From Streptomyces paludis (lineage in GTDB: Bacteria > Actinomycetota > Actinomycetes > Streptomycetales > Streptomycetaceae), in contig NZ_CP031194.1 in the NCBI RefSeq assembly GCF_003344965.1, positions 5,270,001 through 5,334,000 of the forward strand: 64,000 nucleotides of DNA, read 5' to 3'. The position numbers and the translations under genes were made by a program. Below, in pieces: positions 1 through 64,000 of the stretch (position 1 is the stretch's first letter; each line of letters starts with the position of its first letter). The notes under the pieces were generated by a model. The model saw only the letters and a program-made list of their open reading frames with translations, was not told the DNA's origin and did not search any database.

Positions 1-1583
1 CCGACCTGGACACCGTCCCCAGCACCAAGGGCACCTCCACCACCTGCGGCAACATCTCGCCGTACGGTCTGATCGGTGACACGGACGTCCAGCTGGCGGC
101 GAAGGGCGTCGACCCGGACGGCGGCAAGGTCAACGTCAAGTTCAACCTCTGGGCGACCGGCCACCACCCCAACGACGAGCCGAACGGCAAGCTGATCGTC
201 AACACGACGGTCTCCGTCACCTCGGGCACCGTCGCCAGGGTCACCATCCCCAAGGCGACGCTGAAGACGTATGTCCCCGACGCGGACGGCTACTTCTCCT
301 GGCGCGCCCAGACCGACGACGGCACCCTGATCAGCGCCTGGTCCCCGCCCACGAGCGCGGCGGCCTGCCGGTTCCGCTACCTGCCCGACCGGCCGAGCAC
401 CCCGCCGACCGTCAGCTCCACGCAGTTCCCGAGCGGTGACGCGGGCTGGCCCGTCAACACCAGCCCGGTCCGTACGAAGGGCACCTTCACGGTCGGCCCC
501 GGCGCGGCGACCAACATCGCCTCGTACGAGTACTGGTCCACGCTCGACGCCACCGTCGTCACCCGCGCCCCCGCGGCCCTCAACGGCACGGTGTCCCTCG
601 AACTGACCCCGACCAAGGCCGGCGCGCACCAGCTGTACGTCCGCAGCGTCGACCAGGCGGGCAACCGCTCCGACATCCGTACGTACCTCTTCTACGCCAA
701 CGGCGCCAAGGTCTCCGACAAGCCCGGCGACCTCAACGGCGACGGCCACGCCGACCTGTGGGCCGTCGACTCCGCGGGCACCCTCCAGCGCTACTTCGGC
801 GACAGTACGGGCAAGGTCACCAAGGCGTCGGCCGCGGCCTCCGACACCGGCCGCTACAAGGACGCGAAGACCACCCGCCGCGGCGACTGGAACGACGACG
901 GCTACGAGGACCTGGTCATGATGGCGGCCGACCCGAACCTGGGCCGTGACCGCCTCTGGGTCCACCCGAACGACGGCACCGGCGCCGTGGTCCCCGCCGA
1001 CCAGCGTGAACTGCGCGTCTGGGACCGGGAGAACGACCACTGGCAGGGCGCCACCCAGATCCTCGCCATCGGTGATGTCGACGGACCGCTCGACCTCGAC
1101 GGCGACGGCGTGATCGGCCCCGACGACCGCCCCGGCTACCCGGACCTGCTGGTCAAGCAGGGCGACCTGCTGTGGCTGTACTTCGGCTCGGCGTCCGGCT
1201 ACCTCGACGAGATCTACCTCGACGACTACATCGAGCAGCCCCCGCTCCTCATCGGCAACGGCGGCTGGGCGGACTACGACCTGGCGGCCCCCGGCGACGC
1301 CAACGGCAACGGCCATGTGGACCTCATCGCCCGCAAGAAGAGCACCGGTGAGGTGTTCCTCTACATCGGCATCGGCCCGCACGGCGAGGGCCTGGGCTCC
1401 GATTCCGGCCGCACCCGCCTCTCCACCGGCTGGACCCCCACCGCCCGCCCCCTCCTGACCGCCGTGCCCGACATCATCGGCACGGGCAAGTCGGGCGTCT
1501 GGTCCACCGGCGCCACCGGTGACCTGTTCGTCGGCGAAACCAACGCGGGCCCCAACCTGGCGGGCTTCCGCTCCCTGAACTGA
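1..1583 (+). CDS. Secreted FG-GAP/VCBS-repeat protein, 3' part
   Basis: The frame is open from base 3 to the TGA at 1581-1583; the start lies outside the window. The visible part is about 526 residues. The first half is rich in Thr, Ser and Asp and reads like extracellular beta-sandwich domains (for example SVDQAGNRSD near the middle). The second half carries calcium-binding FG-GAP-type repeats with the motifs DLNGDGHADLW, DWNDDGYEDLV and DANGNGHVDL, plus a longer DLDGDGVIGPDDRPGYPDLL loop. Repeats of this kind form a beta-propeller and occur at the C-terminus of large secreted Streptomyces proteins. The substrate or partner cannot be told because the N-terminus is missing. A strong hairpin follows the stop, and the next gene is convergent. 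Confidence 0.8.
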   Translation, partial: DLDTVPSTKGTSTTCGNISPYGLIGDTDVQLAAKGVDPDGGKVNVKFNLWATGHHPNDEPNGKLIVNTTVSVTSGTVARVTIPKATLKTYVPDADGYFSWRAQTDDGTLISAWSPPTSAAACRFRYLPDRPSTPPTVSSTQFPSGDAGWPVNTSPVRTKGTFTVGPGAATNIASYEYWSTLDATVVTRAPAALNGTVSLELTPTKAGAHQLYVRSVDQAGNRSDIRTYLFYANGAKVSDKPGDLNGDGHADLWAVDSAGTLQRYFGDSTGKVTKASAAASDTGRYKDAKTTRRGDWNDDGYEDLVMMAADPNLGRDRLWVHPNDGTGAVVPADQRELRVWDRENDHWQGATQILAIGDVDGPLDLDGDGVIGPDDRPGYPDLLVKQGDLLWLYFGSASGYLDEIYLDDYIEQPPLLIGNGGWADYDLAAPGDANGNGHVDLIARKKSTGEVFLYIGIGPHGEGLGSDSGRTRLSTGWTPTARPLLTAVPDIIGTGKSGVWSTGATGDLFVGETNAGPNLAGFRSLN

Positions 1584-1611
1584 CCCCGTCCCGCACGACG
1601 CACCGTATTCC

Positions 1612-1655
1612 CCGACCCGTGCCCCGGAGACAGCCGCCTCCGGGGCACGGGTCGG
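1612..1655. terminator. Bidirectional intrinsic-type terminator
   Basis: A perfect 18-bp stem (1612-1629 with 1638-1655) and 8-nt loop lie between two convergent genes. There is only a weak T tract, as is common in high-GC actinobacteria. Confidence 0.8.
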
Positions 1656-1671
1656 TCGTTAACCGGCCGCG

Positions 1672-2790
1672 TCAGAGCCAGCCGTTGCGCTTCAGCATGC
1701 GGTGGATGGTCAGGCAGATCGTGCCGATGGCCATCAGGACCAGCGGGTAGCCGTATTTCCACTCCAGCTCGGGCATGTAGTCGAAGTTCATGCCGTAGAC
1801 GCCGCACACCGCCGTCGGTACGGCGATGATGGCCGCCCAGGACGTGATCTTGCGCATGTCCTCGTTCTGGGCGACGGTCGCCTGGGCCAGATTGGCCTGG
1901 AGGATCGAGTTGAGGAGTTCGTCGAAGCCGATGACCTGCTCGTGGACCCGGGCGAGATGGTCGGCGACATCGCGGAAGTACTTCTGGATGTCCGGGTCGA
2001 TCAGCCGCATCGGGCGCTCGCTCAGGAGCTGCATCGGCCGCAGCAGCGGGGAGACCGCGCGCTTGAACTCCAGTACCTCGCGCTTGAGCTGGTAGATCCG
2101 GCCGGCGTCGGAGCCGCGCTTGCTGCCCTTCGCGGGCTCGGAGAAGACCGCGATCTCGACCTCGTCGATATCGTCCTGCACCGCTCCCGCCACCGCGATG
2201 TAGCCGTCCACCACATGGTCCGCGATGGAGTGCAGTACGGCCGAGGGGCCCTTGGCCAGCAGTTCGGAGTCGCCCTCCAGCCGGTGGCGGAGGTTGCGCA
2301 GCGAGCCCCGGCCGCCGTGCCGGACCGTGATGACGAAGTCCCGGCCGGTGAAGCACATCACCTCGCCGGTCTCGACGACCTCGCTGGTCGCGGTCAGCTC
2401 GGTGTGCTCGACGTAGTGGATGGTCTTGAAGACGGTGAACAGGGTGTCGTCGTACCGCTCCAGCTTGGGCCGCTGGTGGGCGTGGACGGCGTCCTCCACC
2501 GCCAGCGGGTGCAGCCCGAACTCGGCCGCGATCCCGGCGAATTCCTCCTCGGTCGGCTCGTGGAGGCCGATCCACGCGAAGCCGCCGCTCTCGCGCACCC
2601 GCAGCATCGCCTCGTGCGGGGTGACACAGGGGGCGCTCTCCAGGCGCCGCCCCTCGCGGTAGACGGCGCAGTCGACCACCGCGCTCGACGCGGAGGGGTC
2701 GCGGGTCGCGTCGTACGAGTCGTACTTGCTGGCACTGTTCTTGCGCAGGGACGGGCGTACCACTGCGCGCAGGTCACGGATCATCGACAT
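1672..2790 (-). CDS. corA: CorA-family magnesium/cobalt transporter
   Basis: The 372-residue protein fits the CorA family: a long soluble N-terminal domain, then two C-terminal membrane helices. The signature GMN tripeptide (about residues 333-335, context VYGMNFDYMPE) sits at the end of the first helix, where it forms the ion entrance. The protein ends with the usual short basic tail KRNGWL. CorA channels form homopentamers that admit Mg2+ across the plasma membrane. The ATG at 2788-2790 was chosen because AAGGAG lies 7 nt upstream; the open frame extends further but has no better start. The gene converges on the FG-GAP gene and is divergent from the Sufu gene. A possible leader hairpin is at 2882-2900. 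Confidence 0.92.
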   Translation of the reverse strand: MSMIRDLRAVVRPSLRKNSASKYDSYDATRDPSASSAVVDCAVYREGRRLESAPCVTPHEAMLRVRESGGFAWIGLHEPTEEEFAGIAAEFGLHPLAVEDAVHAHQRPKLERYDDTLFTVFKTIHYVEHTELTATSEVVETGEVMCFTGRDFVITVRHGGRGSLRNLRHRLEGDSELLAKGPSAVLHSIADHVVDGYIAVAGAVQDDIDEVEIAVFSEPAKGSKRGSDAGRIYQLKREVLEFKRAVSPLLRPMQLLSERPMRLIDPDIQKYFRDVADHLARVHEQVIGFDELLNSILQANLAQATVAQNEDMRKITSWAAIIAVPTAVCGVYGMNFDYMPELEWKYGYPLVLMAIGTICLTIHRMLKRNGWL

Positions 2791-2881
2791 GGCGGGCTCC
2801 TTCACGGAGAGGCCGTCGGCGGGGGCGTGGCACAGCCCGGAATGGGGACGTGAGGCGTGGGTACGTCCGCAAAGCGGGCGG

Positions 2882-2900
2882 CACCGCGGGGGCCGCGGTG
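2882..2900 (-). promoter_or_regulatory. Inverted repeat in the corA leader
   Basis: CACCGCGG and CCGCGGTG flank a 3-nt loop about 90 nt upstream of the corA start. It could be a leader hairpin or an operator. It does not resemble an M-box as far as I can see. Confidence 0.3.
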
Positions 2901-3222
2901 ACGGCTGTTCGCTACAGACAGGCAAAAACACCGGCGATTGCTGGAGAAGTGCTCTTCCGTCGTGCGAAGTACCGCATGCGCGTCAGCGTCGGACAGACAC
3001 GTCGGCGCCGGATCAGCGGCACATGGTGCGGGCGGAAGAGCGGCTGGTACTGGCCGGGTGACTTCGATCCACCGCAGCCCCACCTCCTCCGGCCGGTCCC
3101 CCGTGGGGGATGACGTGCTCCAGGACTGGAGAGCGACGCTTCAGCGTGCTGTCCCGGACAACGGCCAAGACTATCAGTCCGCACCGGGCCAATCCCTTTC
3201 CATGCCCCATTCTTGGCCGATC

Positions 3223-3228
3223 TATGCT
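3223..3228 (+). promoter_or_regulatory. -10 element, leaderless arrangement
   Basis: TATGCT ends 6 nt before the ATG at 3235, placing the expected transcription start on the start codon itself. The gene lacks a Shine-Dalgarno sequence, which agrees with a leaderless mRNA. Confidence 0.5.
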
Positions 3229-3234
3229 CCCCGG

Positions 3235-3831
3235 ATGGAAGAAATTCTCGCTCTCGTCGACGCCCGTCTCCGTACGGCCCTCGGGGAACCGGACGCCCGC
3301 GCCGCGGTGACCTTCCTGGGTACGGACCGTTTCGAGGTGCTGCGGTTCCGTGACTCCGAGGGCGGTACGGACGTGGTGCGCTATGTCACCCTCGGAATGT
3401 CGGGACAGCCCATGGCGGACCCGTCGGCCCTCCTCGCCGACCCGGTCAAGGGCCCCCGCGCCGAACTCGTCCTCTCCGTACGCGCCGGCCTCGCCGACAC
3501 CGACCAGGTGCTGCGCCCGCTGGCGGTGCTGGCGGCCTCGCCGCAGGTCGAGGGCGTCGTCGTGGCCCCGGGCGGCTCGCTCGACCTCGGGACGCCGCTC
3601 TGGCCGGGGGCGCCCTTCAGCTCCGTACTGGTGGGGGAGTCCGGCGGACTGGTGGCGGATCTGGAGCTGGACCCGCCGCTGGAGCCCGTACGGTTCCTGC
3701 CGCTGCTGCCGATGACGCCCAACGAGGCCGCGTGGAAGCGGGTCAGGGGCGCGCGGGAGCTGGAGGAGCGCTGGCTCGCCCACGGCACGGATCTGCGCGA
3801 TCCGCGGCGGCGCTCGGTCGCGCTCGACTGA
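3235..3831 (+). CDS. Suppressor-of-fused (Sufu) domain protein
   Basis: This 198-residue protein matches the bacterial Sufu-domain family common in Streptomyces. Features include an N-terminal helix, the block VTFLGTDRFEVLRF, the central VKGPRAELVLSVR strand and the conserved C-terminal LPLLPMTPNEAAWKR. The family's biochemical role in bacteria is unknown; some members are immunity or scaffold proteins, but nothing here says which. There is no signal peptide, so it is probably cytoplasmic. I chose the ATG at 3235 because a TATGCT hexamer sits 6 nt upstream, consistent with a leaderless transcript; an ATG at 3202 is in frame but would lie upstream of that transcription start. Confidence 0.8.
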   Translation: MEEILALVDARLRTALGEPDARAAVTFLGTDRFEVLRFRDSEGGTDVVRYVTLGMSGQPMADPSALLADPVKGPRAELVLSVRAGLADTDQVLRPLAVLAASPQVEGVVVAPGGSLDLGTPLWPGAPFSSVLVGESGGLVADLELDPPLEPVRFLPLLPMTPNEAAWKRVRGARELEERWLAHGTDLRDPRRRSVALD

Positions 3832-3980
3832 GCAGCCGCCAACGGTTTCCCGGCTGATCATCGGACCCCGTCGAGCGCACCTGATAGATGCCGTGCGCAT
3901 CCGCATCGCTCCGTGACCGGGCGGTCCTGCCTGGTGATCGTCCTTGACGGGGAGCGGGACGGAGAGGACCGTTGGGTGCT

Positions 3981-4619
3981 ATGAGGGGCGAACCCAATTG
4001 CCCGAAGTGCGGTGGCCGGCTCAGGGCGCCCGGTCTCTTCGCCGACTCCTGGCAGTGCGACGCGCACGGCATCGTCCATCCGCTGCAACCCGTGATACCA
4101 CCCAGCGTCGAAGCGCTCGAAGTCGTCGTGCACCGCGCCCGCGTCCCCGTCTGGATGCCCTGGCCGCTCCCGATCGGCTGGCTCTTCACCGGCGTGGCGT
4201 ACGCGGGCGACGAACGCAGCGGGGGCCGCGCCACCGCCGTCGCCTGCTCGGGCCCGGGACCGCTCGGCGGCGCCGGTGAGCTGCTGCTCGTCGCCGAGGA
4301 GCTGGGCGTCGGGCTCGGCGCGCGCTACGCGGGGATCGAAGGACCCGACCCCGGGTCCGCCATCCACGCCGACAAACCGCCGCAGACCAAACTCCTCGCG
4401 GCCGGCCGCCCCACCCCGCTCTGGCATGTCCCCGAGGCCCCGCAGGACCGCGCGGTCTTCGCGGGCGAGGCGCTCGGCCTCTGGCTCTGGGCGATCGTCT
4501 GGCCGGAGCAGTCCGGCATGCTCCTCTACGACGAACTCGTCCTGACCGATCTCCGCGAGGCGGGCCAGGGCACGGAGCTGCTGCCCTGCGGCGCCCTCTC
4601 GCCCCGGCTGCTGGACTGA
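3981..4619 (+). CDS. DUF6758 family protein with N-terminal zinc ribbon
   Basis: The 212-residue protein begins MRGEPNCPKCGGRL, a CxxC half-ribbon; Cys in SWQCDAHG may be a further metal ligand. The rest is an alpha/beta domain rich in Leu and Trp (GLWLWAIVWPEQSG) with no recognised catalytic motif. It matches a conserved actinobacterial family of unknown function (DUF6758). An in-frame TTG at 3972 is nearer the GGAGAGG at 3961-3967, so the true start could be 9 nt earlier. The gene precedes the PHP gene by 114 bp, with a small hairpin (4640-4659) and a possible -10 TATCCT (4671-4676) between them. Confidence 0.7.
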   Translation: MRGEPNCPKCGGRLRAPGLFADSWQCDAHGIVHPLQPVIPPSVEALEVVVHRARVPVWMPWPLPIGWLFTGVAYAGDERSGGRATAVACSGPGPLGGAGELLLVAEELGVGLGARYAGIEGPDPGSAIHADKPPQTKLLAAGRPTPLWHVPEAPQDRAVFAGEALGLWLWAIVWPEQSGMLLYDELVLTDLREAGQGTELLPCGALSPRLLD

Positions 4620-4733
4620 CCCGCGTACGGGGCGTATACGGGGCGGCGGATCCCGCCCCCGCGCGAACGTTATCCTTGAGCGTCCTCATCACCCGCGCCG
4701 AGCCCCTCGGCCCCGAGCCCCGGAGCCCGCGTC

Positions 4734-5612
4734 GTGCGCATCGACCTGCACACCCACTCCACGGCCTCGGACGGTACGGACACCCCCACCGAGCTGATCC
4801 GCAACGCCGTCGCCGCCGGGCTCGACGTGATCGCGCTGACCGACCACGACTCCACCCGCGGCCACGCCGAGGCGATCGCCGCGCTCGCGGATCTCGGGGA
4901 CACCGGCCGCCGGCTCACCTTCGTCCCCGGCGCCGAACTCTCCTGCCGGCTCGACGGGGTCGGACTGCATCTGCTCGCGTATCTCTTCGACGCCACCGAG
5001 CCCGAGTTCCTCGCCGCGCGCGAGCTGGTACGGGACGACCGCGTGCCGCGCGCGCGGGCGATGGTCGGCAAGCTCCAGGAGCTGGGCGTGCCCATCACCT
5101 GGGAGCGGGTGGCCCGGATCGCGGGCGACGCCTCCCTCGGCCGCCCGCACATCGCCACCGCCCTTGTCGAACTCGGCGTCGTCGAGACCGTCTCCGACGC
5201 CTTCGCCCCTCAGTGGCTCGCGGACGGCGGGCGCGCGTACGCCCCGAAGTACGAACTCGATCCGGTCGAGGCGATCCGGCTGGTCAAGGCCGCCGGGGGC
5301 GTCACCGTCCTCGCACATCCCCAGGCCGTCAAGCGCGGCCGGACCGTGCCCGAGTCCGCCCTCGCGAAGCTCGCCACCGCCGGACTCGACGGCATCGAGG
5401 TCGACCACATGGACCACGACGGCCCGACCCGCGCCCGGCTGCGCGGACTGGCCGCCGAACTCGGGCTGCTGACCACGGGCTCCAGCGACTACCACGGCAG
5501 TCGCAAGACCGTGGAACTGGGCGCGTTCACCACCGACCCCGAGATCTACGGGGAGATCACCCGGCGCTCCTCGGGCGCGTTCCCGGTGCCGGGCGCGGGC
5601 GGACACGCGTAA
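4734..5612 (+). CDS. PHP-domain phosphoesterase (RNase AM / YciV type)
   Basis: 292 residues beginning with the metal-binding motif IDLHTHS (D4, H6, H8), followed by TDHDS, GAELS, RPHIA, AHP and the terminal GSSDYHG motif. This is the complete set of His/Asp ligands for a trinuclear metal centre in PHP phosphoesterases. The length and order match the stand-alone PHP enzymes that hydrolyse 3',5'-nucleoside bisphosphates and trim short 5' RNA fragments; that specificity is inferred from family membership. The start is GTG at 4734. The gene lies upstream of the marC-like gene on the same strand, separated by a pyrimidine-rich 186-bp spacer. Confidence 0.85.
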   Translation: MRIDLHTHSTASDGTDTPTELIRNAVAAGLDVIALTDHDSTRGHAEAIAALADLGDTGRRLTFVPGAELSCRLDGVGLHLLAYLFDATEPEFLAARELVRDDRVPRARAMVGKLQELGVPITWERVARIAGDASLGRPHIATALVELGVVETVSDAFAPQWLADGGRAYAPKYELDPVEAIRLVKAAGGVTVLAHPQAVKRGRTVPESALAKLATAGLDGIEVDHMDHDGPTRARLRGLAAELGLLTTGSSDYHGSRKTVELGAFTTDPEIYGEITRRSSGAFPVPGAGGHA

Positions 5613-5798
5613 CAGCGCCCGAGCGCCCAGCGCGTCGGCGGTCCCGTAGCACCCGCGTTCCCCGCGGTCTCTGGGGTCCGCGCGGTCTCCGGACGTACCT
5701 CTTCCTTCCGCGGGCTGCTCTTTCTCCCGCCCGCTCTTTCTTCCCCCTTCCTTTTCGCACGCGATTTCTTTCGCTCTTCTCCCGCAAGGCCCATACCT

Positions 5799-6404
5799 GT
5801 GTTCGACTTTGCCGTTTTCGGATCCCTCTTCCTCACCCTTTTCGTCATCATGGACCCGCCCGGGATCACCCCCATCTTTCTCGCGCTCACCTCGGGCCGG
5901 CCCGTCAAGGTCCAGCGCGCCATGGCCTGGCAGGCGGTGGCGGTCGCCTTCGGGGTCATCGCCGTCTTCGGGCTGCTCGGCCAGCAGATCCTGGACTACC
6001 TGCATGTCTCCGTACCGGCCCTGATGATCGCCGGTGGCCTGCTCCTGCTGCTGATCGCGCTGGATCTGCTGACCGGCAAGACGGACGAGCCCCAGCAGAC
6101 CAAGGACGTCAATGTGGCCCTCGTCCCGCTGGGCATGCCCCTGCTGGCCGGGCCCGGCGCGATCGTCTCCGTCATCCTCGCCGTCCGGCACGCCGACGGT
6201 GTCTCGGGACAGCTCTCCGTCTGGGCGGCGATCCTGGCCATGCACCTCGTGCTCTGGCTGACCATGCGTTACTCGCTGGTGATCATCCGGGTGATCAAGG
6301 ACGGGGGCGTGGTGCTGGTGACCCGGCTCGCCGGGATGATGCTCTCGGCCATCGCCGTGCAGCAGATCATCAACGGGATCACCCAGGTCATCCGCGCGGG
6401 CTGA
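5799..6404 (+). CDS. MarC-family integral membrane protein
   Basis: 201 residues with six predicted membrane helices and the family hallmarks FVIMDPPGITPIFLALT near the N-terminus and PLLAGPGAI in the middle (about residues 108-116). MarC/NAAT proteins are inner-membrane proteins whose role is uncertain; a few homologues transport neutral amino acids. The start is GTG at 5799, with a modest AAGG 10 nt upstream. The spacer before it is unusually T/C rich for this genome. A perfect 14-bp terminator hairpin follows at 6420-6453. Confidence 0.85.
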   Translation: MFDFAVFGSLFLTLFVIMDPPGITPIFLALTSGRPVKVQRAMAWQAVAVAFGVIAVFGLLGQQILDYLHVSVPALMIAGGLLLLLIALDLLTGKTDEPQQTKDVNVALVPLGMPLLAGPGAIVSVILAVRHADGVSGQLSVWAAILAMHLVLWLTMRYSLVIIRVIKDGGVVLVTRLAGMMLSAIAVQQIINGITQVIRAG

Positions 6405-6419
6405 CGCGGGAAACAGGCA

Positions 6420-6453
6420 GCGCCCCCGTACGGGGAAATCCGTACGGGGGCGC
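6420..6453. terminator. Bidirectional terminator
   Basis: A perfect 14-bp stem (6420-6433 with 6440-6453) with a 6-nt loop, followed by TTCGT. It lies between the marC-like gene and the convergent 50-residue gene. Confidence 0.8.
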
Positions 6454-6526
6454 TTCGTCAGTCGTCTGCGAGTGTGGGGTACGTCGGAGTGTGGGGTACG
6501 TCGGTACGAGTACGGTGAGTACGGTG

Positions 6527-6679
6527 TTACGAGGCCGGGGATTCGGCCGGTCGGATATAGATGCGCTGGCCCATCGCGGCGGCCTGCTGCACGATCCGGT
6601 TGACGGAGGCGGCGTCCACGACGGTGCTGTCCACGGCTGATCCGTCGACGTCGTCGAGGCGCATGATTTCGAAGCGCAA
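6527..6679 (-). CDS. Small conserved 50-residue protein
   Basis: A short gene easily missed by length cut-offs. It reads from TTG at 6679 (preceded by AAGGGAG with ideal spacing) to TAA at 6527-6529 and gives a 50-residue protein. Segments visible are FEIMRLDDVDGSAVDS, TVVDAASVNRIVQQAAAMGQ and RIYIRPAESPAS. The composition is protein-like, with an amphipathic helix and no low complexity. I recall similar short conserved hypotheticals in other Streptomyces but no function. The gene is divergent from the NYN nuclease gene. Its leader contains the palindrome GCAACGGGTTGC and a repeated GTTCTCCAGCAG. Confidence 0.65.
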   Translation of the reverse strand: MRFEIMRLDDVDGSAVDSTVVDAASVNRIVQQAAAMGQRIYIRPAESPAS

Positions 6680-6884
6680 GGCTTCTCCCTTCGTCTGATC
6701 CTCCTGCTGGAGAACTGCTGGAGAACTTGATGGACGGGTGACGGAGGATTCCGTCGTTGCCTACATAGGTGTGCAACGGGTTGCCCTCTGCAAACATTCC
6801 CTACGCTAAGGAAAAGTTTCGGATGGCTAACTACTGGCGGATCCGGGTGTGCGACGGGTGCCGTCCACGGAGAATGGGCGGCGT

Positions 6885-7820
6885 ATGAACGAGGCAGAGA
6901 TCCACCCACAGGACACCCCGGAGAACGTCCGGGACATCACCGAGATCGCCGCGCGGCTGGAGCGCACCAACGAGCTGCTCCAGCGCATGCTCGCCGAGGT
7001 CGCCAAGACCCCGTCCACACACGCCATCTTCGTCGACGCCGGTTACGTCTATGCTGCGGCCGGGTTGCTGGTAGCGGGCACCGAGGACCGGCGCTCCTTC
7101 GACCTGGACGCCGAAGGTCTGATCGAGGCGTTCATCGACAAGGCCCGGATCATCTTCGCGGACAGCAGACTTCTCCGCGTCTACTGGTACGACGGCGCCA
7201 GACGCCGGATCCACACCTCCGAGCAGCAGTCCATCGCCGAGCTGCCGGACGTCAAGGTCAGACTCGGCAATCTGAACGCCAACAACCAGCAGAAGGGCGT
7301 CGACTCCCTGATCCGCACGGATCTCGAATCGCTCGCCCGGCACCGCGCCATCAGCGACGCGGCGCTGGTGGGCGGCGACGAGGACCTGGTGTCGGCCGTC
7401 GAGGCCGCGCAGGGATACGGCGCCCGGGTGCACCTCTGGGGCATCGAGGCGGGCGAGGGGCGCAACCAGGCGGAGCCGCTGCTCTGGGAGGTCGACAGCC
7501 AGCGCACCTTCGACCTGGACTTCTGCAAGCCGTACGTCACCCGGCGCCCCGTCACCACGTACGAGCACGAGGGCGACCCGCCGCCCTCCCGCGACCAGGT
7601 CCGTTTCATCGGCGCGCAGATCGCCGCGACCTGGCTGGCGGAGCGGGGCCGCGAGGCCGTGGCGGAGCTGCTGCCAGGCCATCCGTATCTGCCGGGCCCG
7701 GTGGACCAGGATCTGCTGATCGAGGCGGAGAAGCTGCTCCAGCGGTCCCTACGGGGCCACGCGGTGCTGCGCCGGGCGCTGCGGGACGGCTTCTGGCAGC
7801 ACGTGCAGTCGCAGTTCTAG
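6885..7820 (+). CDS. NYN-domain (PIN-like) nuclease
   Basis: A 311-residue cytoplasmic protein. A short N-terminal coiled-coil (ARLERTNELLQRMLAEVAK) leads into an NYN domain with the acidic motifs IFVDAGYVY, KGVDSLIRTDL and VGGDEDLVSAVE, which supply the metal-binding aspartates of this PIN-like RNase fold. The C-terminal ~80 residues (DQVRFIGAQIAATWLAERG onward) form a helical accessory domain found in actinobacterial homologues. Likely an RNA-processing or degrading enzyme; no target is indicated. The ATG at 6885 was chosen; a GTG 36 nt upstream is in frame. The GGAG element is somewhat distant. Confidence 0.8.
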   Translation: MNEAEIHPQDTPENVRDITEIAARLERTNELLQRMLAEVAKTPSTHAIFVDAGYVYAAAGLLVAGTEDRRSFDLDAEGLIEAFIDKARIIFADSRLLRVYWYDGARRRIHTSEQQSIAELPDVKVRLGNLNANNQQKGVDSLIRTDLESLARHRAISDAALVGGDEDLVSAVEAAQGYGARVHLWGIEAGEGRNQAEPLLWEVDSQRTFDLDFCKPYVTRRPVTTYEHEGDPPPSRDQVRFIGAQIAATWLAERGREAVAELLPGHPYLPGPVDQDLLIEAEKLLQRSLRGHAVLRRALRDGFWQHVQSQF

Positions 7821-7828
7821 CGGCGCGG

Positions 7829-7881
7829 GCGGCGGTCCCGTTCTCGCGCGGTGGTCCCGTTCCCGGGCGGTGGTCCCGTTC
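7829..7881. repeat. 19-bp tandem repeat, three copies
   Basis: GGTCCCGTTC recurs at 7834, 7853 and 7872 with a regular 19-bp period. The array fills the gap between convergent genes and abuts the hydrolase stop codon. Confidence 0.7.
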
Positions 7882-8741
7882 TAGAGCAGGTCGTCCCGGA
7901 ACGGGTCGTCCCAGAAATCCGTCAGCGCGGCGGCCGTCTCCTGCGGGCGGTCGGTGTTGGGGGAGTGCCGCGCCCCGGCGATCCGCGTCCGGCGCGCGCC
8001 GAGCCGCTCGGCCATCGCGTCGAACTGCTCCACCGGCCAGGTGTCGTCGTACTCCCCGGAAATCACATGCAGCGGCAGCCGCCGTACGGCGGCCAGCTCG
8101 GCGACCCGGTCGGGCTCCTGGCTCAGCTGCCGGCCGGTCACGACCAGCTGGGCCGGCCGGGTGCGCAGCCAGCGGGTGCGCAGCTCGTCGCCGTCGACGG
8201 GGGTCTCCTCCGGCGGGTCCATCGCGCGCATGGCCTCCCAGACCTGCTCCATGGTCATACCGCCCGAGAGCGCGTCGCGCAGCAGCGCCAGCCGCTCGCG
8301 CTGGGAGTGCGAGACCCGCGCGGGCCCCGAGGACATCAGTGTCAGCGTGGTGAACGGGCTCCGGTCGAGCAGGACGGCGGCGCGGGCGATCTGGCCGCCC
8401 AGCGAGTGCCCGAGGAGATGCACCGGGGTGTCGAGCGCCTCGGCCTGCGCGAGTACGTCGGCGGCCAACTCGCCCTGGGCGTAAGCCTCTTCGGTGTCCG
8501 GACCGGCTGTCTCGTACTGCCCGCGGCCGTCCACCGCGACGGCGCGGTAGCCCGCTTTCGCGAGGGGCTCCAGCAGCGCGATGAAGTCTTCCTTGCTCCC
8601 GGTGAACCCGGGCAGCAGCAGTACGGTCCCCAGCGGCTCACCGGCGGGCCGGCCGTCGAGGACGGCGAACCGCCCGCGCCGGGTCGCGAGGGTGTGCGCG
8701 GTGGCACAGGGGGGCGGGGTGAAGGTGGGCGGCCTGCTCAT
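7881..8741 (-). CDS. Alpha/beta hydrolase
   Basis: 286 residues with a canonical hydrolase fold: LLLPGFTGSKED as the oxyanion region, GHSLGGQ as nucleophile elbow (Ser113), ISGEYDDTW with the acid (Asp232 or 233) and GARHSPNTDRP with His259. The cap is short. Substrate unknown; the nearest description is a small-molecule esterase/hydrolase. No signal peptide. There is no Shine-Dalgarno; a TAGCCT hexamer on this strand (8748-8753) lies 6 nt before the ATG, so the mRNA is probably leaderless. It converges with the NYN gene and follows the RNA-helicase gene, from which it is separated by a terminator hairpin. Confidence 0.85.
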   Translation of the reverse strand: MSRPPTFTPPPCATAHTLATRRGRFAVLDGRPAGEPLGTVLLLPGFTGSKEDFIALLEPLAKAGYRAVAVDGRGQYETAGPDTEEAYAQGELAADVLAQAEALDTPVHLLGHSLGGQIARAAVLLDRSPFTTLTLMSSGPARVSHSQRERLALLRDALSGGMTMEQVWEAMRAMDPPEETPVDGDELRTRWLRTRPAQLVVTGRQLSQEPDRVAELAAVRRLPLHVISGEYDDTWPVEQFDAMAERLGARRTRIAGARHSPNTDRPQETAAALTDFWDDPFRDDLL

Positions 8742-8747
8742 GCGACG

Positions 8748-8753
8748 AGGCTA
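8748..8753 (-). promoter_or_regulatory. -10 element, leaderless arrangement
   Basis: TAGCCT on the minus strand ends 6 nt before the ATG at 8741; there is no ribosome-binding site. Confidence 0.5.
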
Positions 8754-8810
8754 ACCGCGCCCTCGGGGGCCGTGCGCCCGGGGCCGTGTCCGGGCCGTCC
8801 GTACGAACGC

Positions 8811-8850
8811 CGATGGCCCGGCACCCCGTTGTGCGGGTGGCGGGCCATCG
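8811..8850 (-). terminator. Terminator of the RNA-helicase gene
   Basis: A 10-bp outer stem (8811-8820 with 8841-8850) plus a 5-bp inner stem, with one G-G mismatch, lies 57 bp beyond the helicase stop. Confidence 0.7.
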
Positions 8851-8906
8851 GGCGTGGGTCCAGCTGGTGATGCAGGTGGTGCTGGTGGTGCTGGTGGTGC
8901 GGTCGG

Positions 8907-10928
8907 TCAGTCCTCGGCCGGGGCCTCGACCGCGACCTTGGCCGTACGGGTACGGCGGCGCGGGGCCGGAGCGGCCTCGCCCGCCGCCTCGGCGGACTCG
9001 GCGGCCACCGCGTCGGCCTTCGGCTTCGTGACGCGGGTACGGCGGCGGGGCTTGACCTCGGCGGCGGGCGCCTCGGCGGTCTCCACCGGCTCGGCCGCCT
9101 CGGCGACCGCGTCGGCCTTGGGCTTGGTGACGCGGGTACGGCGGCGGGGCTTGGCCTCGGCGGCCGGGGCCTCCGCGGTCTCCGCGACGGGGGCCACGGG
9201 GGCCTCGACGACAGCGGCCGTTTCGACGGTCTCGGCCACGGGCTTCACGGCCCGCGTCCGGCGGCGACGCGGCTTGGCCGCCGCCTCGGCCTCCGGCTCA
9301 GCGGCGACGGGAGTCACCGCGGGCGCCGCTACGGGAGCGACCACGGCGGCCTCCGCCACCGGCTCTGCGGCGACCCGGGTGCGCCGGCGGCGGCGCGGGG
9401 TGCGCGCCTCGGCCGGGGACCGCTCCGGGACGATGTCCATCGGCACGGCCGTCTGGAACTGCGGCTCGGGCTCCGCGACAGGAGGCGCGAGCGGCGGCAG
9501 CGACGCGGCGGTCACGGCCACCGGGGCCGCGTCCGGCGCGCTGCTTCCGCCACGGGTACGGCGCCGCTGGCGCGGGGTGCGCGGCGGGCGCTCCTCCCGT
9601 ACGGCAGGGGCGGGCGCGGCGGCGGACCGGCGGCCTCGGCCACCCGTCTCGCCGAGGTCCTCGACCTGCTCCGCCGACAGCCCCGCGCGGGTGCGCTCGG
9701 CACGCGGCAGGACGCCCTTGGTGCCGGCCGGGATGTTCAGCTCCTCGAAGAGGTGCGGGGACGTGGAGTAGGTCTCCGGCGGGTCCGGGAAGCCGAGGTC
9801 CAGCGCCTTGTTGATCAGCTGCCAGCGAGGGATGTCGTCCCAGTCGACCAGCGTGACCGCCGTACCGGACGCGCCGGCCCGGCCGGTCCGGCCGATGCGG
9901 TGGAGGTAGGTCTTCTCCTCCTCGGGCGACTGGTAGTTGATGACGTGCGTCACACCTTCGACGTCGATACCGCGCGCGGCGACGTCCGTGCAGACGAGCA
10001 CATCCACCTTGCCGTTGCGGAAGGCGCGCAGCGCCTGCTCGCGGGCGCCCTGGCCCAGGTCGCCGTGGACCGCGCCGGAGGCGAAGCCGCGCTGGGCGAG
10101 CTGGTCGGCGATGTCGGCGGCCGTCCGCTTCGTACGGCAGAAGATCATCGCGAGTCCGCGGCCCTCGGCCTGGAGGATGCGCGCGACCATCTCGGGCTTG
10201 TCCATCGAGTGCGCCCGGTAGACGCGCTGGGTGGTGTTCGCGACGGTCGCGCCCTCGTCGTCCGGCGAGGTGGCGCTGATGTGGGTGGGCTGCGACATGT
10301 AGCGGCGGGCGAGGCCGATGACCGCGCCCGGCATGGTCGCGGAGAAGAGCATCGTCTGGCGCTTGGGCGGCAGCAGCTGGAGGATCCGCTCGACATCGGG
10401 CAGGAAGCCCAGGTCGAGCATCTCGTCGGCCTCGTCGAGCACGAGCCCGCGCACATGCGACAGGTCGAGCTTCTTCTGGCCCGCCAGGTCGAGCAGCCGG
10501 CCCGGGGTGCCGACAATCACATCGACGCCCTTCTTGAGCGCCTCGACCTGCGGCTCGTAGGCCCGGCCGCCGTAGATGGCGAGCACGCGTACGTTGCGCA
10601 CCTTGCCGGCCGTGAGGAGGTCGTTGGTGACCTGCTGGCACAGCTCGCGGGTCGGTACGACCACCAGGGCCTGCGGAGCGTTGGTCAGCTCCTCGGGCAC
10701 GGCGCGGCCGGCCTCGACATCGGCGGGCACGGTGACGCGCTCCAGCAGCGGCAGGCCGAAGCCGAGCGTCTTGCCCGTGCCGGTCTTGGCCTGGCCGATG
10801 ACGTCCTTGCCGGACAGGGCGACCGGGAGGGTCATCTCTTGGATGGGGAACGGGGAGAGGATGCCGACGGCTTCAAGCGCCTCGGCGGTCTCGGGAAGGA
10901 TTCCGAGTTCTCGGAAAGTCGTAGTCAG
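8907..10928 (-). CDS. DEAD-box ATP-dependent RNA helicase with Arg-rich tail
   Basis: 673 residues if translation starts at CTG (10926-10928), which has AGAGG 7 nt upstream. The first in-frame ATG (10835) would remove the Q motif, whose parts TTTFRELGILPETAEAL and PFPIQ lie upstream, and which DEAD-box proteins need for ATP binding. No ATG, GTG or TTG occurs in frame nearby. Core motifs: AKTGTGKT (47-54), PTRELC, DEAD (165-168), SAT, and HRIGRTGRAG. After about residue 420 comes a low-complexity Ala/Glu/Pro tail with six RRRTR-type basic patches, two of them near-identical repeats. Such tails bind RNA in CsdA/RhlE-type helicases. The role is probably ribosome assembly or cold-stress mRNA remodelling. 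The leader is long (possibly over 300 nt). Confidence 0.88.
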   Translation of the reverse strand: MTTTFRELGILPETAEALEAVGILSPFPIQEMTLPVALSGKDVIGQAKTGTGKTLGFGLPLLERVTVPADVEAGRAVPEELTNAPQALVVVPTRELCQQVTNDLLTAGKVRNVRVLAIYGGRAYEPQVEALKKGVDVIVGTPGRLLDLAGQKKLDLSHVRGLVLDEADEMLDLGFLPDVERILQLLPPKRQTMLFSATMPGAVIGLARRYMSQPTHISATSPDDEGATVANTTQRVYRAHSMDKPEMVARILQAEGRGLAMIFCRTKRTAADIADQLAQRGFASGAVHGDLGQGAREQALRAFRNGKVDVLVCTDVAARGIDVEGVTHVINYQSPEEEKTYLHRIGRTGRAGASGTAVTLVDWDDIPRWQLINKALDLGFPDPPETYSTSPHLFEELNIPAGTKGVLPRAERTRAGLSAEQVEDLGETGGRGRRSAAAPAPAVREERPPRTPRQRRRTRGGSSAPDAAPVAVTAASLPPLAPPVAEPEPQFQTAVPMDIVPERSPAEARTPRRRRRTRVAAEPVAEAAVVAPVAAPAVTPVAAEPEAEAAAKPRRRRTRAVKPVAETVETAAVVEAPVAPVAETAEAPAAEAKPRRRTRVTKPKADAVAEAAEPVETAEAPAAEVKPRRRTRVTKPKADAVAAESAEAAGEAAPAPRRRTRTAKVAVEAPAED

Positions 10929-11166
10929 GGTGCTGCCTCTTCTGTGAGACGCGACGCGAGGCGAACGCTGGGGGTCGTACCGCGCCTGGGTACTCGCCCG
11001 GCCATGGATTGGCCGGATGGCGTGGGACCACTGCCGTCGCTCAAGCGCTCGTGCCGCTGAGGGGGCCCCTCATCTGCGAAGTCATGCGCAGCTGTGCGCA
11101 CGGTCCGCGCGGAGGGCGGTCGGGGTCGGAGCCGATCGGGCCACCGACCGGGCATCCTCTGGGGCC

Positions 11167-11192
11167 TGTACGGAAGGAAGGACTTCCGTACA
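11167..11192. promoter_or_regulatory. 10-bp inverted repeat in the helicase leader
   Basis: TGTACGGAAG and its exact complement are separated by 6 nt and flanked by AAAAG on one side. It lies in the presumed long 5' leader of the helicase mRNA, about 240 nt upstream of the CTG. Confidence 0.5.
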
Positions 11193-11261
11193 AAAGCTGT
11201 CAAACACTGTGAAGCACATGCTGTCACACATGGGATGGCCCGCCGAAAAGTCGGCAGGCGC

Positions 11262-11267
11262 ATTATC
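11262..11267 (-). promoter_or_regulatory. Candidate -10 for the RNA-helicase gene
   Basis: GATAAT on the minus strand is the best -10 match in this spacer. It implies a leader of roughly 330 nt. No clear -35 is present. Confidence 0.3.
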
Positions 11268-11314
11268 ACTGTACCCCGGATTCGCGCATGTGTGTTGGGC
11301 GAATTCGCCGGAAC

Positions 11315-11336
11315 GGTCGGACAGCGCTGTCTGACC
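11315..11336. promoter_or_regulatory. 22-bp near-perfect palindrome, candidate operator
   Basis: The centre GACAGCGCTGTC is a perfect 12-bp palindrome extended by GGTC/GACC arms with one mismatched pair. It lies 42 bp upstream of the ferritin-like start, spanning the expected -35 area of that leaderless promoter. Confidence 0.45.
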
Positions 11337-11364
11337 AGCCCCTTACGCGGTGCGCGGAGCGGGC

Positions 11365-11370
11365 TATTGT
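11365..11370 (+). promoter_or_regulatory. -10 element, leaderless arrangement
   Basis: TATTGT ends 7 nt before the ATG at 11378; no Shine-Dalgarno precedes the start. Confidence 0.5.
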
Positions 11371-11377
11371 GCGCTTC

Positions 11378-12157
11378 ATGGAGACGCCCGACACGCCCGA
11401 CCAGCCCACCGAGCCCGCAGCCGCGGCCGAGCCCGCGAACGGGACCGCGGCCGACCAGCCCACCGGAATCGCCGCCCAGGACTGGGCCACGGCCTCGGCG
11501 GAGCCCCAGTACCGTGCCGCCGTCGTGGATCTGCTGGGCGCCCTCGCCTACGGCGAGCTGGCGGCCTTCGAGCGGCTCGCCGACGACGCCAAGCTCGCGC
11601 CGACCCTGGGGGACAAGGCCGCGCTGGCGAAGATGGCCGCCGCCGAGTTCCACCACTTCGAGCGGCTCACCGACCGGCTGCGCGCGATCGACGCCGAGCC
11701 GACCGGCGCGATGGAGCCGTTCGCCAAGGCGCTGGACGACTTCCACCGGCTGACCGCGCCCTCCGACTGGCTGGAGGGCCTGGTCAAGGCGTATGTCGGC
11801 GACTCGATCGCCAGTGACTTCTACCGCGAGGTCGCCGCCCGGCTCGACACCGACACCCGTGCGCTGGTGCTGGCCGTACTGGACGACACCGGTCACGGGA
11901 ACTTCGCCGTCGAGAAGGTGCGCGCCGCGATCGAGGCCGAGCCGCGCGTCGGCGGCCGGCTCGCGCTCTGGGCGCGCCGCCTGATGGGCGAGGCGCTCTC
12001 GCAGGCGCAGCGCGTGGTGGCCGACCGGGACGCGCTCTCCACGATGCTGGTGGGCGGGGTGGCCGACGGCTTCGACCTCGCGGAGGTCGGCCGGATGTTC
12101 TCCCGGATCACCGAGGCGCACACCAAGCGCATGGCCGCGCTCGGACTGGCCGCCTGA
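11378..12157 (+). CDS. Ferritin-like fold protein (MiaE-like)
   Basis: 259 residues. After a 40-residue Ala/Glu/Pro-rich N-terminus comes a four-helix bundle with YGELAAFERLADDA and AAAEFHHFERL, matching the E...ExxH iron-binding pattern of the actinobacterial ferritin-like/tRNA hydroxylase-like family. A second set of acidic residues lies in KAYVGDSIASDFYREV. The protein is probably a di-iron oxidase or hydroxylase; a tRNA substrate, as in MiaE, is only an analogy. The start was set by the leaderless -10 at 11365-11370. A palindrome 42 bp upstream suggests repressor control. A 10-bp hairpin terminator follows. Confidence 0.75.
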   Translation: METPDTPDQPTEPAAAAEPANGTAADQPTGIAAQDWATASAEPQYRAAVVDLLGALAYGELAAFERLADDAKLAPTLGDKAALAKMAAAEFHHFERLTDRLRAIDAEPTGAMEPFAKALDDFHRLTAPSDWLEGLVKAYVGDSIASDFYREVAARLDTDTRALVLAVLDDTGHGNFAVEKVRAAIEAEPRVGGRLALWARRLMGEALSQAQRVVADRDALSTMLVGGVADGFDLAEVGRMFSRITEAHTKRMAALGLAA

Positions 12158-12173
12158 CCGCACGGAGCTGAGG

Positions 12174-12199
12174 ACGGGTACGGCGCGGACCGTACCCGT
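12174..12199. terminator. Bidirectional terminator
   Basis: ACGGGTACGG pairs perfectly with 12190-12199 across a 6-nt loop, between convergent genes. Confidence 0.7.
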
Positions 12200-12241
12200 A
12201 CGTACCGATGCCGTACGGACCTTCCCCGCGCGACCACGCGG

Positions 12242-12523
12242 CTACACGACGCTCCGGGACGGCAGCGTCCGTCCGATCCGGTGTCCCGTCGGGCGGATCA
12301 GCAGCGAGAGCAGCACCGCGCCCACCAGCAGGGCGCCGGCGAACGGCGCGTACGCGTGGCCGGGGCCGAGCGCCGTGTGGGTCAGATACAGGCCGAAGAG
12401 CGCGCCGAGCGGCCCCGCGAGATACACCGTCCGCTGTGCCGGAAGCCGGTGGGAGAACCGGTGGGCCGCCGCCCACGAGAGACCGAGTCCGAGCAGGACC
12501 GATCCGAGGACTTCCAGGATCAC
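12242..12523 (-). CDS. Small integral membrane protein
   Basis: 93 residues with three hydrophobic segments (LGSVLLGLGLSWAAA; a central VYLAGPLGALFGLYLTH; a C-terminal AGALLVGAVLLSLLI). The family is conserved in actinomycetes and has no known function. GTG at 12521-12523 follows GAGGTGA at good spacing. It lies downstream of the DUF3107 gene, beyond that gene's terminator, so it probably has its own promoter. Confidence 0.65.
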   Translation of the reverse strand: MILEVLGSVLLGLGLSWAAAHRFSHRLPAQRTVYLAGPLGALFGLYLTHTALGPGHAYAPFAGALLVGAVLLSLLIRPTGHRIGRTLPSRSVV

Positions 12524-12666
12524 TGCTGATCACCTCACGCACGCCGGGAGTGGACTTGCGGTCCGGACCTTTCGGCCCAGCACGTCACTACCCGGAGTCG
12601 GGCGGACGCAACCCTTCCGCCCGCTCTCCTGGGCGGCTCCGAACCGCCCCGGAACCGCTCCGGACA

Positions 12667-12707
12667 GCACGGAGGCCCGGTGGGGGATTCCCACCGGGCC
12701 TCCGTGC
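12667..12707 (-). terminator. Strong hairpin terminator after the DUF3107 gene
   Basis: A perfect 18-bp stem (12667-12684 with 12690-12707) and 5-nt loop, 33 bp past the stop codon. Confidence 0.8.
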
Positions 12708-12739
12708 CGTGCTTCGTGCTGTTCAGATGACGACAGCGG

Positions 12740-12967
12740 TCACAGCGCGCCGAAACCGACCCGTCGCGCCGTCGGCTCACCGATTTCCACGTACGCGATC
12801 CGCTCGGCCGGTACGAGCACCTTGCGCCCCTTGTCGTCCGTCAGGCTGAGCAGCTGCGCCTTGCCGGCGAGCGCGTCGGCCACGGCTCGCTCGACGTCCT
12901 GCGCGGACTGCCCGCTCTCCAGAACGATCTCGCGGGGCGTGTGCTGCACGCCGATCTTGACCTCCAC
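12740..12967 (-). CDS. DUF3107 family protein
   Basis: 75 residues starting VEVKIGVQHTPREIV, the standard beginning of the actinobacterial DUF3107 family, and continuing with ESGQSAQDVERAVADAL and the conserved ERIAYVEIG. The fold is predicted alpha/beta and soluble. Function unknown. GTG at 12965-12967 is preceded by GAGGGA; the open frame continues upstream but without a start signal. A TAATGT hexamer on this strand at 13024-13029 may be its -10. Its conserved position next to a TetR gene suggests a link that I cannot define. Confidence 0.8.
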   Translation of the reverse strand: MEVKIGVQHTPREIVLESGQSAQDVERAVADALAGKAQLLSLTDDKGRKVLVPAERIAYVEIGEPTARRVGFGAL

Positions 12968-13023
12968 GGCTATGTCCCTCCGAACGGTCTGCGTTGCGCG
13001 ATCAGCCGCGCCGTACTTCGCAC

Positions 13024-13029
13024 ACATTA
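13024..13029 (-). promoter_or_regulatory. Candidate -10 of the DUF3107 gene
   Basis: TAATGT on the minus strand, about 57 nt upstream of the GTG start. No good -35 is seen. Confidence 0.3.
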
Positions 13030-13108
13030 GCCCGGAGAGACCACCCGGAAGACGTCCCGGGGCACGCCCGCAGCGAACAAGCGGCGAACCTGACCCGGCC
13101 GCGCCCGG

Positions 13109-13750
13109 TCAGTGCGCCTCCGCGCCGTGCAGCGGGAAGCCGGCGATACCGCGCCAGGCGAGCGAGGTGAGCAGCCGGACGGCCTGCTCGCGGGGGATCG
13201 TGGAGGAGCTGGAGAGCCAGTAGCGGGCGACCACCTGGGAGACCCCGCCGAGCCCCACGGCCAGCAGCATGGACTCCTCCTTGGAGAGCCCGGTGTCCTC
13301 GGCGATCACATCGGAGATGGCCTCCGCGCACTGGAGGGCGACCCGGTCGACGCGCTCGCGCACCGCCGGCTCGTTCGTCAGGTCCGACTCGAAGACCAGC
13401 CGGAACGCGCCCCCCTCGTCCTCGACATAGGCGAAGTAGGCGTCCATGGACGCCTCGACGCGCAGCTTGTTGTCCGTGGTGGACGCGAGCGCCGTACGGA
13501 CCCCCTGGAGCAGCGCCTCGCAGTGCTGGTCGAGCAGGGCGAGATACAGCTCCAGCTTCCCGGGGAAGTGCTGGTAGAGAACCGGCTTGCTGACACCGGC
13601 CCGCTCGGCGATGTCGTCCATCGCGGCCGCGTGGTAACCCTGCGCGACGAAGACTTCCTGTGCCGCGCCCAGCAACTGATTGCGTCGGGCGCGGCGCGGC
13701 AGGCGGGTACCTCTCGGGCGTGCCGCCTCGGTCTGCTCTATGGCTGTCAC
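13109..13750 (-). CDS. TetR/AcrR-family transcriptional regulator
   Basis: 213 residues. The N-terminal helix-turn-helix is clear: RRNQLLGAAQEVFVAQGYHA, then MDDIAERAGVSKPVLYQHFPGK (about residues 40-70). The C-terminal ligand domain is long and helical, with SSTIPREQAVRLLTSLAWRG near the end. GTG at 13748-13750 follows GGGAGG at ideal spacing. A TACGAT hexamer on the minus strand (13795-13800) is a plausible -10. The target and ligand are unknown; the flanking genes are small hypotheticals rather than an obvious efflux pump. Confidence 0.9.
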   Translation of the reverse strand: MTAIEQTEAARPRGTRLPRRARRNQLLGAAQEVFVAQGYHAAAMDDIAERAGVSKPVLYQHFPGKLELYLALLDQHCEALLQGVRTALASTTDNKLRVEASMDAYFAYVEDEGGAFRLVFESDLTNEPAVRERVDRVALQCAEAISDVIAEDTGLSKEESMLLAVGLGGVSQVVARYWLSSSSTIPREQAVRLLTSLAWRGIAGFPLHGAEAH

Positions 13751-13968
13751 GCCGCCTCCCAAATCGTTCCGTGCGCGCGATGCGCCGCTCCGCCATCGTA
13801 CTTTTGGGTAACGGGACGGCGCGTCGTGCGGACGCAGAATTTCATGGAGCCCCCCGTTTCCGAAAGCTCAGCCCAAAGGTCGGACCGGGGACCGGTCCGG
13901 GCGCCGGTCCGGGGACGCGGCGGGGGCGCGCCGGAAGGGCCCCGGGGCGACTCAGGAGCCCTCTCCCG

Positions 13969-14196
13969 TCACGGGCGGTAGTCGTCCTCGTCCCCGTCGC
14001 CGTCCGCCGCCCGCGCCTGGTCGGCGGCGTCCCCCTCGCTCGCCCGGTCCGGGTCGATATGGGTCAACGGTTCGTCGCCCCGGTGCCGTACCTCCCGCTG
14101 CTGCTCCGCCGCGTCGGCCTCGGGGACCTCGTCGTCCAGCTCGCCGTCCTCACCGTTCGTCTCGAAGGTGTCGGGGTCTGTGGGATCGACCGCCAT
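13969..14196 (-). CDS. Small acidic hypothetical protein
   Basis: 75 residues, strongly acidic (segments NGEDGELDDEVPEADA and DGDGDEDDY) and probably disordered. No known domain. The ATG at 14194-14196 has AGGGGG 5 nt upstream. The gene is divergent from the hydrolase gene and stands alone. Composition makes it hard to assign by homology, but the start signal and codon usage look genuine. Confidence 0.6.
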   Translation of the reverse strand: MAVDPTDPDTFETNGEDGELDDEVPEADAAEQQREVRHRGDEPLTHIDPDRASEGDAADQARAADGDGDEDDYRP

Positions 14197-14296
14197 TCCG
14201 TCCCCCTTCCTCTCCCCTACGAGCCTAGAAGCCACGGAGGTACGGCGCCATGCGGCCTGTGACGGCGAACACAGCGAGCGGGGCGTGATCGTCTCG

Positions 14297-14302
14297 TAAC
14301 AT
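14297..14302 (+). promoter_or_regulatory. -10 element, leaderless arrangement
   Basis: TAACAT ends exactly 7 nt before the ATG at 14310; no ribosome-binding site. Confidence 0.5.
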
Positions 14303-14309
14303 TGCCCGC

Positions 14310-15290
14310 ATGTCGTCGACCGAGGTGCCGGATTCCATCGCCGCCGCGGTGGTTCCGAAGGTGAGTCCCGTACGGGTCGCGGAGGGCGAGCGGCTGCGCT
14401 CCGTCGAGCTGCCCGGGCTCACGCTGAACGTGAGATCGCTCCCCGCGACCCGCTCCGGGACGCCGCCCGCGCTGTACGTCCACGGGCTCGGCGGGTCCTC
14501 GCGGAACTGGTCGGCGCTGATGCCGCTGCTCGCCGACCTGGTCGACGGCGAGGCCCTCGATCTGCCCGGCTTCGGCGACTCGGCGCCGCCGCGCGACGGC
14601 GACTACTCCGTCGCCGGGCACGCGCGCGCCGTCGTTCGGCTGCTGGACGCGGGCGGGCGCGGTCCCGTCCATCTCTTCGGCAACTCGCTGGGTGGCGCGG
14701 TGGCCACCCAGGTCGCCGCCGCCCGGCCCGATCTGGTGCGGACCCTGACCCTGGTCTCGCCCGCGCTGCCGGAGATCCGGGTGCAGCGCACCGCGCTGCC
14801 GACCGCGCTGATCGCCGTGCCCGGACTGGCCGCGCTGTTCCTCCGGCTGACCAGGCACTGGACGGCGGAACAGCGGGCGCTCGGGGCGATGTCGGTCACC
14901 TACGGGAACCCCGCCGCGGTCACCGAGAGCGAGCTGCGCGACGCGGTGGCGGACCTGGAACGGCGGCTTCAACTACCGCATTTCTGGCAGGCGATGGCGG
15001 GCTCGGCGCGCGGTATCGTCAACGCGTACACGCTCGGCGGTCAACACGGTTTGTGGCGGCGGGCCGAGCGGGTGCTCGCGCCCACCCTGCTCGTCTACGG
15101 CGGGCGGGATCAGCTTGTTTCGTACCGTATGGCCCGAAGGGCGTCGACGGCTTTCCGTGATTCCCGCCTCCTGACCCTTCCGGACGCGGGACATGTCGCC
15201 ATGATGGAGTACCCGGGACAGGTCGCGCCGAGTTGCCGGGACTTCATCGGCGAGTACGAGGCCCGGCACGCACGCGAAGACGACCGCTGA
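14310..15290 (+). CDS. Alpha/beta hydrolase
   Basis: 326 residues with all catalytic elements: YVHGLGGSSRNW (oxyanion loop), FGNSLGGA with Ser126, VYGGRDQLV with Asp267 and DAGHVAMMEYP with His295. The overall layout resembles meta-cleavage-product hydrolases and related esterases. No signal peptide. The substrate cannot be inferred. The ATG at 14310 is set by the leaderless -10. The DUF3152 gene follows 53 bp later on the same strand and may be co-transcribed. Confidence 0.87.
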   Translation: MSSTEVPDSIAAAVVPKVSPVRVAEGERLRSVELPGLTLNVRSLPATRSGTPPALYVHGLGGSSRNWSALMPLLADLVDGEALDLPGFGDSAPPRDGDYSVAGHARAVVRLLDAGGRGPVHLFGNSLGGAVATQVAAARPDLVRTLTLVSPALPEIRVQRTALPTALIAVPGLAALFLRLTRHWTAEQRALGAMSVTYGNPAAVTESELRDAVADLERRLQLPHFWQAMAGSARGIVNAYTLGGQHGLWRRAERVLAPTLLVYGGRDQLVSYRMARRASTAFRDSRLLTLPDAGHVAMMEYPGQVAPSCRDFIGEYEARHAREDDR

Positions 15291-15343
15291 GACAACCGCG
15301 AAGACAACGAAGAAGTCGAAGACGGCAGGAGCTGATCCGGGGC

Positions 15344-16897
15344 GTGGGACGACACAGCCGCAGAGGTCCCGTACCCCAGGACGCGCCGCGCGGTACGGCG
15401 GGCCCGGCGGACGGCGGCAGCGGCCGGCGGGGGTACGACGGCGCCGAGTGCATGGACGACTACGGCACCCCCGCGCACGGCAGCCCGCTGTACGGGTACG
15501 GCACTCCGTCACACGGCGTCCCGGTGTACGGCGCCCCCGCCTACGGCACCCCGGCGCACGGCACCCCGCAGTACGGCACTCCCCAGTACGGCACCCCCGC
15601 GCACGGCGTGCCCCAGGTGCGCGGCGGCCACCCCGAACAGCGTGAGTCCGGGGGCGGTTGGGGCTCCGCGACCGCCGCCGCGTCCACCGCCGCCCCCGCC
15701 CCCGCCGCGCCCACCGGGCAGCGTTACGGCGACTGGCGCGGCGGCCCCCGTACCACCGGCGTGCGCGGTGCCGCGCCCGGGGCGACGGCGCCCGCTCCGG
15801 CGGCGCCGCGAACGGTCCCCGCGCAGGCCCCCGCCCCGGCCCCCGGGCCGGTGATACCCGCGCCCCGGCGCGAGTTCGTCGACGCGTTCGACGGTTTCGA
15901 CGCGTTCCAGACGTCCGGCGGCCCGGCCGCCCGGCCCCACGCGCGGGACGGCGCCCGCTCCGGGGTCCTCACCGGTGAGCCGGACACCGCCGGGGCGGGC
16001 GGCGGTACGGCCGGCGACGGCGCCGCCAGCGGCCACCCCGGCCCGGAGGAACCGGCCAGGGCCGGCAAGGGCCGCGCCCTCACCGGGATCGCCGCCGCCG
16101 CGCTGACCACGGTCCTCGCGGTCGTCGTCGCCGGACAGGTCGCGGGCGGCGACACGGACGAGACCGGCGCCGCCGCGGCCGGGAGCCTGGACCGCGCGGA
16201 GGCGGGCGAGGACACCTCCCGCTCCGTGGGCCGGGCGACGCCCGAGCAGCCGGGCACATCGACGGCCTCCCCGGCGGCGCCCGGGGCGCCCGCCGCCACC
16301 TACGCGACGCTGATGACCCGGCAGTTCGCGCTCGACCCGAATCTGACGGGGACGGGCGAGTTCACCGCCGTCCCCGGCGTGGCCAAGGCGCCCGGCAAGG
16401 GGAAGCTCGTCCGCTACCGGGTGGACATCGAGAACGGACTCGGCCTCGACGGCGAGCTGTTCGCCGACGCCGTCCAGAAGACCCTGAACGACAACCGGAG
16501 TTGGGCCCACAACGGCGCCATGACCTTCGAGCGTGTCTTCAGCGGTCAGCCCGACTTCGTGATCACCCTGGCGAGTCCGGGCACCACCGGCGTCTGGTGC
16601 GCCAAATCCGGTCTCGACACCACCGTCGACAACGTCTCCTGCGACTCCGCCGCCACCGACCGCGTCATGGTCAACGCGTACCGCTGGGCACAGGGCGCGA
16701 AGACCTTCGGTCCCAAGGCGATGTTCGCCTACCGGCAGATGCTGATCAACCACGAAGTGGGGCACCGGCTCGGCCACAACCACGAGAGCTGCCGCACCCC
16801 CGGCGAACTGGCCCCGGTGATGCAGCAGCAGACCAAGACCCTGGAGATCGACGGCATCAAGTGCAGGCCCAACCCCTGGGTCTACCCCACGGCGTGA
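15344..16897 (+). CDS. DUF3152 membrane-anchored zinc-peptidase-like protein
   Basis: 517 residues from GTG at 15344. Residues ~30-90 are heptad-like repeats of YGTPAHG type, followed by a Pro/Ala-rich cytoplasmic linker. A single membrane helix follows (ALTGIAAAALTTVLAVVVAG), then an extracellular Thr/Pro spacer and the C-terminal DUF3152 domain. That domain contains HEVGHRLGHNHESC, a full HExxHxxGxxH metzincin-type zinc motif, and paired Cys (WCAKSG, SCDSAA, SCRTP, KCRP) that probably form disulphides outside the cell. Peptidase activity is inferred; substrates are unknown. AGGAG lies 12 nt upstream, rather far. Confidence 0.8.
   Translation: MGRHSRRGPVPQDAPRGTAGPADGGSGRRGYDGAECMDDYGTPAHGSPLYGYGTPSHGVPVYGAPAYGTPAHGTPQYGTPQYGTPAHGVPQVRGGHPEQRESGGGWGSATAAASTAAPAPAAPTGQRYGDWRGGPRTTGVRGAAPGATAPAPAAPRTVPAQAPAPAPGPVIPAPRREFVDAFDGFDAFQTSGGPAARPHARDGARSGVLTGEPDTAGAGGGTAGDGAASGHPGPEEPARAGKGRALTGIAAAALTTVLAVVVAGQVAGGDTDETGAAAAGSLDRAEAGEDTSRSVGRATPEQPGTSTASPAAPGAPAATYATLMTRQFALDPNLTGTGEFTAVPGVAKAPGKGKLVRYRVDIENGLGLDGELFADAVQKTLNDNRSWAHNGAMTFERVFSGQPDFVITLASPGTTGVWCAKSGLDTTVDNVSCDSAATDRVMVNAYRWAQGAKTFGPKAMFAYRQMLINHEVGHRLGHNHESCRTPGELAPVMQQQTKTLEIDGIKCRPNPWVYPTA
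15461..15620 (+). repeat. Tandem repeats encoding YGTPAHG-type units
   Basis: Degenerate 21-24 bp units, containing TACGGCACCCC or close variants, are repeated about seven times. They encode the cytoplasmic repeat segment of the DUF3152 protein. Confidence 0.7.
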
Positions 16898-16954
16898 CCA
16901 CCGCCACCTCGCCCGTGTTACGTCCGCATGGCGAGATCTCCGTCTCATTCCGCG

Positions 16955-16983
16955 TTGACATCGAACGCGTGGTCGGCCATATT
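16955..16983 (+). promoter_or_regulatory. Promoter with consensus -35 and leaderless start
   Basis: TTGACA (16955-16960), a 17-bp spacer, then CATATT (16978-16983) and 7 nt to the ATG at 16991. This is the best sigma-70 -35 box I see in front of a gene in this window. Confidence 0.65.
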
Positions 16984-16990
16984 TCTCGGC

Positions 16991-17089
16991 ATGTCGTCCC
17001 CCCACGCCACCGTCTCCGGTCATGCCGCCTTCGAGCTCGCGCTCATCGGCGTGACGGCGCTGTGCGTGGCCGACATCATCTGTCGCTGA
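16991..17089 (+). CDS. Leaderless 32-residue Cys-containing leader peptide
   Basis: A 32-codon gene from ATG to TGA, too short for normal gene finders. Its end reads FELALIGVTALCVADIICR, with cysteines at positions 25 and 31. It begins on the expected transcription start of a promoter with a consensus -35, so its mRNA would be leaderless. It lies 233 bp upstream of an Opp/Gsi-type importer. In mycobacteria, leaderless Cys-encoding short ORFs (the Ms4533A type) act as cysteine-responsive attenuators of downstream operons; I recall annotated relatives in Streptomyces but cannot verify them here. The inferred role is to sense Cys-tRNA supply and control the importer. Confidence 0.6.
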   Translation: MSSPHATVSGHAAFELALIGVTALCVADIICR

Positions 17090-17322
17090 CACCCGCGACC
17101 CCCGCCCGAGCGCACACCGGCCGGCCCCTGCTCCGCCACGCCGCCGCCCGCCCGGGCCTCCTGACGTTCGTCCCCGGGCACGGCACGCCGGAACACTTCT
17201 CCCTCCTCCGTGCCGCTTCCGCCTGCCCGGACACCGGGCGCGGTCCCGCCCACGCGCCCAGAACCTCCCCGTACCGCCCGATCGCTGCCGCGCAGCCGCA
17301 GCCCACCGAGAGGCCCTCTCCG

Positions 17323-19047
17323 ATGCGTCAACCGTCCGTCACACACCGCCGCGTGGCCGCGGCCGCCATCACCCTGGTCATGGCGGCGGGCGCCGTCGCC
17401 TGCGGCCCCGATGACAACGCTGCCAAGAAGACGGACGGCGCGTCCGACGGCAAGCCGCGGAAGGGCGGCACGCTCTCGGTCCTGAACTCCGATCCGCAGA
17501 GCACCTTCGACCCGGCCCGGCTCTACACCTCCGGCGGCGGCAACGTCCCCTCGCTGGTCTTCCGTACGCTCACCACCCGCAACCGCGCCAACGGCGAGGC
17601 CGGCACGAAGGTCGTCCCCGACCTCGCCACCGACACCGGCCGTCCCAACAAGGACGCGACCGAGTGGACGTACACCCTCAAGGACGGGCTGAAGTTCGAG
17701 GACGGCACCCCGATCACCACCGCCGACATCAAGTACGGCATCGAGCGCTCCTTCGCCGCCGAGCTGTCCGGCGGCGCCCCCTACCTGCGCGACTGGCTGA
17801 TCGGCGGCGCCGACTACGAGGGCCCGTACAAGGACAAGAAGGGCCTCGCCTCGATCGAGACGCCCGACGAGAAGACCATCGTCTTCAAGCTCAACAAGCC
17901 CGAGGGCGACTTCCCCTTCGTGGCCACACAGACGCAGTTCGCGCCGGTCCCCAAGGCCAAGGACACCGGCGCCAAGTACGCGGAGCAGCCCGTCTCCTCC
18001 GGCCCGTACCGGGTCGTCTCGAACGAGGGCGACGGCCAGCACATCGTCCTGGAGCGCAACCCGCACTGGTCGGAGAAGCTCGACGACCAGCGCCACGCCT
18101 ACCCCGACAAGATCGACGTCAAGTCCGGTCTCGACGCGGCCGTCATCAACCAGCGGCTCGCCACCAGCTCGGGCGCCGACGCCGCCGCCGTCACCACCGA
18201 CACCAACCTCGGCCCGGCCGAACTCGCCGAGGTCGGCAGCGACAAGGCGCTCGCCGCCCGGGTCGGCACCGGCCACTTCGGCTACACGAACTACCTGGCC
18301 TTCAACCCGAAGGTCAAGCCGTTCGACAACCAGAAGCTGCGCGAGGCGATCTCGTACGCCATCAACCGCACCAGCGTCATCAACGCGGCCGGCGGCTCCG
18401 CGCTCGCCGAGCCCGCGACCACCTTCCTGCCGGAGCAGAAGGCGTTCGGCTACACGCCGTACGACCACTTCCCGGCCGGCAAGACCGGTGACCCGGCCAA
18501 GGCCAAGGAGCTGCTCAAGGAGGCCGGCTACCCCAAGGGGCTGACGATCTCCCTCACCCACTCCACCGTCCAGAACCGGGAGACCAGCCCCGAGGTCGCC
18601 ACCGCAGTTCAGGAGGCGCTCAAGCAGGCCGGGATCACGGTCAAGCTCGTCGGCCTCGACCAGAACGCCTTCAACGAGGCGCGCTGGGCCTACAAGGGCG
18701 GCCCCGGCTTCTTCCTCTCCCGCTGGGGCGCGGACTGGCCGTCCGGCGGTCCCTTCCTGGCCCCGATCTTCGACGGCCGCCAGATCGTCAAGGACGGCGC
18801 CAACTTCAACCACGCGCAGCTGAACGACCCGGCGGTCAACAAGGAGATCGACGAGATCAACAAGCTGACCGACCCGGCCGCCGCCGCCGCGCGCTGGGGC
18901 GAGCTGGACAAGACGATCGGCGCCAAGGCTCTCGACGTGCCGCTCTTCCACCCGGTCTACAAGCGGCTGTACGGCAAGGACGTCAAGAACATCGTCATCA
19001 GCAACTGGACCGGCGTGCTCGACATCTCGCAGGTCGCGGTCAAGTGA
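17323..19047 (+). CDS. ABC importer solute-binding lipoprotein (peptide/Opp family 5)
   Basis: 574 residues. The N-terminus is a lipoprotein signal: Arg pair, hydrophobic stretch, then the lipobox GAVAC with Cys27 followed by a charged linker. The mature part is a large SBP family 5 domain (KGGTLSVLNSDPQSTFDP; TYTLKDGLKFEDGTPITTAD; SSGPYRV; NPHWS; LREAISYAINR). These proteins capture oligopeptides, dipeptides, glutathione, nickel chelates or opines at the cell surface. ATG at 17323 follows GAGAGG. The GTGA overlap with the first permease gene makes it the first gene of a four-gene operon. The upstream Cys leader hints at a sulphur-containing ligand; that is inference. Confidence 0.88.
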   Translation: MRQPSVTHRRVAAAAITLVMAAGAVACGPDDNAAKKTDGASDGKPRKGGTLSVLNSDPQSTFDPARLYTSGGGNVPSLVFRTLTTRNRANGEAGTKVVPDLATDTGRPNKDATEWTYTLKDGLKFEDGTPITTADIKYGIERSFAAELSGGAPYLRDWLIGGADYEGPYKDKKGLASIETPDEKTIVFKLNKPEGDFPFVATQTQFAPVPKAKDTGAKYAEQPVSSGPYRVVSNEGDGQHIVLERNPHWSEKLDDQRHAYPDKIDVKSGLDAAVINQRLATSSGADAAAVTTDTNLGPAELAEVGSDKALAARVGTGHFGYTNYLAFNPKVKPFDNQKLREAISYAINRTSVINAAGGSALAEPATTFLPEQKAFGYTPYDHFPAGKTGDPAKAKELLKEAGYPKGLTISLTHSTVQNRETSPEVATAVQEALKQAGITVKLVGLDQNAFNEARWAYKGGPGFFLSRWGADWPSGGPFLAPIFDGRQIVKDGANFNHAQLNDPAVNKEIDEINKLTDPAAAAARWGELDKTIGAKALDVPLFHPVYKRLYGKDVKNIVISNWTGVLDISQVAVK

Positions 19048-20093
19048 CCAGCTCTCCTCCCGCTCTTGACGTGCCCGGGGCGGCGGCCGGGACCCCGGTC
19101 CCCGCCGCCTCGGGCGCGCGTCAGGTCTGGCGGCGGCTGCGCGGACGACCCTCGGCCCTGGTGGCCGGGGGCGTTCTCGTGCTGCTGGTCGTGCTGGCGC
19201 TGGCCGCGCCGCTGCTCGCCGCGATCGAGGGCCAGGACGCGAACACGTACCACGACTCGCTGATCGACTCCGCGCGCGGCGGCGTCCCGATCGGCTCCTT
19301 CGGCGGCGTGAGCGCCGACCACTGGCTGGGCGTCGAACCGGGCACCGGACGCGATCTGTTCGTCCGCATGCTGTACGGCGCCCGGATCTCGCTGCTCGTC
19401 GCGGTCGGCGCGACCGTGGTGCAGGTGATCATCGGAGTCGCGGTCGGCCTCGCCGCCGGACTCGGCAACCGGCTGCTGGACTCCTTCCTCAGCCGGGTCA
19501 CCGATCTGATGGTCGCCCTGCCCATGCTCGTCCTCGCGATCGCCCTGACCGCCGTCGTCTCCGACAGCTTCCCGCGCCCGCTGCTGCTGATCCTGGTCAT
19601 CGGACTGCTCAACTGGGGCGGTACGGCCCGGATCGTCCGGGCGCAGACCCTCACCCTCAAGAGCCTCGACTTCGTCGCCGCCGCCCGGCTCAGCGGCTCC
19701 GGCCGGCTGCGGGTCGCACGGCGCGAGCTGCTGCCGTCGCTGGCCGCGCCCGTCATCACGTACGCGGCGATCCTCGTCCCGATGAACATCGTGAACGAGG
19801 CGTCGCTGTCGTTCCTCGGCATCGGCGTCAAGCCGCCGACACCGTCGTGGGGGCAGATGCTGTCGAACGCGCAGACCTGGTTCCGGGCCGACCCGATGTA
19901 CGTCCTGCTGCCCGCCGGAGCGCTGTTCGTGACGGTGTTCGCGTTCACCGTGCTGGGCGACGCGGTACGGACCGCGCTCGACCCGCGCGAGGCCAGCCGG
20001 CTGCGGGTCGGCACCCGCGCCTCCGGCCGGGCCGCCGCCCGCAAGGGCCGTACCCCCGGCCAGAACCCCGCTCCCGAGGAAACCGCCTCATGA
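19044..20093 (+). CDS. ABC importer permease (DppC/OppC/GsiD type)
   Basis: 349 residues. After a 30-residue cytoplasmic N-terminus there are six membrane helices. The long periplasmic-side loop after helix 1 contains DHWLGVEPGTGRDLF, the usual place in DppC-type permeases. The EAA-like coupling loop is NEASLSFLGIGVKPPTPSWG, which docks on the ATPase. A basic C-terminal tail follows. GTG at 19044 overlaps the lipoprotein stop by 4 nt, so translation is coupled. It pairs with the next gene to form the membrane channel. Confidence 0.88.
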   Translation: MTSSPPALDVPGAAAGTPVPAASGARQVWRRLRGRPSALVAGGVLVLLVVLALAAPLLAAIEGQDANTYHDSLIDSARGGVPIGSFGGVSADHWLGVEPGTGRDLFVRMLYGARISLLVAVGATVVQVIIGVAVGLAAGLGNRLLDSFLSRVTDLMVALPMLVLAIALTAVVSDSFPRPLLLILVIGLLNWGGTARIVRAQTLTLKSLDFVAAARLSGSGRLRVARRELLPSLAAPVITYAAILVPMNIVNEASLSFLGIGVKPPTPSWGQMLSNAQTWFRADPMYVLLPAGALFVTVFAFTVLGDAVRTALDPREASRLRVGTRASGRAAARKGRTPGQNPAPEETAS

Positions 20094-21079
20094 CGCGCTA
20101 CCTGCTCAAACGGCTCGGCGGCGCGCTGCTCGTCCTGCTCGTGCTCTCCGTGGCGATCTACGCGCTCTTCTATCTGGCCCCCGGCGACCCCGCCCGGCTG
20201 GCCTGCGGCGAGCGCTGCTCGACCGCGCAGGTCGACCAGGTACGGGAGCGGCTCGGGCTCGGGGAGCCGGTCCTCACCCAGTACGCCCACTTCCTCCAGG
20301 GCATCTTCGTCGGCCGCGACTACTCCACCGGTACGGCGCTGCTGCACTGCGACGCGCCGTGCCTCGGCTTCTCGTACAAGACCGACCAGCAGGTCACCCA
20401 GCTGATCCTGGACCGCGCCCCGGCCACCCTCTCCCTCGCCGTCGGCGCCATGGCCGTCTGGCTGGTCGTCGGGGTCGGCACCGGGCTGCTCTCGGCGCTG
20501 CGCCGGGGCGGGATCACCGAGCGCGTGCTGACCGTGATCACGCTCGCGGCGACCGGCACGCCCGTCTTCATCCTCGGGCTGCTGCTCCTGATGCTGGTCT
20601 GCGCGTACTTGCGGTGGCTGCCGTTCCCCTCGTACGTACCGCTGACGGACGACCCCGAGCAGTGGGCGTGGAACATGCTGCTGCCCTGGCTGACGCTGGG
20701 CTTCTTCGAGAGCGCCAAGTACGCCCGTTTGACGCGCAGTTCGACGCTGGAGACGCTGGCCGAGGACCATATCCGCACCTTCCGCGCGTACGGCGTGGGG
20801 GAGCGGGCGATCGTGGGCCGGCACGCGCTGCGCGGCGCCCTGCCGCCGGTGATCGCGCTCAACGCGAACGACTTCGGCACGGTGATGGGCGGGGCGGTGC
20901 TCACCGAGACACTGTTCGGCATCCCGGGGATCGGCAAGACGCTGGTCGACGCCGTGCGGGTGGTCGACCTTCCAGTGGTGGTGGGCGTCGTGCTCGTGAC
21001 GGGCACGGTCGTCGTGCTGGCGAATGTGGTGGCCGACCTGCTCTACGCGGCGGCCGACCGAAGGGTGGCACTGCGATGA
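20090..21079 (+). CDS. ABC importer permease (DppB/OppB/GsiC type)
   Basis: 329 residues beginning MTRYLLKRLGGALLVLLVLS, the typical start of DppB-type permeases, followed by LAPGDPARL. Six helices; coupling loop RGALPPVIALNANDFG and then the conserved ETLFGIPGIGK. A Cys-rich insertion between helices 1 and 2 (CGERCS and CDAPC) is longer than usual and could form disulphides on the outer face. ATG at 20090 overlaps the previous stop as ATGA. Confidence 0.88.
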   Translation: MTRYLLKRLGGALLVLLVLSVAIYALFYLAPGDPARLACGERCSTAQVDQVRERLGLGEPVLTQYAHFLQGIFVGRDYSTGTALLHCDAPCLGFSYKTDQQVTQLILDRAPATLSLAVGAMAVWLVVGVGTGLLSALRRGGITERVLTVITLAATGTPVFILGLLLLMLVCAYLRWLPFPSYVPLTDDPEQWAWNMLLPWLTLGFFESAKYARLTRSSTLETLAEDHIRTFRAYGVGERAIVGRHALRGALPPVIALNANDFGTVMGGAVLTETLFGIPGIGKTLVDAVRVVDLPVVVGVVLVTGTVVVLANVVADLLYAAADRRVALR

Positions 21080-22815
21080 CCGAGCGGACAGAGCTATTGG
21101 TCGAGGTCGACGGCCTCACCGTCGACTTCACGGCGGGCGCCGGGGGCGCGGAGGACACCGTACGCGCCGTGGACGGGCTCTCCTTCGCGCTCGCGCCCGG
21201 CCGCGCCATCGCCCTCGTCGGCGAGTCGGGCAGCGGCAAGAGCACCGTCGCGGGCGCCCTGCTGGGACTGCACCGGGGCACCGGCGCGCGGGTCGGCGGC
21301 AGCGTGCGCGTGGCCGGTACGGACGTGGGCGGCGCCACCGACCGCGAACTGCGCGCCCTGCGCGGCGCGGTGGCCGCGATGGTCTTCCAGGACCCGCTGT
21401 CCTCGCTGGACCCGTACTACGCGGTCGGTGACCAGATCGCCGAGGTCTACCGCGTCCACACGGACGCGGGCCGGCGGGCGGCACGCGCGCGTGCCGTGGA
21501 GGTACTGGACCGGGTGGGGATCCCGGACGCGGTCCGCCGGGCGCGCTCCCGGCCGCACGAGTTCAGCGGCGGGATGCGCCAGCGCGCGCTGATCGCGATG
21601 GCGCTGGCCTGCGAACCGCGCCTGCTGATCGCGGACGAGCCGACCACGGCCCTCGATGTGACCGTGCAGGCCCAGATCCTCGATCTCCTCCACGAGCTGC
21701 GCCAGGAGACCGGCATGGGGCTGCTGCTGGTCACCCATGACGTGGGTGTCGCGGCGGAGAGCGTGGACGAGGTGCTGGTGATGCGGCACGGGCGGGAGGT
21801 CGAGAGCGGCCCGGTGGCCGAGGTGCTCGCCACACCCCGGGACGCGTACACGCGCGCGTTGCTGGCGGCGGTGCCCCGGGTGGACGGGCCGGTGACCCGG
21901 ACCGTACCGGCGGCCCTGAGCGCAACGGCGACCGGGACCGTACCGGCGGAACGGTCCGCCGAGGTCGAGCCGCTGATCGAAGCCGTCGACCTGCGCCGGG
22001 AGTTCCGGCGGGGGCGGCAGACCGTCGCCGCCGTGGACGGGGTGTCGCTCACCGTCGCCCCCGGGGAGACCCTCGGCATCGTCGGCGAGAGCGGCAGCGG
22101 CAAGACCACCCTGGGCCGGATGCTCGTCCGGCTGCTCGACCCGAGCGCCGGCCGGCTCACGTACCGGGGTACGGAGATCGGCGCGGCGTCCGAGAAGGAG
22201 CTGCGGCCCTACCGCCGCGAGTTGCAGATGGTCTTCCAGGACCCGGTCTCCTCGCTCAACCCGCGCCGCTCGGTGGGCGAGTCCGTGGCCGATCCGCTGC
22301 GCACCGCCGGGGTGCTGGACGAGAACGCGATCCACGCGCGCGTGCGTGAGCTTTTGGAGCGGGTCGGGCTCGATCCGGACCGCTACGACCGCTATCCGCA
22401 CGAGTTCAGCGGGGGCCAGCGCCAGCGCGTCGGGATCGCCCGCGCGCTCGCCGCCGAGCCCCGGCTGATCGTCTGCGACGAGCCCGTCTCGGCGCTCGAT
22501 GTGACGACCCAGGCCCAGGTGGTGGCGCTGCTCGCGGAGTTGCAGCGGGAGCTGGGGCTCGCGCTGGTCTTCATCGCGCACGACCTCGCCGTGGTGCGCC
22601 AGGTCAGCGACCGGGTCGCGGTGATGCGGGCCGGCCGGATCGTCGAACAGGGCACGGTCGCGCAGGTGTACGGAGCGCCCGCCGACCCGTACACGCGGCA
22701 GCTGCTGGCGGCCGTACCGGTGCTCGATCCGGTGGCCGCGGCGGCCCGGCGCGAGGCCCGCGCGGCGCTGCCCGAGGCGGTGCCGGGGGCCGCGCGAGAA
22801 GTGGCCGTGGCCTGA
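21076..22815 (+). CDS. Fused double ABC ATPase (DppDF/GsiA type)
   Basis: 579 residues containing two complete nucleotide-binding domains. Domain 1: Walker A GESGSGKSTV, signature FSGGMRQRALIAMAL, Walker B LLIADEPTTALD. Domain 2 (from about residue 295): Walker A GESGSGKTTLG, signature FSGGQRQRVGIARAL, Walker B LIVCDEPVSALD. A Pro/Ala/Thr linker joins them. Single-chain double ATPases of this layout serve glutathione (GsiA) and several peptide importers, whereas most Dpp/Opp systems use two genes. ATGA overlap with the permease completes a tightly coupled four-gene operon. Energises uptake from the cytoplasmic face. Confidence 0.9.
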   Translation: MTERTELLVEVDGLTVDFTAGAGGAEDTVRAVDGLSFALAPGRAIALVGESGSGKSTVAGALLGLHRGTGARVGGSVRVAGTDVGGATDRELRALRGAVAAMVFQDPLSSLDPYYAVGDQIAEVYRVHTDAGRRAARARAVEVLDRVGIPDAVRRARSRPHEFSGGMRQRALIAMALACEPRLLIADEPTTALDVTVQAQILDLLHELRQETGMGLLLVTHDVGVAAESVDEVLVMRHGREVESGPVAEVLATPRDAYTRALLAAVPRVDGPVTRTVPAALSATATGTVPAERSAEVEPLIEAVDLRREFRRGRQTVAAVDGVSLTVAPGETLGIVGESGSGKTTLGRMLVRLLDPSAGRLTYRGTEIGAASEKELRPYRRELQMVFQDPVSSLNPRRSVGESVADPLRTAGVLDENAIHARVRELLERVGLDPDRYDRYPHEFSGGQRQRVGIARALAAEPRLIVCDEPVSALDVTTQAQVVALLAELQRELGLALVFIAHDLAVVRQVSDRVAVMRAGRIVEQGTVAQVYGAPADPYTRQLLAAVPVLDPVAAAARREARAALPEAVPGAAREVAVA

Positions 22816-22889
22816 CGCTCCGTATCCGTGCCGTGGTGTAGCGCCGCCAAACGCTACCGGTACGGGAAAGTTACGTGCATTCACCCCTT

Positions 22890-22934
22890 CCGGTGGTGCG
22901 ACGGACAACCGTCCATCACACCACCGGGTTGTCC
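22890..22934 (+). terminator. Hairpin after the ABC operon, with an alternative fold
   Basis: The first structure pairs 22890-22898 with 22919-22927, with an inner stem 22900-22904/22909-22913. A second, mutually exclusive stem pairs 22903-22910 with 22927-22934. It lies 75 nt after the ATPase stop and 70 nt before the next gene, so it may be a terminator, an attenuator or overlapping operators. Confidence 0.5.
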
Positions 22935-23004
22935 GCTTACGGTCGTCCCGCTGTGAGTCGCCGATCAACGGCGGCTGTCCACAAGGGATATCGGGGGTGC
23001 GCTC

Positions 23005-24879
23005 GTGCGGATCGGACTGCTCACGGACGGTGGATACCCGTACGCGACGGGTGAGTCCAGACTCTGGTGCGACCGGCTCGTGCGCGGGCTCGCACCGCAC
23101 GAGTTCGAGGTCTACGCGCTGAGCCGCAGCGCCCGGCAGGAGGCCGCCGGCTGGATACGGCTGCCGGACCGCGTCACGCGCGTACGGACCGCCCCGCTCT
23201 GGACCCCCGTCGGCCACGGGCCGTACGGGCGCGGCCGGCGCGGGTTCGGGCGGCGCGACCGGCGCCGCTTCGTGGACTCCTTCGCCCAGCTGGCCACCGC
23301 GGTCTGCGCCGCCCGGGCCGACGACGCGACCACCGCCGACGCCTTCGCGGCGGGCCTCTACGGCCTCGCCGACCTGGCGGGCGGGCACGGGGACGGCGGA
23401 CCGGGACGGCGCGGCGGGGGGCCGGGCGGACCGGGCGGGCCCGGCGGACCGGGCGGGCCCGGCGGGCTGGGGGTGGCGCTCCGCTCCGAGACCGCCGTAC
23501 GGCTGCTGGAGTCGGCCTGCCGGGCGCCCGGCGCGCGCCGGAGCGCGCAGGCCGCCACCGTCCCCGACTTCCTGGTCTTCGCCGACCGGCTGGAGCGCGC
23601 GCTGCGCCCCCTCTCGCTCGACTGGTACGGGGCCGACGCGCTGGCCTCCGTCGACCTGTGCCACGCCGCCTCGGGGGGCCCGGCCGCACTCCCGGGACTG
23701 CTGGCCAAACGCTTCTTCGGGGTGCCGCTGCTGGTCACCGAGTACGGCGTACGGCTGCGCGCGCAGTACCTCGCGACCGGCGCGGCGGGGGACCCGGGTA
23801 CGGCGGCGGACACGGGGGAGGCGTACGCCGGTCTCCGGACGCCGGTCCGGGCGCTGCTTGCCGCCTTCCACCGGCTGCTGGCCGCCGAGGTCTACCGGCA
23901 GGCCGGCGCCATCACCCCCGGCAACGCGCACGCCCGCCGCTGGCAGGAGCGGTGCGGCGCCGACCGCGCCAAGCTGCGTACGGTCCACCCCGGCATGGAG
24001 GCGCGGCGGTTCGCGGGCGTGGGGGAGGCGGCGGACGGGGAGGGCGCCACCGCGGCCGACGGGGACGGCGCGGCCGTCCTCGGCGGTGATCCGACGGCCG
24101 TCGTCTGGGTCGGCCGGATCGAGCCCGGCAAGGACCTGATCTCGCTGCTGCACGCCTTCGCCGTCATCCACGGCGCCGAACCGGCCGCGCGGCTGCGGAT
24201 CGTGGGCGCGCCCGTCGAGGAGCCCGGCGCCGCCGCGTATCTCACCCACTGCCGGGGGCTCGCCGCGCAGCTCTTCCCGGACGAGGCGGCGGACGCGCAC
24301 ACCGCCGGTGACAACCCCGTCTCCTTCGAGGAGATCGGCGGCCCCGAGGCACCCGACCTGCCCGGCGTCTACGCGGCGGCCGGGGTGATCGTCCTGTCCA
24401 GCGTCGTCGAGGGCTTCCCCGTCAGCCTGGTCGAGGCGATGTTCTGCGGACGCGCCACGGTCTCCACGGACGTCGGCGCGGTGGTCGAGGTCATCGGCGG
24501 TACGGGACTGGTGGTGCCCCCGCGCAATCCGCGGGCGCTCGCCGACGCCTGCCTCACCCTGCTGCGCGACCCCGAGCGCCGGGCGCGCCTCGGCTCGGCG
24601 GCGCGCGCCCGCGCGCTGGAGCTGTTCACCGTCGAGCAGAATCTCGCGGCCTTCCGCTCCCTCTACCTCGAACTCATCTCGCACGCGCCCGTCCGGCGCC
24701 CGGCCGAGGCCGTCGGCGCGGACGGGGAGCCGCGGCTCTTCGCGACCCCGCCGGAGATGTATGTCCCCGGGCCCTGGACCTCGGGCAGCCCGGCTCCGGC
24801 ACCGGCGCAGGAGTCCGAGGCCGCCCCGATGCAGCCCGCCCCCGCGTCGGACCGTCTGACGGAGGAGGCATCCGCATGA
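23005..24879 (+). CDS. GT4 glycosyltransferase with DUF3492 domain (PelF-like)
   Basis: 624 residues. The N-terminal half is a DUF3492-type acceptor domain (starts RIGLLTDGGYPYATGESRLWCDRLV). The C-terminal half is a GT4 Rossmann domain with VGRIEPGKD (Arg371, Lys376 for donor phosphates), LPGVYAAAGVIVLSS and the E-x7-E motif EGFPVSLVE (Glu469, Glu477). This architecture is that of PelF, the cytosolic polymerase of Pel polysaccharide, which uses UDP-GlcNAc/GalNAc. Residues 126-154 are a GGP collagen-like low-complexity insert. GTG at 23005 after GGGGGTG. The downstream gene overlaps by ATGA, indicating coupling. Substrate assignment is inferred from family and context. Confidence 0.82.
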   Translation: MRIGLLTDGGYPYATGESRLWCDRLVRGLAPHEFEVYALSRSARQEAAGWIRLPDRVTRVRTAPLWTPVGHGPYGRGRRGFGRRDRRRFVDSFAQLATAVCAARADDATTADAFAAGLYGLADLAGGHGDGGPGRRGGGPGGPGGPGGPGGPGGLGVALRSETAVRLLESACRAPGARRSAQAATVPDFLVFADRLERALRPLSLDWYGADALASVDLCHAASGGPAALPGLLAKRFFGVPLLVTEYGVRLRAQYLATGAAGDPGTAADTGEAYAGLRTPVRALLAAFHRLLAAEVYRQAGAITPGNAHARRWQERCGADRAKLRTVHPGMEARRFAGVGEAADGEGATAADGDGAAVLGGDPTAVVWVGRIEPGKDLISLLHAFAVIHGAEPAARLRIVGAPVEEPGAAAYLTHCRGLAAQLFPDEAADAHTAGDNPVSFEEIGGPEAPDLPGVYAAAGVIVLSSVVEGFPVSLVEAMFCGRATVSTDVGAVVEVIGGTGLVVPPRNPRALADACLTLLRDPERRARLGSAARARALELFTVEQNLAAFRSLYLELISHAPVRRPAEAVGADGEPRLFATPPEMYVPGPWTSGSPAPAPAQESEAAPMQPAPASDRLTEEASA

Positions 24880-26018
24880 CCGCACCGCTCCCCACCCCGC
24901 CCGGTCAGCTCCGCGCCCCCGCCCGCCGGGGACCCGCCGACCCCGTCAAGGCGCTGATGCACCGCCACCGGGACCTGTGCGAGCGGGCCGTCGACCCGCT
25001 GGAGATCGCGGCCGGGCTCGAAGCCCACGGGATCACCGACCGGACCGCCGCCCGCTTCCGGCACCGGGACGTCTTCTCGCTCGCCGAGGAGCTGTACGCG
25101 CGCGTGCCGCGCGCCACGGACACCGAAGCCGCCACCGCCCCCGCCCCGGCGGCGGCCGACCCCGCTCCCGAGGCCACCGGCGGCCCCGCCGTCAGCCCCG
25201 CCCGCTGGACGGCGTACGCGCTGCTGCCCGGCGCCGTCTGCGCCGCCACCCTCGTAGGGCTGGACCACAGCACCGGACAGGGCCGCCTCGCGATAGGACT
25301 GGCGGGGGCCCTCGCGCTCTCCGGCGCGCTCTCCGCCTGCCTCCGGCGCGGCCCCCTGCGCACCGAGGGCCGGGGCCGTACGGTCCCGGCCGCCGGGCTC
25401 TGGACGTACTGGCTGCTCGGCTACCTGCTGTGCGGCGACGGACTCCTCGCCGCGCTCGTCGCCGGCGGGCCCGACGGCCCCTGGCCCGGTTCGCTCACCC
25501 CGCTGGCCGTGCTCGCCGTCGCCGTCGTCCCCGCCGCCTGGTGCGCCCACCTCTTCGCCGTGCACGCCCGGCGCAGGCTGAACGGCAGCCGCGGCCTGGC
25601 CGACTTCACCGCGGGCACCTGGCCCCTGCTGCTCACGCTCGTGGGGCTCTACGCCCTCGCCGTGACCGGCCTGTCACTGCTCGCCGCGTACACCCCCGGA
25701 GGGGTGAACGGTACGGAGACGCTCGCCCCCACCGTCGCCCTCGGCACCCTCTTCCTGCTCGCCCGGCTGCTGACCGTCCACGGCTTCCCGGAATCCGCCG
25801 CCACCGGACTCGCCACCGCCTGCGCGGCCGAGGCCCTGGCCTGCGCGACCGCCCTGGCGGGCCGGATCCCCGGCTGCGGCTTCCTCGCCGTACCGGTCAG
25901 GGCCGTGGTCGAGGCGGGCGGCGCCCCCGCCGTCTCCGCGCTCGCCTGCGGCGCCGCCGCCCTCGGACTGCTCACCCACGCCGCCGTCGCCCTCTCCCGG
26001 GCCTCGGCGCACACCTGA
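24876..26018 (+). CDS. Polytopic membrane protein of the PelF-like operon
   Basis: 380 residues. The first ~110 are cytoplasmic and contain the conserved block AVDPLEIAAGLEAHGITDRT followed by FRHRDVFSLAEELYARVPR, probably an interaction helix bundle. The remainder has about eight hydrophobic segments (LLPGAVCAATLVGL; IGLAGALALSGALSA; YWLLGYLLCGDGLLAALV; and others to the C-terminus). In Pel systems the partner of PelF is the multi-spanning PelG; this protein takes that place in the operon but I cannot show homology. ATG overlaps the glycosyltransferase stop by 4 nt. Confidence 0.7.
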   Translation: MTAPLPTPPGQLRAPARRGPADPVKALMHRHRDLCERAVDPLEIAAGLEAHGITDRTAARFRHRDVFSLAEELYARVPRATDTEAATAPAPAAADPAPEATGGPAVSPARWTAYALLPGAVCAATLVGLDHSTGQGRLAIGLAGALALSGALSACLRRGPLRTEGRGRTVPAAGLWTYWLLGYLLCGDGLLAALVAGGPDGPWPGSLTPLAVLAVAVVPAAWCAHLFAVHARRRLNGSRGLADFTAGTWPLLLTLVGLYALAVTGLSLLAAYTPGGVNGTETLAPTVALGTLFLLARLLTVHGFPESAATGLATACAAEALACATALAGRIPGCGFLAVPVRAVVEAGGAPAVSALACGAAALGLLTHAAVALSRASAHT

Positions 26019-26051
26019 ACACCAGCACACCAGAAGAAGGAGACACCAGAA

Positions 26052-26114
26052 ATGAGCCCGCAATCCTCACCGGCCGGGGTACCGGACCGTCGGCACACGG
26101 GGGCCGCGCGATGA
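26052..26114 (+). CDS. 20-codon mini-ORF coupled to the epimerase gene
   Basis: ATG at 26052 is preceded by AAGGAG, the best ribosome-binding site in this operon, and the 20-codon frame ends in the TGA of an ATGA overlap with the epimerase start. The peptide (MSPQSSPAGVPDRRHTGAAR) has no recognisable feature. It probably serves to deliver ribosomes to the epimerase start, which has no Shine-Dalgarno of its own. Confidence 0.5.
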   Translation: MSPQSSPAGVPDRRHTGAAR

Positions 26115-27109
26115 GGGTCCTCCTGCTCGGCGCCAACGGATTCCTCGGCCGCTTCGTGGCCGACCGGCTGCTCGCCGACCCCGCCGTGCACCTCACCGCG
26201 CTCGGCCGCGGCGACGACGCCGACGTACGGTTCGACCTCGCCGGCGGCAGCCCCGGAGCGCTCACCCGCTTCCTGGACGCCGTACACCCCGGCGTCGTCA
26301 TCAACTGCGCGGGCGCCACCCGGGGCGGCGCCCGCGAGCTGACCCGGCACAACACCGTCGCCGTCGCCACCGTCTGCGAGGCCCTGCGCCGCAGCGGCTG
26401 CGGCGCCCGGCTCGTCCAGCTCGGCTGCGCCTCCGAGTACGGGCCCTCCCCGCAGGGCTCGTCCACCGCCGAGGACGCCGTACCCCGCCCCGGCGGCCCG
26501 TACGGCGTGAGCAAGCTCGCCGCCTCCGAACTCGTGCTGGGCTCCGGGCTCGACGCCCTCGTCCTGCGGATCTTCTCCCCGGTCGGCCCCGGCACCCCCG
26601 CCGGCTCCCCGCTCGGCCGGCTCGCCGAGGCCATGCGCCGCGCCATGCAGGCCGGCGACGGCGAGCTGAAGCTCGGCGGCCTCGGCGTCCAGCGCGACTT
26701 CGTCGACGTCCGCGATGTGGCGCGCGCCGTGCACGCCGCCTCGCTCTCCGCCGCGCAGGGCATCGTCAACATCGGCACCGGACGCGCCGTCAAGCTCCGC
26801 GACGCCGCCGCCGTGCTGGCCAGGGTCGCGGGCTACGCCGGAGCGCTCCACGAGATCGATCTGCCGGGCGGTCAGGGCGGCCCCGGCGACCCCCGGCCGC
26901 TGCGCCCGGGCCACGCCGCCATCGGCCACCCCCGGGGCGAGCAGCCGGCCGAGCACCTGGGCGTCGGCCCCTTCCCGTACCCCGACGGCTGCGGCGGCTG
27001 GCAGCAGGCGGACGTACGCACCGCGCGCGACCGGCTGGGCTGGCGGCCCCGGATCAATCTGGAGGAGTCACTCGCCGATATCTGGATGGAGGCGGCGTGC
27101 CGTATCTGA
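26111..27109 (+). CDS. NAD-dependent epimerase/dehydratase (extended SDR)
   Basis: 332 residues. N-terminal Rossmann motif LLLGANGFLGRF (GxxGxxG), acidic block LGRGDDADVRFDLA, the NCAG strand end, and the catalytic YGVSK (Tyr-x3-Lys). QRDFVDVRDVARAV and IVNIGTGRAV are the usual substrate-domain motifs of sugar-nucleotide epimerases/dehydratases. In Pel loci a C4-epimerase supplies UDP-GalNAc, which is the inferred role here. The C-terminus is long, with a Gly/Pro-rich section. ATG at 26111 overlaps the mini-ORF; the next gene overlaps by 13 nt. Confidence 0.85.
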   Translation: MRVLLLGANGFLGRFVADRLLADPAVHLTALGRGDDADVRFDLAGGSPGALTRFLDAVHPGVVINCAGATRGGARELTRHNTVAVATVCEALRRSGCGARLVQLGCASEYGPSPQGSSTAEDAVPRPGGPYGVSKLAASELVLGSGLDALVLRIFSPVGPGTPAGSPLGRLAEAMRRAMQAGDGELKLGGLGVQRDFVDVRDVARAVHAASLSAAQGIVNIGTGRAVKLRDAAAVLARVAGYAGALHEIDLPGGQGGPGDPRPLRPGHAAIGHPRGEQPAEHLGVGPFPYPDGCGGWQQADVRTARDRLGWRPRINLEESLADIWMEAACRI

Positions 27110-27948
27110 CCAGCGCGGGCGGCCGGCTCCCCGCCACCGAGGGGAGCCGGCTCGGCTTCGGCGCGCCGGGGTACGCGCATCCGCTGCTCGCCCCGGTCGA
27201 GTGGGCCGAGCTGGCCCGTCCGGGCACCCCGCTGCACTGGGCCGTCCTCAATGTCGCGGGCGGCCCCGGCGACCGGCCCGACCCGGACTGCCTGACGGCG
27301 GCGGGCCGGCTCACCAACGCCGGGGCCCGGGTGCTCGGCCATCTCGACCTGGCGTACGGCGCCCGGCCGCTGCGCGAACTCGTCGCCGACGCGGGGCGCT
27401 TCCTCGACTGGTACCGCGTCGGCGGGTTCTTCCTCGACCGGTGCCCGGCGAGCCTCGCGGAACTCCCCGGCGTACGGCGCACGACGGCCGCCCTCGAAGC
27501 GCTGCTCGACAACGGCGGTGGCGGCGGCGCGTACGGCAGCGCCGCGTACGGCGCTTCTGCGGCGTACGCGGCGTACGACCGGCGCAATCGGTACGACGGC
27601 GGCTATCTCGTGCTGGGCCACGGCCGGCACCCGCACCCCGGCTACGCCAAGATCGCCGACCAGCTGGTCACCTTCTCCGGACCGTGGGCGGATTACCGCT
27701 GGTCACAGGCGGCCTCCTGGACGGCGGACTATCCGGCCGGACGCTTCGTCCATCTCGTCCACGGAGTGCCGCGCGGCCATCTGGAGGAGGCGATGCGGAT
27801 CGCCCGCTGGCAGGGCGCGGGCACGATCTTCTTCACCGACCGGACGGGTCAGCCCGACGGCCGGACGGCCTGGCACAGCCCCTTCGAGGGGCTGCCCGGC
27901 TACTGGGACGAGATCGTCTCGCGAGTCGGACCGGGTGTCTCGGAATGA
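27097..27948 (+). CDS. Spherulin-4-like (GH135/PelA-hydrolase-fold) protein
   Basis: 283 residues, no signal peptide. The TIM-barrel family pattern is clear: GAPGYAHPLLAP, HWAVLNVAGGPGD, ARVLGHLDLAYGARP, WYRVGGFFLDRCP, and TFSGPWADYRW. Spherulin-4 domains include fungal Sph3 and the hydrolase domain of PelA, which cleave galactosamine-containing polymers. As I recall the family, an acidic pair follows GIFLD (usually DE) and another Glu lies in the FE(G/N) strand; here these positions read DR and FS, so catalysis is doubtful. A Gly/Ala/Tyr-rich loop (GGGGGAYGSAAYGASAAYAA) is inserted. GTG at 27097 overlaps the epimerase. Confidence 0.75.
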   Translation: MPYLTSAGGRLPATEGSRLGFGAPGYAHPLLAPVEWAELARPGTPLHWAVLNVAGGPGDRPDPDCLTAAGRLTNAGARVLGHLDLAYGARPLRELVADAGRFLDWYRVGGFFLDRCPASLAELPGVRRTTAALEALLDNGGGGGAYGSAAYGASAAYAAYDRRNRYDGGYLVLGHGRHPHPGYAKIADQLVTFSGPWADYRWSQAASWTADYPAGRFVHLVHGVPRGHLEEAMRIARWQGAGTIFFTDRTGQPDGRTAWHSPFEGLPGYWDEIVSRVGPGVSE

Positions 27949-28020
27949 GAAGGGCCGTGGCAGTGTTACAGGGAGAACATCCGTATTGAATGACCGACCA
28001 ACCCCCTTGTTGAGGTCTCT

Positions 28021-29199
28021 GTGTCGTTGCCACCCCTGGTCGAGCCCGCTGCCGAGCTGACCGTCGACGAGGTCCGCAGGTACTCCCGTCATCTGATCAT
28101 CCCGGACGTCGGGATGGACGGTCAGAAGCGGCTGAAGAACGCGAAGGTGCTGTGTGTGGGCGCCGGGGGCCTCGGCTCCCCGGCACTGATGTACCTGGCC
28201 GCGGCCGGTGTCGGCACCCTCGGCATCGTGGAGTTCGACGAGGTCGACGAGTCGAACCTGCAACGCCAGATCATCCACAGCCAGGCCGACATCGGCCGGT
28301 CGAAGGCGGCGTCCGCGCGGGACTCCGTCCTCGGCATCAACCCGTACGTGAACGTGATCCTGCACGAAGAGCGGCTTGAGGCCGAGAACGTGATGGAGAT
28401 CTTCGCGCAGTACGACCTGATCGTGGACGGCACGGACAACTTCGCCACCCGCTATCTGGTCAACGACGCCTGTGTGCTGCTGGACAAGCCGTACGTCTGG
28501 GGCTCCATCTACCGGTTCGACGGCCAGGCCAGCGTGTTCTGGTCCGAGCACGGCCCCTGCTACCGCTGCCTCTACCCGGAGCCCCCGCCGCCCGGCATGG
28601 TCCCCTCCTGCGCCGAGGGCGGCGTCCTGGGCGTGCTCTGCGCGTCCATCGGCTCCATCCAGGTCACCGAGGCGATCAAACTGCTGGCGGGCATCGGCGA
28701 CCCGCTGGTCGGCCGGCTGATGATCTACGACGCCCTGGAGATGCAGTACCGCCAGGTCAAGGTCCGCAAGGACCCCGACTGCGCGGTCTGCGGCCCGAAC
28801 GCGACCGTCACCGAGCTGATCGACTACGAGGCGTTCTGCGGTGTCGTGTCCGAGGAGGCCCAGGAGGCGGCGGCCGGGTCGACGATCACTCCCAAGCAGC
28901 TCAAGGAGTGGATCGACGACGGCGAGAACATCGAGATCATCGATGTCCGGGAGCCCAACGAGTACGAGATCGTCTCCATCCCGGGCGCCAAGCTGATCCC
29001 GAAGAACGAGTTCCTGATGGGCACCGCCCTGGCGGCCCTGCCGCAGGACAAGAAGATCGTCCTGCACTGCAAGACGGGCGTCCGCAGCGCGGAGGTCCTC
29101 GCCGTGCTCAAGTCGGCGGGCTTCTCCGACGCGGTGCACGTCGGCGGCGGCGTGATCGGCTGGGTCAACCAGATCGAGCCGAGCAAGCCGGTCTACTAG
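28021..29199 (+). CDS. moeZ: MoeZ adenylyltransferase/sulfurtransferase
   Basis: 392 residues in two parts. The N-terminal ThiF/E1-like domain has VGAGGLGSPAL for ATP, the R-finger region NLQRQIIH, and a zinc site Cys180-Cys183/Cys254-Cys257. The C-terminal rhodanese domain has the persulphide Cys350 in HCKTGVRS. MoeZ activates the C-terminus of ubiquitin-like sulphur carriers (MoaD, CysO and others) by adenylation and then thiocarboxylates them, serving molybdopterin, cysteine and thioamide or siderophore pathways. In actinomycetes one copy can serve several carriers. GTG at 28021 follows GAGG. moaE lies 32 kb downstream. Confidence 0.93.
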   Translation: MSLPPLVEPAAELTVDEVRRYSRHLIIPDVGMDGQKRLKNAKVLCVGAGGLGSPALMYLAAAGVGTLGIVEFDEVDESNLQRQIIHSQADIGRSKAASARDSVLGINPYVNVILHEERLEAENVMEIFAQYDLIVDGTDNFATRYLVNDACVLLDKPYVWGSIYRFDGQASVFWSEHGPCYRCLYPEPPPPGMVPSCAEGGVLGVLCASIGSIQVTEAIKLLAGIGDPLVGRLMIYDALEMQYRQVKVRKDPDCAVCGPNATVTELIDYEAFCGVVSEEAQEAAAGSTITPKQLKEWIDDGENIEIIDVREPNEYEIVSIPGAKLIPKNEFLMGTALAALPQDKKIVLHCKTGVRSAEVLAVLKSAGFSDAVHVGGGVIGWVNQIEPSKPVY

Positions 29200-29207
29200 A
29201 CCGCGAC

Positions 29208-29257
29208 ACACGACGAAGGGGCCGGCCGTATCCGTACGGCCGGCCCCTTCGTCGTGT
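29208..29257. terminator. Bidirectional terminator with 23-bp perfect stem
   Basis: 29208-29230 pairs without mismatch with 29235-29257 around a 4-nt loop. It separates moeZ from the convergent S33 peptidase gene and is the strongest hairpin found in the window. Confidence 0.9.
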
Positions 29258-29268
29258 CACCGCTGCCG

Positions 29269-30909
29269 TCAGTCGCAGACCGTCCCCGCCGCCGGGACCT
29301 TCCCGTTCAGCAGATAGTCGTTGACGGCGCTCTGCACACATGGGTCCCCGCTGTCGTACGAGCCGTGCCCCTGGCCGTGGTACGTGACCTCCACGCCGAC
29401 GCCCTTGCCCAGCGCGTTCACCATCGCCCGCGCGCCCGCGTACGGCGTCGCCGGGTCACCGGTGTTGCCGATGACGACGATCGGGGCCGCGCCCGGCGCG
29501 TGGACGTCCGGGTGCGTCCACTCGCCCGCCACCGGCCACTTGGAGCAGCTCATCAGCCCCCAGCCGAGGAAGTTCCCGAAGACGGGCGACGCCGCCCGGA
29601 ACTCGGGCAGCTTCGCCTTCGTCTGCGCCAGGGTGTAACGCTCCTTGGAGTCGGCGCAGTTGACCGCCGCGTTGGCCGCCTGGATGTTGCTGTACTTCCC
29701 GTACTGGTCGCGTCCGTTCATCGAGTCCGAGAGCGCCAGCAGCAGCGCGCCGCTGCCGCCGTCCGCCTCGTCGAGCCCCTGCTCCAGATACGGCCAGAAC
29801 TCCTTCGAGTACAGCGCCTGGGCGATGCCGTTGGTGGCCTGCGTCCGCGTCAGCCGCCGGTCGCCGATGCCCGCGATCGGCTGCTTGCCGATCCGGTCGA
29901 GCAGCTTGATGATGAACGACTCGATCTCCTTCGGCGTCGTACCGGGCAGCTTGCAGGAGCCCGCGCGGGCGACGCAGTCCTTCTCGAAGTTGGTCAGGGC
30001 GAGCTGGAAGCCCTTCGCCTGGCCGAGCGAGCCCTGTTCGGAGTCCTGCGTCGGATCGACCACGGCGTCGAAGACCGCCCGGCCGACGGACTTCGGGTAC
30101 AGGTGCGCGTAGACGCCGCCGAGTTCGGTGCCGTACGAGATCCCGAAGTAGTGCATCTTCTTGTCGCCGAGGACCTGGCGCATCAGCTCCATGTCGCGCG
30201 CCGCGTTGGTCGTCCCGACGTACGGCAGCACCTTGCCGGAGTTCTTCTCGCAGGCCGCCGCGAAGTCCGCGAGCCCCTTGACGAAGGTCTTCTCGGCGGC
30301 CGGGGTGGCCGGGCTGCCGTCCTGGGCGAAGTACGCGTCGAGCTGCCGGTCGTTCTCGCAGTGGATGCCCGCGCTGCGGCCGACCCCGCGCGGGTCGAAG
30401 CTGACCAGGTCGTAACGGGCCCGGAGCTTCTCGTAGTCGCTCGCGAAGGCCGGCAGCCCGGTGATGCCGGAGCCGCCGGGCCCGCCGAAGTTGAAGATGA
30501 GCGAGCCGATCCGCCGCTTGGTGTCGCGCGCCTTCGCCCGGATGAGGGCCAGCTCGATGGTGTCGCCGCGTGGCTTCGCGTAGTCGAGCGGCACCTTCAT
30601 GGTGGCGCACTCCCACTGGGTCCCGCCGGGCAGCGGGGACGGGGACGGGCCGCCGCCCTCCGAGGCCGACGGCGCCGGACACGCCTTCCAGCCGAGCCGC
30701 TGGGACACGAGGTTCCCGGGCAGCTCCGAGGGCCGGGCGGCAGCGGCGGGGGAGTTCGCCCGTACGGGGGCGCCGGTGGTCCCGGTCTGCCCGGAGGCCC
30801 CGGTGGTCCCGGAGCCGGATCCCGTGCTGTCGGAGCAGCCGGCGGCGGCCAGCAGTGCGGCGGCGGTGACGGCGAGCGCCGTGCCGCGCCTGGCGGAGGA
30901 GGTTGGCAT
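29269..30909 (-). CDS. Secreted S33-family peptidase lipoprotein (SlpD/tripeptidyl-aminopeptidase type)
   Basis: 546 residues. Lipoprotein signal with lipobox AAAGC (Cys25) and a Ser/Gly/Thr-rich linker to residue ~65. The hydrolase domain has FNFGGPGGSG (oxyanion), FDPRGVGRS, the nucleophile in GISYGTELG (Ser258), the acid in GNTGDPATPY and the base in GQGHGSY. The C-terminal TAP-like domain has several Cys. These enzymes remove tripeptides or dipeptides from N-termini outside the cell in Streptomyces. ATG at 30907-30909; no Shine-Dalgarno, but CACGAT lies 6 nt upstream. Confidence 0.88.
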   Translation of the reverse strand: MPTSSARRGTALAVTAAALLAAAGCSDSTGSGSGTTGASGQTGTTGAPVRANSPAAAARPSELPGNLVSQRLGWKACPAPSASEGGGPSPSPLPGGTQWECATMKVPLDYAKPRGDTIELALIRAKARDTKRRIGSLIFNFGGPGGSGITGLPAFASDYEKLRARYDLVSFDPRGVGRSAGIHCENDRQLDAYFAQDGSPATPAAEKTFVKGLADFAAACEKNSGKVLPYVGTTNAARDMELMRQVLGDKKMHYFGISYGTELGGVYAHLYPKSVGRAVFDAVVDPTQDSEQGSLGQAKGFQLALTNFEKDCVARAGSCKLPGTTPKEIESFIIKLLDRIGKQPIAGIGDRRLTRTQATNGIAQALYSKEFWPYLEQGLDEADGGSGALLLALSDSMNGRDQYGKYSNIQAANAAVNCADSKERYTLAQTKAKLPEFRAASPVFGNFLGWGLMSCSKWPVAGEWTHPDVHAPGAAPIVVIGNTGDPATPYAGARAMVNALGKGVGVEVTYHGQGHGSYDSGDPCVQSAVNDYLLNGKVPAAGTVCD

Positions 30910-31025
30910 GGATCCATCGTGCGCCCGGCGGGTGGGGGCCGCGCGGGGCCGCGGTCCATGCGGGTGGCGGAGCGGCCTTGCGCCCCCGGAGACGGCCCCC
31001 GGAGACGGCCCGCCGGGAGACCTTG

Positions 31026-31142
31026 CCTCGGGACCTGGCGGGCTACGGTGACCGCTCCTCGGACCCCGGCGGGTCACGGAGCCGCCCTCGGACCCCGGCG
31101 GGTTACGGAGCCGCCCTCGGTCCCCGGCGGGCTACAGGGCTC
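31026..31142. repeat. 29-31 bp tandem repeat, four copies
   Basis: CCTCGG-led units start at 31026, 31057, 31086 and 31115, each ending in GGCGGG(T/C)(T/C)AC. The last copy runs over the stop codon of the flippase-like gene. Confidence 0.75.
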
Positions 31143-33957
31143 CCTTACGGGTGAGATGCGAGAAGCTCAGCCACCCCGGCAGCACCGGCAGCCACAGCGT
31201 CAGCAGCCGGTAGAGCAGCACCGCCGGCGCCGCGACCTCCTTCGGCAGCCCGACCGCGAGCAGACCCAGCGTCAGCGCGCCCTCGACCGCGCCCACCCCG
31301 CCCGGTGTCGGCGCCGCCGAGCCCAGGGCGTTGCCCGCGAGGAAGACCACCGCGATGCTCGCGTAGCTGAGCTGCTGGTTGCCGTTGTCGAACGCCCGGA
31401 TCGAGGCGTCCAGACACATCACGAACACGCCCGTCAGCAGCAGCATCCCGCCGATGCCCGTGACCAGCTTCATCGGCCGCTGGAGCACATCGAGCATGCG
31501 CGGCACCACCCCGGCGAACAGCGACCGCAGCCGGGTCGCCACGAACTTCCGCAGGAACGGGATCGCCGTCACGACCAGGACCAGCACGGCGACCGTCAGC
31601 AGCCCCGCGATCACGGTCCTCGACGGGGTCAGCGACGCCGTCTTCTCCGTACCGGTGAGATAGCCGAAGGACAGCAGCAGCAGGATGTGCGCGCCGAGCC
31701 CGAAGAGCTGCGACGCGCCGACGCTCGCCACGGCCAGCCCCGGCCGTACCCCCGAGCGCTGGAGGAAGCGCGTGTTCAGCGCCACCCCGCCGACCGCCGC
31801 CGGGGCGACGATCTTGACGAAGGACCCGGCGACCTGTGCCATCACCGTCCGTCCGAACGGCACCCGCTCCGGGACGAAGCCGAGCAGGCTCATCGCCGCC
31901 GCGACATAGCTGAGCGCCGAGAACGCCAGCGCCGCCAGCACCCAGCCCCAGTGCGCGTCGCTGACGACCGTGCCGAAGTCCACCTGCGTGATCTGCGTCA
32001 GCAGGAAGTACGCGGCGACGGCCCCGGCGATAAAGCTGAAGAGCGTACGGGGCTTGATCCGCTCCAGCCGTACGGGCTCGACCGGCGCCTGTGGCCGGAT
32101 CAGCAGCACCTGACGGCGCATCTGTGAGAGCAGATCCTCCTCGCGCGCCTCGTCGAGCGCGTCGTCTATGGCCCGCTTCTCCGCCTGCTTCTCCGCGCGC
32201 AGCGACTTGCGCGCGGCCTTGCGGGCGCGGTCGCCGTCCGCCGCGAGGACGTCCGCGTCCCCCATCCGGGCGCGCTTGTTCGCCTCGGACGCCTGGAGCA
32301 CCGCCTCGCGCTCGCGCTGCGAGCGCTCGCGGGCCAGCCGGCGCAGCGTCGCGCGCGTGGAGCGGCTCAGCGCGATCGGCTGGAGCAGCGGCAGCGCGTC
32401 GGCGATGGCGTCGGGGCCAAGCACCTCGACCGCCGCCGCGACCGAGCGCTCGGCGCCCACCCGCAGCCCCATCGTCGTGAGCATCTGGGCGGTGTCCATC
32501 CGCAGCACCAGATCGCCCGCGGCGATCTCGCCGCCGCGCAGCTCGGTCAGGATCACCTTGCCCGTACGGTCGACCACCAACGCGTCCCCGGTGAGGCTGC
32601 GGTGCGCGATCCGCCGCGACTGGAGCGCCTTGACCTGGCGCCAGGCGCTCCGGATCAGATCGTCGGTGATCTCCTCGTCCGGCAGGGAGTCCAGCGACCG
32701 GGCGCCGAGGTGCTCGTACACGAGCATGACGGCGTCGGGGCCCAGCTCGGAGGTGGCGATCAGCTTGGGGGCGTTGGCGCCGGCGGCGATGGCCGCGTAC
32801 GCCAGGAGGGCCTCCTGTTCGAGGGCCTGGCGCAGGGAGGGGAGGGATCTTCGGGTGGTGATGGAGCGCAGCGTCAGCCGGCGCCAGAACCGGTAGTAGA
32901 AGCCGTGGGCCTGCTGTTCGCGGTCGACGACCGTGACATCGAGCGGCGGGCCGTCCTCCAGGGTGACCAGATAGCGGCGCCCCCGGTCGCCCTGCTCGGT
33001 GCTGTCGTCGGTCTCCTCGGCGCGCATCGCGCTGACCGGGCGGAAGCCGACATGGCGCAGACCCGCCATCAGGTTCTGCCCGGTGGGCCGTACGTTGGGC
33101 GAGCCGACCGTGTAGAGCGTGCCGTACGCGACGGTCCAGCCGATCAGTACGGTCAGCGCGATCGAGAACGGCGTGGTGTATCCGGCCACCAGCATCGCGA
33201 AGGCGTCGAGCAGCAGCACCACCCAGAGCACCACGCGCCAGCGGGGTCTGCGGGCCATCCCCACGGCCGTCATATAGGCGATGACGGGCGCGAGATAGCC
33301 GTGGACGGGATCGGTGATCCCGGCGCCGCCGAGCTGGGGCCGGGTCAGCGCCTCCTGGATGGAGTCCGGGGCGGCCCGGGTGACCCAGAGGTCGGTGGCG
33401 AGCGTGACGCCGTGCGCGAGGACGGCGGCGAGCACTCCGTCCGCGATGCGCAGCCCGTCGCGCTTGATCAGCCGCTCGATCGCGAACGCGACCGGCACGA
33501 GCAGCACGGCGATGCTGGAGACCAGGCCGGCCAGCTTCACGATCAGGTCGGGGGCCTGCCCGGTGCCCTTGCTGATGTCCTGTTCGAGCCCGGAGGTGGT
33601 GCCGAGGGCGAAGGCGGAGAGGCCGAGGACGAGCGCGATGGCGAGGACGCCGATGAGCAGGCGCAGCAGGTCGGAGGGGCGGTGGACACGGGCGGCGAGC
33701 AGCGGCTCGTCACCGGAGACCCGCTCGGCGCGCGGCGCGCCGTCGTCGGCGGGGGTCGCGCCGTCATCCGTCGGGGAGGCGGGGGAGGCGGGGGTCGCGA
33801 CGCCGTCCGCGCGGGGCACGCCGTCATCCGCCCGGGTCGCGCCGGCGAACGCTTCGTCGCCGTCGGGACGCGACTCGTCGCCGGAGGTACCCGCTGCCTC
33901 GGAAGGCTGCACGGCCCGCCCCTTCGCCGAATCGGTCTCTTCTTGATCTCGTATCAC
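31132..33957 (-). CDS. Flippase-like (LPG synthase TM) protein with embedded pseudokinase
   Basis: 941 residues. Residues 1-90 are disordered, acidic and Ala/Asp-rich. Several membrane helices follow (about 95-310). A kinase-like lobe occupies about 340-560, but the catalytic loop reads AHRSLTGDALVVD instead of HRDLxxxN and the metal-binding triad reads ELRGG instead of DFG, so it should be inactive. A charged coiled-coil (SQREREAVLQASEANKRARM onward) leads to a C-terminal lysylphosphatidylglycerol-synthase membrane domain with FVKIVAPAAVGGVALNTRFLQ and GNALGSAAPTPGGVGAVEG. That domain flips lipids or lipid-linked sugars in related proteins. GTG start at 33955-33957 with a weak ribosome site. 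Confidence 0.8.
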   Translation of the reverse strand: MIRDQEETDSAKGRAVQPSEAAGTSGDESRPDGDEAFAGATRADDGVPRADGVATPASPASPTDDGATPADDGAPRAERVSGDEPLLAARVHRPSDLLRLLIGVLAIALVLGLSAFALGTTSGLEQDISKGTGQAPDLIVKLAGLVSSIAVLLVPVAFAIERLIKRDGLRIADGVLAAVLAHGVTLATDLWVTRAAPDSIQEALTRPQLGGAGITDPVHGYLAPVIAYMTAVGMARRPRWRVVLWVVLLLDAFAMLVAGYTTPFSIALTVLIGWTVAYGTLYTVGSPNVRPTGQNLMAGLRHVGFRPVSAMRAEETDDSTEQGDRGRRYLVTLEDGPPLDVTVVDREQQAHGFYYRFWRRLTLRSITTRRSLPSLRQALEQEALLAYAAIAAGANAPKLIATSELGPDAVMLVYEHLGARSLDSLPDEEITDDLIRSAWRQVKALQSRRIAHRSLTGDALVVDRTGKVILTELRGGEIAAGDLVLRMDTAQMLTTMGLRVGAERSVAAAVEVLGPDAIADALPLLQPIALSRSTRATLRRLARERSQREREAVLQASEANKRARMGDADVLAADGDRARKAARKSLRAEKQAEKRAIDDALDEAREEDLLSQMRRQVLLIRPQAPVEPVRLERIKPRTLFSFIAGAVAAYFLLTQITQVDFGTVVSDAHWGWVLAALAFSALSYVAAAMSLLGFVPERVPFGRTVMAQVAGSFVKIVAPAAVGGVALNTRFLQRSGVRPGLAVASVGASQLFGLGAHILLLLSFGYLTGTEKTASLTPSRTVIAGLLTVAVLVLVVTAIPFLRKFVATRLRSLFAGVVPRMLDVLQRPMKLVTGIGGMLLLTGVFVMCLDASIRAFDNGNQQLSYASIAVVFLAGNALGSAAPTPGGVGAVEGALTLGLLAVGLPKEVAAPAVLLYRLLTLWLPVLPGWLSFSHLTRKGAL

Positions 33958-34151
33958 CAGTCACCGCCCGCACGATGGTGGCACGAGCGGATGACAGACG
34001 GGGGCATCAGGGTGCAATGCGGGGGCATCGGGCGCGCGAGTTGCGGCCCTTTGCGTACGTACGTACACAGGGTGACGGCGCGGAAACGCTCCGGCGCCGT
34101 GTTCCGGCGGGGGCCCGCGGGGTGTCGGTGGTGTGCGGCAGGATGGGACGG

Positions 34152-34580
34152 ATGACGAACGACGAGTCCGACGCGCCGGCGCTGCCCGTGTACGCGGAAC
34201 GCGTGCTGGAGGTCGCCGAGCTGATCCCGCCCGGAAGAGTGATGACGTACGGCGATGTCGCGGAGTGGCTCGGCGACGGCGGGCCGCGCCAGGTGGGCCG
34301 GGCCATGGCCCTCTACGGCGGCGCGGTGCCGTGGTGGCGCGTGGTGCGGTCCGACGGCGCGTTCCTGCCCGGCCACGAACTGCGCGCGCTGGACCACTAC
34401 CGCGAGGAGGGCACCCCGCTGCGCGCGGCCGGCCGGGCGGCGGAGGGGCATCTGCCGCGGCTGGACATGAAGCGGGCGCGGTGGGACGGCGGCGGTACGG
34501 ACGGCACCGTTACGGGCGACAGCGGTACGGACGGTACCGACCTGGGCGGCACCGACTTGGGCGAAAAGGCTCACATATGA
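34152..34580 (+). CDS. Alkyltransferase-like protein (ATL, MGMT family)
   Basis: 142 residues with the MGMT DNA-binding domain: LIPPGRVMTYGDVAEWLG (recognition helix region), GPRQVGRAMA and the active-site loop. The loop reads VPWWRVVRSDG where methyltransferases have PCHRVV, so the alkyl-accepting Cys is replaced by Trp. ATL proteins of this kind bind O6-alkylguanine, flip it and hand the lesion to nucleotide excision repair rather than repairing it. The C-terminus is a low-complexity Gly/Thr/Asp tail. ATG at 34152 (an ATG 9 nt upstream is in frame). It lies directly upstream of the adnAB recombination genes. Confidence 0.82.
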   Translation: MTNDESDAPALPVYAERVLEVAELIPPGRVMTYGDVAEWLGDGGPRQVGRAMALYGGAVPWWRVVRSDGAFLPGHELRALDHYREEGTPLRAAGRAAEGHLPRLDMKRARWDGGGTDGTVTGDSGTDGTDLGGTDLGEKAHI

Positions 34581-34943
34581 CAGCTTCCGGCATCGGACCG
34601 CGTGACGGGAGACACGGCGTCGGCGGGGCGGCAGGCGGGGGTGCCGGGGAGGCTCCCGGCGGGGACCCGGGCGCGGGCCGGCCCGACCGGGGCGCGTAGC
34701 GTCGACGGCGCGCCGAACCCCCGCCGTACCGGCACGAGCACCAGCGCAGGCGCCCGCACCCGTACCAGCGCAGGCGCCCGCACCCGTACCAGCACGAGCG
34801 CCCGCACCCGCATCCGTACCCGCACCAGCACCTCCACCAGCCTTCCAGGACCGGCGAACCACGTGACCATCCCTTCCTCCCCGAGGTCTTCCCCCCGGGC
34901 TTCCACCGGGTTCTCGACCGGGTCCTTCACCGGGTCCGCCGCC
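34581..34943. other. Spacer with tandem repeats before adnA
   Basis: 363 bp without a firmly supported gene. It contains three copies of a 24-bp repeat (34740-34811) and several ACCGGGT-type short repeats. The adnA frame is open through all of it and would encode Thr/Arg/Ser-rich sequence if the start were further upstream (GTG at 34863 or 34602). Confidence 0.4.
34740..34811. repeat. 24-bp tandem repeat, three copies
   Basis: Units at 34740-34763 and 34764-34787 are identical, and 34788-34811 is degenerate. Read on the plus strand they encode TSAGARTR in frame with adnA. Confidence 0.8.
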
Positions 34944-37900
34944 ATGGCCGCCCCCGGACGCCGGCCGAACCGCGCCGTCCGGCAGCGGACCCCGGGCGGG
35001 TACCGGCTGGTGCGCACCCCGCCGGCCCCGGTGGCCCCTCCTGTGCTGGACGCGGCGCAGCGCCGGGTGGTTGATCACGCGGCCGGTCCGATGCTGGTGC
35101 TGGCCGGACCGGGGACGGGCAAGACGACGACGCTCGTGGAATCGGTCGCCGCGCGGGTCGCCCGGGGCGCGGACCCCGAGCGGATCCTGGTGCTGACCTT
35201 CAGCCGCAAGGCGGCGGTGGAGCTGCGCGACCGGATGGCGGTCCGGCTCGGCGGCACGCGCGGACCGCAGGCGACCACCTTCCACTCCTTCTGCTACGCC
35301 CTGATCCGCGCCCACCAGGAGGCCGATCTCTTCAGCGAGCCGCTGCGGCTGCTCTCCGGTCCCGAGCAGGATCTCGCCGTACGCGAACTGCTCGCGGGCC
35401 AGCTCCAGCTGGAGCGCGAGGGGCGCGGCCGGGTGCGCTGGCCCGACGAGCTGCGGGCGTGTCTGACGACACGCGGCTTCGCCGACGAGGTCCGGGCCGT
35501 CCTCGCCCGCAGCCGCGAACTGGGCCTCGAACCGGACGCGCTGGCGGCGTTCGCCCGGCGCACCGGACGGCCGGACTGGTCGGCCGCCGCGTCCTTCCTC
35601 GCCGAGTATCTGGACGTCCTGGAGCTGCAAGGGGTCCTCGACTACACCGAGCTGGTGCACCGGGCGGCCCGGCTCGCGGACCGGCCGGAGGTCGCCGCGC
35701 GGATCACGGCGCGCTACGACGCGGTGTTCGTCGACGAGTACCAGGACACCGACCCGGCGCAGGTCGCGCTCCTGCACGCGCTGGCGGGCGGGGGGCGCAC
35801 GCTGGTCGCCTTCGGCGACCCCGACCAGTCGATCTACACCTTCCGGGGCGCCGATGTGAACGGCATCCTCGACTTCCCCGACGCCTTCCCGCGCGCCGAC
35901 GGCCGCCCGGCGCCGGTGGAGGTGCTCACCACCTCCCGCCGCTCGGGGGACCGGCTGCTCGCGGCGACCCGGCTGCTGACCCGCCGGATGCCGCTGACCC
36001 GGCTGCCCGCCGGAGCGGTACGGGCCCACCGCGAGCCGGCGGCGGTACGGGAGGGCGGCCGGGTCGAGACGTACACCTTCCCGACGCCGTCGGCGGAGCT
36101 GGACAACATCGCCGACATCCTGCGCCGCGCGCATCTGGAGGACGGCGTCGCCTGGAGCGCCATGGCCGTGCTGGTCCGGTCCGGCGGCCGTACGATCCCG
36201 GCGGTCCGCCGCGCGCTGACCTCGTCGGGCGTCCCCGTGGAGACGGACGGCGACGATGTGCCGCTGCGCCACGAACCGGCGGTGGCGCCGCTGCTGACGG
36301 CGCTGCGGGCGGTGGCGACGGCGTCGCTGGAGGCGTCGCGGGACGGCACCGGGTCCGCCGCCGCGTCCGATACCGCGTCCGGCTCCGGGGTGTGGCTGGA
36401 CACGGAGACCGCGCTCACGCTGCTGGCCTCGCCGCTCGGCGGGATGGACGCGGCCGATCTGCGGCGGCTCGGGCGGGCGCTGCGGGACGAGGAGCGGGCC
36501 GGCGGCGCGGCCGTCCCGGCACCGTCCGACGTGCTGCTCACCCGGGCGCTGGCGGAGCCGGAGCGGCTGGTGGCGCACGACACGGCGTACGCGCGGGGCG
36601 CGCGGCGGCTCGGCGCGCTCCTGCACACGGCGCGCGAGCGGCTCGAAGGGGGCGGCACCGCGGAGGAGGCTCTCTGGGAGCTGTGGCAGGGCACCCCCTG
36701 GCCCGGCCGGCTCGAACGCTCCGCCCTGCGCGGCGGCGCCGGCGGCCGTAACGCCGACCGTGACCTCGACGCCGTCTGCGGGCTCTTCGACGCCGCGGCT
36801 CGCGCCGAGCGGCGTACCGGGGGGCGCGGCGCGCTGAACTTCCTGGAGGAGCTGGACGCGCAGGACATCGCGGCCGACACACTGACCCGGCGCACGGTGC
36901 GCCCCGACGCCGTACGTCTGATGACCGCGCACCGTGCCAAGGGGCTCGAATGGCCGCTGGTGGTCGTCGCGGGCGTCCAGGAGGGGCTCTGGCCGGATGT
37001 ACGGCGGCGCGGCTCGCTGCTGGAGGCGGACCGGATCGGCCGGGACGGACTGGCCGAGCCGCTCACGCCCGGCGCCCTCCTTACGGAGGAGCGGCGTCTC
37101 TTCTACGTGGCCGCCACGCGCGCGCGCGACCGGCTCGTTGTCACCGCCGTCAAGGCGCCCGCCGACGACGGTGACCAGCCCTCCCGCTTCCTCACCGAAC
37201 TCGGCGTCGAGCCCAGGGACATCACCGCCCGCCCCCGCCGCCCGCTCGCCGTCGCCCCCTTGGTCGCCGAACTGCGGGCCACCACCGTCGACCCCGGGGC
37301 GAGCCCGGCGCTGCGCGACGCGGCGGCCCGGCGGCTGGCGAGGCTCGCGGCGCTCAGCGACGAGGAGGGCAGGCCGCTCGTCCCTGCCGCGCACCCGGAC
37401 CGCTGGTGGGGGATGTACGAACCGACGCACGGCGAGGTCCCGCTGCGCGAGCGCGACCGGCCCGTGGCGCTCTCGGGCAGCGCGCTGGACCAGCTCGCCA
37501 ACACCTGCGCGCTCCAGTGGTTCCTGGGGCGCGAGGTGAAGGCGGACGCGCCGGCCACGGCCGCGCAGGGGTTCGGCAACGTCGTCCACGTCCTGGCCGA
37601 CGAGGTCGCCTCCGGCCGTACCCCCGCGGATCTCGCCGTCCTCATGAGCCGGCTGGACTCCGTATGGGACGCGCTCGCCTTCGACGCGCCCTGGAAGTCC
37701 CAGCAGGAGAAGGAGCACGCGCGCGTGGCGCTCGAACGCTTCCTCAAGTGGCATGTCATGGACCGCGGCGGCCGGACCCCCGCCGCCACGGAGCACGGCT
37801 TCGACGTCACCCTCGAAGCGGGTCCGTACGAAGTACGGATCCGCGGCTCCATGGACCGCGTCGAGCGCGACGCGCAGGGCCGGGCGTACGTCGTCGACTT

Positions 37901-38264
37901 CAAGACCGGCAAGCAGTCCCCCACGAAGGACGAGGTGGCCCGCCACCCCCAGCTGGCCGTCTACCAGCTCGCCGTGCGCGAGGGTGCCCTCGACGACCTC
38001 TTCGACGGCGACCGCCCGGACTCCGCCGGCGCCGAACTCGTCCACCTGCGCCAGGCGGCCCCCGCCAAGGAGGGCGGCGACCAGCTCCCCAAGATCCAGG
38101 CACAGGAGCCCCTGACGGGCGAGTGGGTCGGCGAACTCCTCACCACCGCCGCCGGCCGCGTCCTCGACGAACGCTTCACCCCCACCACCGGCCAGCACTG
38201 CACCCACTGCACGTTCCGCGCGTCATGCAGCGCGCGGCCCGAGGGCCGGCAAATCGTGGAATGA
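34944..38264 (+). CDS. adnA: AdnA helicase-nuclease subunit
   Basis: 1106 residues from the ATG at 34944; the start is uncertain because the frame is open upstream. UvrD-like SF1A motor: Walker A GPGTGKTTT (about 54-62), LTFSRKAA, DEYQDTDP (about 263), GDPDQSIYTFRGA, MTAHRAKGLEWP and the motif VI region YVAATRARD. C-terminal RecB-family nuclease with GSMDRV and VVDFKTGK (about 984). Cys855 and the terminal CTHCTFRASC set match an AddB-type 4Fe-4S staple. This is the AdnA half of AdnAB, the actinobacterial end-resecting enzyme that replaces RecBCD. Its partner follows after 218 bp. Confidence 0.87.
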   Translation: MAAPGRRPNRAVRQRTPGGYRLVRTPPAPVAPPVLDAAQRRVVDHAAGPMLVLAGPGTGKTTTLVESVAARVARGADPERILVLTFSRKAAVELRDRMAVRLGGTRGPQATTFHSFCYALIRAHQEADLFSEPLRLLSGPEQDLAVRELLAGQLQLEREGRGRVRWPDELRACLTTRGFADEVRAVLARSRELGLEPDALAAFARRTGRPDWSAAASFLAEYLDVLELQGVLDYTELVHRAARLADRPEVAARITARYDAVFVDEYQDTDPAQVALLHALAGGGRTLVAFGDPDQSIYTFRGADVNGILDFPDAFPRADGRPAPVEVLTTSRRSGDRLLAATRLLTRRMPLTRLPAGAVRAHREPAAVREGGRVETYTFPTPSAELDNIADILRRAHLEDGVAWSAMAVLVRSGGRTIPAVRRALTSSGVPVETDGDDVPLRHEPAVAPLLTALRAVATASLEASRDGTGSAAASDTASGSGVWLDTETALTLLASPLGGMDAADLRRLGRALRDEERAGGAAVPAPSDVLLTRALAEPERLVAHDTAYARGARRLGALLHTARERLEGGGTAEEALWELWQGTPWPGRLERSALRGGAGGRNADRDLDAVCGLFDAAARAERRTGGRGALNFLEELDAQDIAADTLTRRTVRPDAVRLMTAHRAKGLEWPLVVVAGVQEGLWPDVRRRGSLLEADRIGRDGLAEPLTPGALLTEERRLFYVAATRARDRLVVTAVKAPADDGDQPSRFLTELGVEPRDITARPRRPLAVAPLVAELRATTVDPGASPALRDAAARRLARLAALSDEEGRPLVPAAHPDRWWGMYEPTHGEVPLRERDRPVALSGSALDQLANTCALQWFLGREVKADAPATAAQGFGNVVHVLADEVASGRTPADLAVLMSRLDSVWDALAFDAPWKSQQEKEHARVALERFLKWHVMDRGGRTPAATEHGFDVTLEAGPYEVRIRGSMDRVERDAQGRAYVVDFKTGKQSPTKDEVARHPQLAVYQLAVREGALDDLFDGDRPDSAGAELVHLRQAAPAKEGGDQLPKIQAQEPLTGEWVGELLTTAAGRVLDERFTPTTGQHCTHCTFRASCSARPEGRQIVE

Positions 38265-38469
38265 CACACGAGTCCCAGCGGTAGCCCCCACGGAGAGGAA
38301 TGTCCGTATGGCCTGCTGCCTCGGCTCCCGTGCTCACCCGCCGGTGTCTACGAGCCCCTGAGCACCGGCCGCACGGGTGGCCCGCTACCGGCCGGGGTGG
38401 CGGCACCAATGCCGGCCGGGGCCGGGCCGGGGGCAAGCCCGGTGCCCCGTCGTTGTCAGTGGTGCCGGA

Positions 38470-38475
38470 TAGCCT
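38470..38475 (+). promoter_or_regulatory. -10 element, leaderless arrangement (adnB)
   Basis: TAGCCT ends 7 nt before the adnB ATG. It suggests adnB has its own promoter besides any readthrough from adnA. Confidence 0.5.
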
Positions 38476-38482
38476 TCCCGAC

Positions 38483-41400
38483 ATGTCCGTACCTCGCCTC
38501 ACCGACCCCGAGCGGCTCAAGGAGCTGCTCGGGATCCCCTTCACCCCGGAGCAGATGGCCTGCGTCACCGCGCCGCCCGCCCCGCAGGTGATCGTGGCCG
38601 GTGCCGGGTCGGGGAAGACGACGGTGATGGCCGCGCGGGTGGTGTGGCTGGTGGGGAGCGGGCAGGTCGCGCCCGAGCAGGTGCTCGGGCTGACGTTCAC
38701 CAACAAGGCGGCCGGCGAGCTGGCCGAGCGCGTCCGCAAGGCGCTCGTCAGGGCGGGCGTCACCGACCCCGACGCCGCCGACCCGGACCACCCCCCGGGC
38801 GAGCCCCGTATCTCCACGTACCACGCCTTCGCGGGCCGCCTCCTCACCGACCACGGGCTACGGATCGGGCTGGAGCCGTCCACCCGGCTGCTCGCCGACG
38901 CCACCCGCTTCCAGCTCGCCGCGCGCGTGCTGCGCGACGCCCCGGGACCGTACCCCGCGCTGACCAAGACGCTGCCCGCGCTGGTCAGCGACCTGCTCGC
39001 GCTCGACGCCGAGCTGGCCGAGCATCTCGTACGGCCGGCCGACCTCGCCGCGTACGACACCGGACTGCTCGCGTCCCTGGACGGCGTCCGGCTCTCCAAC
39101 GCCGATCTGCGCAAGCTCCCCGAGACCGCCACCGCCCGCCGCGAGCTGCTCGAACTCGTCGGGCGCTACCGCGAGGCCAAGCGCGCCCGCGACCTGCTCG
39201 ACTTCGGTGACCAGATCGCCCTCTCCGCCGAACTCGCCACCACCCGCCCCGAGGTCGGCACCCTCCTCAGGGACGAGTTCCGCGTCGTCCTCCTCGACGA
39301 GTACCAGGACACCTCCGTCGCCCAGCGCCTGCTGCTCTCCGGCCTCTTCGGCGGCGGTACGGGCCACGCCGTGACCGCCGTGGGCGACCCCTGCCAGGCC
39401 ATCTACGGCTGGCGCGGCGCCTCCGTCGCCAACCTCGACGACTTCCCCGCCCACTTCCCGGGCGCCGACGGCACCCCCGCCGCCCGGTTCTCCCTCAGCG
39501 AGAACCGCCGCAGCGGCGGCCGGCTCCTCGACCTCGCCAACAGCCTCGCCGCCCCGCTGCGCGCCCTGCACGAAGGCGTCGAGGCGCTGCGGCCCGCGCC
39601 CGGCGCCGAGCGCGACGGCGGCGTGCGCTGCGCCCTGCTGCCCACCCACGCGGCGGAGATCGACTGGCTCGCGGACTCCATCGCGCACCTCGTGCGGACC
39701 GGCAAGGCGCCCGGCGAGATCGCCGTCCTGTGCCGTACGGCCGGCGACTTCCCGGAGATCCAGGGCGCGCTGGTCGCCCGCGACGTGCCCGTCGAGGTCG
39801 TCGGGCTCTCCGGGCTGCTCCACCTCCCCGAGGTCGCCGACCTCGTCGCGATGTGCGAAGTCCTCCAGGACCCCGGCGCCAACGCCTCGCTCGTCCGGCT
39901 GCTCACCGGCCCCCGCTGGTCCATCGGCCCCCGCGACCTGGCGCTCCTCGGCCGCCGGGCCCGGCTGCTGGTCCACCGGGGATCCGGCGCCGGCGCGGAC
40001 GACGACCTCGCCGCCCGGCTCGCCGCCGCCGTCGAGGGCACCGACCCCGCCGAGGTCGTCTCCCTCGCCGACGCGCTCGACACCTTCCTGGACTCGGCGG
40101 GCGCCCCCGAGGACGGGCTGCCCTTCTCCGCCGCCGCCCGGGTCCGCTTCGCCCGGCTCGCCGCCGAGCTGCGCGAGCTGCGCCGCTCCCTCGCCGATCC
40201 CCTGATGGACGTCCTGCACCGGGTCCTGGCCACCACCGGCCTCGACGTCGAACTCTCCGCGTCCCCGCACGCCCTGGCCGCCCGCCGCCGCGAGACCCTC
40301 GGCAACTTCCTCGACATCGCGGCCTCCTTCGCCGCGCTCGACGGCGAGGCCGGGCTGCTGGCCTTCCTGGCGTTCCTCCGTACCGCCGCCCAGTACGAGA
40401 AGGGCCTGGACAACGCGCTGCCCGGCGGCGAGAACACCGTGAAGGTGCTCACCGCCCACAAGTCCAAAGGACTGGAGTGGGATGTCGTCGCCGTACCGGG
40501 ACTCGTCGCCGGACAGTTCCCCAACAGCAAGGCCCGCGAGGCGTGGACCTTCCAGCCGAAGGTCCTGCCGCACCCGCTGCGCGGCGACGCCCCGACGCTC
40601 CCCGAGGTGCCCTCCTGGGACGCGAAGGGCATCAAGTCCTTCAAGGAGGCCATGAAGGCGCACCAGCACACCGAGGAGCTGCGCCTCGGCTATGTCACCT
40701 TCACCCGGCCGCGCTCCCTGCTGCTCGGCTCCGGCCACTGGTGGGGGCCCAACCAGAAGCGACCCCGGGGCCCGTCGGACTTTCTGCACGCCCTGTACGA
40801 CCACTGCGCGGCCGGCCACGGCGAGATCGAGGCGTGGGCGGACGCCCCGGAGGAGTCCGACCAGAACCCGGCCCTGGAGGCGGAGACCACCCCGCGCCCC
40901 TGGCCGCTGCCGCTCGACGGACCGTCCCTGCTGCGCCGCCACCGGGCGGCGGACACGGTCCTGGCACACCTCGACGCGCTCCGGGCGGACGCGCTTCTGG
41001 GGGATGCGCTCCTGGGGGCGGGGGACGGGCCCGCGCCCGTACCGGAACCTGAGGTTCCGGACGAGGGGGACCTCTGGGGCGACCAGTTCCCCCCGGAGGA
41101 CCCGGACCCCGAGGACGGCCCTTACGCACCCGACGACGACGCCTGGGAGTCCGCCCGGCCGGCGGCGGTGGCGGCGGCCGTCCCCGCCCCGCGCCCGCCG
41201 GCCGCCGCGCCGCCCTCCGGCGACGAGCCGCTCCCCCTCACCCCGGAGGAGACCCGCACCCTCGCTTCCTGGGACCGCGATCTCGACGCCCTCGCAGGCG
41301 AGCTGCGGCGCGCCCGCGCCACCGTCCGCGATGTCCTCGTACCGCCGTCCCTCTCCGCCACCGACCTGCTGCGGCTGGCCGAGGACCCCGACGGCTTCGC

Positions 41401-42118
41401 CCGGGAGCTGGCCCGGCCCATGCCGCGCCCGCCCCGGCCGGCCGCCGCCCGCCGGGGCACCCGCTTCCACGCCTGGGTGGAGTCCCGGTTCGAGGAGACA
41501 CCCCTCCCGATGCTCGGGCCCGACGAACTGCCCGGCGGCCCCGAGGACGAGCCCGAGATCATCGACGAGCGCGATCTCGCCGCGCTCAAGGACGCGTTCG
41601 AACGCACCCCGTACGCCCGCCGCGTCCCGTACCGGGTGGAGACGCCCTTCCACCTCAGCCTCGCGGGCCGGCTGGTCCGGGGCCGTATCGACGCCGTCTA
41701 CCGCGAGCCGGCCCCGGCCTCGGTCACGGGCGCGGGCACGGGCGCGGGGGCGCACGCCGGCACGCACGCCGGGGCGGGCACCGGCCCGCACCCCCGGCCG
41801 CACCCGTACACGTACGAGATCGTGGACTGGAAGACCGGCCGGACCCGCACCGCAGACCCGCTCCAGCTCGCCGTCTACCGGTTGGCCTGGGCCGAGCAGC
41901 TCGGCATTCCGCTGACGGCGGTGACCGCGGCTTTTGTATACATACGGAGCGGGGAGGTCGTCCGCCCCGAGCGCCTCCCCGGCCGTCCCGAGCTGGAACG
42001 ACTGCTCACCCACGACACCCGCGCCACGGACGGCACGGGCGGTGACGAGAGCCACGACACAGCCACGGACGAGCGAACGTCACATCCGGCAGACGAGACC
42101 GCCCGTCGGGCCCGTTAG
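38483..42118 (+). CDS. adnB: AdnB helicase-nuclease subunit
   Basis: 1211 residues. The start LTDPERLKELLGIPFTPEQ is typical for AdnB. Motor motifs: Walker A AGAGSGKTTV (about 39-48), LTFTNKAAGELAER, LLDEYQDTS (about 270), VGDPCQAIYGWRGA, TAHKSKGLEWD, and VTFTRPRSLLL. The RecB-like nuclease has GTRFHAWVE (about 991), RGRIDAVYR and EIVDWKTGR (about 1114). Between RIDAVYR and the DWKTG strand there is a Gly/Ala/His-rich insertion (41718-41809) that looks like recent repeat expansion. In mycobacteria AdnB is the leading motor of the AdnAB heterodimer. The M20 peptidase gene starts 10 bp after the stop. Confidence 0.88.
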   Translation: MSVPRLTDPERLKELLGIPFTPEQMACVTAPPAPQVIVAGAGSGKTTVMAARVVWLVGSGQVAPEQVLGLTFTNKAAGELAERVRKALVRAGVTDPDAADPDHPPGEPRISTYHAFAGRLLTDHGLRIGLEPSTRLLADATRFQLAARVLRDAPGPYPALTKTLPALVSDLLALDAELAEHLVRPADLAAYDTGLLASLDGVRLSNADLRKLPETATARRELLELVGRYREAKRARDLLDFGDQIALSAELATTRPEVGTLLRDEFRVVLLDEYQDTSVAQRLLLSGLFGGGTGHAVTAVGDPCQAIYGWRGASVANLDDFPAHFPGADGTPAARFSLSENRRSGGRLLDLANSLAAPLRALHEGVEALRPAPGAERDGGVRCALLPTHAAEIDWLADSIAHLVRTGKAPGEIAVLCRTAGDFPEIQGALVARDVPVEVVGLSGLLHLPEVADLVAMCEVLQDPGANASLVRLLTGPRWSIGPRDLALLGRRARLLVHRGSGAGADDDLAARLAAAVEGTDPAEVVSLADALDTFLDSAGAPEDGLPFSAAARVRFARLAAELRELRRSLADPLMDVLHRVLATTGLDVELSASPHALAARRRETLGNFLDIAASFAALDGEAGLLAFLAFLRTAAQYEKGLDNALPGGENTVKVLTAHKSKGLEWDVVAVPGLVAGQFPNSKAREAWTFQPKVLPHPLRGDAPTLPEVPSWDAKGIKSFKEAMKAHQHTEELRLGYVTFTRPRSLLLGSGHWWGPNQKRPRGPSDFLHALYDHCAAGHGEIEAWADAPEESDQNPALEAETTPRPWPLPLDGPSLLRRHRAADTVLAHLDALRADALLGDALLGAGDGPAPVPEPEVPDEGDLWGDQFPPEDPDPEDGPYAPDDDAWESARPAAVAAAVPAPRPPAAAPPSGDEPLPLTPEETRTLASWDRDLDALAGELRRARATVRDVLVPPSLSATDLLRLAEDPDGFARELARPMPRPPRPAAARRGTRFHAWVESRFEETPLPMLGPDELPGGPEDEPEIIDERDLAALKDAFERTPYARRVPYRVETPFHLSLAGRLVRGRIDAVYREPAPASVTGAGTGAGAHAGTHAGAGTGPHPRPHPYTYEIVDWKTGRTRTADPLQLAVYRLAWAEQLGIPLTAVTAAFVYIRSGEVVRPERLPGRPELERLLTHDTRATDGTGGDESHDTATDERTSHPADETARRAR

Positions 42119-42121
42119 GCT
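42116..42121 (+). promoter_or_regulatory. -10 element overlapping the adnB stop
   Basis: TAGGCT includes the TAG stop codon of adnB and ends 7 nt before the ATG of the M20 peptidase gene; no ribosome-binding site is present. Confidence 0.5.
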
Positions 42122-42128
42122 CGACGTC

Positions 42129-43556
42129 ATGAGCGACACCCCGGACAGCGTCGTCCAAACGTACATCCAGACCCACCGCACGGCCTTCCTCGACGACCTC
42201 GCCGACTGGCTGCGCATTCCCTCCGTATCCGCCCAGCCCGACCACGACGCTGACGTGCGGCGCAGTGCCGACTGGCTCGCCGCCAAACTCAAGGAGACCG
42301 GCTTCCCGGTCACCGAGATCTGGGACACTCCGGGCGCCCCGGCCGTCTTCGCCGAGTGGCCCTCCGCCGACCCCGGCGCGCCGACCGTGCTCGTCTACGG
42401 CCACCACGACGTCCAGCCCGCCGCCCGTGAGGACGGCTGGGACACGGACCCGTTCGAACCGGTCGTCCGGGACGGCCGGCTGTACGCGCGCGGGGCCGCC
42501 GACGACAAGGGGCAGGTGTTCTTCCACACCCTCGGGGTACGGGCGCACCTCGCCGCCACCGGACGCACCACCCCCGCCGTCCACCTCAAGCTCCTCGTCG
42601 AGGGCGAGGAGGAGTCGGGCTCCCCGAACTTCCGCGCCCTGGCCGAGCGGCACGCCGGCCGGCTCGCCGCCGACGCGGTGATCGTCTCCGACACCGGGAT
42701 GTGGTCCGAGGACACCCCGACCGTCTGTACGGGGATGCGCGGCCTCGCCGACTGCGAGATCGAGCTGTCCGGCCCGGACCAGGACATCCACTCCGGCTCC
42801 TTCGGCGGAGCCGTCCCGAACCCGGCCACGGTCGCGGCCCGGCTCGTCGCCGCCCTGCACGACGAGGACGAGCGCGTCACGGTCCCCGGCTTCTACGACG
42901 GGGTCGCCGAGCTGACCGCCGCCGAGCGCGCCCTGATCGCGGAGCTGCCCTTCGACGAGGCGCGGTGGCTGCGTACGGCCGCGTCCCACGGAACCCTGGG
43001 CGAGGCCGGGTACTCGACGCTGGAGCGCGTCTGGGCCCGTCCGACCGCCGAGGTCAACGGCATCGGCGGCGGCTACCAGGGGCCCGGCGGCAAGACGATC
43101 ATCCCGTCGTCGGCCCGGCTGAAGCTGTCGTTCCGGCTGGTCGCGGGCCAGGACCCGGACCGTATCGAAGCGTCCGTACGGGAGTGGACCGCCGCCCGGA
43201 TCCCGGCCGGAATCCGGCACACCATCGCCTTCGGCGCTGCCACCCGCCCCTGTCTGACCCCGCTGGACCACCCCGCGCTCCAGTCCGTCGTACGGTCGAT
43301 GGAGCGCGCCTTCGGCCGGAAGGTCCGTTACACCCGCGAGGGCGGCTCGGGACCGGCCGCCGATCTCCAGGACGTGCTGGGCGCGCCGGTGCTCTTCCTG
43401 GGGATCTCCGTACCGTCCGACGGCTGGCACGCGCCGAACGAGAAGATCGAACTCGATCTGCTCCTCAAAGGGGTGGAGACCACCGCCTACCTCTGGGGCG
43501 ACCTGGCCCCCGTCCTGGCAGCCACGGCCGCTGTCGCCGCCGTATCACCTCCCTGA
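42129..43556 (+). CDS. M20-family metallopeptidase (dipeptidase)
   Basis: 475 residues with the full di-zinc ligand set: YGHHDVQP (His and Asp), RGAADDKGQ (bridging Asp), EGEEESGS (general base Glu and ligand Glu), SDTGMW (Asp) and DGWHAPNE (His). The dimerisation lid lies between about residues 205 and 350. The family (M20/ArgE/DapE/CNDP-like) cleaves dipeptides or N-acyl amino acids; exact specificity is not readable. Cytoplasmic. The start is the ATG at 42129, set by the leaderless -10 over the adnB stop. Confidence 0.9.
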   Translation: MSDTPDSVVQTYIQTHRTAFLDDLADWLRIPSVSAQPDHDADVRRSADWLAAKLKETGFPVTEIWDTPGAPAVFAEWPSADPGAPTVLVYGHHDVQPAAREDGWDTDPFEPVVRDGRLYARGAADDKGQVFFHTLGVRAHLAATGRTTPAVHLKLLVEGEEESGSPNFRALAERHAGRLAADAVIVSDTGMWSEDTPTVCTGMRGLADCEIELSGPDQDIHSGSFGGAVPNPATVAARLVAALHDEDERVTVPGFYDGVAELTAAERALIAELPFDEARWLRTAASHGTLGEAGYSTLERVWARPTAEVNGIGGGYQGPGGKTIIPSSARLKLSFRLVAGQDPDRIEASVREWTAARIPAGIRHTIAFGAATRPCLTPLDHPALQSVVRSMERAFGRKVRYTREGGSGPAADLQDVLGAPVLFLGISVPSDGWHAPNEKIELDLLLKGVETTAYLWGDLAPVLAATAAVAAVSPP

Positions 43557-43665
43557 CCGCCCGCCCGCACGCACCACCCACTGACCGCCCGCACGCCCGC
43601 ACTGAACGCCCGCACGCACTCCGCTGATCGACACCCAAACCACCCGGGGGAGTTGGAAGACACCT

Positions 43666-44610
43666 GTGAGCACCCTCAGCAGTGACGCCACCGCACACCG
43701 ACCCATCGGCCTCACCGCCCACAGCGGCATCGACCGAGCCGCGCACCACCGCCTCGACGAAGCATGGCTCGCCGCCGCCTGGAGCCATCCCACGACCCGT
43801 GTCTTCGTGGTGTCCGGCGGCCAGGCGCTGATCGACGACACCCCCGACGGCCGGACCGAACTGGTCATGACCCCGTCCTTCGAAGCGCCCCTCACCGAGA
43901 CCCACCGCTACTTCCTCGGCACGGACGCGGACGGAGTCCGCTACTTCGCGCTCCAGAAGGACACACTGCCCGGCCGGATGGACCAGTCGGCGCGCCCGGC
44001 GGGGCTGCGCGAGGCCGGCACCCTGCTCTCGGCGCGCGACGCGGGCCTGATGGTGCACGCGGTGGCGCTGGAGAACTGGCAGCGGCTGCACCGCTTCTGC
44101 TCGCGCTGCGGTGAGCGCACGGTGATCGCGGCGGCCGGCCATATCCGCCGCTGCCAGGCGTGCGGCGCCGAGCACTACCCGCGCACCGACCCCGCCGTGA
44201 TCATGCTGGTCACGGACGAGGAGGACCGCGCGCTCCTCGGCCGCCAGGTCCACTGGCCCGAGGGCCGCTTCTCCACACTGGCCGGCTTCGTGGAGCCCGG
44301 CGAGTCGATCGAGCAGTCCGTGGTCCGCGAGGTCTTCGAGGAGGCGGGCGTCACGGTCGGCGAGGTCGAGTACATCGCCAGCCAGCCGTGGCCGTTCCCG
44401 TCGAGCCTGATGCTGGGCTTCATGGCACGCGCCACCTCGTCGGAGATCACGGTGGACGGCGAGGAGATCGAGGAGGCCCGCTGGTTCTCCCGCGAGGACC
44501 TCCGCGCCGCCATCGAGTCCGGCGAGATCCTGCCACCGGCAGGCATCTCGATCGCCGCCCGCCTGGTCGAACTGTGGTACGGAAAGCCCCTACCCAAGCC
44601 GACGTCCTGA
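43666..44610 (+). CDS. nudC: NudC-type NAD(H) pyrophosphatase
   Basis: 314 residues. N-terminal NUDIX-like domain, then a zinc ribbon (CSRCG and CQACG), then the Nudix box GFVEPGESIEQSVVREVFEEAGV, and the NudC-specific SQPWPFPSS about 17 residues after the box. NudC hydrolyses NADH to NMNH and AMP and removes NAD caps from the 5' end of RNAs. GTG at 43666 follows GGAAG. It is separated from the downstream mycoredoxin gene by 1.27 kb of unusual repeat DNA. Confidence 0.92.
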   Translation: MSTLSSDATAHRPIGLTAHSGIDRAAHHRLDEAWLAAAWSHPTTRVFVVSGGQALIDDTPDGRTELVMTPSFEAPLTETHRYFLGTDADGVRYFALQKDTLPGRMDQSARPAGLREAGTLLSARDAGLMVHAVALENWQRLHRFCSRCGERTVIAAAGHIRRCQACGAEHYPRTDPAVIMLVTDEEDRALLGRQVHWPEGRFSTLAGFVEPGESIEQSVVREVFEEAGVTVGEVEYIASQPWPFPSSLMLGFMARATSSEITVDGEEIEEARWFSREDLRAAIESGEILPPAGISIAARLVELWYGKPLPKPTS

Positions 44611-44744
44611 ACCACGGGGAGGGGCGGGGGCCGGGGCCGGAAGCGGGGGCAGGGGGAACGGCGGGGCGGTGACGCGGTGACGCGGTGACGCGGTGCGGGC
44701 CGGGGTTTGTCGAGGGTGGGTCGGTGGCGGGGGTGCGGGGTGAC

Positions 44745-45066
44745 GGGGCCGCCCCTCCTGGTGTGAGTGTCGCGTCTCCGTGTCAGGTGTAAAGGGCGCT
44801 CCTACGTCGCGTCGGCTGCGCCGATTCCGCTTCGCTGCACCCTTGACACCTGCCCCGGAGTCGCAAGTGCGGCTTGTTGGGAGGGGCGGCCGGGTGGGAG
44901 GGGGTTGCCCGGGGGGCCTGCCGTACTGCCGGCCGGTTCAGGGGCCGGCGGGCCGGTGGTCGGATAGCCCCTGCGGGGCTGCGCGGCAGAGGAATGGGGC
45001 GGCTCGGCACCGGCTCGGCGGCTGACGGTCCGCTGTGTGCTGAGACTCAAGCCCCGCTGGTCACCG
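44745..45066 (+). repeat. Left arm of long inverted repeat
   Basis: Colinear with the reverse complement of 45495-45807 over its entire length, with few indels. Exact matches include 44838-44860 with 45696-45718 (23 nt, containing TTGACA) and 44983-44999 with 45560-45576 (17 nt). The outer end begins GGGGCCGCCCCTCC. Confidence 0.9.
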
Positions 45067-45101
45067 TCGCGCTGTGGTGCCCGGAAGGCGGACGGTTCTG
45101 C

Positions 45102-45128
45102 TGTCCGGCCGGGCCTGCGGGCCGGACA
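45102..45128. repeat. Local hairpin inside the repeat island
   Basis: TGTCCGGCC (45102-45110) pairs perfectly with 45120-45128 around a 9-nt loop, just inside the left arm. No equivalent was seen by the right arm. Confidence 0.6.
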
Positions 45129-45141
45129 TCCCACCCATTCG

Positions 45142-45270
45142 CCCCATATGGGGCGGGTTGGTGGGTGGCTGGGGGTCTCCTCGGGTGGCACGTGTGTCCT
45201 CGGGTGCATTAGCGGCACTCCTGGGTGCATGGGCGGCCTTGAGGGGTCCACTTGGTGCCACACGCGTCCC
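45142..45270 (+). repeat. 129-bp direct repeat, copy 1
   Basis: Begins with the palindrome CCCCATATGGGG and ends CACGCGTCCC. It matches 45345-45473 at a constant 203-bp offset without indels, including exact runs 45187-45201 and 45248-45261. Confidence 0.85.
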
Positions 45271-45344
45271 GGTGGCCACTTTTCACGGTCGGACGGGGCC
45301 TGCCGCCCGGTCGGCCTCTCGGGACGCCCACCCCCGCCTGCATG

Positions 45345-45473
45345 TCCCATATGGGCTGGTTTGGTGGCCTATTGAGGGCCTTCTTGGGCGGCACGTGTGT
45401 CCTCAGGTGCGTTAGGAGCACTCCTTGGCGCATGGACGGCCTTCAGGGGCCCACTTGGTGCCACTCACGTCCC
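45345..45473 (+). repeat. 129-bp direct repeat, copy 2
   Basis: Second copy, beginning TCCCATATGGG. Exact runs 45390-45404 and 45451-45464 correspond to copy 1. Confidence 0.85.
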
Positions 45474-45494
45474 ACTAACCCCACCACCCCCACC

Positions 45495-45807
45495 CGGTGA
45501 CCAGCGGGGCATGTGTCTGAGGAACTGGCGGCCGTCAGCCGCTGAGACGGGCCGGGCAGCCCCATTCCTCTGCCGCGTGCCCCGCAGGGGCATCCGACCA
45601 CCGGGCCGTCGGACCCTGAGCCGAGTGGTAGTGCAGCGGGCCCCCTGGGCAACCCCCTCCCACCGGCCGCCCCTCCCAAAAAGCCGCGCTTGCGGCTCCG
45701 GGGCAGGTGTCAAGGGTGGGCGCAGCCCATCGCGCAGCGACGCGACGGAGGAGCGCCCTTTACTCCTGGCCTGGAGTCGCGACACTCACAGCTGGAGGGG
45801 CGGCCCC
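45495..45807 (-). repeat. Right arm of long inverted repeat
   Basis: Reverse complement partner of 44745-45066. It ends GGAGGGGCGGCCCC at 45794-45807. The bases just outside the two arms show no obvious target-site duplication. Confidence 0.9.
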
Positions 45808-45883
45808 GTGCCCAACGGCCGGACCGCCCCCGTTCCTTTGGCTTCCTGGTCCTGGCGCTGGCACGCGCCACCCGCGTTCGCGG

Positions 45884-46126
45884 TCAGGCGCCGACCTTCT
45901 GCTTGACCTGGGCCAGCGACGGGTTCGTCAGCGTCGAGCCGTCGGGGAAGAGCACGGTCGGGACCGTCTGGTTGCCGCCGTTCGCCTTCTCGACGAAGGC
46001 CGCCGACTCCGGGTCGTGCTCGATGTTGATCTCGGTGTACGCGATGCCCTCGCGGTCCATCTGGCCCTTCAGCCGACGGCAGTATCCGCACCACGTGGTG
46101 CTGTACATCGTCACAGTGCCCGGCAT
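45884..46126 (-). CDS. mrx1: Mycoredoxin (glutaredoxin-like)
   Basis: 80 residues, start TVTMYSTTWCGYC: the CGYC redox motif near the N-terminus is typical of actinobacterial mycoredoxin-1. Later TVPTVLFPDGS gives the cis-Pro loop and NPSLAQVKQKV the last helix. Mrx1 reduces protein-mycothiol mixed disulphides in actinobacteria, which use mycothiol instead of glutathione. The ATG at 46124-46126 follows GGAG at 4 nt; a longer open frame upstream has no support. It is divergent from uvrD2, with a 173-bp shared promoter region. Confidence 0.9.
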   Translation of the reverse strand: MPGTVTMYSTTWCGYCRRLKGQMDREGIAYTEINIEHDPESAAFVEKANGGNQTVPTVLFPDGSTLTNPSLAQVKQKVGA

Positions 46127-46299
46127 GGTCTCCGACGCTCCCTCTGTCTCTGGATGTGTGTCGCGTGAGCGGGTCGTTCGCTCGCATTCTGTCGAACGCG
46201 CGGGGCCCGGCGACCATTCCCCTCGTAGTCGTACGACTATCGGGGCGCGCCTGTGGACAACTTTCGCAGGGGTCACGGGCGACCTGGCAGCATGGCGGG

Positions 46300-48504
46300 G
46301 TGACATCAGCAACGTACTCCCCACTCTTCCCGGAGGAATCCGGCGGCGGCCAGGTCGTGGCCCCGCCGCCGGACGCCGACGCGGTGCTCGACGGGCTCGA
46401 CCCCGAGCAGCGCGAGGTGGCGACGGCCCTCCACGGGCCGGTGTGCGTGCTGGCCGGGGCCGGCACGGGCAAGACGCGCGCCATCACGCACCGGATCGCG
46501 TACGGGGTGCGGGCGGGGATCCTCCAGCCCGGCAGCATCCTGGCCGTCACGTTCACCAACCGCGCGGCGGGCGAGATGCGCGGGCGGCTGCGGCAGCTCG
46601 GCGCGGGCGGTGTCCAGGCGCGCACATTCCACTCGGCCGCGCTGCGCCAGCTCCAGTTCTTCTGGCCGAAGGCGGTCGGCGGCGAGCTGCCGAGGCTGCT
46701 GGACCGCAAGATCCAGCTGGTCGCCGAGGCCGCCGCCCGCTGCCGTATCCGGCTGGACCGGAACGAGCTGCGGGACGTCACGAGCGAGATCGAGTGGGCG
46801 AAGGTCACCCAGACGGTCCCCGCCGACTATCCGGCCGCCGTGGCCAAGTCCCTGCGCGAGCCGCCGCGCGATCCGGCGGAGATCGGTCAGCTCTACGGGA
46901 TGTACGAGCAGCTGAAGCGCGACCGCTCGGTGATCGACTTCGAGGACGTCCTGCTGCTGACGGTCGGCATCCTCCAGGACCGGCACGACATCGCGGACCA
47001 GATCCGCCGCCAGTACCAGCACTTCGTGGTGGACGAGTACCAGGACGTCAGCCCGCTCCAGCAGCGGCTGCTGGATCTGTGGCTGGGGGAGCGGGAGAGC
47101 CTGTGCGTCGTCGGTGACGCCAGCCAGACGATCTACTCCTTCACCGGTGCCACCCCCGACCACCTGCTGAACTTCCGCACCCGCCATCCGGGCGCGACGG
47201 TGGTGAAGCTGGTCCGCGACTACCGGTCCACCCCCCAGGTCGTCCAGCTGGCCAACGGCCTGCTGAACCAGGCGCGCGGCCGGGCCGCCGAGCACCGGCT
47301 GGAGCTGATCTCCCAGCGCGCGGCCGGCCCCGAGCCGGTCCGTACGGAGTACGGGGACGAGCCCGCCGAGGCCGAGGGCACCGCGCGCCGGATCCGGGAC
47401 CTGATCGCCTCCGGCGTCCCGGCCGGCGAGATCGCCGTGCTCTTCCGCATCAACGCCCAGTCGGAGGTCTACGAACAGGCCCTGGCCGACGCGGGCGTGC
47501 CGTATCAGCTCCGGGGGGCCGAGCGGTTCTTCGAGCGCCAGGAGGTGCGCGAGGCGGGCGCGGCGCTGCGCGGCGCCGCCCGCTTCGGGGGGAACGACGC
47601 GCTGCTCGACGATGTCGTCGAGCTGCCCTCGCAGGTGCGGGCCGTGCTCTCGACCAAGGGCTGGACCACCGAACCTCCGGCGGGTTCGGGGGCCGTCCGG
47701 GACCGCTGGGAGTCGCTGGCCGCGATCGTCCGGCTCGCCGAGGACTTCGTCCGGGCCAGGCCGGACGCCACGCTGTCCGATCTGGTGGCCGAGCTGGACG
47801 AGCGGGCCGCCGCACAGCACGCGCCGACGGTGCAGGGTGTCACGCTCGCCTCGCTCCACGCGGCGAAGGGCCTGGAGTGGGACGCCGTCTTCCTGGTCGG
47901 GCTCACGGAGGGGATGATGCCCATCACCTACGCCAAGACCGACGAGCAGGTCGAGGAGGAGCGCCGGCTGCTCTATGTGGGGGTCACCCGGGCGAGGGTT
48001 CATCTCTCGCTCTCCTGGGCGCTCTCGCGCTCTCCGGGGGGCCGGGCGACCCGGCGGCCCACCCGCTTCCTGAGCGGGCTCCGGCCGGGCTCCGGCGCCT
48101 CCGGCGCCCGGGACTTCCGGACGGGCTCCGGCGTGACGGCGGAGCGCGGCCCGGCCCGGCGCAAGCAGCGCGGTCCCGCGCGCTGCCGGGTCTGCCGCAA
48201 GACCCTCACCGACGCCGGGGAGATGAAGCTCATGCGCTGCGAGGACTGCCCGTCGGACATGGACGAGGGGCTGTACGAGCGGCTGCGCGACTGGCGCGCG
48301 GACCAGGCGGAGCGGCTGAGCCAGCCCGCCTACTGCGTGTTCACCGACAAGACGCTGATGGCGATCGCGGAGACCGTGCCGGGCAGCGCGGGCGAGCTGG
48401 CGGTGATCTCCGGCGTCGGTGTCCGGAAGATGGACCGGTTCGGAGCGGATGTGCTGGCGATCTGCGCAGGTGAGGAGGGTGTGGGGAGCGATGGGGACGG
48501 CTGA
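46300..48504 (+). CDS. uvrD2: UvrD2 DNA helicase
   Basis: 734 residues from GTG at 46300. SF1A motor: Walker A AGAGTGKTRA, VTFTNRAAGEMR, VVDEYQDVS, VGDASQTIYSFTGA, LHAAKGLEWD and YVGVTRARV. The C-terminus carries the tetracysteine module CRVCRKTL...MRCEDCP (about residues 628-648) and an HRDC-like domain ending in GVGVRKMDRFGADVLAIC. This layout defines mycobacterial UvrD2, which is essential there and can pair with Ku. It is the third UvrD-type helicase within 14 kb, after AdnA and AdnB. Confidence 0.92.
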   Translation: MTSATYSPLFPEESGGGQVVAPPPDADAVLDGLDPEQREVATALHGPVCVLAGAGTGKTRAITHRIAYGVRAGILQPGSILAVTFTNRAAGEMRGRLRQLGAGGVQARTFHSAALRQLQFFWPKAVGGELPRLLDRKIQLVAEAAARCRIRLDRNELRDVTSEIEWAKVTQTVPADYPAAVAKSLREPPRDPAEIGQLYGMYEQLKRDRSVIDFEDVLLLTVGILQDRHDIADQIRRQYQHFVVDEYQDVSPLQQRLLDLWLGERESLCVVGDASQTIYSFTGATPDHLLNFRTRHPGATVVKLVRDYRSTPQVVQLANGLLNQARGRAAEHRLELISQRAAGPEPVRTEYGDEPAEAEGTARRIRDLIASGVPAGEIAVLFRINAQSEVYEQALADAGVPYQLRGAERFFERQEVREAGAALRGAARFGGNDALLDDVVELPSQVRAVLSTKGWTTEPPAGSGAVRDRWESLAAIVRLAEDFVRARPDATLSDLVAELDERAAAQHAPTVQGVTLASLHAAKGLEWDAVFLVGLTEGMMPITYAKTDEQVEEERRLLYVGVTRARVHLSLSWALSRSPGGRATRRPTRFLSGLRPGSGASGARDFRTGSGVTAERGPARRKQRGPARCRVCRKTLTDAGEMKLMRCEDCPSDMDEGLYERLRDWRADQAERLSQPAYCVFTDKTLMAIAETVPGSAGELAVISGVGVRKMDRFGADVLAICAGEEGVGSDGDG

Positions 48505-48517
48505 GGCGAACTGGACG

Positions 48518-48557
48518 AAAAAATAGTTTGCGCCCGCGCGGGGAATCCCCATAGGTT
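48518..48557 (+). promoter_or_regulatory. wblC promoter with AT-rich WhiB7-type motif
   Basis: An AAAAAATA tract lies just upstream of a -35-like TTGCGC (48528-48533), then an 18-bp spacer and TAGGTT (48552-48557). A short AT-rich block next to the -35 is the reported recognition site of WhiB7 bound to the housekeeping sigma factor, so autoactivation is likely. Confidence 0.65.
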
Positions 48558-48575
48558 CTTAACCACGGAAACAGT

Positions 48576-48590
48576 GGCTTCTCCGAAGCC
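48576..48590 (+). promoter_or_regulatory. 5'-terminal hairpin of the wblC leader
   Basis: GGCTTC-TCC-GAAGCC, a perfect 6-bp stem about 12 nt after the predicted transcription start. Confidence 0.4.
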
Positions 48591-48684
48591 CTGGACCGTG
48601 CTCTACTTATCTCAGCTGTACTTGTCCATATACGTACGACTGGCCCCGGCCGGTCTTCCGAGACGCCGAGAGGAGGCGATTCCA

Positions 48685-49041
48685 GTGATCAGCATCAACA
48701 CAGGCTTCATCAGCACCGGCACCATCACCGTCGGCAAAATGACCGATCGCTCGGTCGTCTCCGCCTGCTCGCTCGGCCTCTCCCGGTCCGAACTCATCGC
48801 CAGTGGACTGCCCGGCGCCAGTGCCGTGCGTCCCGCAGGACTGTCCGTTCTCCCCGTGCGGGAGCGCACGGCCCCGAAGCGCGATGAGCGACCGACCAAG
48901 GCACTGGAAGCAGGAGCAGCAGCAGCGGCACAGGCCACGGTCTATGCCTTTGCGGCGACCGGTGCCGAAACGAAGAAGCAGACGCAGCATCACACGATGT
49001 GGGCCTTCCGTGGGCTCGAACCCTGGAGCGATCCAGCCTGA
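48685..49041 (+). CDS. Leader ORF upstream of wblC (118 residues)
   Basis: GTG at 48685 has a near-perfect AGGAGG 8 nt upstream. The 118-residue product begins ISINTGFISTGTITVGKMTD, is rich in Ser, Ala and Thr, and contains a run of five Ala. No known domain. It ends with TGA at 49039-49041, inside a small hairpin (49037-49053) 24 nt before the intrinsic terminator that precedes wblC. The arrangement suggests that its translation controls readthrough into wblC, as reported for upstream ORFs of whiB7-class genes. It could also encode a functional protein; the composition is compatible with either. Confidence 0.65.
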   Translation: MISINTGFISTGTITVGKMTDRSVVSACSLGLSRSELIASGLPGASAVRPAGLSVLPVRERTAPKRDERPTKALEAGAAAAAQATVYAFAATGAETKKQTQHHTMWAFRGLEPWSDPA

Positions 49042-49053
49042 TCCAGCATCAGG
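49037..49053 (+). promoter_or_regulatory. Stop-codon hairpin of the wblC leader ORF
   Basis: CCTGAT and ATCAGG form a 6-bp stem that encloses the TGA stop of the leader ORF. Confidence 0.5.
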
Positions 49054-49064
49054 CAGGCGCCTTC

Positions 49065-49103
49065 AGGGCCGCGGAACCCACCCGGGATCCGCGGCCCTTT
49101 CGT
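49065..49103 (+). terminator. Intrinsic terminator/attenuator before wblC
   Basis: A perfect 11-bp GC-rich stem (49065-49075 with 49088-49098) is followed by TTTCGTTT, the clearest U-tract terminator in the window. It sits between the leader ORF and wblC on the same strand, so most transcripts should end here unless it is prevented from folding. Confidence 0.85.
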
Positions 49104-49211
49104 TTGCCCCGAACGGGGCGGACGGGCGAGAAGGGTCTCGGGGCACGCACCACCGGTACCAGCCGACCACCGGGCAACAGCCCGGAACCGATCAGACGAG
49201 GAAGACACCCC

Positions 49212-49580
49212 GTGCAACTCGAAGCGCACGCCCCGTCCGTACCGCCTTCCGAAACGAACTCCCCGCCCGTCCCCACGGAGGACTCCACCTTGACCCCCCT
49301 GACCGCGCTCACCGCGCTCGACGACGCCATCGAGAACCTGGGCGTACCCGTCCCCTGCCGTGCCTACGACCCGGAGGTCTTCTTCGCGGAGTCCCCGGCC
49401 GACGTGGAGTACGCCAAGGCCCTCTGCGGCACCTGCCCGCTGATCGAGGCATGCCTCGCCGGCGCCAAGGAGCGGCGCGAGCCGTGGGGTGTGTGGGGCG
49501 GCGAACTCTTCGTCCAGGGCGTGGTCGTAGCCCGGAAGCGTCCCCGTGGACGCCCGCGCAAGAACCCGGTCTCGGCATGA
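49212..49580 (+). CDS. wblC: WblC (WhiB7) transcriptional regulator
   Basis: 122 residues from GTG at 49212 (AGGAAG upstream). WhiB features: four iron-sulphur cysteines (VPCRAYD, then CGTCPLIEAC), the GVWGG turn, and a C-terminal AT-hook RPRGRPRKN specific to the WhiB7/WblC class. WblC binds the housekeeping sigma factor and activates intrinsic resistance genes after ribosome-targeting antibiotics. It also activates its own promoter. The N-terminal ~45 residues are low-complexity. The next gene overlaps by ATGA. Confidence 0.95.
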   Translation: MQLEAHAPSVPPSETNSPPVPTEDSTLTPLTALTALDDAIENLGVPVPCRAYDPEVFFAESPADVEYAKALCGTCPLIEACLAGAKERREPWGVWGGELFVQGVVVARKRPRGRPRKNPVSA

Positions 49581-49900
49581 ACCTCACCGGAACCATCGAC
49601 CGCCCCTACACGCACGATCCCCAGAAGCAGGCTCCGATGACCTCTTCCCCGAGCGAGCCTTCGGGCTCCGCCACCCCAGCAGTCACCACCATGGGCGCGA
49701 ACGAGTCGCGTCAGAACAGGACCCGCGAGATGCAACTCATTCCAGAAGCCCTGGCTCGCGCGCATATGAGCGAACGCATGCGGGAAGCCGACGCGGAACG
49801 CCGGGCCGTGCGCCTGGTCGCCGCTCGGCGCATGCAGCGTCGCGCCGAGCGCGTGTCGATGCGCGCCCGCCGCGCGCTGGCCATGGCCGTCATGCAGTAG
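49577..49900 (+). CDS. Small basic protein coupled to wblC
   Basis: 107 residues; ATG at 49577 overlaps the wblC stop as ATGA. The N-terminal half is Ser/Pro/Thr-rich; the C-terminal half is a highly basic helix (MREADAERRAVRLVAARRMQRRAERVSMR, here shown only as the segments ERRAVRLVAARR and RRAERVSMRARR). It might bind nucleic acid or be membrane-associated; function unknown. An alternative ATG at 49637 would give 87 residues. Translational coupling to wblC implies that it is induced together with it. Confidence 0.6.
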   Translation: MNLTGTIDRPYTHDPQKQAPMTSSPSEPSGSATPAVTTMGANESRQNRTREMQLIPEALARAHMSERMREADAERRAVRLVAARRMQRRAERVSMRARRALAMAVMQ

Positions 49901-49925
49901 GAACAGCAGTAGGAACAGGCAGCAC

Positions 49926-49968
49926 AACAGCGGGGCCGGTCCGTCAGGACCGGCCCCGCCGCGCTGTT
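49926..49968. terminator. Bidirectional terminator
   Basis: A 12-bp perfect stem (49931-49942 with 49947-49958), extended by AACAG/CTGTT across a bulge, between convergent genes. Confidence 0.85.
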
Positions 49969-51440
49969 CAGGCGTCCGCCTCGACCGCGACCCCGCCCGC
50001 GCTCTTCTCCAGCGACACCGCCTCCGGCACCGTCTCCGACACCGGCGTCTGCTCTGTGTCCGAAACCTGCTCCGGGTCGGGGTCCGGCAGGAAGCCCGGA
50101 AGCCACGACTCCAGCTCGTCCCGGAGCCGGACCGTCGCGTTCAACTGACAGAGCACCCCGATCGTGCTCAGTGTGACCCGGTGGATCAGCAGATACGCCG
50201 GGGGCAGATTCAGCTGCTTGCCCAGCTGATGGGCGGGCGAGCGCGGGTCGCCGATCCGGGTGGCCTGCTCGCGCATCCAGCCGCGGGTGAAGGTGAACTC
50301 CTCCACCGCCGTCGGTTCGATGATCGGCAGCAGATACTCCAGCACACCATCGGGGTCGAGATCGACGGATCCCTTGACGAACCCCTCCTCGCACAGCCGG
50401 TCGTACACCACCTGGGCATCGCCCTCCAGCGCCATCCGCAGCGCCTCACCGATGATCCCGGGCAGCCCGCCCGGCAGCCGGTCCACCGTGCCGAAGTCCA
50501 GCACCCCGAGCCGGTACGCGCTCTCGTCCCCGCTCCCGTCTCCGCTGTCCTCCCCGCCGTCCGCCGGCGGCAGCAGCCGGAAGTTCCCCGGATGCGGATC
50601 CGCGTGCAGCAGCCCCGTACGCGCCGGGCCCGAGAACAGGAACCGCGCCAGCAACTGTCCCGCCCGGTCCCGCAGCGCGGGGGTGCCTCCGGTGATCACC
50701 TCCGCCAGCGGCACGCCCTCCATCCACTCGGTGACCAGCACCTGTTCGCCCTGGTGCACCACATCCGGCACCACCACATCCGGATCGTCCGCGAACTCCA
50801 CCGCGTGCGCCCGCTGGGCCTCGGCCTCCAGCGCGTAGTCCAGCTCCTCGGAGACCCGGTCCCGCAACTCGGTGATCAGCGGCTTGATGTCCATCCCCGG
50901 GATCAGCGGCCCCAGCAGCCTGGCGAACCGGCTCAGCTGGGTGAGATCGGAGAGCAGCGCCTCCCCGGCCCCCGGGTACTGCACCTTGACCGCGACCTCG
51001 CGTCCGTCGTGCCACACCGCCCGGTGCACCTGTCCGATCGACGCGGCGGCCGACGGCTTGTCCTCGAATTCGAGGAACAGCTCCCGCCACTCCTCACCCA
51101 GCCGCTCCGCCAGCACCGCGTGAACCGTCCGGGTCGGCATGGGCGGGGCGGCGTCCTGGAGTTTGGTGAGCGCGGCCCGGTAGGGCCCGGCGATCTCCTC
51201 GGGCAGCGCCGACTCGAAGACGGACAGCGCCTGCCCGAACTTCATCGCCCCGCCCTTCAGCTCCCCGAGGACCTTGAAGAGCTGGTCGGCGGTGCGCTGC
51301 TGCAATTCCCGGGAAACGATCTCGGCGGACTTCCCGCCGATCCGCTTGCCCAGACCCCAGGTGGCCCGGCCCGCGAAACCCAGTGGCAGGGTGGCCAGCT
51401 TCGCGGTGCGGGTGACCGCCTTGCGGGGAAGATCGGACAT
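49968..51440 (-). CDS. ABC1/UbiB-family atypical kinase
   Basis: 490 residues. UbiB hallmarks: the inhibitory KxGQ motif in GGAMKFGQALS, the Ala-rich loop AAASIGQVHRA in place of the glycine-rich loop, VAVKVQYPG (Lys), HADPHPGNF (catalytic loop) and LDFGTVD. UbiB proteins are ATPases or kinases linked to quinone or other lipid metabolism; a role in menaquinone handling is a guess. A negatively charged C-terminal tail follows. ATG at 51438-51440 follows AGGAGG. The E1-like gene lies 69 bp upstream on the same strand. Confidence 0.88.
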   Translation of the reverse strand: MSDLPRKAVTRTAKLATLPLGFAGRATWGLGKRIGGKSAEIVSRELQQRTADQLFKVLGELKGGAMKFGQALSVFESALPEEIAGPYRAALTKLQDAAPPMPTRTVHAVLAERLGEEWRELFLEFEDKPSAAASIGQVHRAVWHDGREVAVKVQYPGAGEALLSDLTQLSRFARLLGPLIPGMDIKPLITELRDRVSEELDYALEAEAQRAHAVEFADDPDVVVPDVVHQGEQVLVTEWMEGVPLAEVITGGTPALRDRAGQLLARFLFSGPARTGLLHADPHPGNFRLLPPADGGEDSGDGSGDESAYRLGVLDFGTVDRLPGGLPGIIGEALRMALEGDAQVVYDRLCEEGFVKGSVDLDPDGVLEYLLPIIEPTAVEEFTFTRGWMREQATRIGDPRSPAHQLGKQLNLPPAYLLIHRVTLSTIGVLCQLNATVRLRDELESWLPGFLPDPDPEQVSDTEQTPVSETVPEAVSLEKSAGGVAVEADA

Positions 51441-51509
51441 GAGCCCCTCCTCGGACGTACTGCGACGAGTCCCAGACAGCCAAGACAACCAAGCCGGCCG
51501 CTACAGCGG

Positions 51510-52661
51510 TTACCCCGCCATTGTGTCGTGTGATGCCCCGGTCTCCGAGACGCGCACCCCCTCTCCGCTTCCCGCCGCACCGCACGGGCACTCCGGATGC
51601 GGAGCAATTCGCTCCGGTCGCCAGTCCAGCAGCGGGAGCGACACCTCCCAGCGGGCACCGATACTGCCGGGCAGCTCCCCGTCCAGGAACGACAGCGCGT
51701 GAGCCACCGTCAGCCCCGCCACCGTGGTGGCCAGCCCGAGGTCAGCGGCGGGTACGGCCGCGGCGGGTGCCCGGCCGGAGCGCCACTGCGCCAGCATGCG
51801 CGGCCACCCCGGATCACGGTCCGCCCGCCGCCGGGCCACACAGCCCGCGCACGCCGAGCCGCCGGGCAGCACCAGCGGTCCCACCAGTCCTGTGGCCTCG
51901 ATCACTCCCGCATAGAGATGCGGGGTGCCCGTGGCGATCCACGGGTCCGCCGTCACCGGATCGGGGGCATACGCGGCGAGCCCGTCCCGGGGCGCGACGA
52001 TCACCAGGGAGAGCCCGGGCTCCGGACCGCCCCGGGCCGCCGTGAACTCCGAGTCCCTCGGCGCCCGCCCCGGCGCCGACCGCCTCACCAGCCGCCCGGC
52101 CGCCGCGTCCCTGCGCTCACCGACTGCCTCGGCGGGCAGCCCGCCCGGCGCCACGTCCTCCGCCAGCGCGTGGCCGCCGTCCAGCACATCGACCCGGCCC
52201 ACCCCGGACGCCGCGAGCGCCGCCGCCACGGCCGCCCCGACCCGGCCCGCACCCCGCACCTGCACCCGCATGGTCCGCCGCGCCGCCAGCCGCCGCATCC
52301 CCGCCCCGGGCTCCGGGTGGACGACGGAGAGCGACGCGAGATCGGGCCGCAGCCGGTCGACCGTCTCCGCCCGCCGCCGCAGCGCGTCGGCCGCCGCGCC
52401 GCCCGCGCCCACGTCGTCGATCAGCCCCGCCGCCGTCAGCCGCCGCACCAGCGCGTCCGCCTGCCCGTCGGGCAGCCCCATCGCACGGGCCTCCTCCCGC
52501 AGCAACGGCAGTCCGCGCGTCCCGTCCAACAGCTCCAGAAAGCTGCCCGTCGCCGTATCGACCGGACCCACCAGAACCGCGTGCGCGGGGGTGACCCCGA
52601 ACTGCACCGTCTGCCGCTCCCGCCAGGCCCGCCGCAGCGCGGGCTTCACCATCGGATGCAT
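51510..52661 (-). CDS. Divergent ThiF/E1-like protein
   Basis: 383 residues. The first ~130 residues are helical (a winged-helix-like region, FGVTPAHAVLVGPVDTAT onward). A Rossmann segment follows with VRGAGRVGAAVAAAL instead of the usual GAGGLGS. A zinc site is suggested by CAGC and PECPCG near the C-terminus, as in ThiF/MoeB proteins. The central part lacks the expected Arg finger and aspartate that bind ATP, so activity as an adenylyltransferase is uncertain. Related actinobacterial proteins are labelled TOMM-leader-binding or ThiF-family. ATG at 52661 after GGGGAGG. Confidence 0.65.
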   Translation of the reverse strand: MHPMVKPALRRAWRERQTVQFGVTPAHAVLVGPVDTATGSFLELLDGTRGLPLLREEARAMGLPDGQADALVRRLTAAGLIDDVGAGGAAADALRRRAETVDRLRPDLASLSVVHPEPGAGMRRLAARRTMRVQVRGAGRVGAAVAAALAASGVGRVDVLDGGHALAEDVAPGGLPAEAVGERRDAAAGRLVRRSAPGRAPRDSEFTAARGGPEPGLSLVIVAPRDGLAAYAPDPVTADPWIATGTPHLYAGVIEATGLVGPLVLPGGSACAGCVARRRADRDPGWPRMLAQWRSGRAPAAAVPAADLGLATTVAGLTVAHALSFLDGELPGSIGARWEVSLPLLDWRPERIAPHPECPCGAAGSGEGVRVSETGASHDTMAG

Positions 52662-52843
52662 TCCGGCCTCCCCGTCCCGTGAACGAATTCCCCCTCGTCC
52701 GTGAGATCAGAATGCCCGGGCGGCGCGGATGGTGCGGAAAGTTATCCACAGCGCCGGGCGTTGGTCGTTTCGCATGATGAACGCCAAATAAATGGATCAA
52801 GGTTGAACGAACGCGGGGCGGGACTTCTCGCGCGTACAGCGGG

Positions 52844-52849
52844 TAACGT
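52844..52849 (+). promoter_or_regulatory. -10 element, leaderless arrangement
   Basis: TAACGT ends 6 nt before the GTG at 52856; no ribosome site. Confidence 0.5.
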
Positions 52850-52855
52850 CATGGC

Positions 52856-53410
52856 GTGTCCGCCGATCCTGCCTCCAGACGCTCGGCGACGAGCGCTGTC
52901 GAGGTCCGCAGAAGCGCCCGCCGCAGAAGAACGGTCTCGGCCTACCGCGAGGGCGACCGGACCATCGTGCTGATCCCCGCCCGTATGTCGGAGGCGGAGG
53001 AACAGCGCTGGGTGACGGTCATGCTGGACAAACTCGCCGCGCAGGAGAACAAACGGCTCCTCGGCGACGACGCCCTGACCGAGCGGGCCGAGCGGCTCTC
53101 CACCCAGTACTTCGACGGCAGGGCCCGTCCGCTCACCGTCCGCTGGGTCACCAACCAGAACACCCGCTGGGGCTCCTGCACCCCCGCCGAGGGCAGCATC
53201 CGGCTCTCGCACCGCCTCCAGGGCATGCCCGAGTACGTCATCGACTACGTCCTCGTCCACGAGCTGGCCCATCTGCTCGTACCGGGACACGGCCCGGACT
53301 TCTGGCGGCTGCTGGAGGCGTATCCGCGCACCGAGCGGGCGCGCGGCTATCTCGAAGGAGTGGTGGCCGCCGAGCGGCTGCCGCAACTCCCCGACGCCGA
53401 CGAGGAATGA
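52856..53410 (+). CDS. YgjP-type M48 metallopeptidase
   Basis: 184 residues. The zinc motif HELAHLLVPGHGPDFW gives HExxH plus a downstream His. The preceding NTRWGSCTPAEGSIRLSHRL block is the signature of the YgjP/WLM-like family of small soluble metalloproteases. The N-terminus is basic and probably disordered. Targets are unknown; the family is widespread and sits next to restriction or stress genes in some bacteria. GTG at 52856 is supported by the leaderless -10. Confidence 0.85.
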   Translation: MSADPASRRSATSAVEVRRSARRRRTVSAYREGDRTIVLIPARMSEAEEQRWVTVMLDKLAAQENKRLLGDDALTERAERLSTQYFDGRARPLTVRWVTNQNTRWGSCTPAEGSIRLSHRLQGMPEYVIDYVLVHELAHLLVPGHGPDFWRLLEAYPRTERARGYLEGVVAAERLPQLPDADEE

Positions 53411-53522
53411 GCCGAAACCCCACCCTTCGTGTACCGAGTCCGTACCGGCTCGCCCCGATGTCCGTGCCGACCGTTAGCCTGGCGCGACGTATTCACTTCG
53501 GGACGGGGGACGGTCGTCACGT

Positions 53523-55058
53523 ATGGCCAGGGAATTCCAGCGCGGTCACAAGGCCAGGGTCAGCGATCTCACCGCGGGTACGGATCTGTATGTGGGCGTG
53601 CGGATCGACGCCCCCGGACTGACCTTCGACATCAGCTGCTTCGGTCTCGACGAGGCCGAACAGCTCTCGGACGACCGCTACTTCATCTTCTTCAACCAGC
53701 CGGCGTCCCCCGAGGAATCCCTCCAGCTGCTGGGCGCCCAGGCAGGTGACACCGAGTCCTTCAGGGTGACGCTGGACCGCGTCCCCGCGGCCATCCACAA
53801 GCTCTCCTTCACCGCGACCATCGACGGCGCCGGACAGATGTCCGACATCGGCCCCGGCTATATCCGGATCGTCGCGGGCGGCGAGGAGGTCGTCCGGTAC
53901 GCCTTCACCGGCACGGAGTTCACCACCGAGCGCGCCGTGATGCTCGGCGACTTCTACCGCAAGGACGTCTGGCGCTTCGCCGCCGTCGGCCAGGGCTTCG
54001 ACGGCGGACTCGACGCCCTCCTGAAGAACTTCGGCGGCGAGATCGCCGAGGAGGAGACCCCGGACGCGCCGCCCGAGCCGCCGTCCGCCGGCCCGGTCCC
54101 GGGCTTCGCCGTGCCCACCGGAAGCGCCGCCCCGGCGCCCGCCCCGGTGGCGACGCCGCCCCCCGCCCCCGCGTTCGTACCCGCTCCGGCCCCCGCGTTC
54201 CCGTCCGTGCACACCGCGCAGACCATCGTGGCGCCGCTGTCCCCGCCGCCCGTCGGCGCCGTACCGCCCCCGCCCGTTCCCCCGCCCGCCCCCGCCCCGT
54301 ACGGCCAGCCCGTACCGGCGCCGTACGGCGGGCCGCCGCCGGGCGCGTCCTACGGAGGTGCTCCGCACGGCGTGCCGCAGGGGCCGCCGCCGGGCGGCGC
54401 CGGTCTGGCGGCAGCCCTCCAGCCGTACCGCGAACTGCCCACCGGGCAGCGCTGGACCGTGCAGAACAGCCAACTGGTCCGCGTCGACCTCGGCACCGGC
54501 GGCACCCCGGTCCTCGCCCGCCAGGGCAGCATGGTCATGTACCAGGGCAAGGTCGACTTCGGCTACAAGGGCGCCGGTTTCACCGGCCGGATCGTCGGCA
54601 ACGCCACCGGCCAGGAGATGCAGCTGATGCGCTGCACGGGCAAGGGACAGGTCTTCCTCGCGGAGGAGGGCGCGCATCTGCACCCCGTCGAACTCCAGGG
54701 GGACGGCATCTGTGTCTCCGCGGAGAACGTCCTCGCCTTTGACGAGGGACTCCACTACGAGGTCCGCCGCATCGAGGGCCACGGCATCCCCGGCGGCGCC
54801 CTGTTCACCATGGTCTTCCAGGGCACCGGCACCGTGGTCGTGAAGACCCACGGCACCCCGGTGGTGCTCCCCGTCACCCCCACCACCTTCGCCGACGCCA
54901 ACGCCGTCGTCGCCTGGTCGGCCGCGTCCCAGGTGATCGTCTCGAGCCAGGTCAGACTGCGCAGGAACGCGTACCCGGGCCACAGCGGAGAGACCGTGAA
55001 CCTCCAGTTCCGGGGCGCCCCCGGCAACTTCATCGTCGTCCAGCCGTACGAGGTCTGA
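53523..55058 (+). CDS. TerD-AIM24 fusion protein
   Basis: 511 residues. Residues 1-175 form a TerD domain (LYVGVRIDAPGLTFDISCFGLDE; MSDDRYFIFFNQ-like segment; ESFRVTLDRVP; IRIVAGGEEVVRY), a calcium-binding fold of stress proteins. A 130-residue Pro/Ala/Tyr-rich linker follows. Residues ~310-511 are an AIM24 beta-sandwich (VQNSQLVRVDL; LARQGSMVMYQGKVDF; GKGQVFLAEEGAHLHPV; NLQFRGAPGNFIVVQPYE). TerD proteins act in tellurite or membrane-stress systems; AIM24 proteins trimerise. ATG at 53523. First of three tandem AIM24 genes. Confidence 0.87.
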   Translation: MAREFQRGHKARVSDLTAGTDLYVGVRIDAPGLTFDISCFGLDEAEQLSDDRYFIFFNQPASPEESLQLLGAQAGDTESFRVTLDRVPAAIHKLSFTATIDGAGQMSDIGPGYIRIVAGGEEVVRYAFTGTEFTTERAVMLGDFYRKDVWRFAAVGQGFDGGLDALLKNFGGEIAEEETPDAPPEPPSAGPVPGFAVPTGSAAPAPAPVATPPPAPAFVPAPAPAFPSVHTAQTIVAPLSPPPVGAVPPPPVPPPAPAPYGQPVPAPYGGPPPGASYGGAPHGVPQGPPPGGAGLAAALQPYRELPTGQRWTVQNSQLVRVDLGTGGTPVLARQGSMVMYQGKVDFGYKGAGFTGRIVGNATGQEMQLMRCTGKGQVFLAEEGAHLHPVELQGDGICVSAENVLAFDEGLHYEVRRIEGHGIPGGALFTMVFQGTGTVVVKTHGTPVVLPVTPTTFADANAVVAWSAASQVIVSSQVRLRRNAYPGHSGETVNLQFRGAPGNFIVVQPYEV

Positions 55059-55071
55059 GGGAGCCCGGACA

Positions 55072-55752
55072 ATGAACCAGCAGCTCACGGGCTACGCGCC
55101 CACCCCCGTCGCGGCCCGTATGGAGAACCACGGCCACGCCATGCTCAAGGTCGCCATGGCCACCGGCCAGGACCTGTACGCGCGCACCGGCTCGATGGTC
55201 GCCTACGAGGGCTTCGTCCAGTACGAGCCCAACCCGCCCGCCATCCGCCAGATCGCCTCCCAGTGGGTCACCGGCGAGAGCACCCCCCTGATGAAGTGCT
55301 CCGGCGACGGACTGCTCTATCTCGCCGACTACGGCGCGGATGTCGTCGTCATCAACCTCGACAACGACGCGCTGTCCGTCAACGGCACCAATCTGCTGGC
55401 CTTCGACGCACATCTCCAGTGGGGCGTCGAACGCGTGAAGGGGCTCGCCAAGTTCGCCGGCCAGGGCCTGTGGAACGTACAGATCTCCGGGACCGGCTGG
55501 GTCGCCCTGACCTCGCGCGGCACCCCGGTCGTCGTGGACTGCGGGCGCGGCGAGGACGAGACCTACGTCGACCCCGACGCGCTGGTCGCCTGGTCGCCGG
55601 CGCTCAAGGTGAAGGGCAAGCGCAGCTTCAAGGCGTCCGCGCTGATCGGGCGGGGCAGCGGCGAGGCATTCCAGATGGCGTTCTCGGGCCAGGGCATCGT
55701 GGTCGTCCAGCCCAGCGAGGACAGCACCGACCGACTGCGGATCCAGGGCTGA
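55072..55752 (+). CDS. AIM24 family protein
   Basis: 226 residues forming one AIM24 domain: HGHAMLKVAMATGQDLYARTG, SMVAYEGFVQYEP, LYLADYGADVVVINL and FSGQGIVVVQPSE at the end. It lies 13 bp after the TerD-AIM24 gene with GGGAG before its ATG, and 21 bp before the third copy. AIM24 was named from a yeast mitochondrial protein; bacterial members have no settled function. The operon suggests a hetero-oligomer of three paralogues. Confidence 0.88.
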   Translation: MNQQLTGYAPTPVAARMENHGHAMLKVAMATGQDLYARTGSMVAYEGFVQYEPNPPAIRQIASQWVTGESTPLMKCSGDGLLYLADYGADVVVINLDNDALSVNGTNLLAFDAHLQWGVERVKGLAKFAGQGLWNVQISGTGWVALTSRGTPVVVDCGRGEDETYVDPDALVAWSPALKVKGKRSFKASALIGRGSGEAFQMAFSGQGIVVVQPSEDSTDRLRIQG

Positions 55753-55773
55753 GGGAAGCGAGAGAACACCACC

Positions 55774-56532
55774 ATGCAGAGCCCCCTTTTCGCCCACACG
55801 GAACAGCAGTCCGCGGACCGCTACGTCGTACAGAACCCCCAGCTCCTGCGGGTCGCGCTGACCGGACAGGAGGACGTCCTCGCCCGCAAGGGCGCGATGG
55901 TCGCCTATCAGGGACTGATCGACTTCGACGGGGAGTACGAGTCCCACACCCGGCAGCACGCCCGCGCGCACACCGGTGAGGGGCTGGAGCTGATGCGCTG
56001 CTCCGGGCAGGGCACCGTCTATTTGGCCAACCTCGCCCAGTACATCCATGTCGTGGACGTCGGCCAGGACGGCATCGCGGTGGACAGCGACTACGTTCTC
56101 GCGCTCGACTCCGCGCTGCACACCGAAATCGTCGCCGTGGACAGCCAGTACGGAATCTCCGGCTCCGGCAAGTACCAGCTCACCGTCTCGGGCCGGGGCA
56201 AGGTCGCCCTGATGACCTCGGGCCCGCCCCTGATGATGAGCGTCACGCCCGACAAGTACGTCAACGCGGACGCCGACGCCGTGGTCGCCTGGTCCGCCGG
56301 ACTGCGCGTCCAGATGCAGGCCCAGACGCACTCCTCGGGGGTGCTGCGGCGGCGCGGCAGCACCGGTGAGGGCTGGGAGCTGAGCTTCCTCGGGGAGGGC
56401 TTCGCCCTCGTCCAGCCCAGCGAGGTCATGCCGCCGCAGGGCGCGGAGATCGGCCGGGGACTCGCCGCGCAGTACGGCGTCGGCCGGCAGGGCGCGCACG
56501 GCCAGAACCTCAGCAACGACTGGGGCCGCTGA
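55774..56532 (+). CDS. AIM24 family protein
   Basis: 252 residues, the third AIM24 copy: VQNPQLLRVALTGQEDVLARKG, AMVAYQGLIDFDGEY, GQGTVYLANLAQYIHVVDV, LSFLGEGFALVQPSEV. It is closer to the C-terminal domain of the TerD fusion than to the middle gene, judging by the shared VQN-QL-RV and MVMYQG/MVAYQG blocks. A 30-residue tail (GLAAQYGVGRQGAHGQNLSN) follows. AAGCGAGAG precedes its ATG. A G-rich hairpin terminator closes the operon. Confidence 0.88.
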   Translation: MQSPLFAHTEQQSADRYVVQNPQLLRVALTGQEDVLARKGAMVAYQGLIDFDGEYESHTRQHARAHTGEGLELMRCSGQGTVYLANLAQYIHVVDVGQDGIAVDSDYVLALDSALHTEIVAVDSQYGISGSGKYQLTVSGRGKVALMTSGPPLMMSVTPDKYVNADADAVVAWSAGLRVQMQAQTHSSGVLRRRGSTGEGWELSFLGEGFALVQPSEVMPPQGAEIGRGLAAQYGVGRQGAHGQNLSNDWGR

Positions 56533-56559
56533 CCCGGGACGGCCAGGACCGCGAGGGGA

Positions 56560-56590
56560 GGGGGAGGGGCCGTCGCGCGGGCCCTCCCCC
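56560..56590. terminator. Terminator between convergent genes
   Basis: A 12-bp G/C-rich stem (56560-56571 with 56579-56590) with one mismatch and 7-nt loop. Confidence 0.65.
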
Positions 56591-56611
56591 ACGGAGGTGT
56601 ACGGGCGGCTT

Positions 56612-57139
56612 TCAGCCGTCCAGCGCGGCCAGGGTGTGCTCCAGCAGCCGCACGACCGAGGCGTCGGCGATCTCCCGCACCTCGTCGTAGGTGAACCAGC
56701 GCAGATCGAGCGACTCGTCGCTGATCCGCTCGACCGCCCCGGCCGGCGCCAGCGCCGCGTACTGGACATCCATGTGCCAGTGGCAGGGGGCCGGGATGGG
56801 GTGCCGGTCCAGCCGTACGGGCCGCTCCGACAGCGGGCGCAGATCCAGGATCCCGGACTCCTCCATGGCCTCCCGCAGAGCGGCCCGCAGCAGGGTCCGG
56901 TCACCGGGCTCGCAGTGGCCGCCCATCTGGAGCCACATGCCGAACTTCTTGTGCAGGGTCAGCAGCACCCGCTCCCGCGCCGGATCGATCACCAGCGCGC
57001 TGGCCGTCAGATGCCCGGCCCCGCACGCCTTCCACATACCGTCGGGATGGGCCGCCAGATGGTCCAGATAGAGCCCGCTCAGCTCCGGCTGGTCCTCGTA
57101 CTCCTTCAGTACGAGGACGGCGTCGTCGTGCAGGCTCAC
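56612..57139 (-). CDS. Nudix hydrolase
   Basis: 175 residues. The Nudix box is slightly divergent: GHCEPGDRTLLRAALREAMEESGI. It is preceded by LLTLHKKFGMWLQMGG, a typical approach strand. Substrate unknown. GTG at 57139 overlaps the stop of the DUF2342 gene by 4 nt (GTGA), so the two are translationally coupled. Much longer open frames in the same phase run through the upstream gene and are artefacts. Confidence 0.85.
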   Translation of the reverse strand: MSLHDDAVLVLKEYEDQPELSGLYLDHLAAHPDGMWKACGAGHLTASALVIDPARERVLLTLHKKFGMWLQMGGHCEPGDRTLLRAALREAMEESGILDLRPLSERPVRLDRHPIPAPCHWHMDVQYAALAPAGAVERISDESLDLRWFTYDEVREIADASVVRLLEHTLAALDG

Positions 57140-58605
57140 TTGTCGGTGTCGTCCTTCGGGTCGGTCTTCGGATCCTGCGCCGGGTCGGTCTTCGGGGTGT
57201 CCTTCGTGCCGCCCTGCTCGCCCCGGGCCGCCTCGCCGAGCATCTTGTCCAGCTCCGAGAAGTCCGCCTGCTCGTGGTGGACGAAGCCGTCCGGGTCGTC
57301 CAGGTCCGAGGCCGTCGGCAGCATGTCCGGGTGCTCCCACAGCCGGTCCCGGCCGTCGACCCCGCGCGCGTCCGTGAGCGAGGCCCACAGCCGCGAGGCG
57401 TCCCGCAGCCGGCGCGGACGCAGCTGGAGCCCGATCAGGGTGGCGAAGGTCTGCTCGGCGGGACCGCCGGAGGCCCGGCGCCTGCGCAGCGTCTCGCGCA
57501 GCGCGTCCGCGCCCGTCAGCCGCTGCTTCGCGGCCTCGTGCACCACCGCGTCGACCCACCCCTCGACCAGCGCGAGCGCCGTTTCGAGCCGGGCCAGCGC
57601 CGCTTTCTGCTCCGGGGTGTCCTCCGGCTGGAACATGCCCTGCTGGAGCGCCTCCTGAAGCCCTTCCGGGTTCGACGGGTCGAACTGGCCGACCACGTCC
57701 TCCAGCTTCGAGGTGTCGACCTTGATCCCGCGCGCGTACCCCTCGACCGCGCCGAACATGTGCGACCGCAGCCACGGGACATGGGCGAAGAGCCGCTGGT
57801 GGGCGGCCTCGCGCAGCGCCAGATACAGCCGGATCTCGTCCTTCGGCACACCGAGGTCCTTGCTGAACGCCTCGATGTTCAGCGGCAGCAGCGCGGCCCT
57901 GTTGGCCGGGCCGAGCGGCAGTCCGATGTCCGTCGAGCCGACCACCTCACCGGCCAGCACCCCCACGGCCTGCCCGATCTGCTGGCCGAACATGGCGCCG
58001 CCCATGGAGCGCATCATGCCGATCAGCGGGCCCGCCACGGACTGCATCTCCTCGGGCAGCACCTCGCCCATGGCCGTGCCCACCCGCTCCGCCACCGGGT
58101 CGACGAGCTGCTGCCACGCCGGGAGCGTCGCCTCGACCCACTCGGCGCGGCTCCACGCCACCGCCATGTTCGCGCCGGAGGGCAGCGAGGTCACCCCGTC
58201 GAGCCAGATGTCGGCCAGCCGGACCGCCTCCTCGACCGCCGACCGCTCGGCGGGGCCGACGCTCGCGTCCTTCGTGCCGTCGGGTGTGCCCTGCGCGACC
58301 GTCTGGCGGGCGATCTGCTTCGCCATGTCCCAGTTCACGGGACCGCCCTCGTAGCTGAGCATCTGGCCCAGCTGCTGGAAGGCCGCCCCCAGGTCGTTGG
58401 GGTTGAGCGAACCGAACATGGCGGCGAAGGGATTGTCCGCGCCGCCCGCGCCGCCGGCACCGGGCAGCCCGAAACCTGCGAAGGGGTTGCCGGCACCGCC
58501 CTGGCCACCGGCACCCTGTCCACCTCCGGCAGGGTCCTTCTTCTTGCCGTCGCCGTCCTCCGGCTCCTCCGGCGGAAGGCCGAATCCGAATGGGGTGTCA
58601 CTCAC
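57136..58605 (-). CDS. DUF2342 zinc-dependent metalloprotease-like protein
   Basis: 489 residues. The N-terminal ~75 residues are Gly/Pro/Asn-rich (NPFAGFGLPGAGG and NPFAAMFGSLNP), followed by the DUF2342 domain: REAAHQRLFAHVPWL carries the HxxxxxxH-type zinc motif and VDAVVHEAAKQRLTGADALRETLRRRR (given here only as VVHEAAKQRL and LRETLRRRR) is the conserved helix. The C-terminus is a Lys/Asp/Pro repeat tail (DPKTDPKDD). Annotated in the family as zinc-dependent metalloprotease or F420-associated protein; activity is unproven. GTG at 58603-58605 after GAGGAA. Confidence 0.85.
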   Translation of the reverse strand: MSDTPFGFGLPPEEPEDGDGKKKDPAGGGQGAGGQGGAGNPFAGFGLPGAGGAGGADNPFAAMFGSLNPNDLGAAFQQLGQMLSYEGGPVNWDMAKQIARQTVAQGTPDGTKDASVGPAERSAVEEAVRLADIWLDGVTSLPSGANMAVAWSRAEWVEATLPAWQQLVDPVAERVGTAMGEVLPEEMQSVAGPLIGMMRSMGGAMFGQQIGQAVGVLAGEVVGSTDIGLPLGPANRAALLPLNIEAFSKDLGVPKDEIRLYLALREAAHQRLFAHVPWLRSHMFGAVEGYARGIKVDTSKLEDVVGQFDPSNPEGLQEALQQGMFQPEDTPEQKAALARLETALALVEGWVDAVVHEAAKQRLTGADALRETLRRRRASGGPAEQTFATLIGLQLRPRRLRDASRLWASLTDARGVDGRDRLWEHPDMLPTASDLDDPDGFVHHEQADFSELDKMLGEAARGEQGGTKDTPKTDPAQDPKTDPKDDTDK

Positions 58606-58879
58606 GGGGTTCCTCGGCTCGTAGGGCCACCGGCTTCCCGCCGGCAGCGGCTGCCCGACTGCACCACCCAGCCTAGCGACGTCCTGTACGGGGCACAGGA
58701 CGTGAGAGCGGGGCACCGCGTCCGGGCGCCGCCGGCTCTCACCGGCCGAAAGCGGACCGACATCCCGTTGGCTTCCGGGCTCGGTGCTTCGTCGGTGGAC
58801 GGCCTGCGGCAGGATGGACGTCACCTGGTACGTACGCGTCATTCACGTACGTATTGAAGACAACCGCTGGAGACGCCCG

Positions 58880-59992
58880 GTGAGTTCCCGAGATCCGCAG
58901 GTTCGCGCAGCGCGAAACCACTCAACCCCGACCCCGTCCCGCGGCCCCGTCGTCGCGGTGACCGGCGCCGCCTCCGGCGTCGGTGACCTGCTCACCCGGC
59001 GCCTGGCCGCGTCCGAGGAGATCAAGCAGGTCATCGCCATCGACGAGCGCAGAGGAGAAGTCTCCGAGGCGCAGTGGTACATCCTGGACGTCCGTGACCC
59101 GGCCATCGCGGAGAAGCTCCGCGGCGCGGACGTGGTGGTGCATCTGGCGCTCGATCTCGACCTGGAGACCGACGCCGCGGCCCGCACCGCGTACAACGTA
59201 CGCGGCACACAGACGGTGCTGACGGCGGCGGCCGCCGCCGGTGTGCACAGGGTCGTGCTCTGCACCTCGGCCATGGTCTACGGCGCCCTGCCCGACAACG
59301 ACATCCCGCTCTCCGAGGACGCCGAGCTGCGCGCCACCGCCGAGGCCACGGGCGTCGGTGACCTGCTGGAGATCGAACGTCTCGGCCGCCGCGCGCCGCG
59401 CGCGCACCCCGGCCTCCAGGTGACGGTCGTCCGGCCCGCCGTCCTGGTCGGCGGCACGGACACCGCCCTCACCCGCTACTTCGAGTCGCCCCGGCTGCTC
59501 GTCGTGGCGGGATCCCGGCCCACCTGGCAGTTCTGCCATGTCGAGGACCTGGTCAGCGCGCTGGAGTACGCGGCGCTCGAAAAGGTCGAGGGGGAGCTGG
59601 CGGTCGGCTGCGACGGCTGGCTGGAGCAGGAGGAGGTCGAGGAACTCAGCTCCATCCGAAGGATGGAGCTTCCCTCGGCGGTCGCCCTGGGGGCCGCCGC
59701 GCGGCTGCACCGGATCGGTCTGACGCCCTCGCCGGCCGGAGACCTCGCCTACACGATGCACCCCTGGGTGGTCAGCGTCAGCCGGCTGCACGACGCGGGC
59801 TGGCGGCCCCGGTGGACGAACGAGGAGGTCCTCGCCGCGCTCCTGGAGGAGGTCGAGGGCCGCCACACGGTCGCCGGCCGCCGCCTCGGCCGCAAGGACG
59901 CCACCGCGGCGGGCGCCGCGGGCGCGACGGTGGCCCTGCTCGGCACGGCGGCGCTCGTACGGCGGGCCCGCAAGGCTCGCCGCCGGCTGTAG
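58880..59992 (+). CDS. NAD-dependent epimerase/dehydratase-like protein with C-terminal helix
   Basis: 370 residues. Rossmann start VVAVTGAASGVGDLL, an Asp at the end of strand 2 (IAIDERRGE), VVVHLALDLDL and CTSAMVYGA. The expected catalytic YxxxK is not obvious, so it may be a binding protein rather than an oxidoreductase. Residues 345-362 (AAGAAGATVALLGTAALV) form a hydrophobic helix followed by a basic tail, which suggests membrane attachment. GTG at 58880 with GGAG 7 nt upstream. It is divergent from the DUF2342 gene. Confidence 0.78.
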   Translation: MSSRDPQVRAARNHSTPTPSRGPVVAVTGAASGVGDLLTRRLAASEEIKQVIAIDERRGEVSEAQWYILDVRDPAIAEKLRGADVVVHLALDLDLETDAAARTAYNVRGTQTVLTAAAAAGVHRVVLCTSAMVYGALPDNDIPLSEDAELRATAEATGVGDLLEIERLGRRAPRAHPGLQVTVVRPAVLVGGTDTALTRYFESPRLLVVAGSRPTWQFCHVEDLVSALEYAALEKVEGELAVGCDGWLEQEEVEELSSIRRMELPSAVALGAAARLHRIGLTPSPAGDLAYTMHPWVVSVSRLHDAGWRPRWTNEEVLAALLEEVEGRHTVAGRRLGRKDATAAGAAGATVALLGTAALVRRARKARRRL

Positions 59993-60035
59993 GGCGGACC
60001 GGCGGCTGTGAGGCGCCGCCGTTTCCGGGCTGTCG

Positions 60036-60049
60036 GTGCCGTACGGCAC
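60036..60049. promoter_or_regulatory. 14-bp perfect palindrome before moaE
   Basis: GTGCCGTACGGCAC ends 10 nt before the chosen moaE ATG. It could be an operator or a translation-blocking hairpin. Confidence 0.4.
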
Positions 60050-60059
60050 GATGGACACC

Positions 60060-60518
60060 ATGGCGAACACGTACCTCCACCCCGGCGAGCGGGCCGCAGA
60101 GGACCCCATCCGGCTGCTGGCGATCCGCGACACCCCGCTGAGTGTCGACGAGGTCTTCCGCGCGGTCGGCGACGACGCGGCGGGCGGCACGGCGCTCTTC
60201 GTCGGTACGGTGCGTGACCACGACCGGGGCTCCGATGTCGCGGCCCTCGGCTACACCGGTCATCCGTCGGCCGAGGCGGAACTGCGCAAGGTGGCGGAGA
60301 AGGTCGTCGCCGATTTCCCGGTCCGCGCGCTGGCGGCCGTCCACCGGGTGGGGGACCTGGCGGTCGGGGATCTGGCGGTGGTGGTCGCGGTCTCCTGCGC
60401 GCACCGGGGGGAGGCGTTCGAGGCGTGCCGCAGGCTGATAGACGACCTCAAGGAGCGGGTCCCGATCTGGAAGCAGCAGAAGTTCACGGACGGGACAGAG
60501 GAATGGGTGGGCGCGTAG
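60060..60518 (+). CDS. moaE: Molybdopterin synthase catalytic subunit
   Basis: 152 residues. MoaE motifs: ALFVGTVRDHDRG, ALGYTGHPSAEAEL (with the usual YE replaced), VHRVGDLAVGDLAVVVAVSCAHR and the active-site LKERVPIWKQQKF with the two functional lysines. Together with MoaD it converts precursor Z to molybdopterin. Starts at ATG 60060; ATG 60051 is also in frame. The MoaD partner is not in the window; MoeZ, which charges MoaD-like carriers, is. Confidence 0.9.
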   Translation: MANTYLHPGERAAEDPIRLLAIRDTPLSVDEVFRAVGDDAAGGTALFVGTVRDHDRGSDVAALGYTGHPSAEAELRKVAEKVVADFPVRALAAVHRVGDLAVGDLAVVVAVSCAHRGEAFEACRRLIDDLKERVPIWKQQKFTDGTEEWVGA

Positions 60519-60714
60519 CGCCTCGTTGAGGGGCGGTGGTCGGGCGACGGGAGGGCGGGTGGGGGCGTAGCCCTCGTTGAGGGGTGGTGGCCGGGCAGTA
60601 CCCGTACGGCCCGATTTGCGTAACCGCCTTCGTGGCAGCAGCGTTGGGGGGAAGCAGATGGTTAATCTGCTGATCGGTCCGTCCACAAGACGCTTGATGA
60701 GTCGGGAGGCCGGC

Positions 60715-60897
60715 ATGGCCGCACTCGCCTGGTTGCTGATTCCACTGTTCGCCGTCGTAGGCGCGGCGATATGGGGAAGCTGGGCATCGAGAGACCGTAC
60801 GACCGGCGACATAGCCGAGCTGAACGGCTATGCCCGGTTCCGTGACGCGATGGAGAAGGCGGGAGCGCCCGGCGCACCGGCCCCCGAGGTGCACTGA
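60715..60897 (+). CDS. Small single-span membrane protein
   Basis: 60 residues. GGGAGG lies 6 nt before the ATG at 60715. The sequence begins with one strongly hydrophobic helix (AALAWLLIPLFAVVGAAIWG) and ends in a hydrophilic tail with ELNGYARFRDAME. Conserved beside the YlbL-type protease gene in my recollection of Streptomyces genomes; function unknown. Short but with a strong start signal and typical codon usage. Confidence 0.7.
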   Translation: MAALAWLLIPLFAVVGAAIWGSWASRDRTTGDIAELNGYARFRDAMEKAGAPGAPAPEVH

Positions 60898-60910
60898 CAG
60901 ACCCTTCCCG

Positions 60911-60916
60911 TACTGT
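60911..60916 (+). promoter_or_regulatory. -10 element, leaderless arrangement
   Basis: TACTGT ends 6 nt before the ATG at 60923; no ribosome site. Confidence 0.5.
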
Positions 60917-60922
60917 CGTTCC

Positions 60923-62011
60923 ATGCCACGCCGCACCGCGACGATGCTCGCCTCCACCCTCCTCCTCATCGCGCTGCTCTGCGCGGGAGTGCTGATCAAG
61001 GTTCCGTACGCGGAGATGAGTCCCGGGCCCACGGTGAACACGCTCGGTGAGGCCCGTGGCGAGCCGGTGCTGCACGTCGCCGGCCGCAAGACGTACCCGA
61101 CCTCCGGCCATCTCAACATGACGACGGTCAGGGTCACCGGCGCGGACTACGACATGAACATCGTGGAAGCGGTCTACGGCTGGCTGGCGCACGACAGCAT
61201 CGTCGTCCCGCACGACACCCTGTATCCGGACGGCAAGACGGAAGAGCAGTCCACGCAGGAGAACGCCGAGGAGTTCAGCCAGTCCCAGGAGAGCGCCAAG
61301 GTGGCCGCGCTGCGGGAGCTGGAGATTCCGGTCTCGTCGTACACGATCGTCTCGTCCGTGCTGAAGAACAGCCCCTCCGAGGGCACGCTGCACGCCGGGG
61401 ACGTGATCAAGGCCGTGGACGGTACGGCGGTGAAGGCGCCCGCGGATGTCGCCAAGCTCGTCACCGAGCACAAGCCGGGCGAGGACGTCGTCTTCACGAT
61501 CGTCCCCGCCAAGGCGGCGAAGGCGGCGGAGAAGGCCGGCAAGGAGCCCGACGCCTCCGAGAAGGTCACGATCACCACCAAGAAGTCCGACGACGGCGAC
61601 CGCGCCGTCGTCGGCATCCAGGCCGGTACGGACCACACGTTCCCGTTCACGGTCGACATCAACCTCGCGGACGTGGGCGGGCCGAGCGCCGGCCTGATGT
61701 TCGCCCTCGGCATCGTCGACAAGCTCACGCCCGGCTCGCTCACGGGCGGCAAGTTCATCGCCGGTACGGGCACGATCGACGACGCCGGCACGGTCGGCCC
61801 GATCGGCGGCATCGGCATGAAGCTGGTCGGCGCGCGCAACGCCGGGGCGCGGTACTTCCTCACCCCGGAGCAGAACTGCGCCTCGGCCGCCGCCGACATC
61901 CCGGCCGGGCTGACCCTGGTCAAGGTGAAAACGCTGGCCGACGCCAGAAGGTCCCTGGAGAAGATCAGCGCCGGGGAGACGACCGGTCTGCCGAGCTGTT
62001 CGGCATCCTGA
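60923..62011 (+). CDS. YlbL-type PDZ-Lon membrane protease
   Basis: 362 residues. An N-terminal membrane helix (TATMLASTLLLIALLCAGVL) anchors an extracytoplasmic PDZ domain (about 130-210, with GTLHAGDVIKAVDG) and a C-terminal Lon-type catalytic domain. The Ser-Lys dyad is in VGGPSAGLMFALG (Ser) and GIGMKLVGA (Lys). Homologues (YlbL in Bacillus) take part in checkpoint recovery after DNA damage by degrading a cell-division inhibitor. That role is not shown here. The ATG at 60923 has a -10 hexamer 6 nt upstream. Confidence 0.9.
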   Translation: MPRRTATMLASTLLLIALLCAGVLIKVPYAEMSPGPTVNTLGEARGEPVLHVAGRKTYPTSGHLNMTTVRVTGADYDMNIVEAVYGWLAHDSIVVPHDTLYPDGKTEEQSTQENAEEFSQSQESAKVAALRELEIPVSSYTIVSSVLKNSPSEGTLHAGDVIKAVDGTAVKAPADVAKLVTEHKPGEDVVFTIVPAKAAKAAEKAGKEPDASEKVTITTKKSDDGDRAVVGIQAGTDHTFPFTVDINLADVGGPSAGLMFALGIVDKLTPGSLTGGKFIAGTGTIDDAGTVGPIGGIGMKLVGARNAGARYFLTPEQNCASAAADIPAGLTLVKVKTLADARRSLEKISAGETTGLPSCSAS

Positions 62012-62064
62012 CGACCGGACGTCCCCCGTCCGAGACGCGGTTGGGCTAGGACTCGAAGGCTGAG

Positions 62065-62625
62065 CTAGGACTCGAAAGTGGCGGAGAGCGCCTCGGCCAG
62101 GCCCGGGACCAGCCCCGCGCCCGTGAGCACCTCCGTCGCCGAGTCCTTCTCGCGCAGCCGTACCGCGGACTCGCGGGTGCCGTCCCGCAGCACGGCGACC
62201 GTCATCCGTACCTCCTGCCGCTCCGGGTGGGCCGCGACCCACTTGGCGAGCGCGGCCTCGTCCAGACCGTCCGGTACGGACGCCTCCGCCGACGGCGGCA
62301 GCATCAGCCGCTCCACCGTCATCGCGCAGCCCGCCACCGCCCCGGGCCAGGCGATGGTGGCGAGGAACTCGTCGAGCGGGGTGCCGGACGGGATCTCGTC
62401 CTGCTCCACCGGGGTGAGGGGCGCGACGGCTCCGCCGTCGTCGTCGAGCCCGAGCTGGGCCGCCAGCGCCGGTTCGTCGGCGCGCAGCCGGGTGGTGTCG
62501 ACGAGCGCGAAGAGCCGGGCGGGCCGGTCCCAGCCGAGCCCGGAAGCGTACTCGTCGATTTCGAGAACCGCGCGGGTCAGCGGGCTCGCGGCCATGGGTG
62601 TGCCCGAGGGCGAAACATTGGACAT
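62065..62625 (-). CDS. PPA1309 family protein
   Basis: 186 residues, soluble, matching the actinobacterial PPA1309 family: RAVLEIDEYASGLGWDRPARLFALVDT, DEIPSGTPLDEFLATIAWP and AVLRDGTRESAVRLRE (quoted in short segments). Function unknown. The ATG at 62623-62625 has AGGA nearby. The last 13 bp of the gene region, including the stop codon, are duplicated immediately downstream (62045-62057), probably a small slippage event. Confidence 0.75.
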   Translation of the reverse strand: MSNVSPSGTPMAASPLTRAVLEIDEYASGLGWDRPARLFALVDTTRLRADEPALAAQLGLDDDGGAVAPLTPVEQDEIPSGTPLDEFLATIAWPGAVAGCAMTVERLMLPPSAEASVPDGLDEAALAKWVAAHPERQEVRMTVAVLRDGTRESAVRLREKDSATEVLTGAGLVPGLAEALSATFES

Positions 62626-62734
62626 GGTCAATATCCTGCCTCCTTCGGACCCCGGTGCGGGAACTAGGTAAAGCCTCAGTAAGTTGCATGAGTGGGCTCT
62701 ACGATCGCTGGGCCCGCTACACACGCCGAATTAA

Positions 62735-62773
62735 CCGCTGAATCGCACGACACAACCCGCTGAATCACACGAC
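62735..62773. promoter_or_regulatory. Two 17-bp direct repeats upstream of the UPF0182 gene
   Basis: CCGCTGAATCGCACGAC (62735-62751) and the same with one change (62757-62773), spaced 22 bp start to start, about two helical turns. They resemble tandem regulator half-sites. Confidence 0.5.
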
Positions 62774-62795
62774 CGCGAACTTCGAGGTGCGCACG

Positions 62796-64000
62796 TTGGC
62801 TTTCCAGATGCCGGACCGCGGCGGAGGCCCGACCGGGCCACGGATCAGAGTGGGCCGGCCATCCCGTCGGGCCCGGACCCTGCTCATGACACTGGGCGTA
62901 CTGGCCGTACTGGCCATGCTCTTCGTCATGTTCTCGGGGTTCTGGACCGACTGGCTCTGGTACCGCTCGGTGAAGTACTCATCTGTTTTCACCACCACTC
63001 TCTGGACCAAGGTCGGTCTGTTCGCGGTCTTCGGACTGCTGATGGCCGCTGCCGTCGGACTGAATATCTGGCTGGCGCACCGGCTCCGGCCGCCGCTGAG
63101 CGCGATGTCGCTGGAGCAGCAGAACCTCGACCGGTACCGGATGGGCATCGCCCCGTACAAGAAATGGGTGCTGCTGGCGATCACGGCCCTGATCGGGCTG
63201 ATCGCCGGTGCCTCCGCCGCCGGTCAGTGGCGTACGTGGCTGATGTGGGTGAACGGGGTGCCCTTCGGGCAGAAGGACCCCCAGTTCAAGATGGACGTGT
63301 CGTTCTACGCGTTCGATCTTCCCTGGTACCGCTTCCTGCTGGCCTTCGGCTTCGCCGCGGCCGTGCTGTCGCTGATCGCCGCCGCGCTGACGCACTACCT
63401 GTACGGCGGGCTCCGCGTCACCAGCCCGGGCGCCCGCGCGACGGCCGCGGCCACCGGGCATCTCTCGGTGCTGCTGGGCTTCTTCGTCTCGTTCAAGGCC
63501 GTCGCGTACTGGCTCGACCGGTACGGCCTGGCCGTGAAGTCCAGCGACTTCAAGGCGGCGGGCAACTGGACGGGACTGCGGTACGTCGACGCCAACGCCT
63601 ATCTGCCGGCGAAGACGATCCTGTTCTGCATCGCCGTCATCTGCGCCGTGCTGTTCTTCGCGACGCTCTGGCGCCGCACCTGGCAGCTGCCGATGATCGG
63701 CTTCGGGCTGATGGTGCTGTCGGCGATCCTCATCGGCGGTCTCTACCCGGGGATCGTGCAGAAGTTCCAGGTCCAGCCGAACGAGCAGGCCAAGGAAGCG
63801 CCGTACATCAAGAAGAACATCGACGCCACGCGCGAGGCGTACGGCATCGACACGGCCGAGGTGCAGGACTACGGCGGCAAGGGTGACTCGACGCGCAAGG
63901 CCGAGCAGCGCAAGGCGGCCGACACCGCCGCCAGCTACCGGCTCGTCGACCCCAATGTGGTCTCGCCCGCGTTCCAGCAGCTCCAGCAGGAGCGTCAGTA
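62796..64000 (+). CDS. UPF0182 family membrane protein, 5' part
   Basis: About 400 residues are visible; the gene runs off the end of the window and family members are about 950-1000 residues. The start is TTG at 62796, with GAGG 8 nt upstream, giving [19 protein letters not shown]; an ATG at 62808 is the alternative. Seven hydrophobic helices are visible, with [14 protein letters not shown] after the first, [12 protein letters not shown] in the loop, and [16 protein letters not shown]. After the last helix the extracellular part begins ([20 protein letters not shown]). Function unknown in bacteria. Confidence 0.9.

Follow-up and report, generated by a model that had tools for sequence, protein, structure and literature searches.

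A dispersed, protein-less foldback family in Streptomyces carries a conserved hairpin of single-stranded-DNA type that also occurs on plasmids

An intergenic island in Streptomyces paludis is a copy of a new dispersed family of foldback elements, which share a conserved hairpin of the single-stranded-DNA type with plasmids. The island lies between a nudC-like gene and a mycoredoxin-like gene (Table 1) in the window, by which we mean the whole 64,000-nucleotide stretch that was analyzed (positions 5270001-5334000 of an 8.45-Mb genome in a single contig). In our main reading, a non-autonomous, protein-less foldback family of Streptomyces has inserted one of its copies here, and the ends of its elements would be initiation sites on single-stranded DNA, resembling sso and ssi sites; we give this reading a probability of about 0.5. 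We found no description of the repeat or of the hairpin in the literature, although subscription papers were mostly outside the search and an earlier description is possible.

Table 1. Features of the island and its neighbors, with coordinates in the window, and cargo genes found between arms at other loci
Feature	Coordinates	Strand	Remarks
nudC-like NUDIX gene, left neighbor	43666..44610	+	ORF; 3' end toward the element; synteny with mycoredoxin gene kept in relatives
Left arm of element	44743..45066	+	85% inverted match to right arm; matches arms at 38 other loci
Three-leaf core, left arm	44792..44847		GNA form on - strand
Left-arm leaves	44797-44811, 44812-44824, 44825-44839		Between AAGGG and CCCTTGAC
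Spacer direct repeat, copy 1	45143..45270	+	
Spacer direct repeat, copy 2	45346..45473	+	81% like copy 1
Right arm of element	45495..45809	-	85% inverted match to left arm
Three-leaf core, right arm	45709..45760		GNA form on + strand
Right-arm leaves	45717-45729, 45730-45740, 45741-45755		Between GTCAAGGG and CCCTT
Mycoredoxin/glutaredoxin-like gene, right neighbor	45884..46126	-	ORF; 3' end toward the element, convergent with nudC; beside nudC in relatives
L059 cargo			No family
L065 cargo			2OG-Fe(II) oxygenase and two others
L066 and L073 cargo			S66 LD-carboxypeptidase in both
L075 cargo			No family; weak crystallin-like
L222 cargo (other Streptomyces)			Aldo/keto reductase and TetR
L223 cargo (other Streptomyces)			SnoaL
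L224 cargo (other Streptomyces)			Polyketide-cyclase-like and MarR pair

The distance from the nudC stop (44610) to the mycoredoxin stop (45884) is 1,273 bp, most of which is occupied by the arms and the spacer. An earlier note on this DNA had described a kilobase-scale inverted repeat here, in a gap that seemed out of place and held no recognizable gene or transposase, and each of these observations held. The match between the arms splits into several ungapped inverted pairs when the repeats of the window are compared. Finding this palindrome again at 38 further loci rules out chance. Those additional copies, together with homologs of the element in the genomes of other strains or species, also rule out an assembly artefact. 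A home-made, codon-based gene caller found no gene inside the island, though mechanical open reading frames are present there. Rfam gave no family at the gathering threshold over the window, and the three weak matches in the island at E ≤ 10, to eukaryotic or archaeal families and far below their cut-offs, were not credible.

Comparison with relatives gives good support to an insertion between nudC and the mycoredoxin gene. We searched 295 genomes of the genus for nudC and found it in 292, and among the best 30 of these loci, 29 of which belong to relatives, a mycoredoxin-like gene adjoins nudC in 27 of the 29. The gap measures 24-340 bp in 20 of these 27 relatives and 661-1395 bp in the remaining seven, lengths that are approximate because some of the mycoredoxin matches there are weak. 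A kilobase inverted repeat was found in the gap of none of the 27, the seven long gaps included, and we therefore regard the element as an insertion at this locus. The core pattern described below is absent from all 29 relatives.

The element is dispersed through its own genome, as the earlier note had proposed, with at least 39 chromosomal copies of a palindrome that lacks a transposase and is mostly 0.8-1.05 kb long. Exact matches to the core pattern numbered 81 (40 forward and 41 reverse; control 0), the left arm as a BLAST query gave 49 matches (40 candidates scored), and a 28-base motif with up to three mismatches gave 31 (control 0). Arms were mapped at 39 loci, namely the window and the 38 further loci, and two more core-pattern positions lie outside this set. 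The start GGGCCGCCCCTCC and the core are common to 77 arms at these loci. The direct repeat of the spacer, which the earlier note does not mention, is present once or twice per element, many of the other elements having a single copy. Arm order was highly regular: 34 loci read + then -, one read ++-, one read +--, and three had a single arm, so that in all 36 loci with two or more arms the first was + and the last was -. Because the arms are inverted and face a constant way, the GNA form of the core (defined below) lies at the 3' side on either strand.

The nearest relative of an arm was its own partner in only 1 of 74 arms, where about one was expected by chance. We therefore reject concerted evolution between paired arms, and arms have either been exchanged between copies or descended separately. 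The 31 motif matches and 41 listed loci all fall within 1.546-5.734 Mb, or 49.5% of the chromosome, with none in the outer arms. Streptomyces mobile elements usually gather in the outer chromosome arms. Confinement to the middle half is unusual for a mobile element, and we count it against our best explanation.

Each arm contains a stem formed by GTCAAGGG and CCCTTGAC around three abutting hairpins, which we call the three-leaf domain; on one strand the core reads GTCAAGGG-leaf A-leaf B-leaf C-CCCTT. When GNA loops were required, 124 of 162 distinct cores could be divided into three hairpins that abut one another and leave every base paired or in a loop. When any 3-nt loop was allowed, 352 of 363 loops were GNA in 121 distinct oriented copies, many of which came from a pattern fixing AAGGGCGCT, GCGTCG, and CCCTTGAC, so that the junction and some of leaf C were held constant. 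The names GNA strand and TNC strand were set by loop majority, and 8 of 129 copies with ambiguous orientation were left out. C-GNA-G loops and sheared G·A pairs are unusually stable in DNA; for the telomeres of Streptomyces, PMC4513846 says so. The leaf stems of the 121 copies contained 1618 Watson-Crick pairs, along with 173 A·G, 12 G·G, 5 G·T, 5 A·C, 3 C·T, and 1 C·C.

The outer stem (offsets 4-11) was Watson-Crick paired in 741 of 968 cells, compared with a mean of 372 and a maximum of 426 in 500 shuffles. Its mismatches on the GNA strand were mostly G·T (80), G·G (61), and A·G (53), as opposed to A·C (13), C·C (5), and C·T (4). The excess of G·T over A·C was 67, above every shuffle (mean 31.5, range 6-53), even though the shuffles already lean toward G. 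Among 17 copies that aligned without gaps, pairing extended to 90.9% of cells versus 73.9% in shuffled data, the covariation score was 0.419 versus 0.121 (sd 0.016), and 93 cells had changed on both sides versus 36.0. Weaker signals in the same copies were the number of double-change pairs (16 versus 13.6; 6 of 500 shuffles) and of pair types (43 versus 37.3; 21 of 500). Covariation sits in the outer stem and leaf A, and leaves B and C are nearly invariant in the tested set.

DNA folding energies favored the same strand. In the left arm, the GNA strand reached -48.2 kcal/mol (z -5.97) versus -41.9 (z -3.86) for the opposite strand, and in the right arm -47.8 kcal/mol (z -4.26) versus -44.3 (z -2.52), although the energy model of the left window arm did not form all three leaves. 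Taken from sequence comparison, the loops, mismatches, and covariation give good support to the view that the core behaves as folded single-stranded DNA of one particular strand. We also observed an inner-arm motif, CGCGGCAGAGGAATGGGGC (window positions of about 44980-45003 and 45555-45579), whose sequence, unlike that of the covarying stems, is preserved across divergent Streptomyces copies, and this motif may be a candidate protein site.

Insertion sequences lie inside an arm in four own-genome elements (L051, L052, L070, and L058). In the first three, at about 3.30, 3.35, and 4.95 Mb, a 1.8-kb insertion sequence encoding a 551-aa IS4-type transposase occupies the identical spot in the arm core and is identical over approximately 1,794 bases, which suggests that it targets the hairpin. 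In L051 it has the 10-bp repeat TGTCAAGGGC on both sides. A different, IS5-like insertion sequence (DUF4096/DDE) lies in the arm of L058 (positions 4258-5178 of that locus), near the spot used by the IS4-type sequence.

The three-leaf hairpin is also carried by plasmids. A Gulosibacter hairpin query matched 32 plasmid records, all from Actinomycetes, with 30 matches outside annotated features, one overlapping an IS110 gene, and one in an unannotated record. A mycobacterial query matched 31 plasmid records, three of them from Acidiphilium. We fetched 25 loci from 24 plasmids and could assign the GNA strand in 24 of the 25. Ten of the fetched loci had a MobC or relaxase gene nearby (nine with annotated MobC and one with a relaxase and, instead of MobC, a hypothetical gene), and in all ten the hairpin lay 220-1,522 bp upstream with its GNA strand equal to the sense strand of MobC or the relaxase. 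In seven of the ten the recombinase gene is followed by the hairpin, a small gene on the reverse strand, mobC, and the relaxase gene, and two more resemble each other, so there are about three to four independent cases of this constant strand sense. The expected place of an sso is immediately 5' of the origin, on the strand that is nicked. No consistent nic motif from the list that we tried was found between hairpin and mobC. On other plasmids the neighbors vary (ParA, ArdC, primase, and hypothetical genes), and from these no single function follows. Separately, a 1,579-bp Curtobacterium plasmid (NZ_CP126277.1, L275) with one annotated gene, of the CopG family, bears the three-leaf hairpin and is possibly a satellite plasmid.

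Because the domain keeps one strand sense at the plasmid loci fetched that have a MobC or relaxase gene nearby, we read it as a putative initiation site on single-stranded DNA, a role that we offer as a reasoned guess. Like the sso sites of rolling-circle plasmids and the ssi and Frpo sites of conjugative plasmids, the domain is plasmid-borne, lies beside transfer genes, and appears to be strand-specific folded single-stranded DNA. It differs from them in fold, in sequence, and in its occurrence in Actinobacteria, and the likeness is a computational one. The available text of a survey of Frpo and ssi sites contains no occurrence of 'Actino' (PMC11541004).

Beyond this genome, the core pattern was found in 71 of 295 Streptomyces genomes (with one control match in the set) and in 17 of 394 genomes of the class, representing 6 of the 137 genera (no control matches). 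Scanning named genomes gave at least 113 core-pattern stretches; among those listed, 31 were from outside Streptomyces, including three in Caulobacterales bins. An inverted, facing partner lay 281-4964 bp away for 47 of 71 evaluable cores in a mostly-Streptomyces group (108 cores, including 8 non-Streptomyces loci). In the named non-Streptomyces group a partner was found for 2 of 13 evaluable cores, both belonging to one Actinomadura locus (L099), which indicates that the domain is usually solitary outside Streptomyces. A Pfam scan of neighbors of non-Streptomyces cores found no gene in common, and two of the scanned neighbors were integrases. The Leifsonia and Salinibacterium cores (L126:2240-2287 and L095:463-510) are near a phage-type integrase gene, in opposite relative orientations. 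A phage collection had no match to the window arm or to the mycobacterial plasmid hairpin. We note that core-pattern or BLAST matches also occur in Alphaproteobacteria (L153, L188, L189, and the three Acidiphilium plasmids), which could reflect chance or a wider spread.

Some elements carry genes between their arms. Called genes other than those of insertion sequences were present at 5 of the 39 own-genome loci (L059, L065, L066, L073, and L075; Table 1). L066 and L073 align at 88%-92% over 2.2 kb from terminus to terminus, and at 95% within the cargo, in different flanks. This end-to-end alignment with the same cargo at different sites argues for mobility with cargo. In other Streptomyces, 5 of 20 fetched loci, which were picked for + and - cores close together, had called genes inside the arms, and the Actinomadura locus has a DUF222 gene between two arms that are 99% alike. 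Among the cargo genes looked at, a non-exhaustive set, no transposase was found apart from the IS insertions, and PADLOC gave only weak or CRISPR-associated 2OG matches on cargo.

These features invite comparison with ordinary miniature inverted-repeat elements (MITEs) and mobile insertion cassettes. Under this explanation, the arms would be the long terminal repeats left by a DDE transposon that had lost its transposase gene or now carried passenger genes instead, a related transposase elsewhere would move the element, and the hairpin would be a transposase binding site. The inverted ends, the lack of an own transposase, the passenger genes, and the absence of the insertion from relatives are all as expected, and a TGCGGGTCAG terminus is conserved in many own-genome arms, with a similar terminus at both ends of 21 elements, although not at the window copy itself. 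Those 21 elements, however, show no target-site duplication: the best direct repeat was 0-4 bp, equal to shuffled flanks, with boundaries uncertain by a few bases. In this respect the earlier note, which had seen no clear duplication at the window copy and had suggested a non-autonomous mobile element, is borne out on both counts. The ends also have a covarying single-strand fold with free choice of sequence in the stems, unlike a double-strand transposase site, and the domain occurs alone on plasmids. We consider this explanation unlikely, while it is the best placed of the alternatives.

The setting between convergent genes raises a different option, that the element is transcribed and serves as a bidirectional terminator or 3' RNA structure. 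Several relatives have a simple terminator-like hairpin in the same gap, and more copies lie between convergent genes (13) than between divergent ones (3). Yet 20 of the 36 copies classified with the home-made gene caller lie between tandem genes (3 of the 39 loci had no gene call on one side and were left out). The window's own 48 neighboring gene pairs comprise 9 convergent, 30 tandem, and 9 divergent. In addition, the GNA loops and mismatches fit DNA folding of one strand, namely the antisense strand of whichever gene would be first to send its transcript into the arm here, and plasmids carry the domain outside any convergent-gene context. A role as terminator is thus improbable. The structured RNA locus that the earlier note had also suggested is not favored either, since GNA triloops with purine-purine and G·T mismatches on one strand point to folded DNA.

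We regard with stronger doubt the idea that the arms are related to the ends of Streptomyces replicons, though placed internally, and are bound by telomere proteins such as Tap and Tpg. The available text of PMC4513846 describes telomere palindromes II and III folding as single strands with GCA loops closed by sheared G-A pairs, and the adjacent hairpins of this rabbit-ear structure resemble the core. The core differs in being internal and dispersed, in having three leaves within one long stem, and in its presence on circular as well as linear plasmids. A linear Streptomyces plasmid (NZ_CP109028.1; L242 and L289) has the hairpin about 0.6 kb from both ends in inverted orientation, as a telomere relation might predict. 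Its GNA form, however, is on the strand with its 5' end at the terminus, which is opposite to the folded 3' strand of a telomere on this one linear plasmid checked. The domain was also found in genera that, to our knowledge, are not known for linear replicons, which counts against this idea.

The least credible option is a REPIN-like repeat of giant size that owes its movement to a Y1 (RAYT/IS200) transposase, since, although the element consists of two inverted palindromic units and is intergenic and high in copy number, the Y1_Tnp profile (PF01797) had no match in the own genome and was absent from 14 of 20 core-rich genomes (controls positive in 5 of 14 genomes). Like the element, REP, BIME, and REPIN sequences are intergenic, occur in many copies, pair their palindromic units in inverted orientation, and form a DNA hairpin, but their units are about 25-40 nt, as opposed to about 300 nt with a three-leaf core, and the element differs further in its cargo genes. 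With PF01797 present in only 6 of the 20 core-rich genomes, a Y1 transposase was also rejected as a helper. The IS91-type Y2 transposase profile (PF04986) had no matches in the own genome and likewise none in control genomes, which makes that search uninformative. Among eukaryotic foldback elements, Galileo and FB are similar in having long inverted arms and a small or variable middle, but no THAP/P-type transposase is known for the bacterial element.

In the element, the arms are set so that the foldable form sits near the 3' end of either strand. Under our main reading, that of a protein-less foldback family with single-strand initiation sites at its ends, either strand, once freed, could then receive a primer close to its 3' end and serve as a template from end to end. 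In this way the element, with any cargo, would pass through a single-strand intermediate, and the enzyme that cuts and inserts it would act in trans. No helper gene was found by the Y1 profile search of the own and core-rich genomes or among the cargo genes looked at. The claim lends itself to testing, given a short hairpin with leaves that can be redesigned at will in laboratory strains.

We advance only tentatively the broader proposal that the family is a new class of gene-mobilizing cassette in Actinobacteria. Such a cassette would be protein-less, with ends that are inverted single-strand replication starts of plasmid type, and would copy itself and its cargo through single-stranded DNA using host or plasmid enzymes; the hairpin would then be a previously unrecognized start for the lagging strand or for entry in many actinobacterial plasmids. 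If true, a single DNA fold would tie the second-strand start of actinobacterial plasmids, after transfer or rolling-circle replication, to the spread of kilobase palindromes through Streptomyces chromosomes, which would be explained without a transposase. It would also bear on how such palindromes pick up single accessory genes, and it may reveal a new kind of single-stranded-DNA start site borne by selfish elements.
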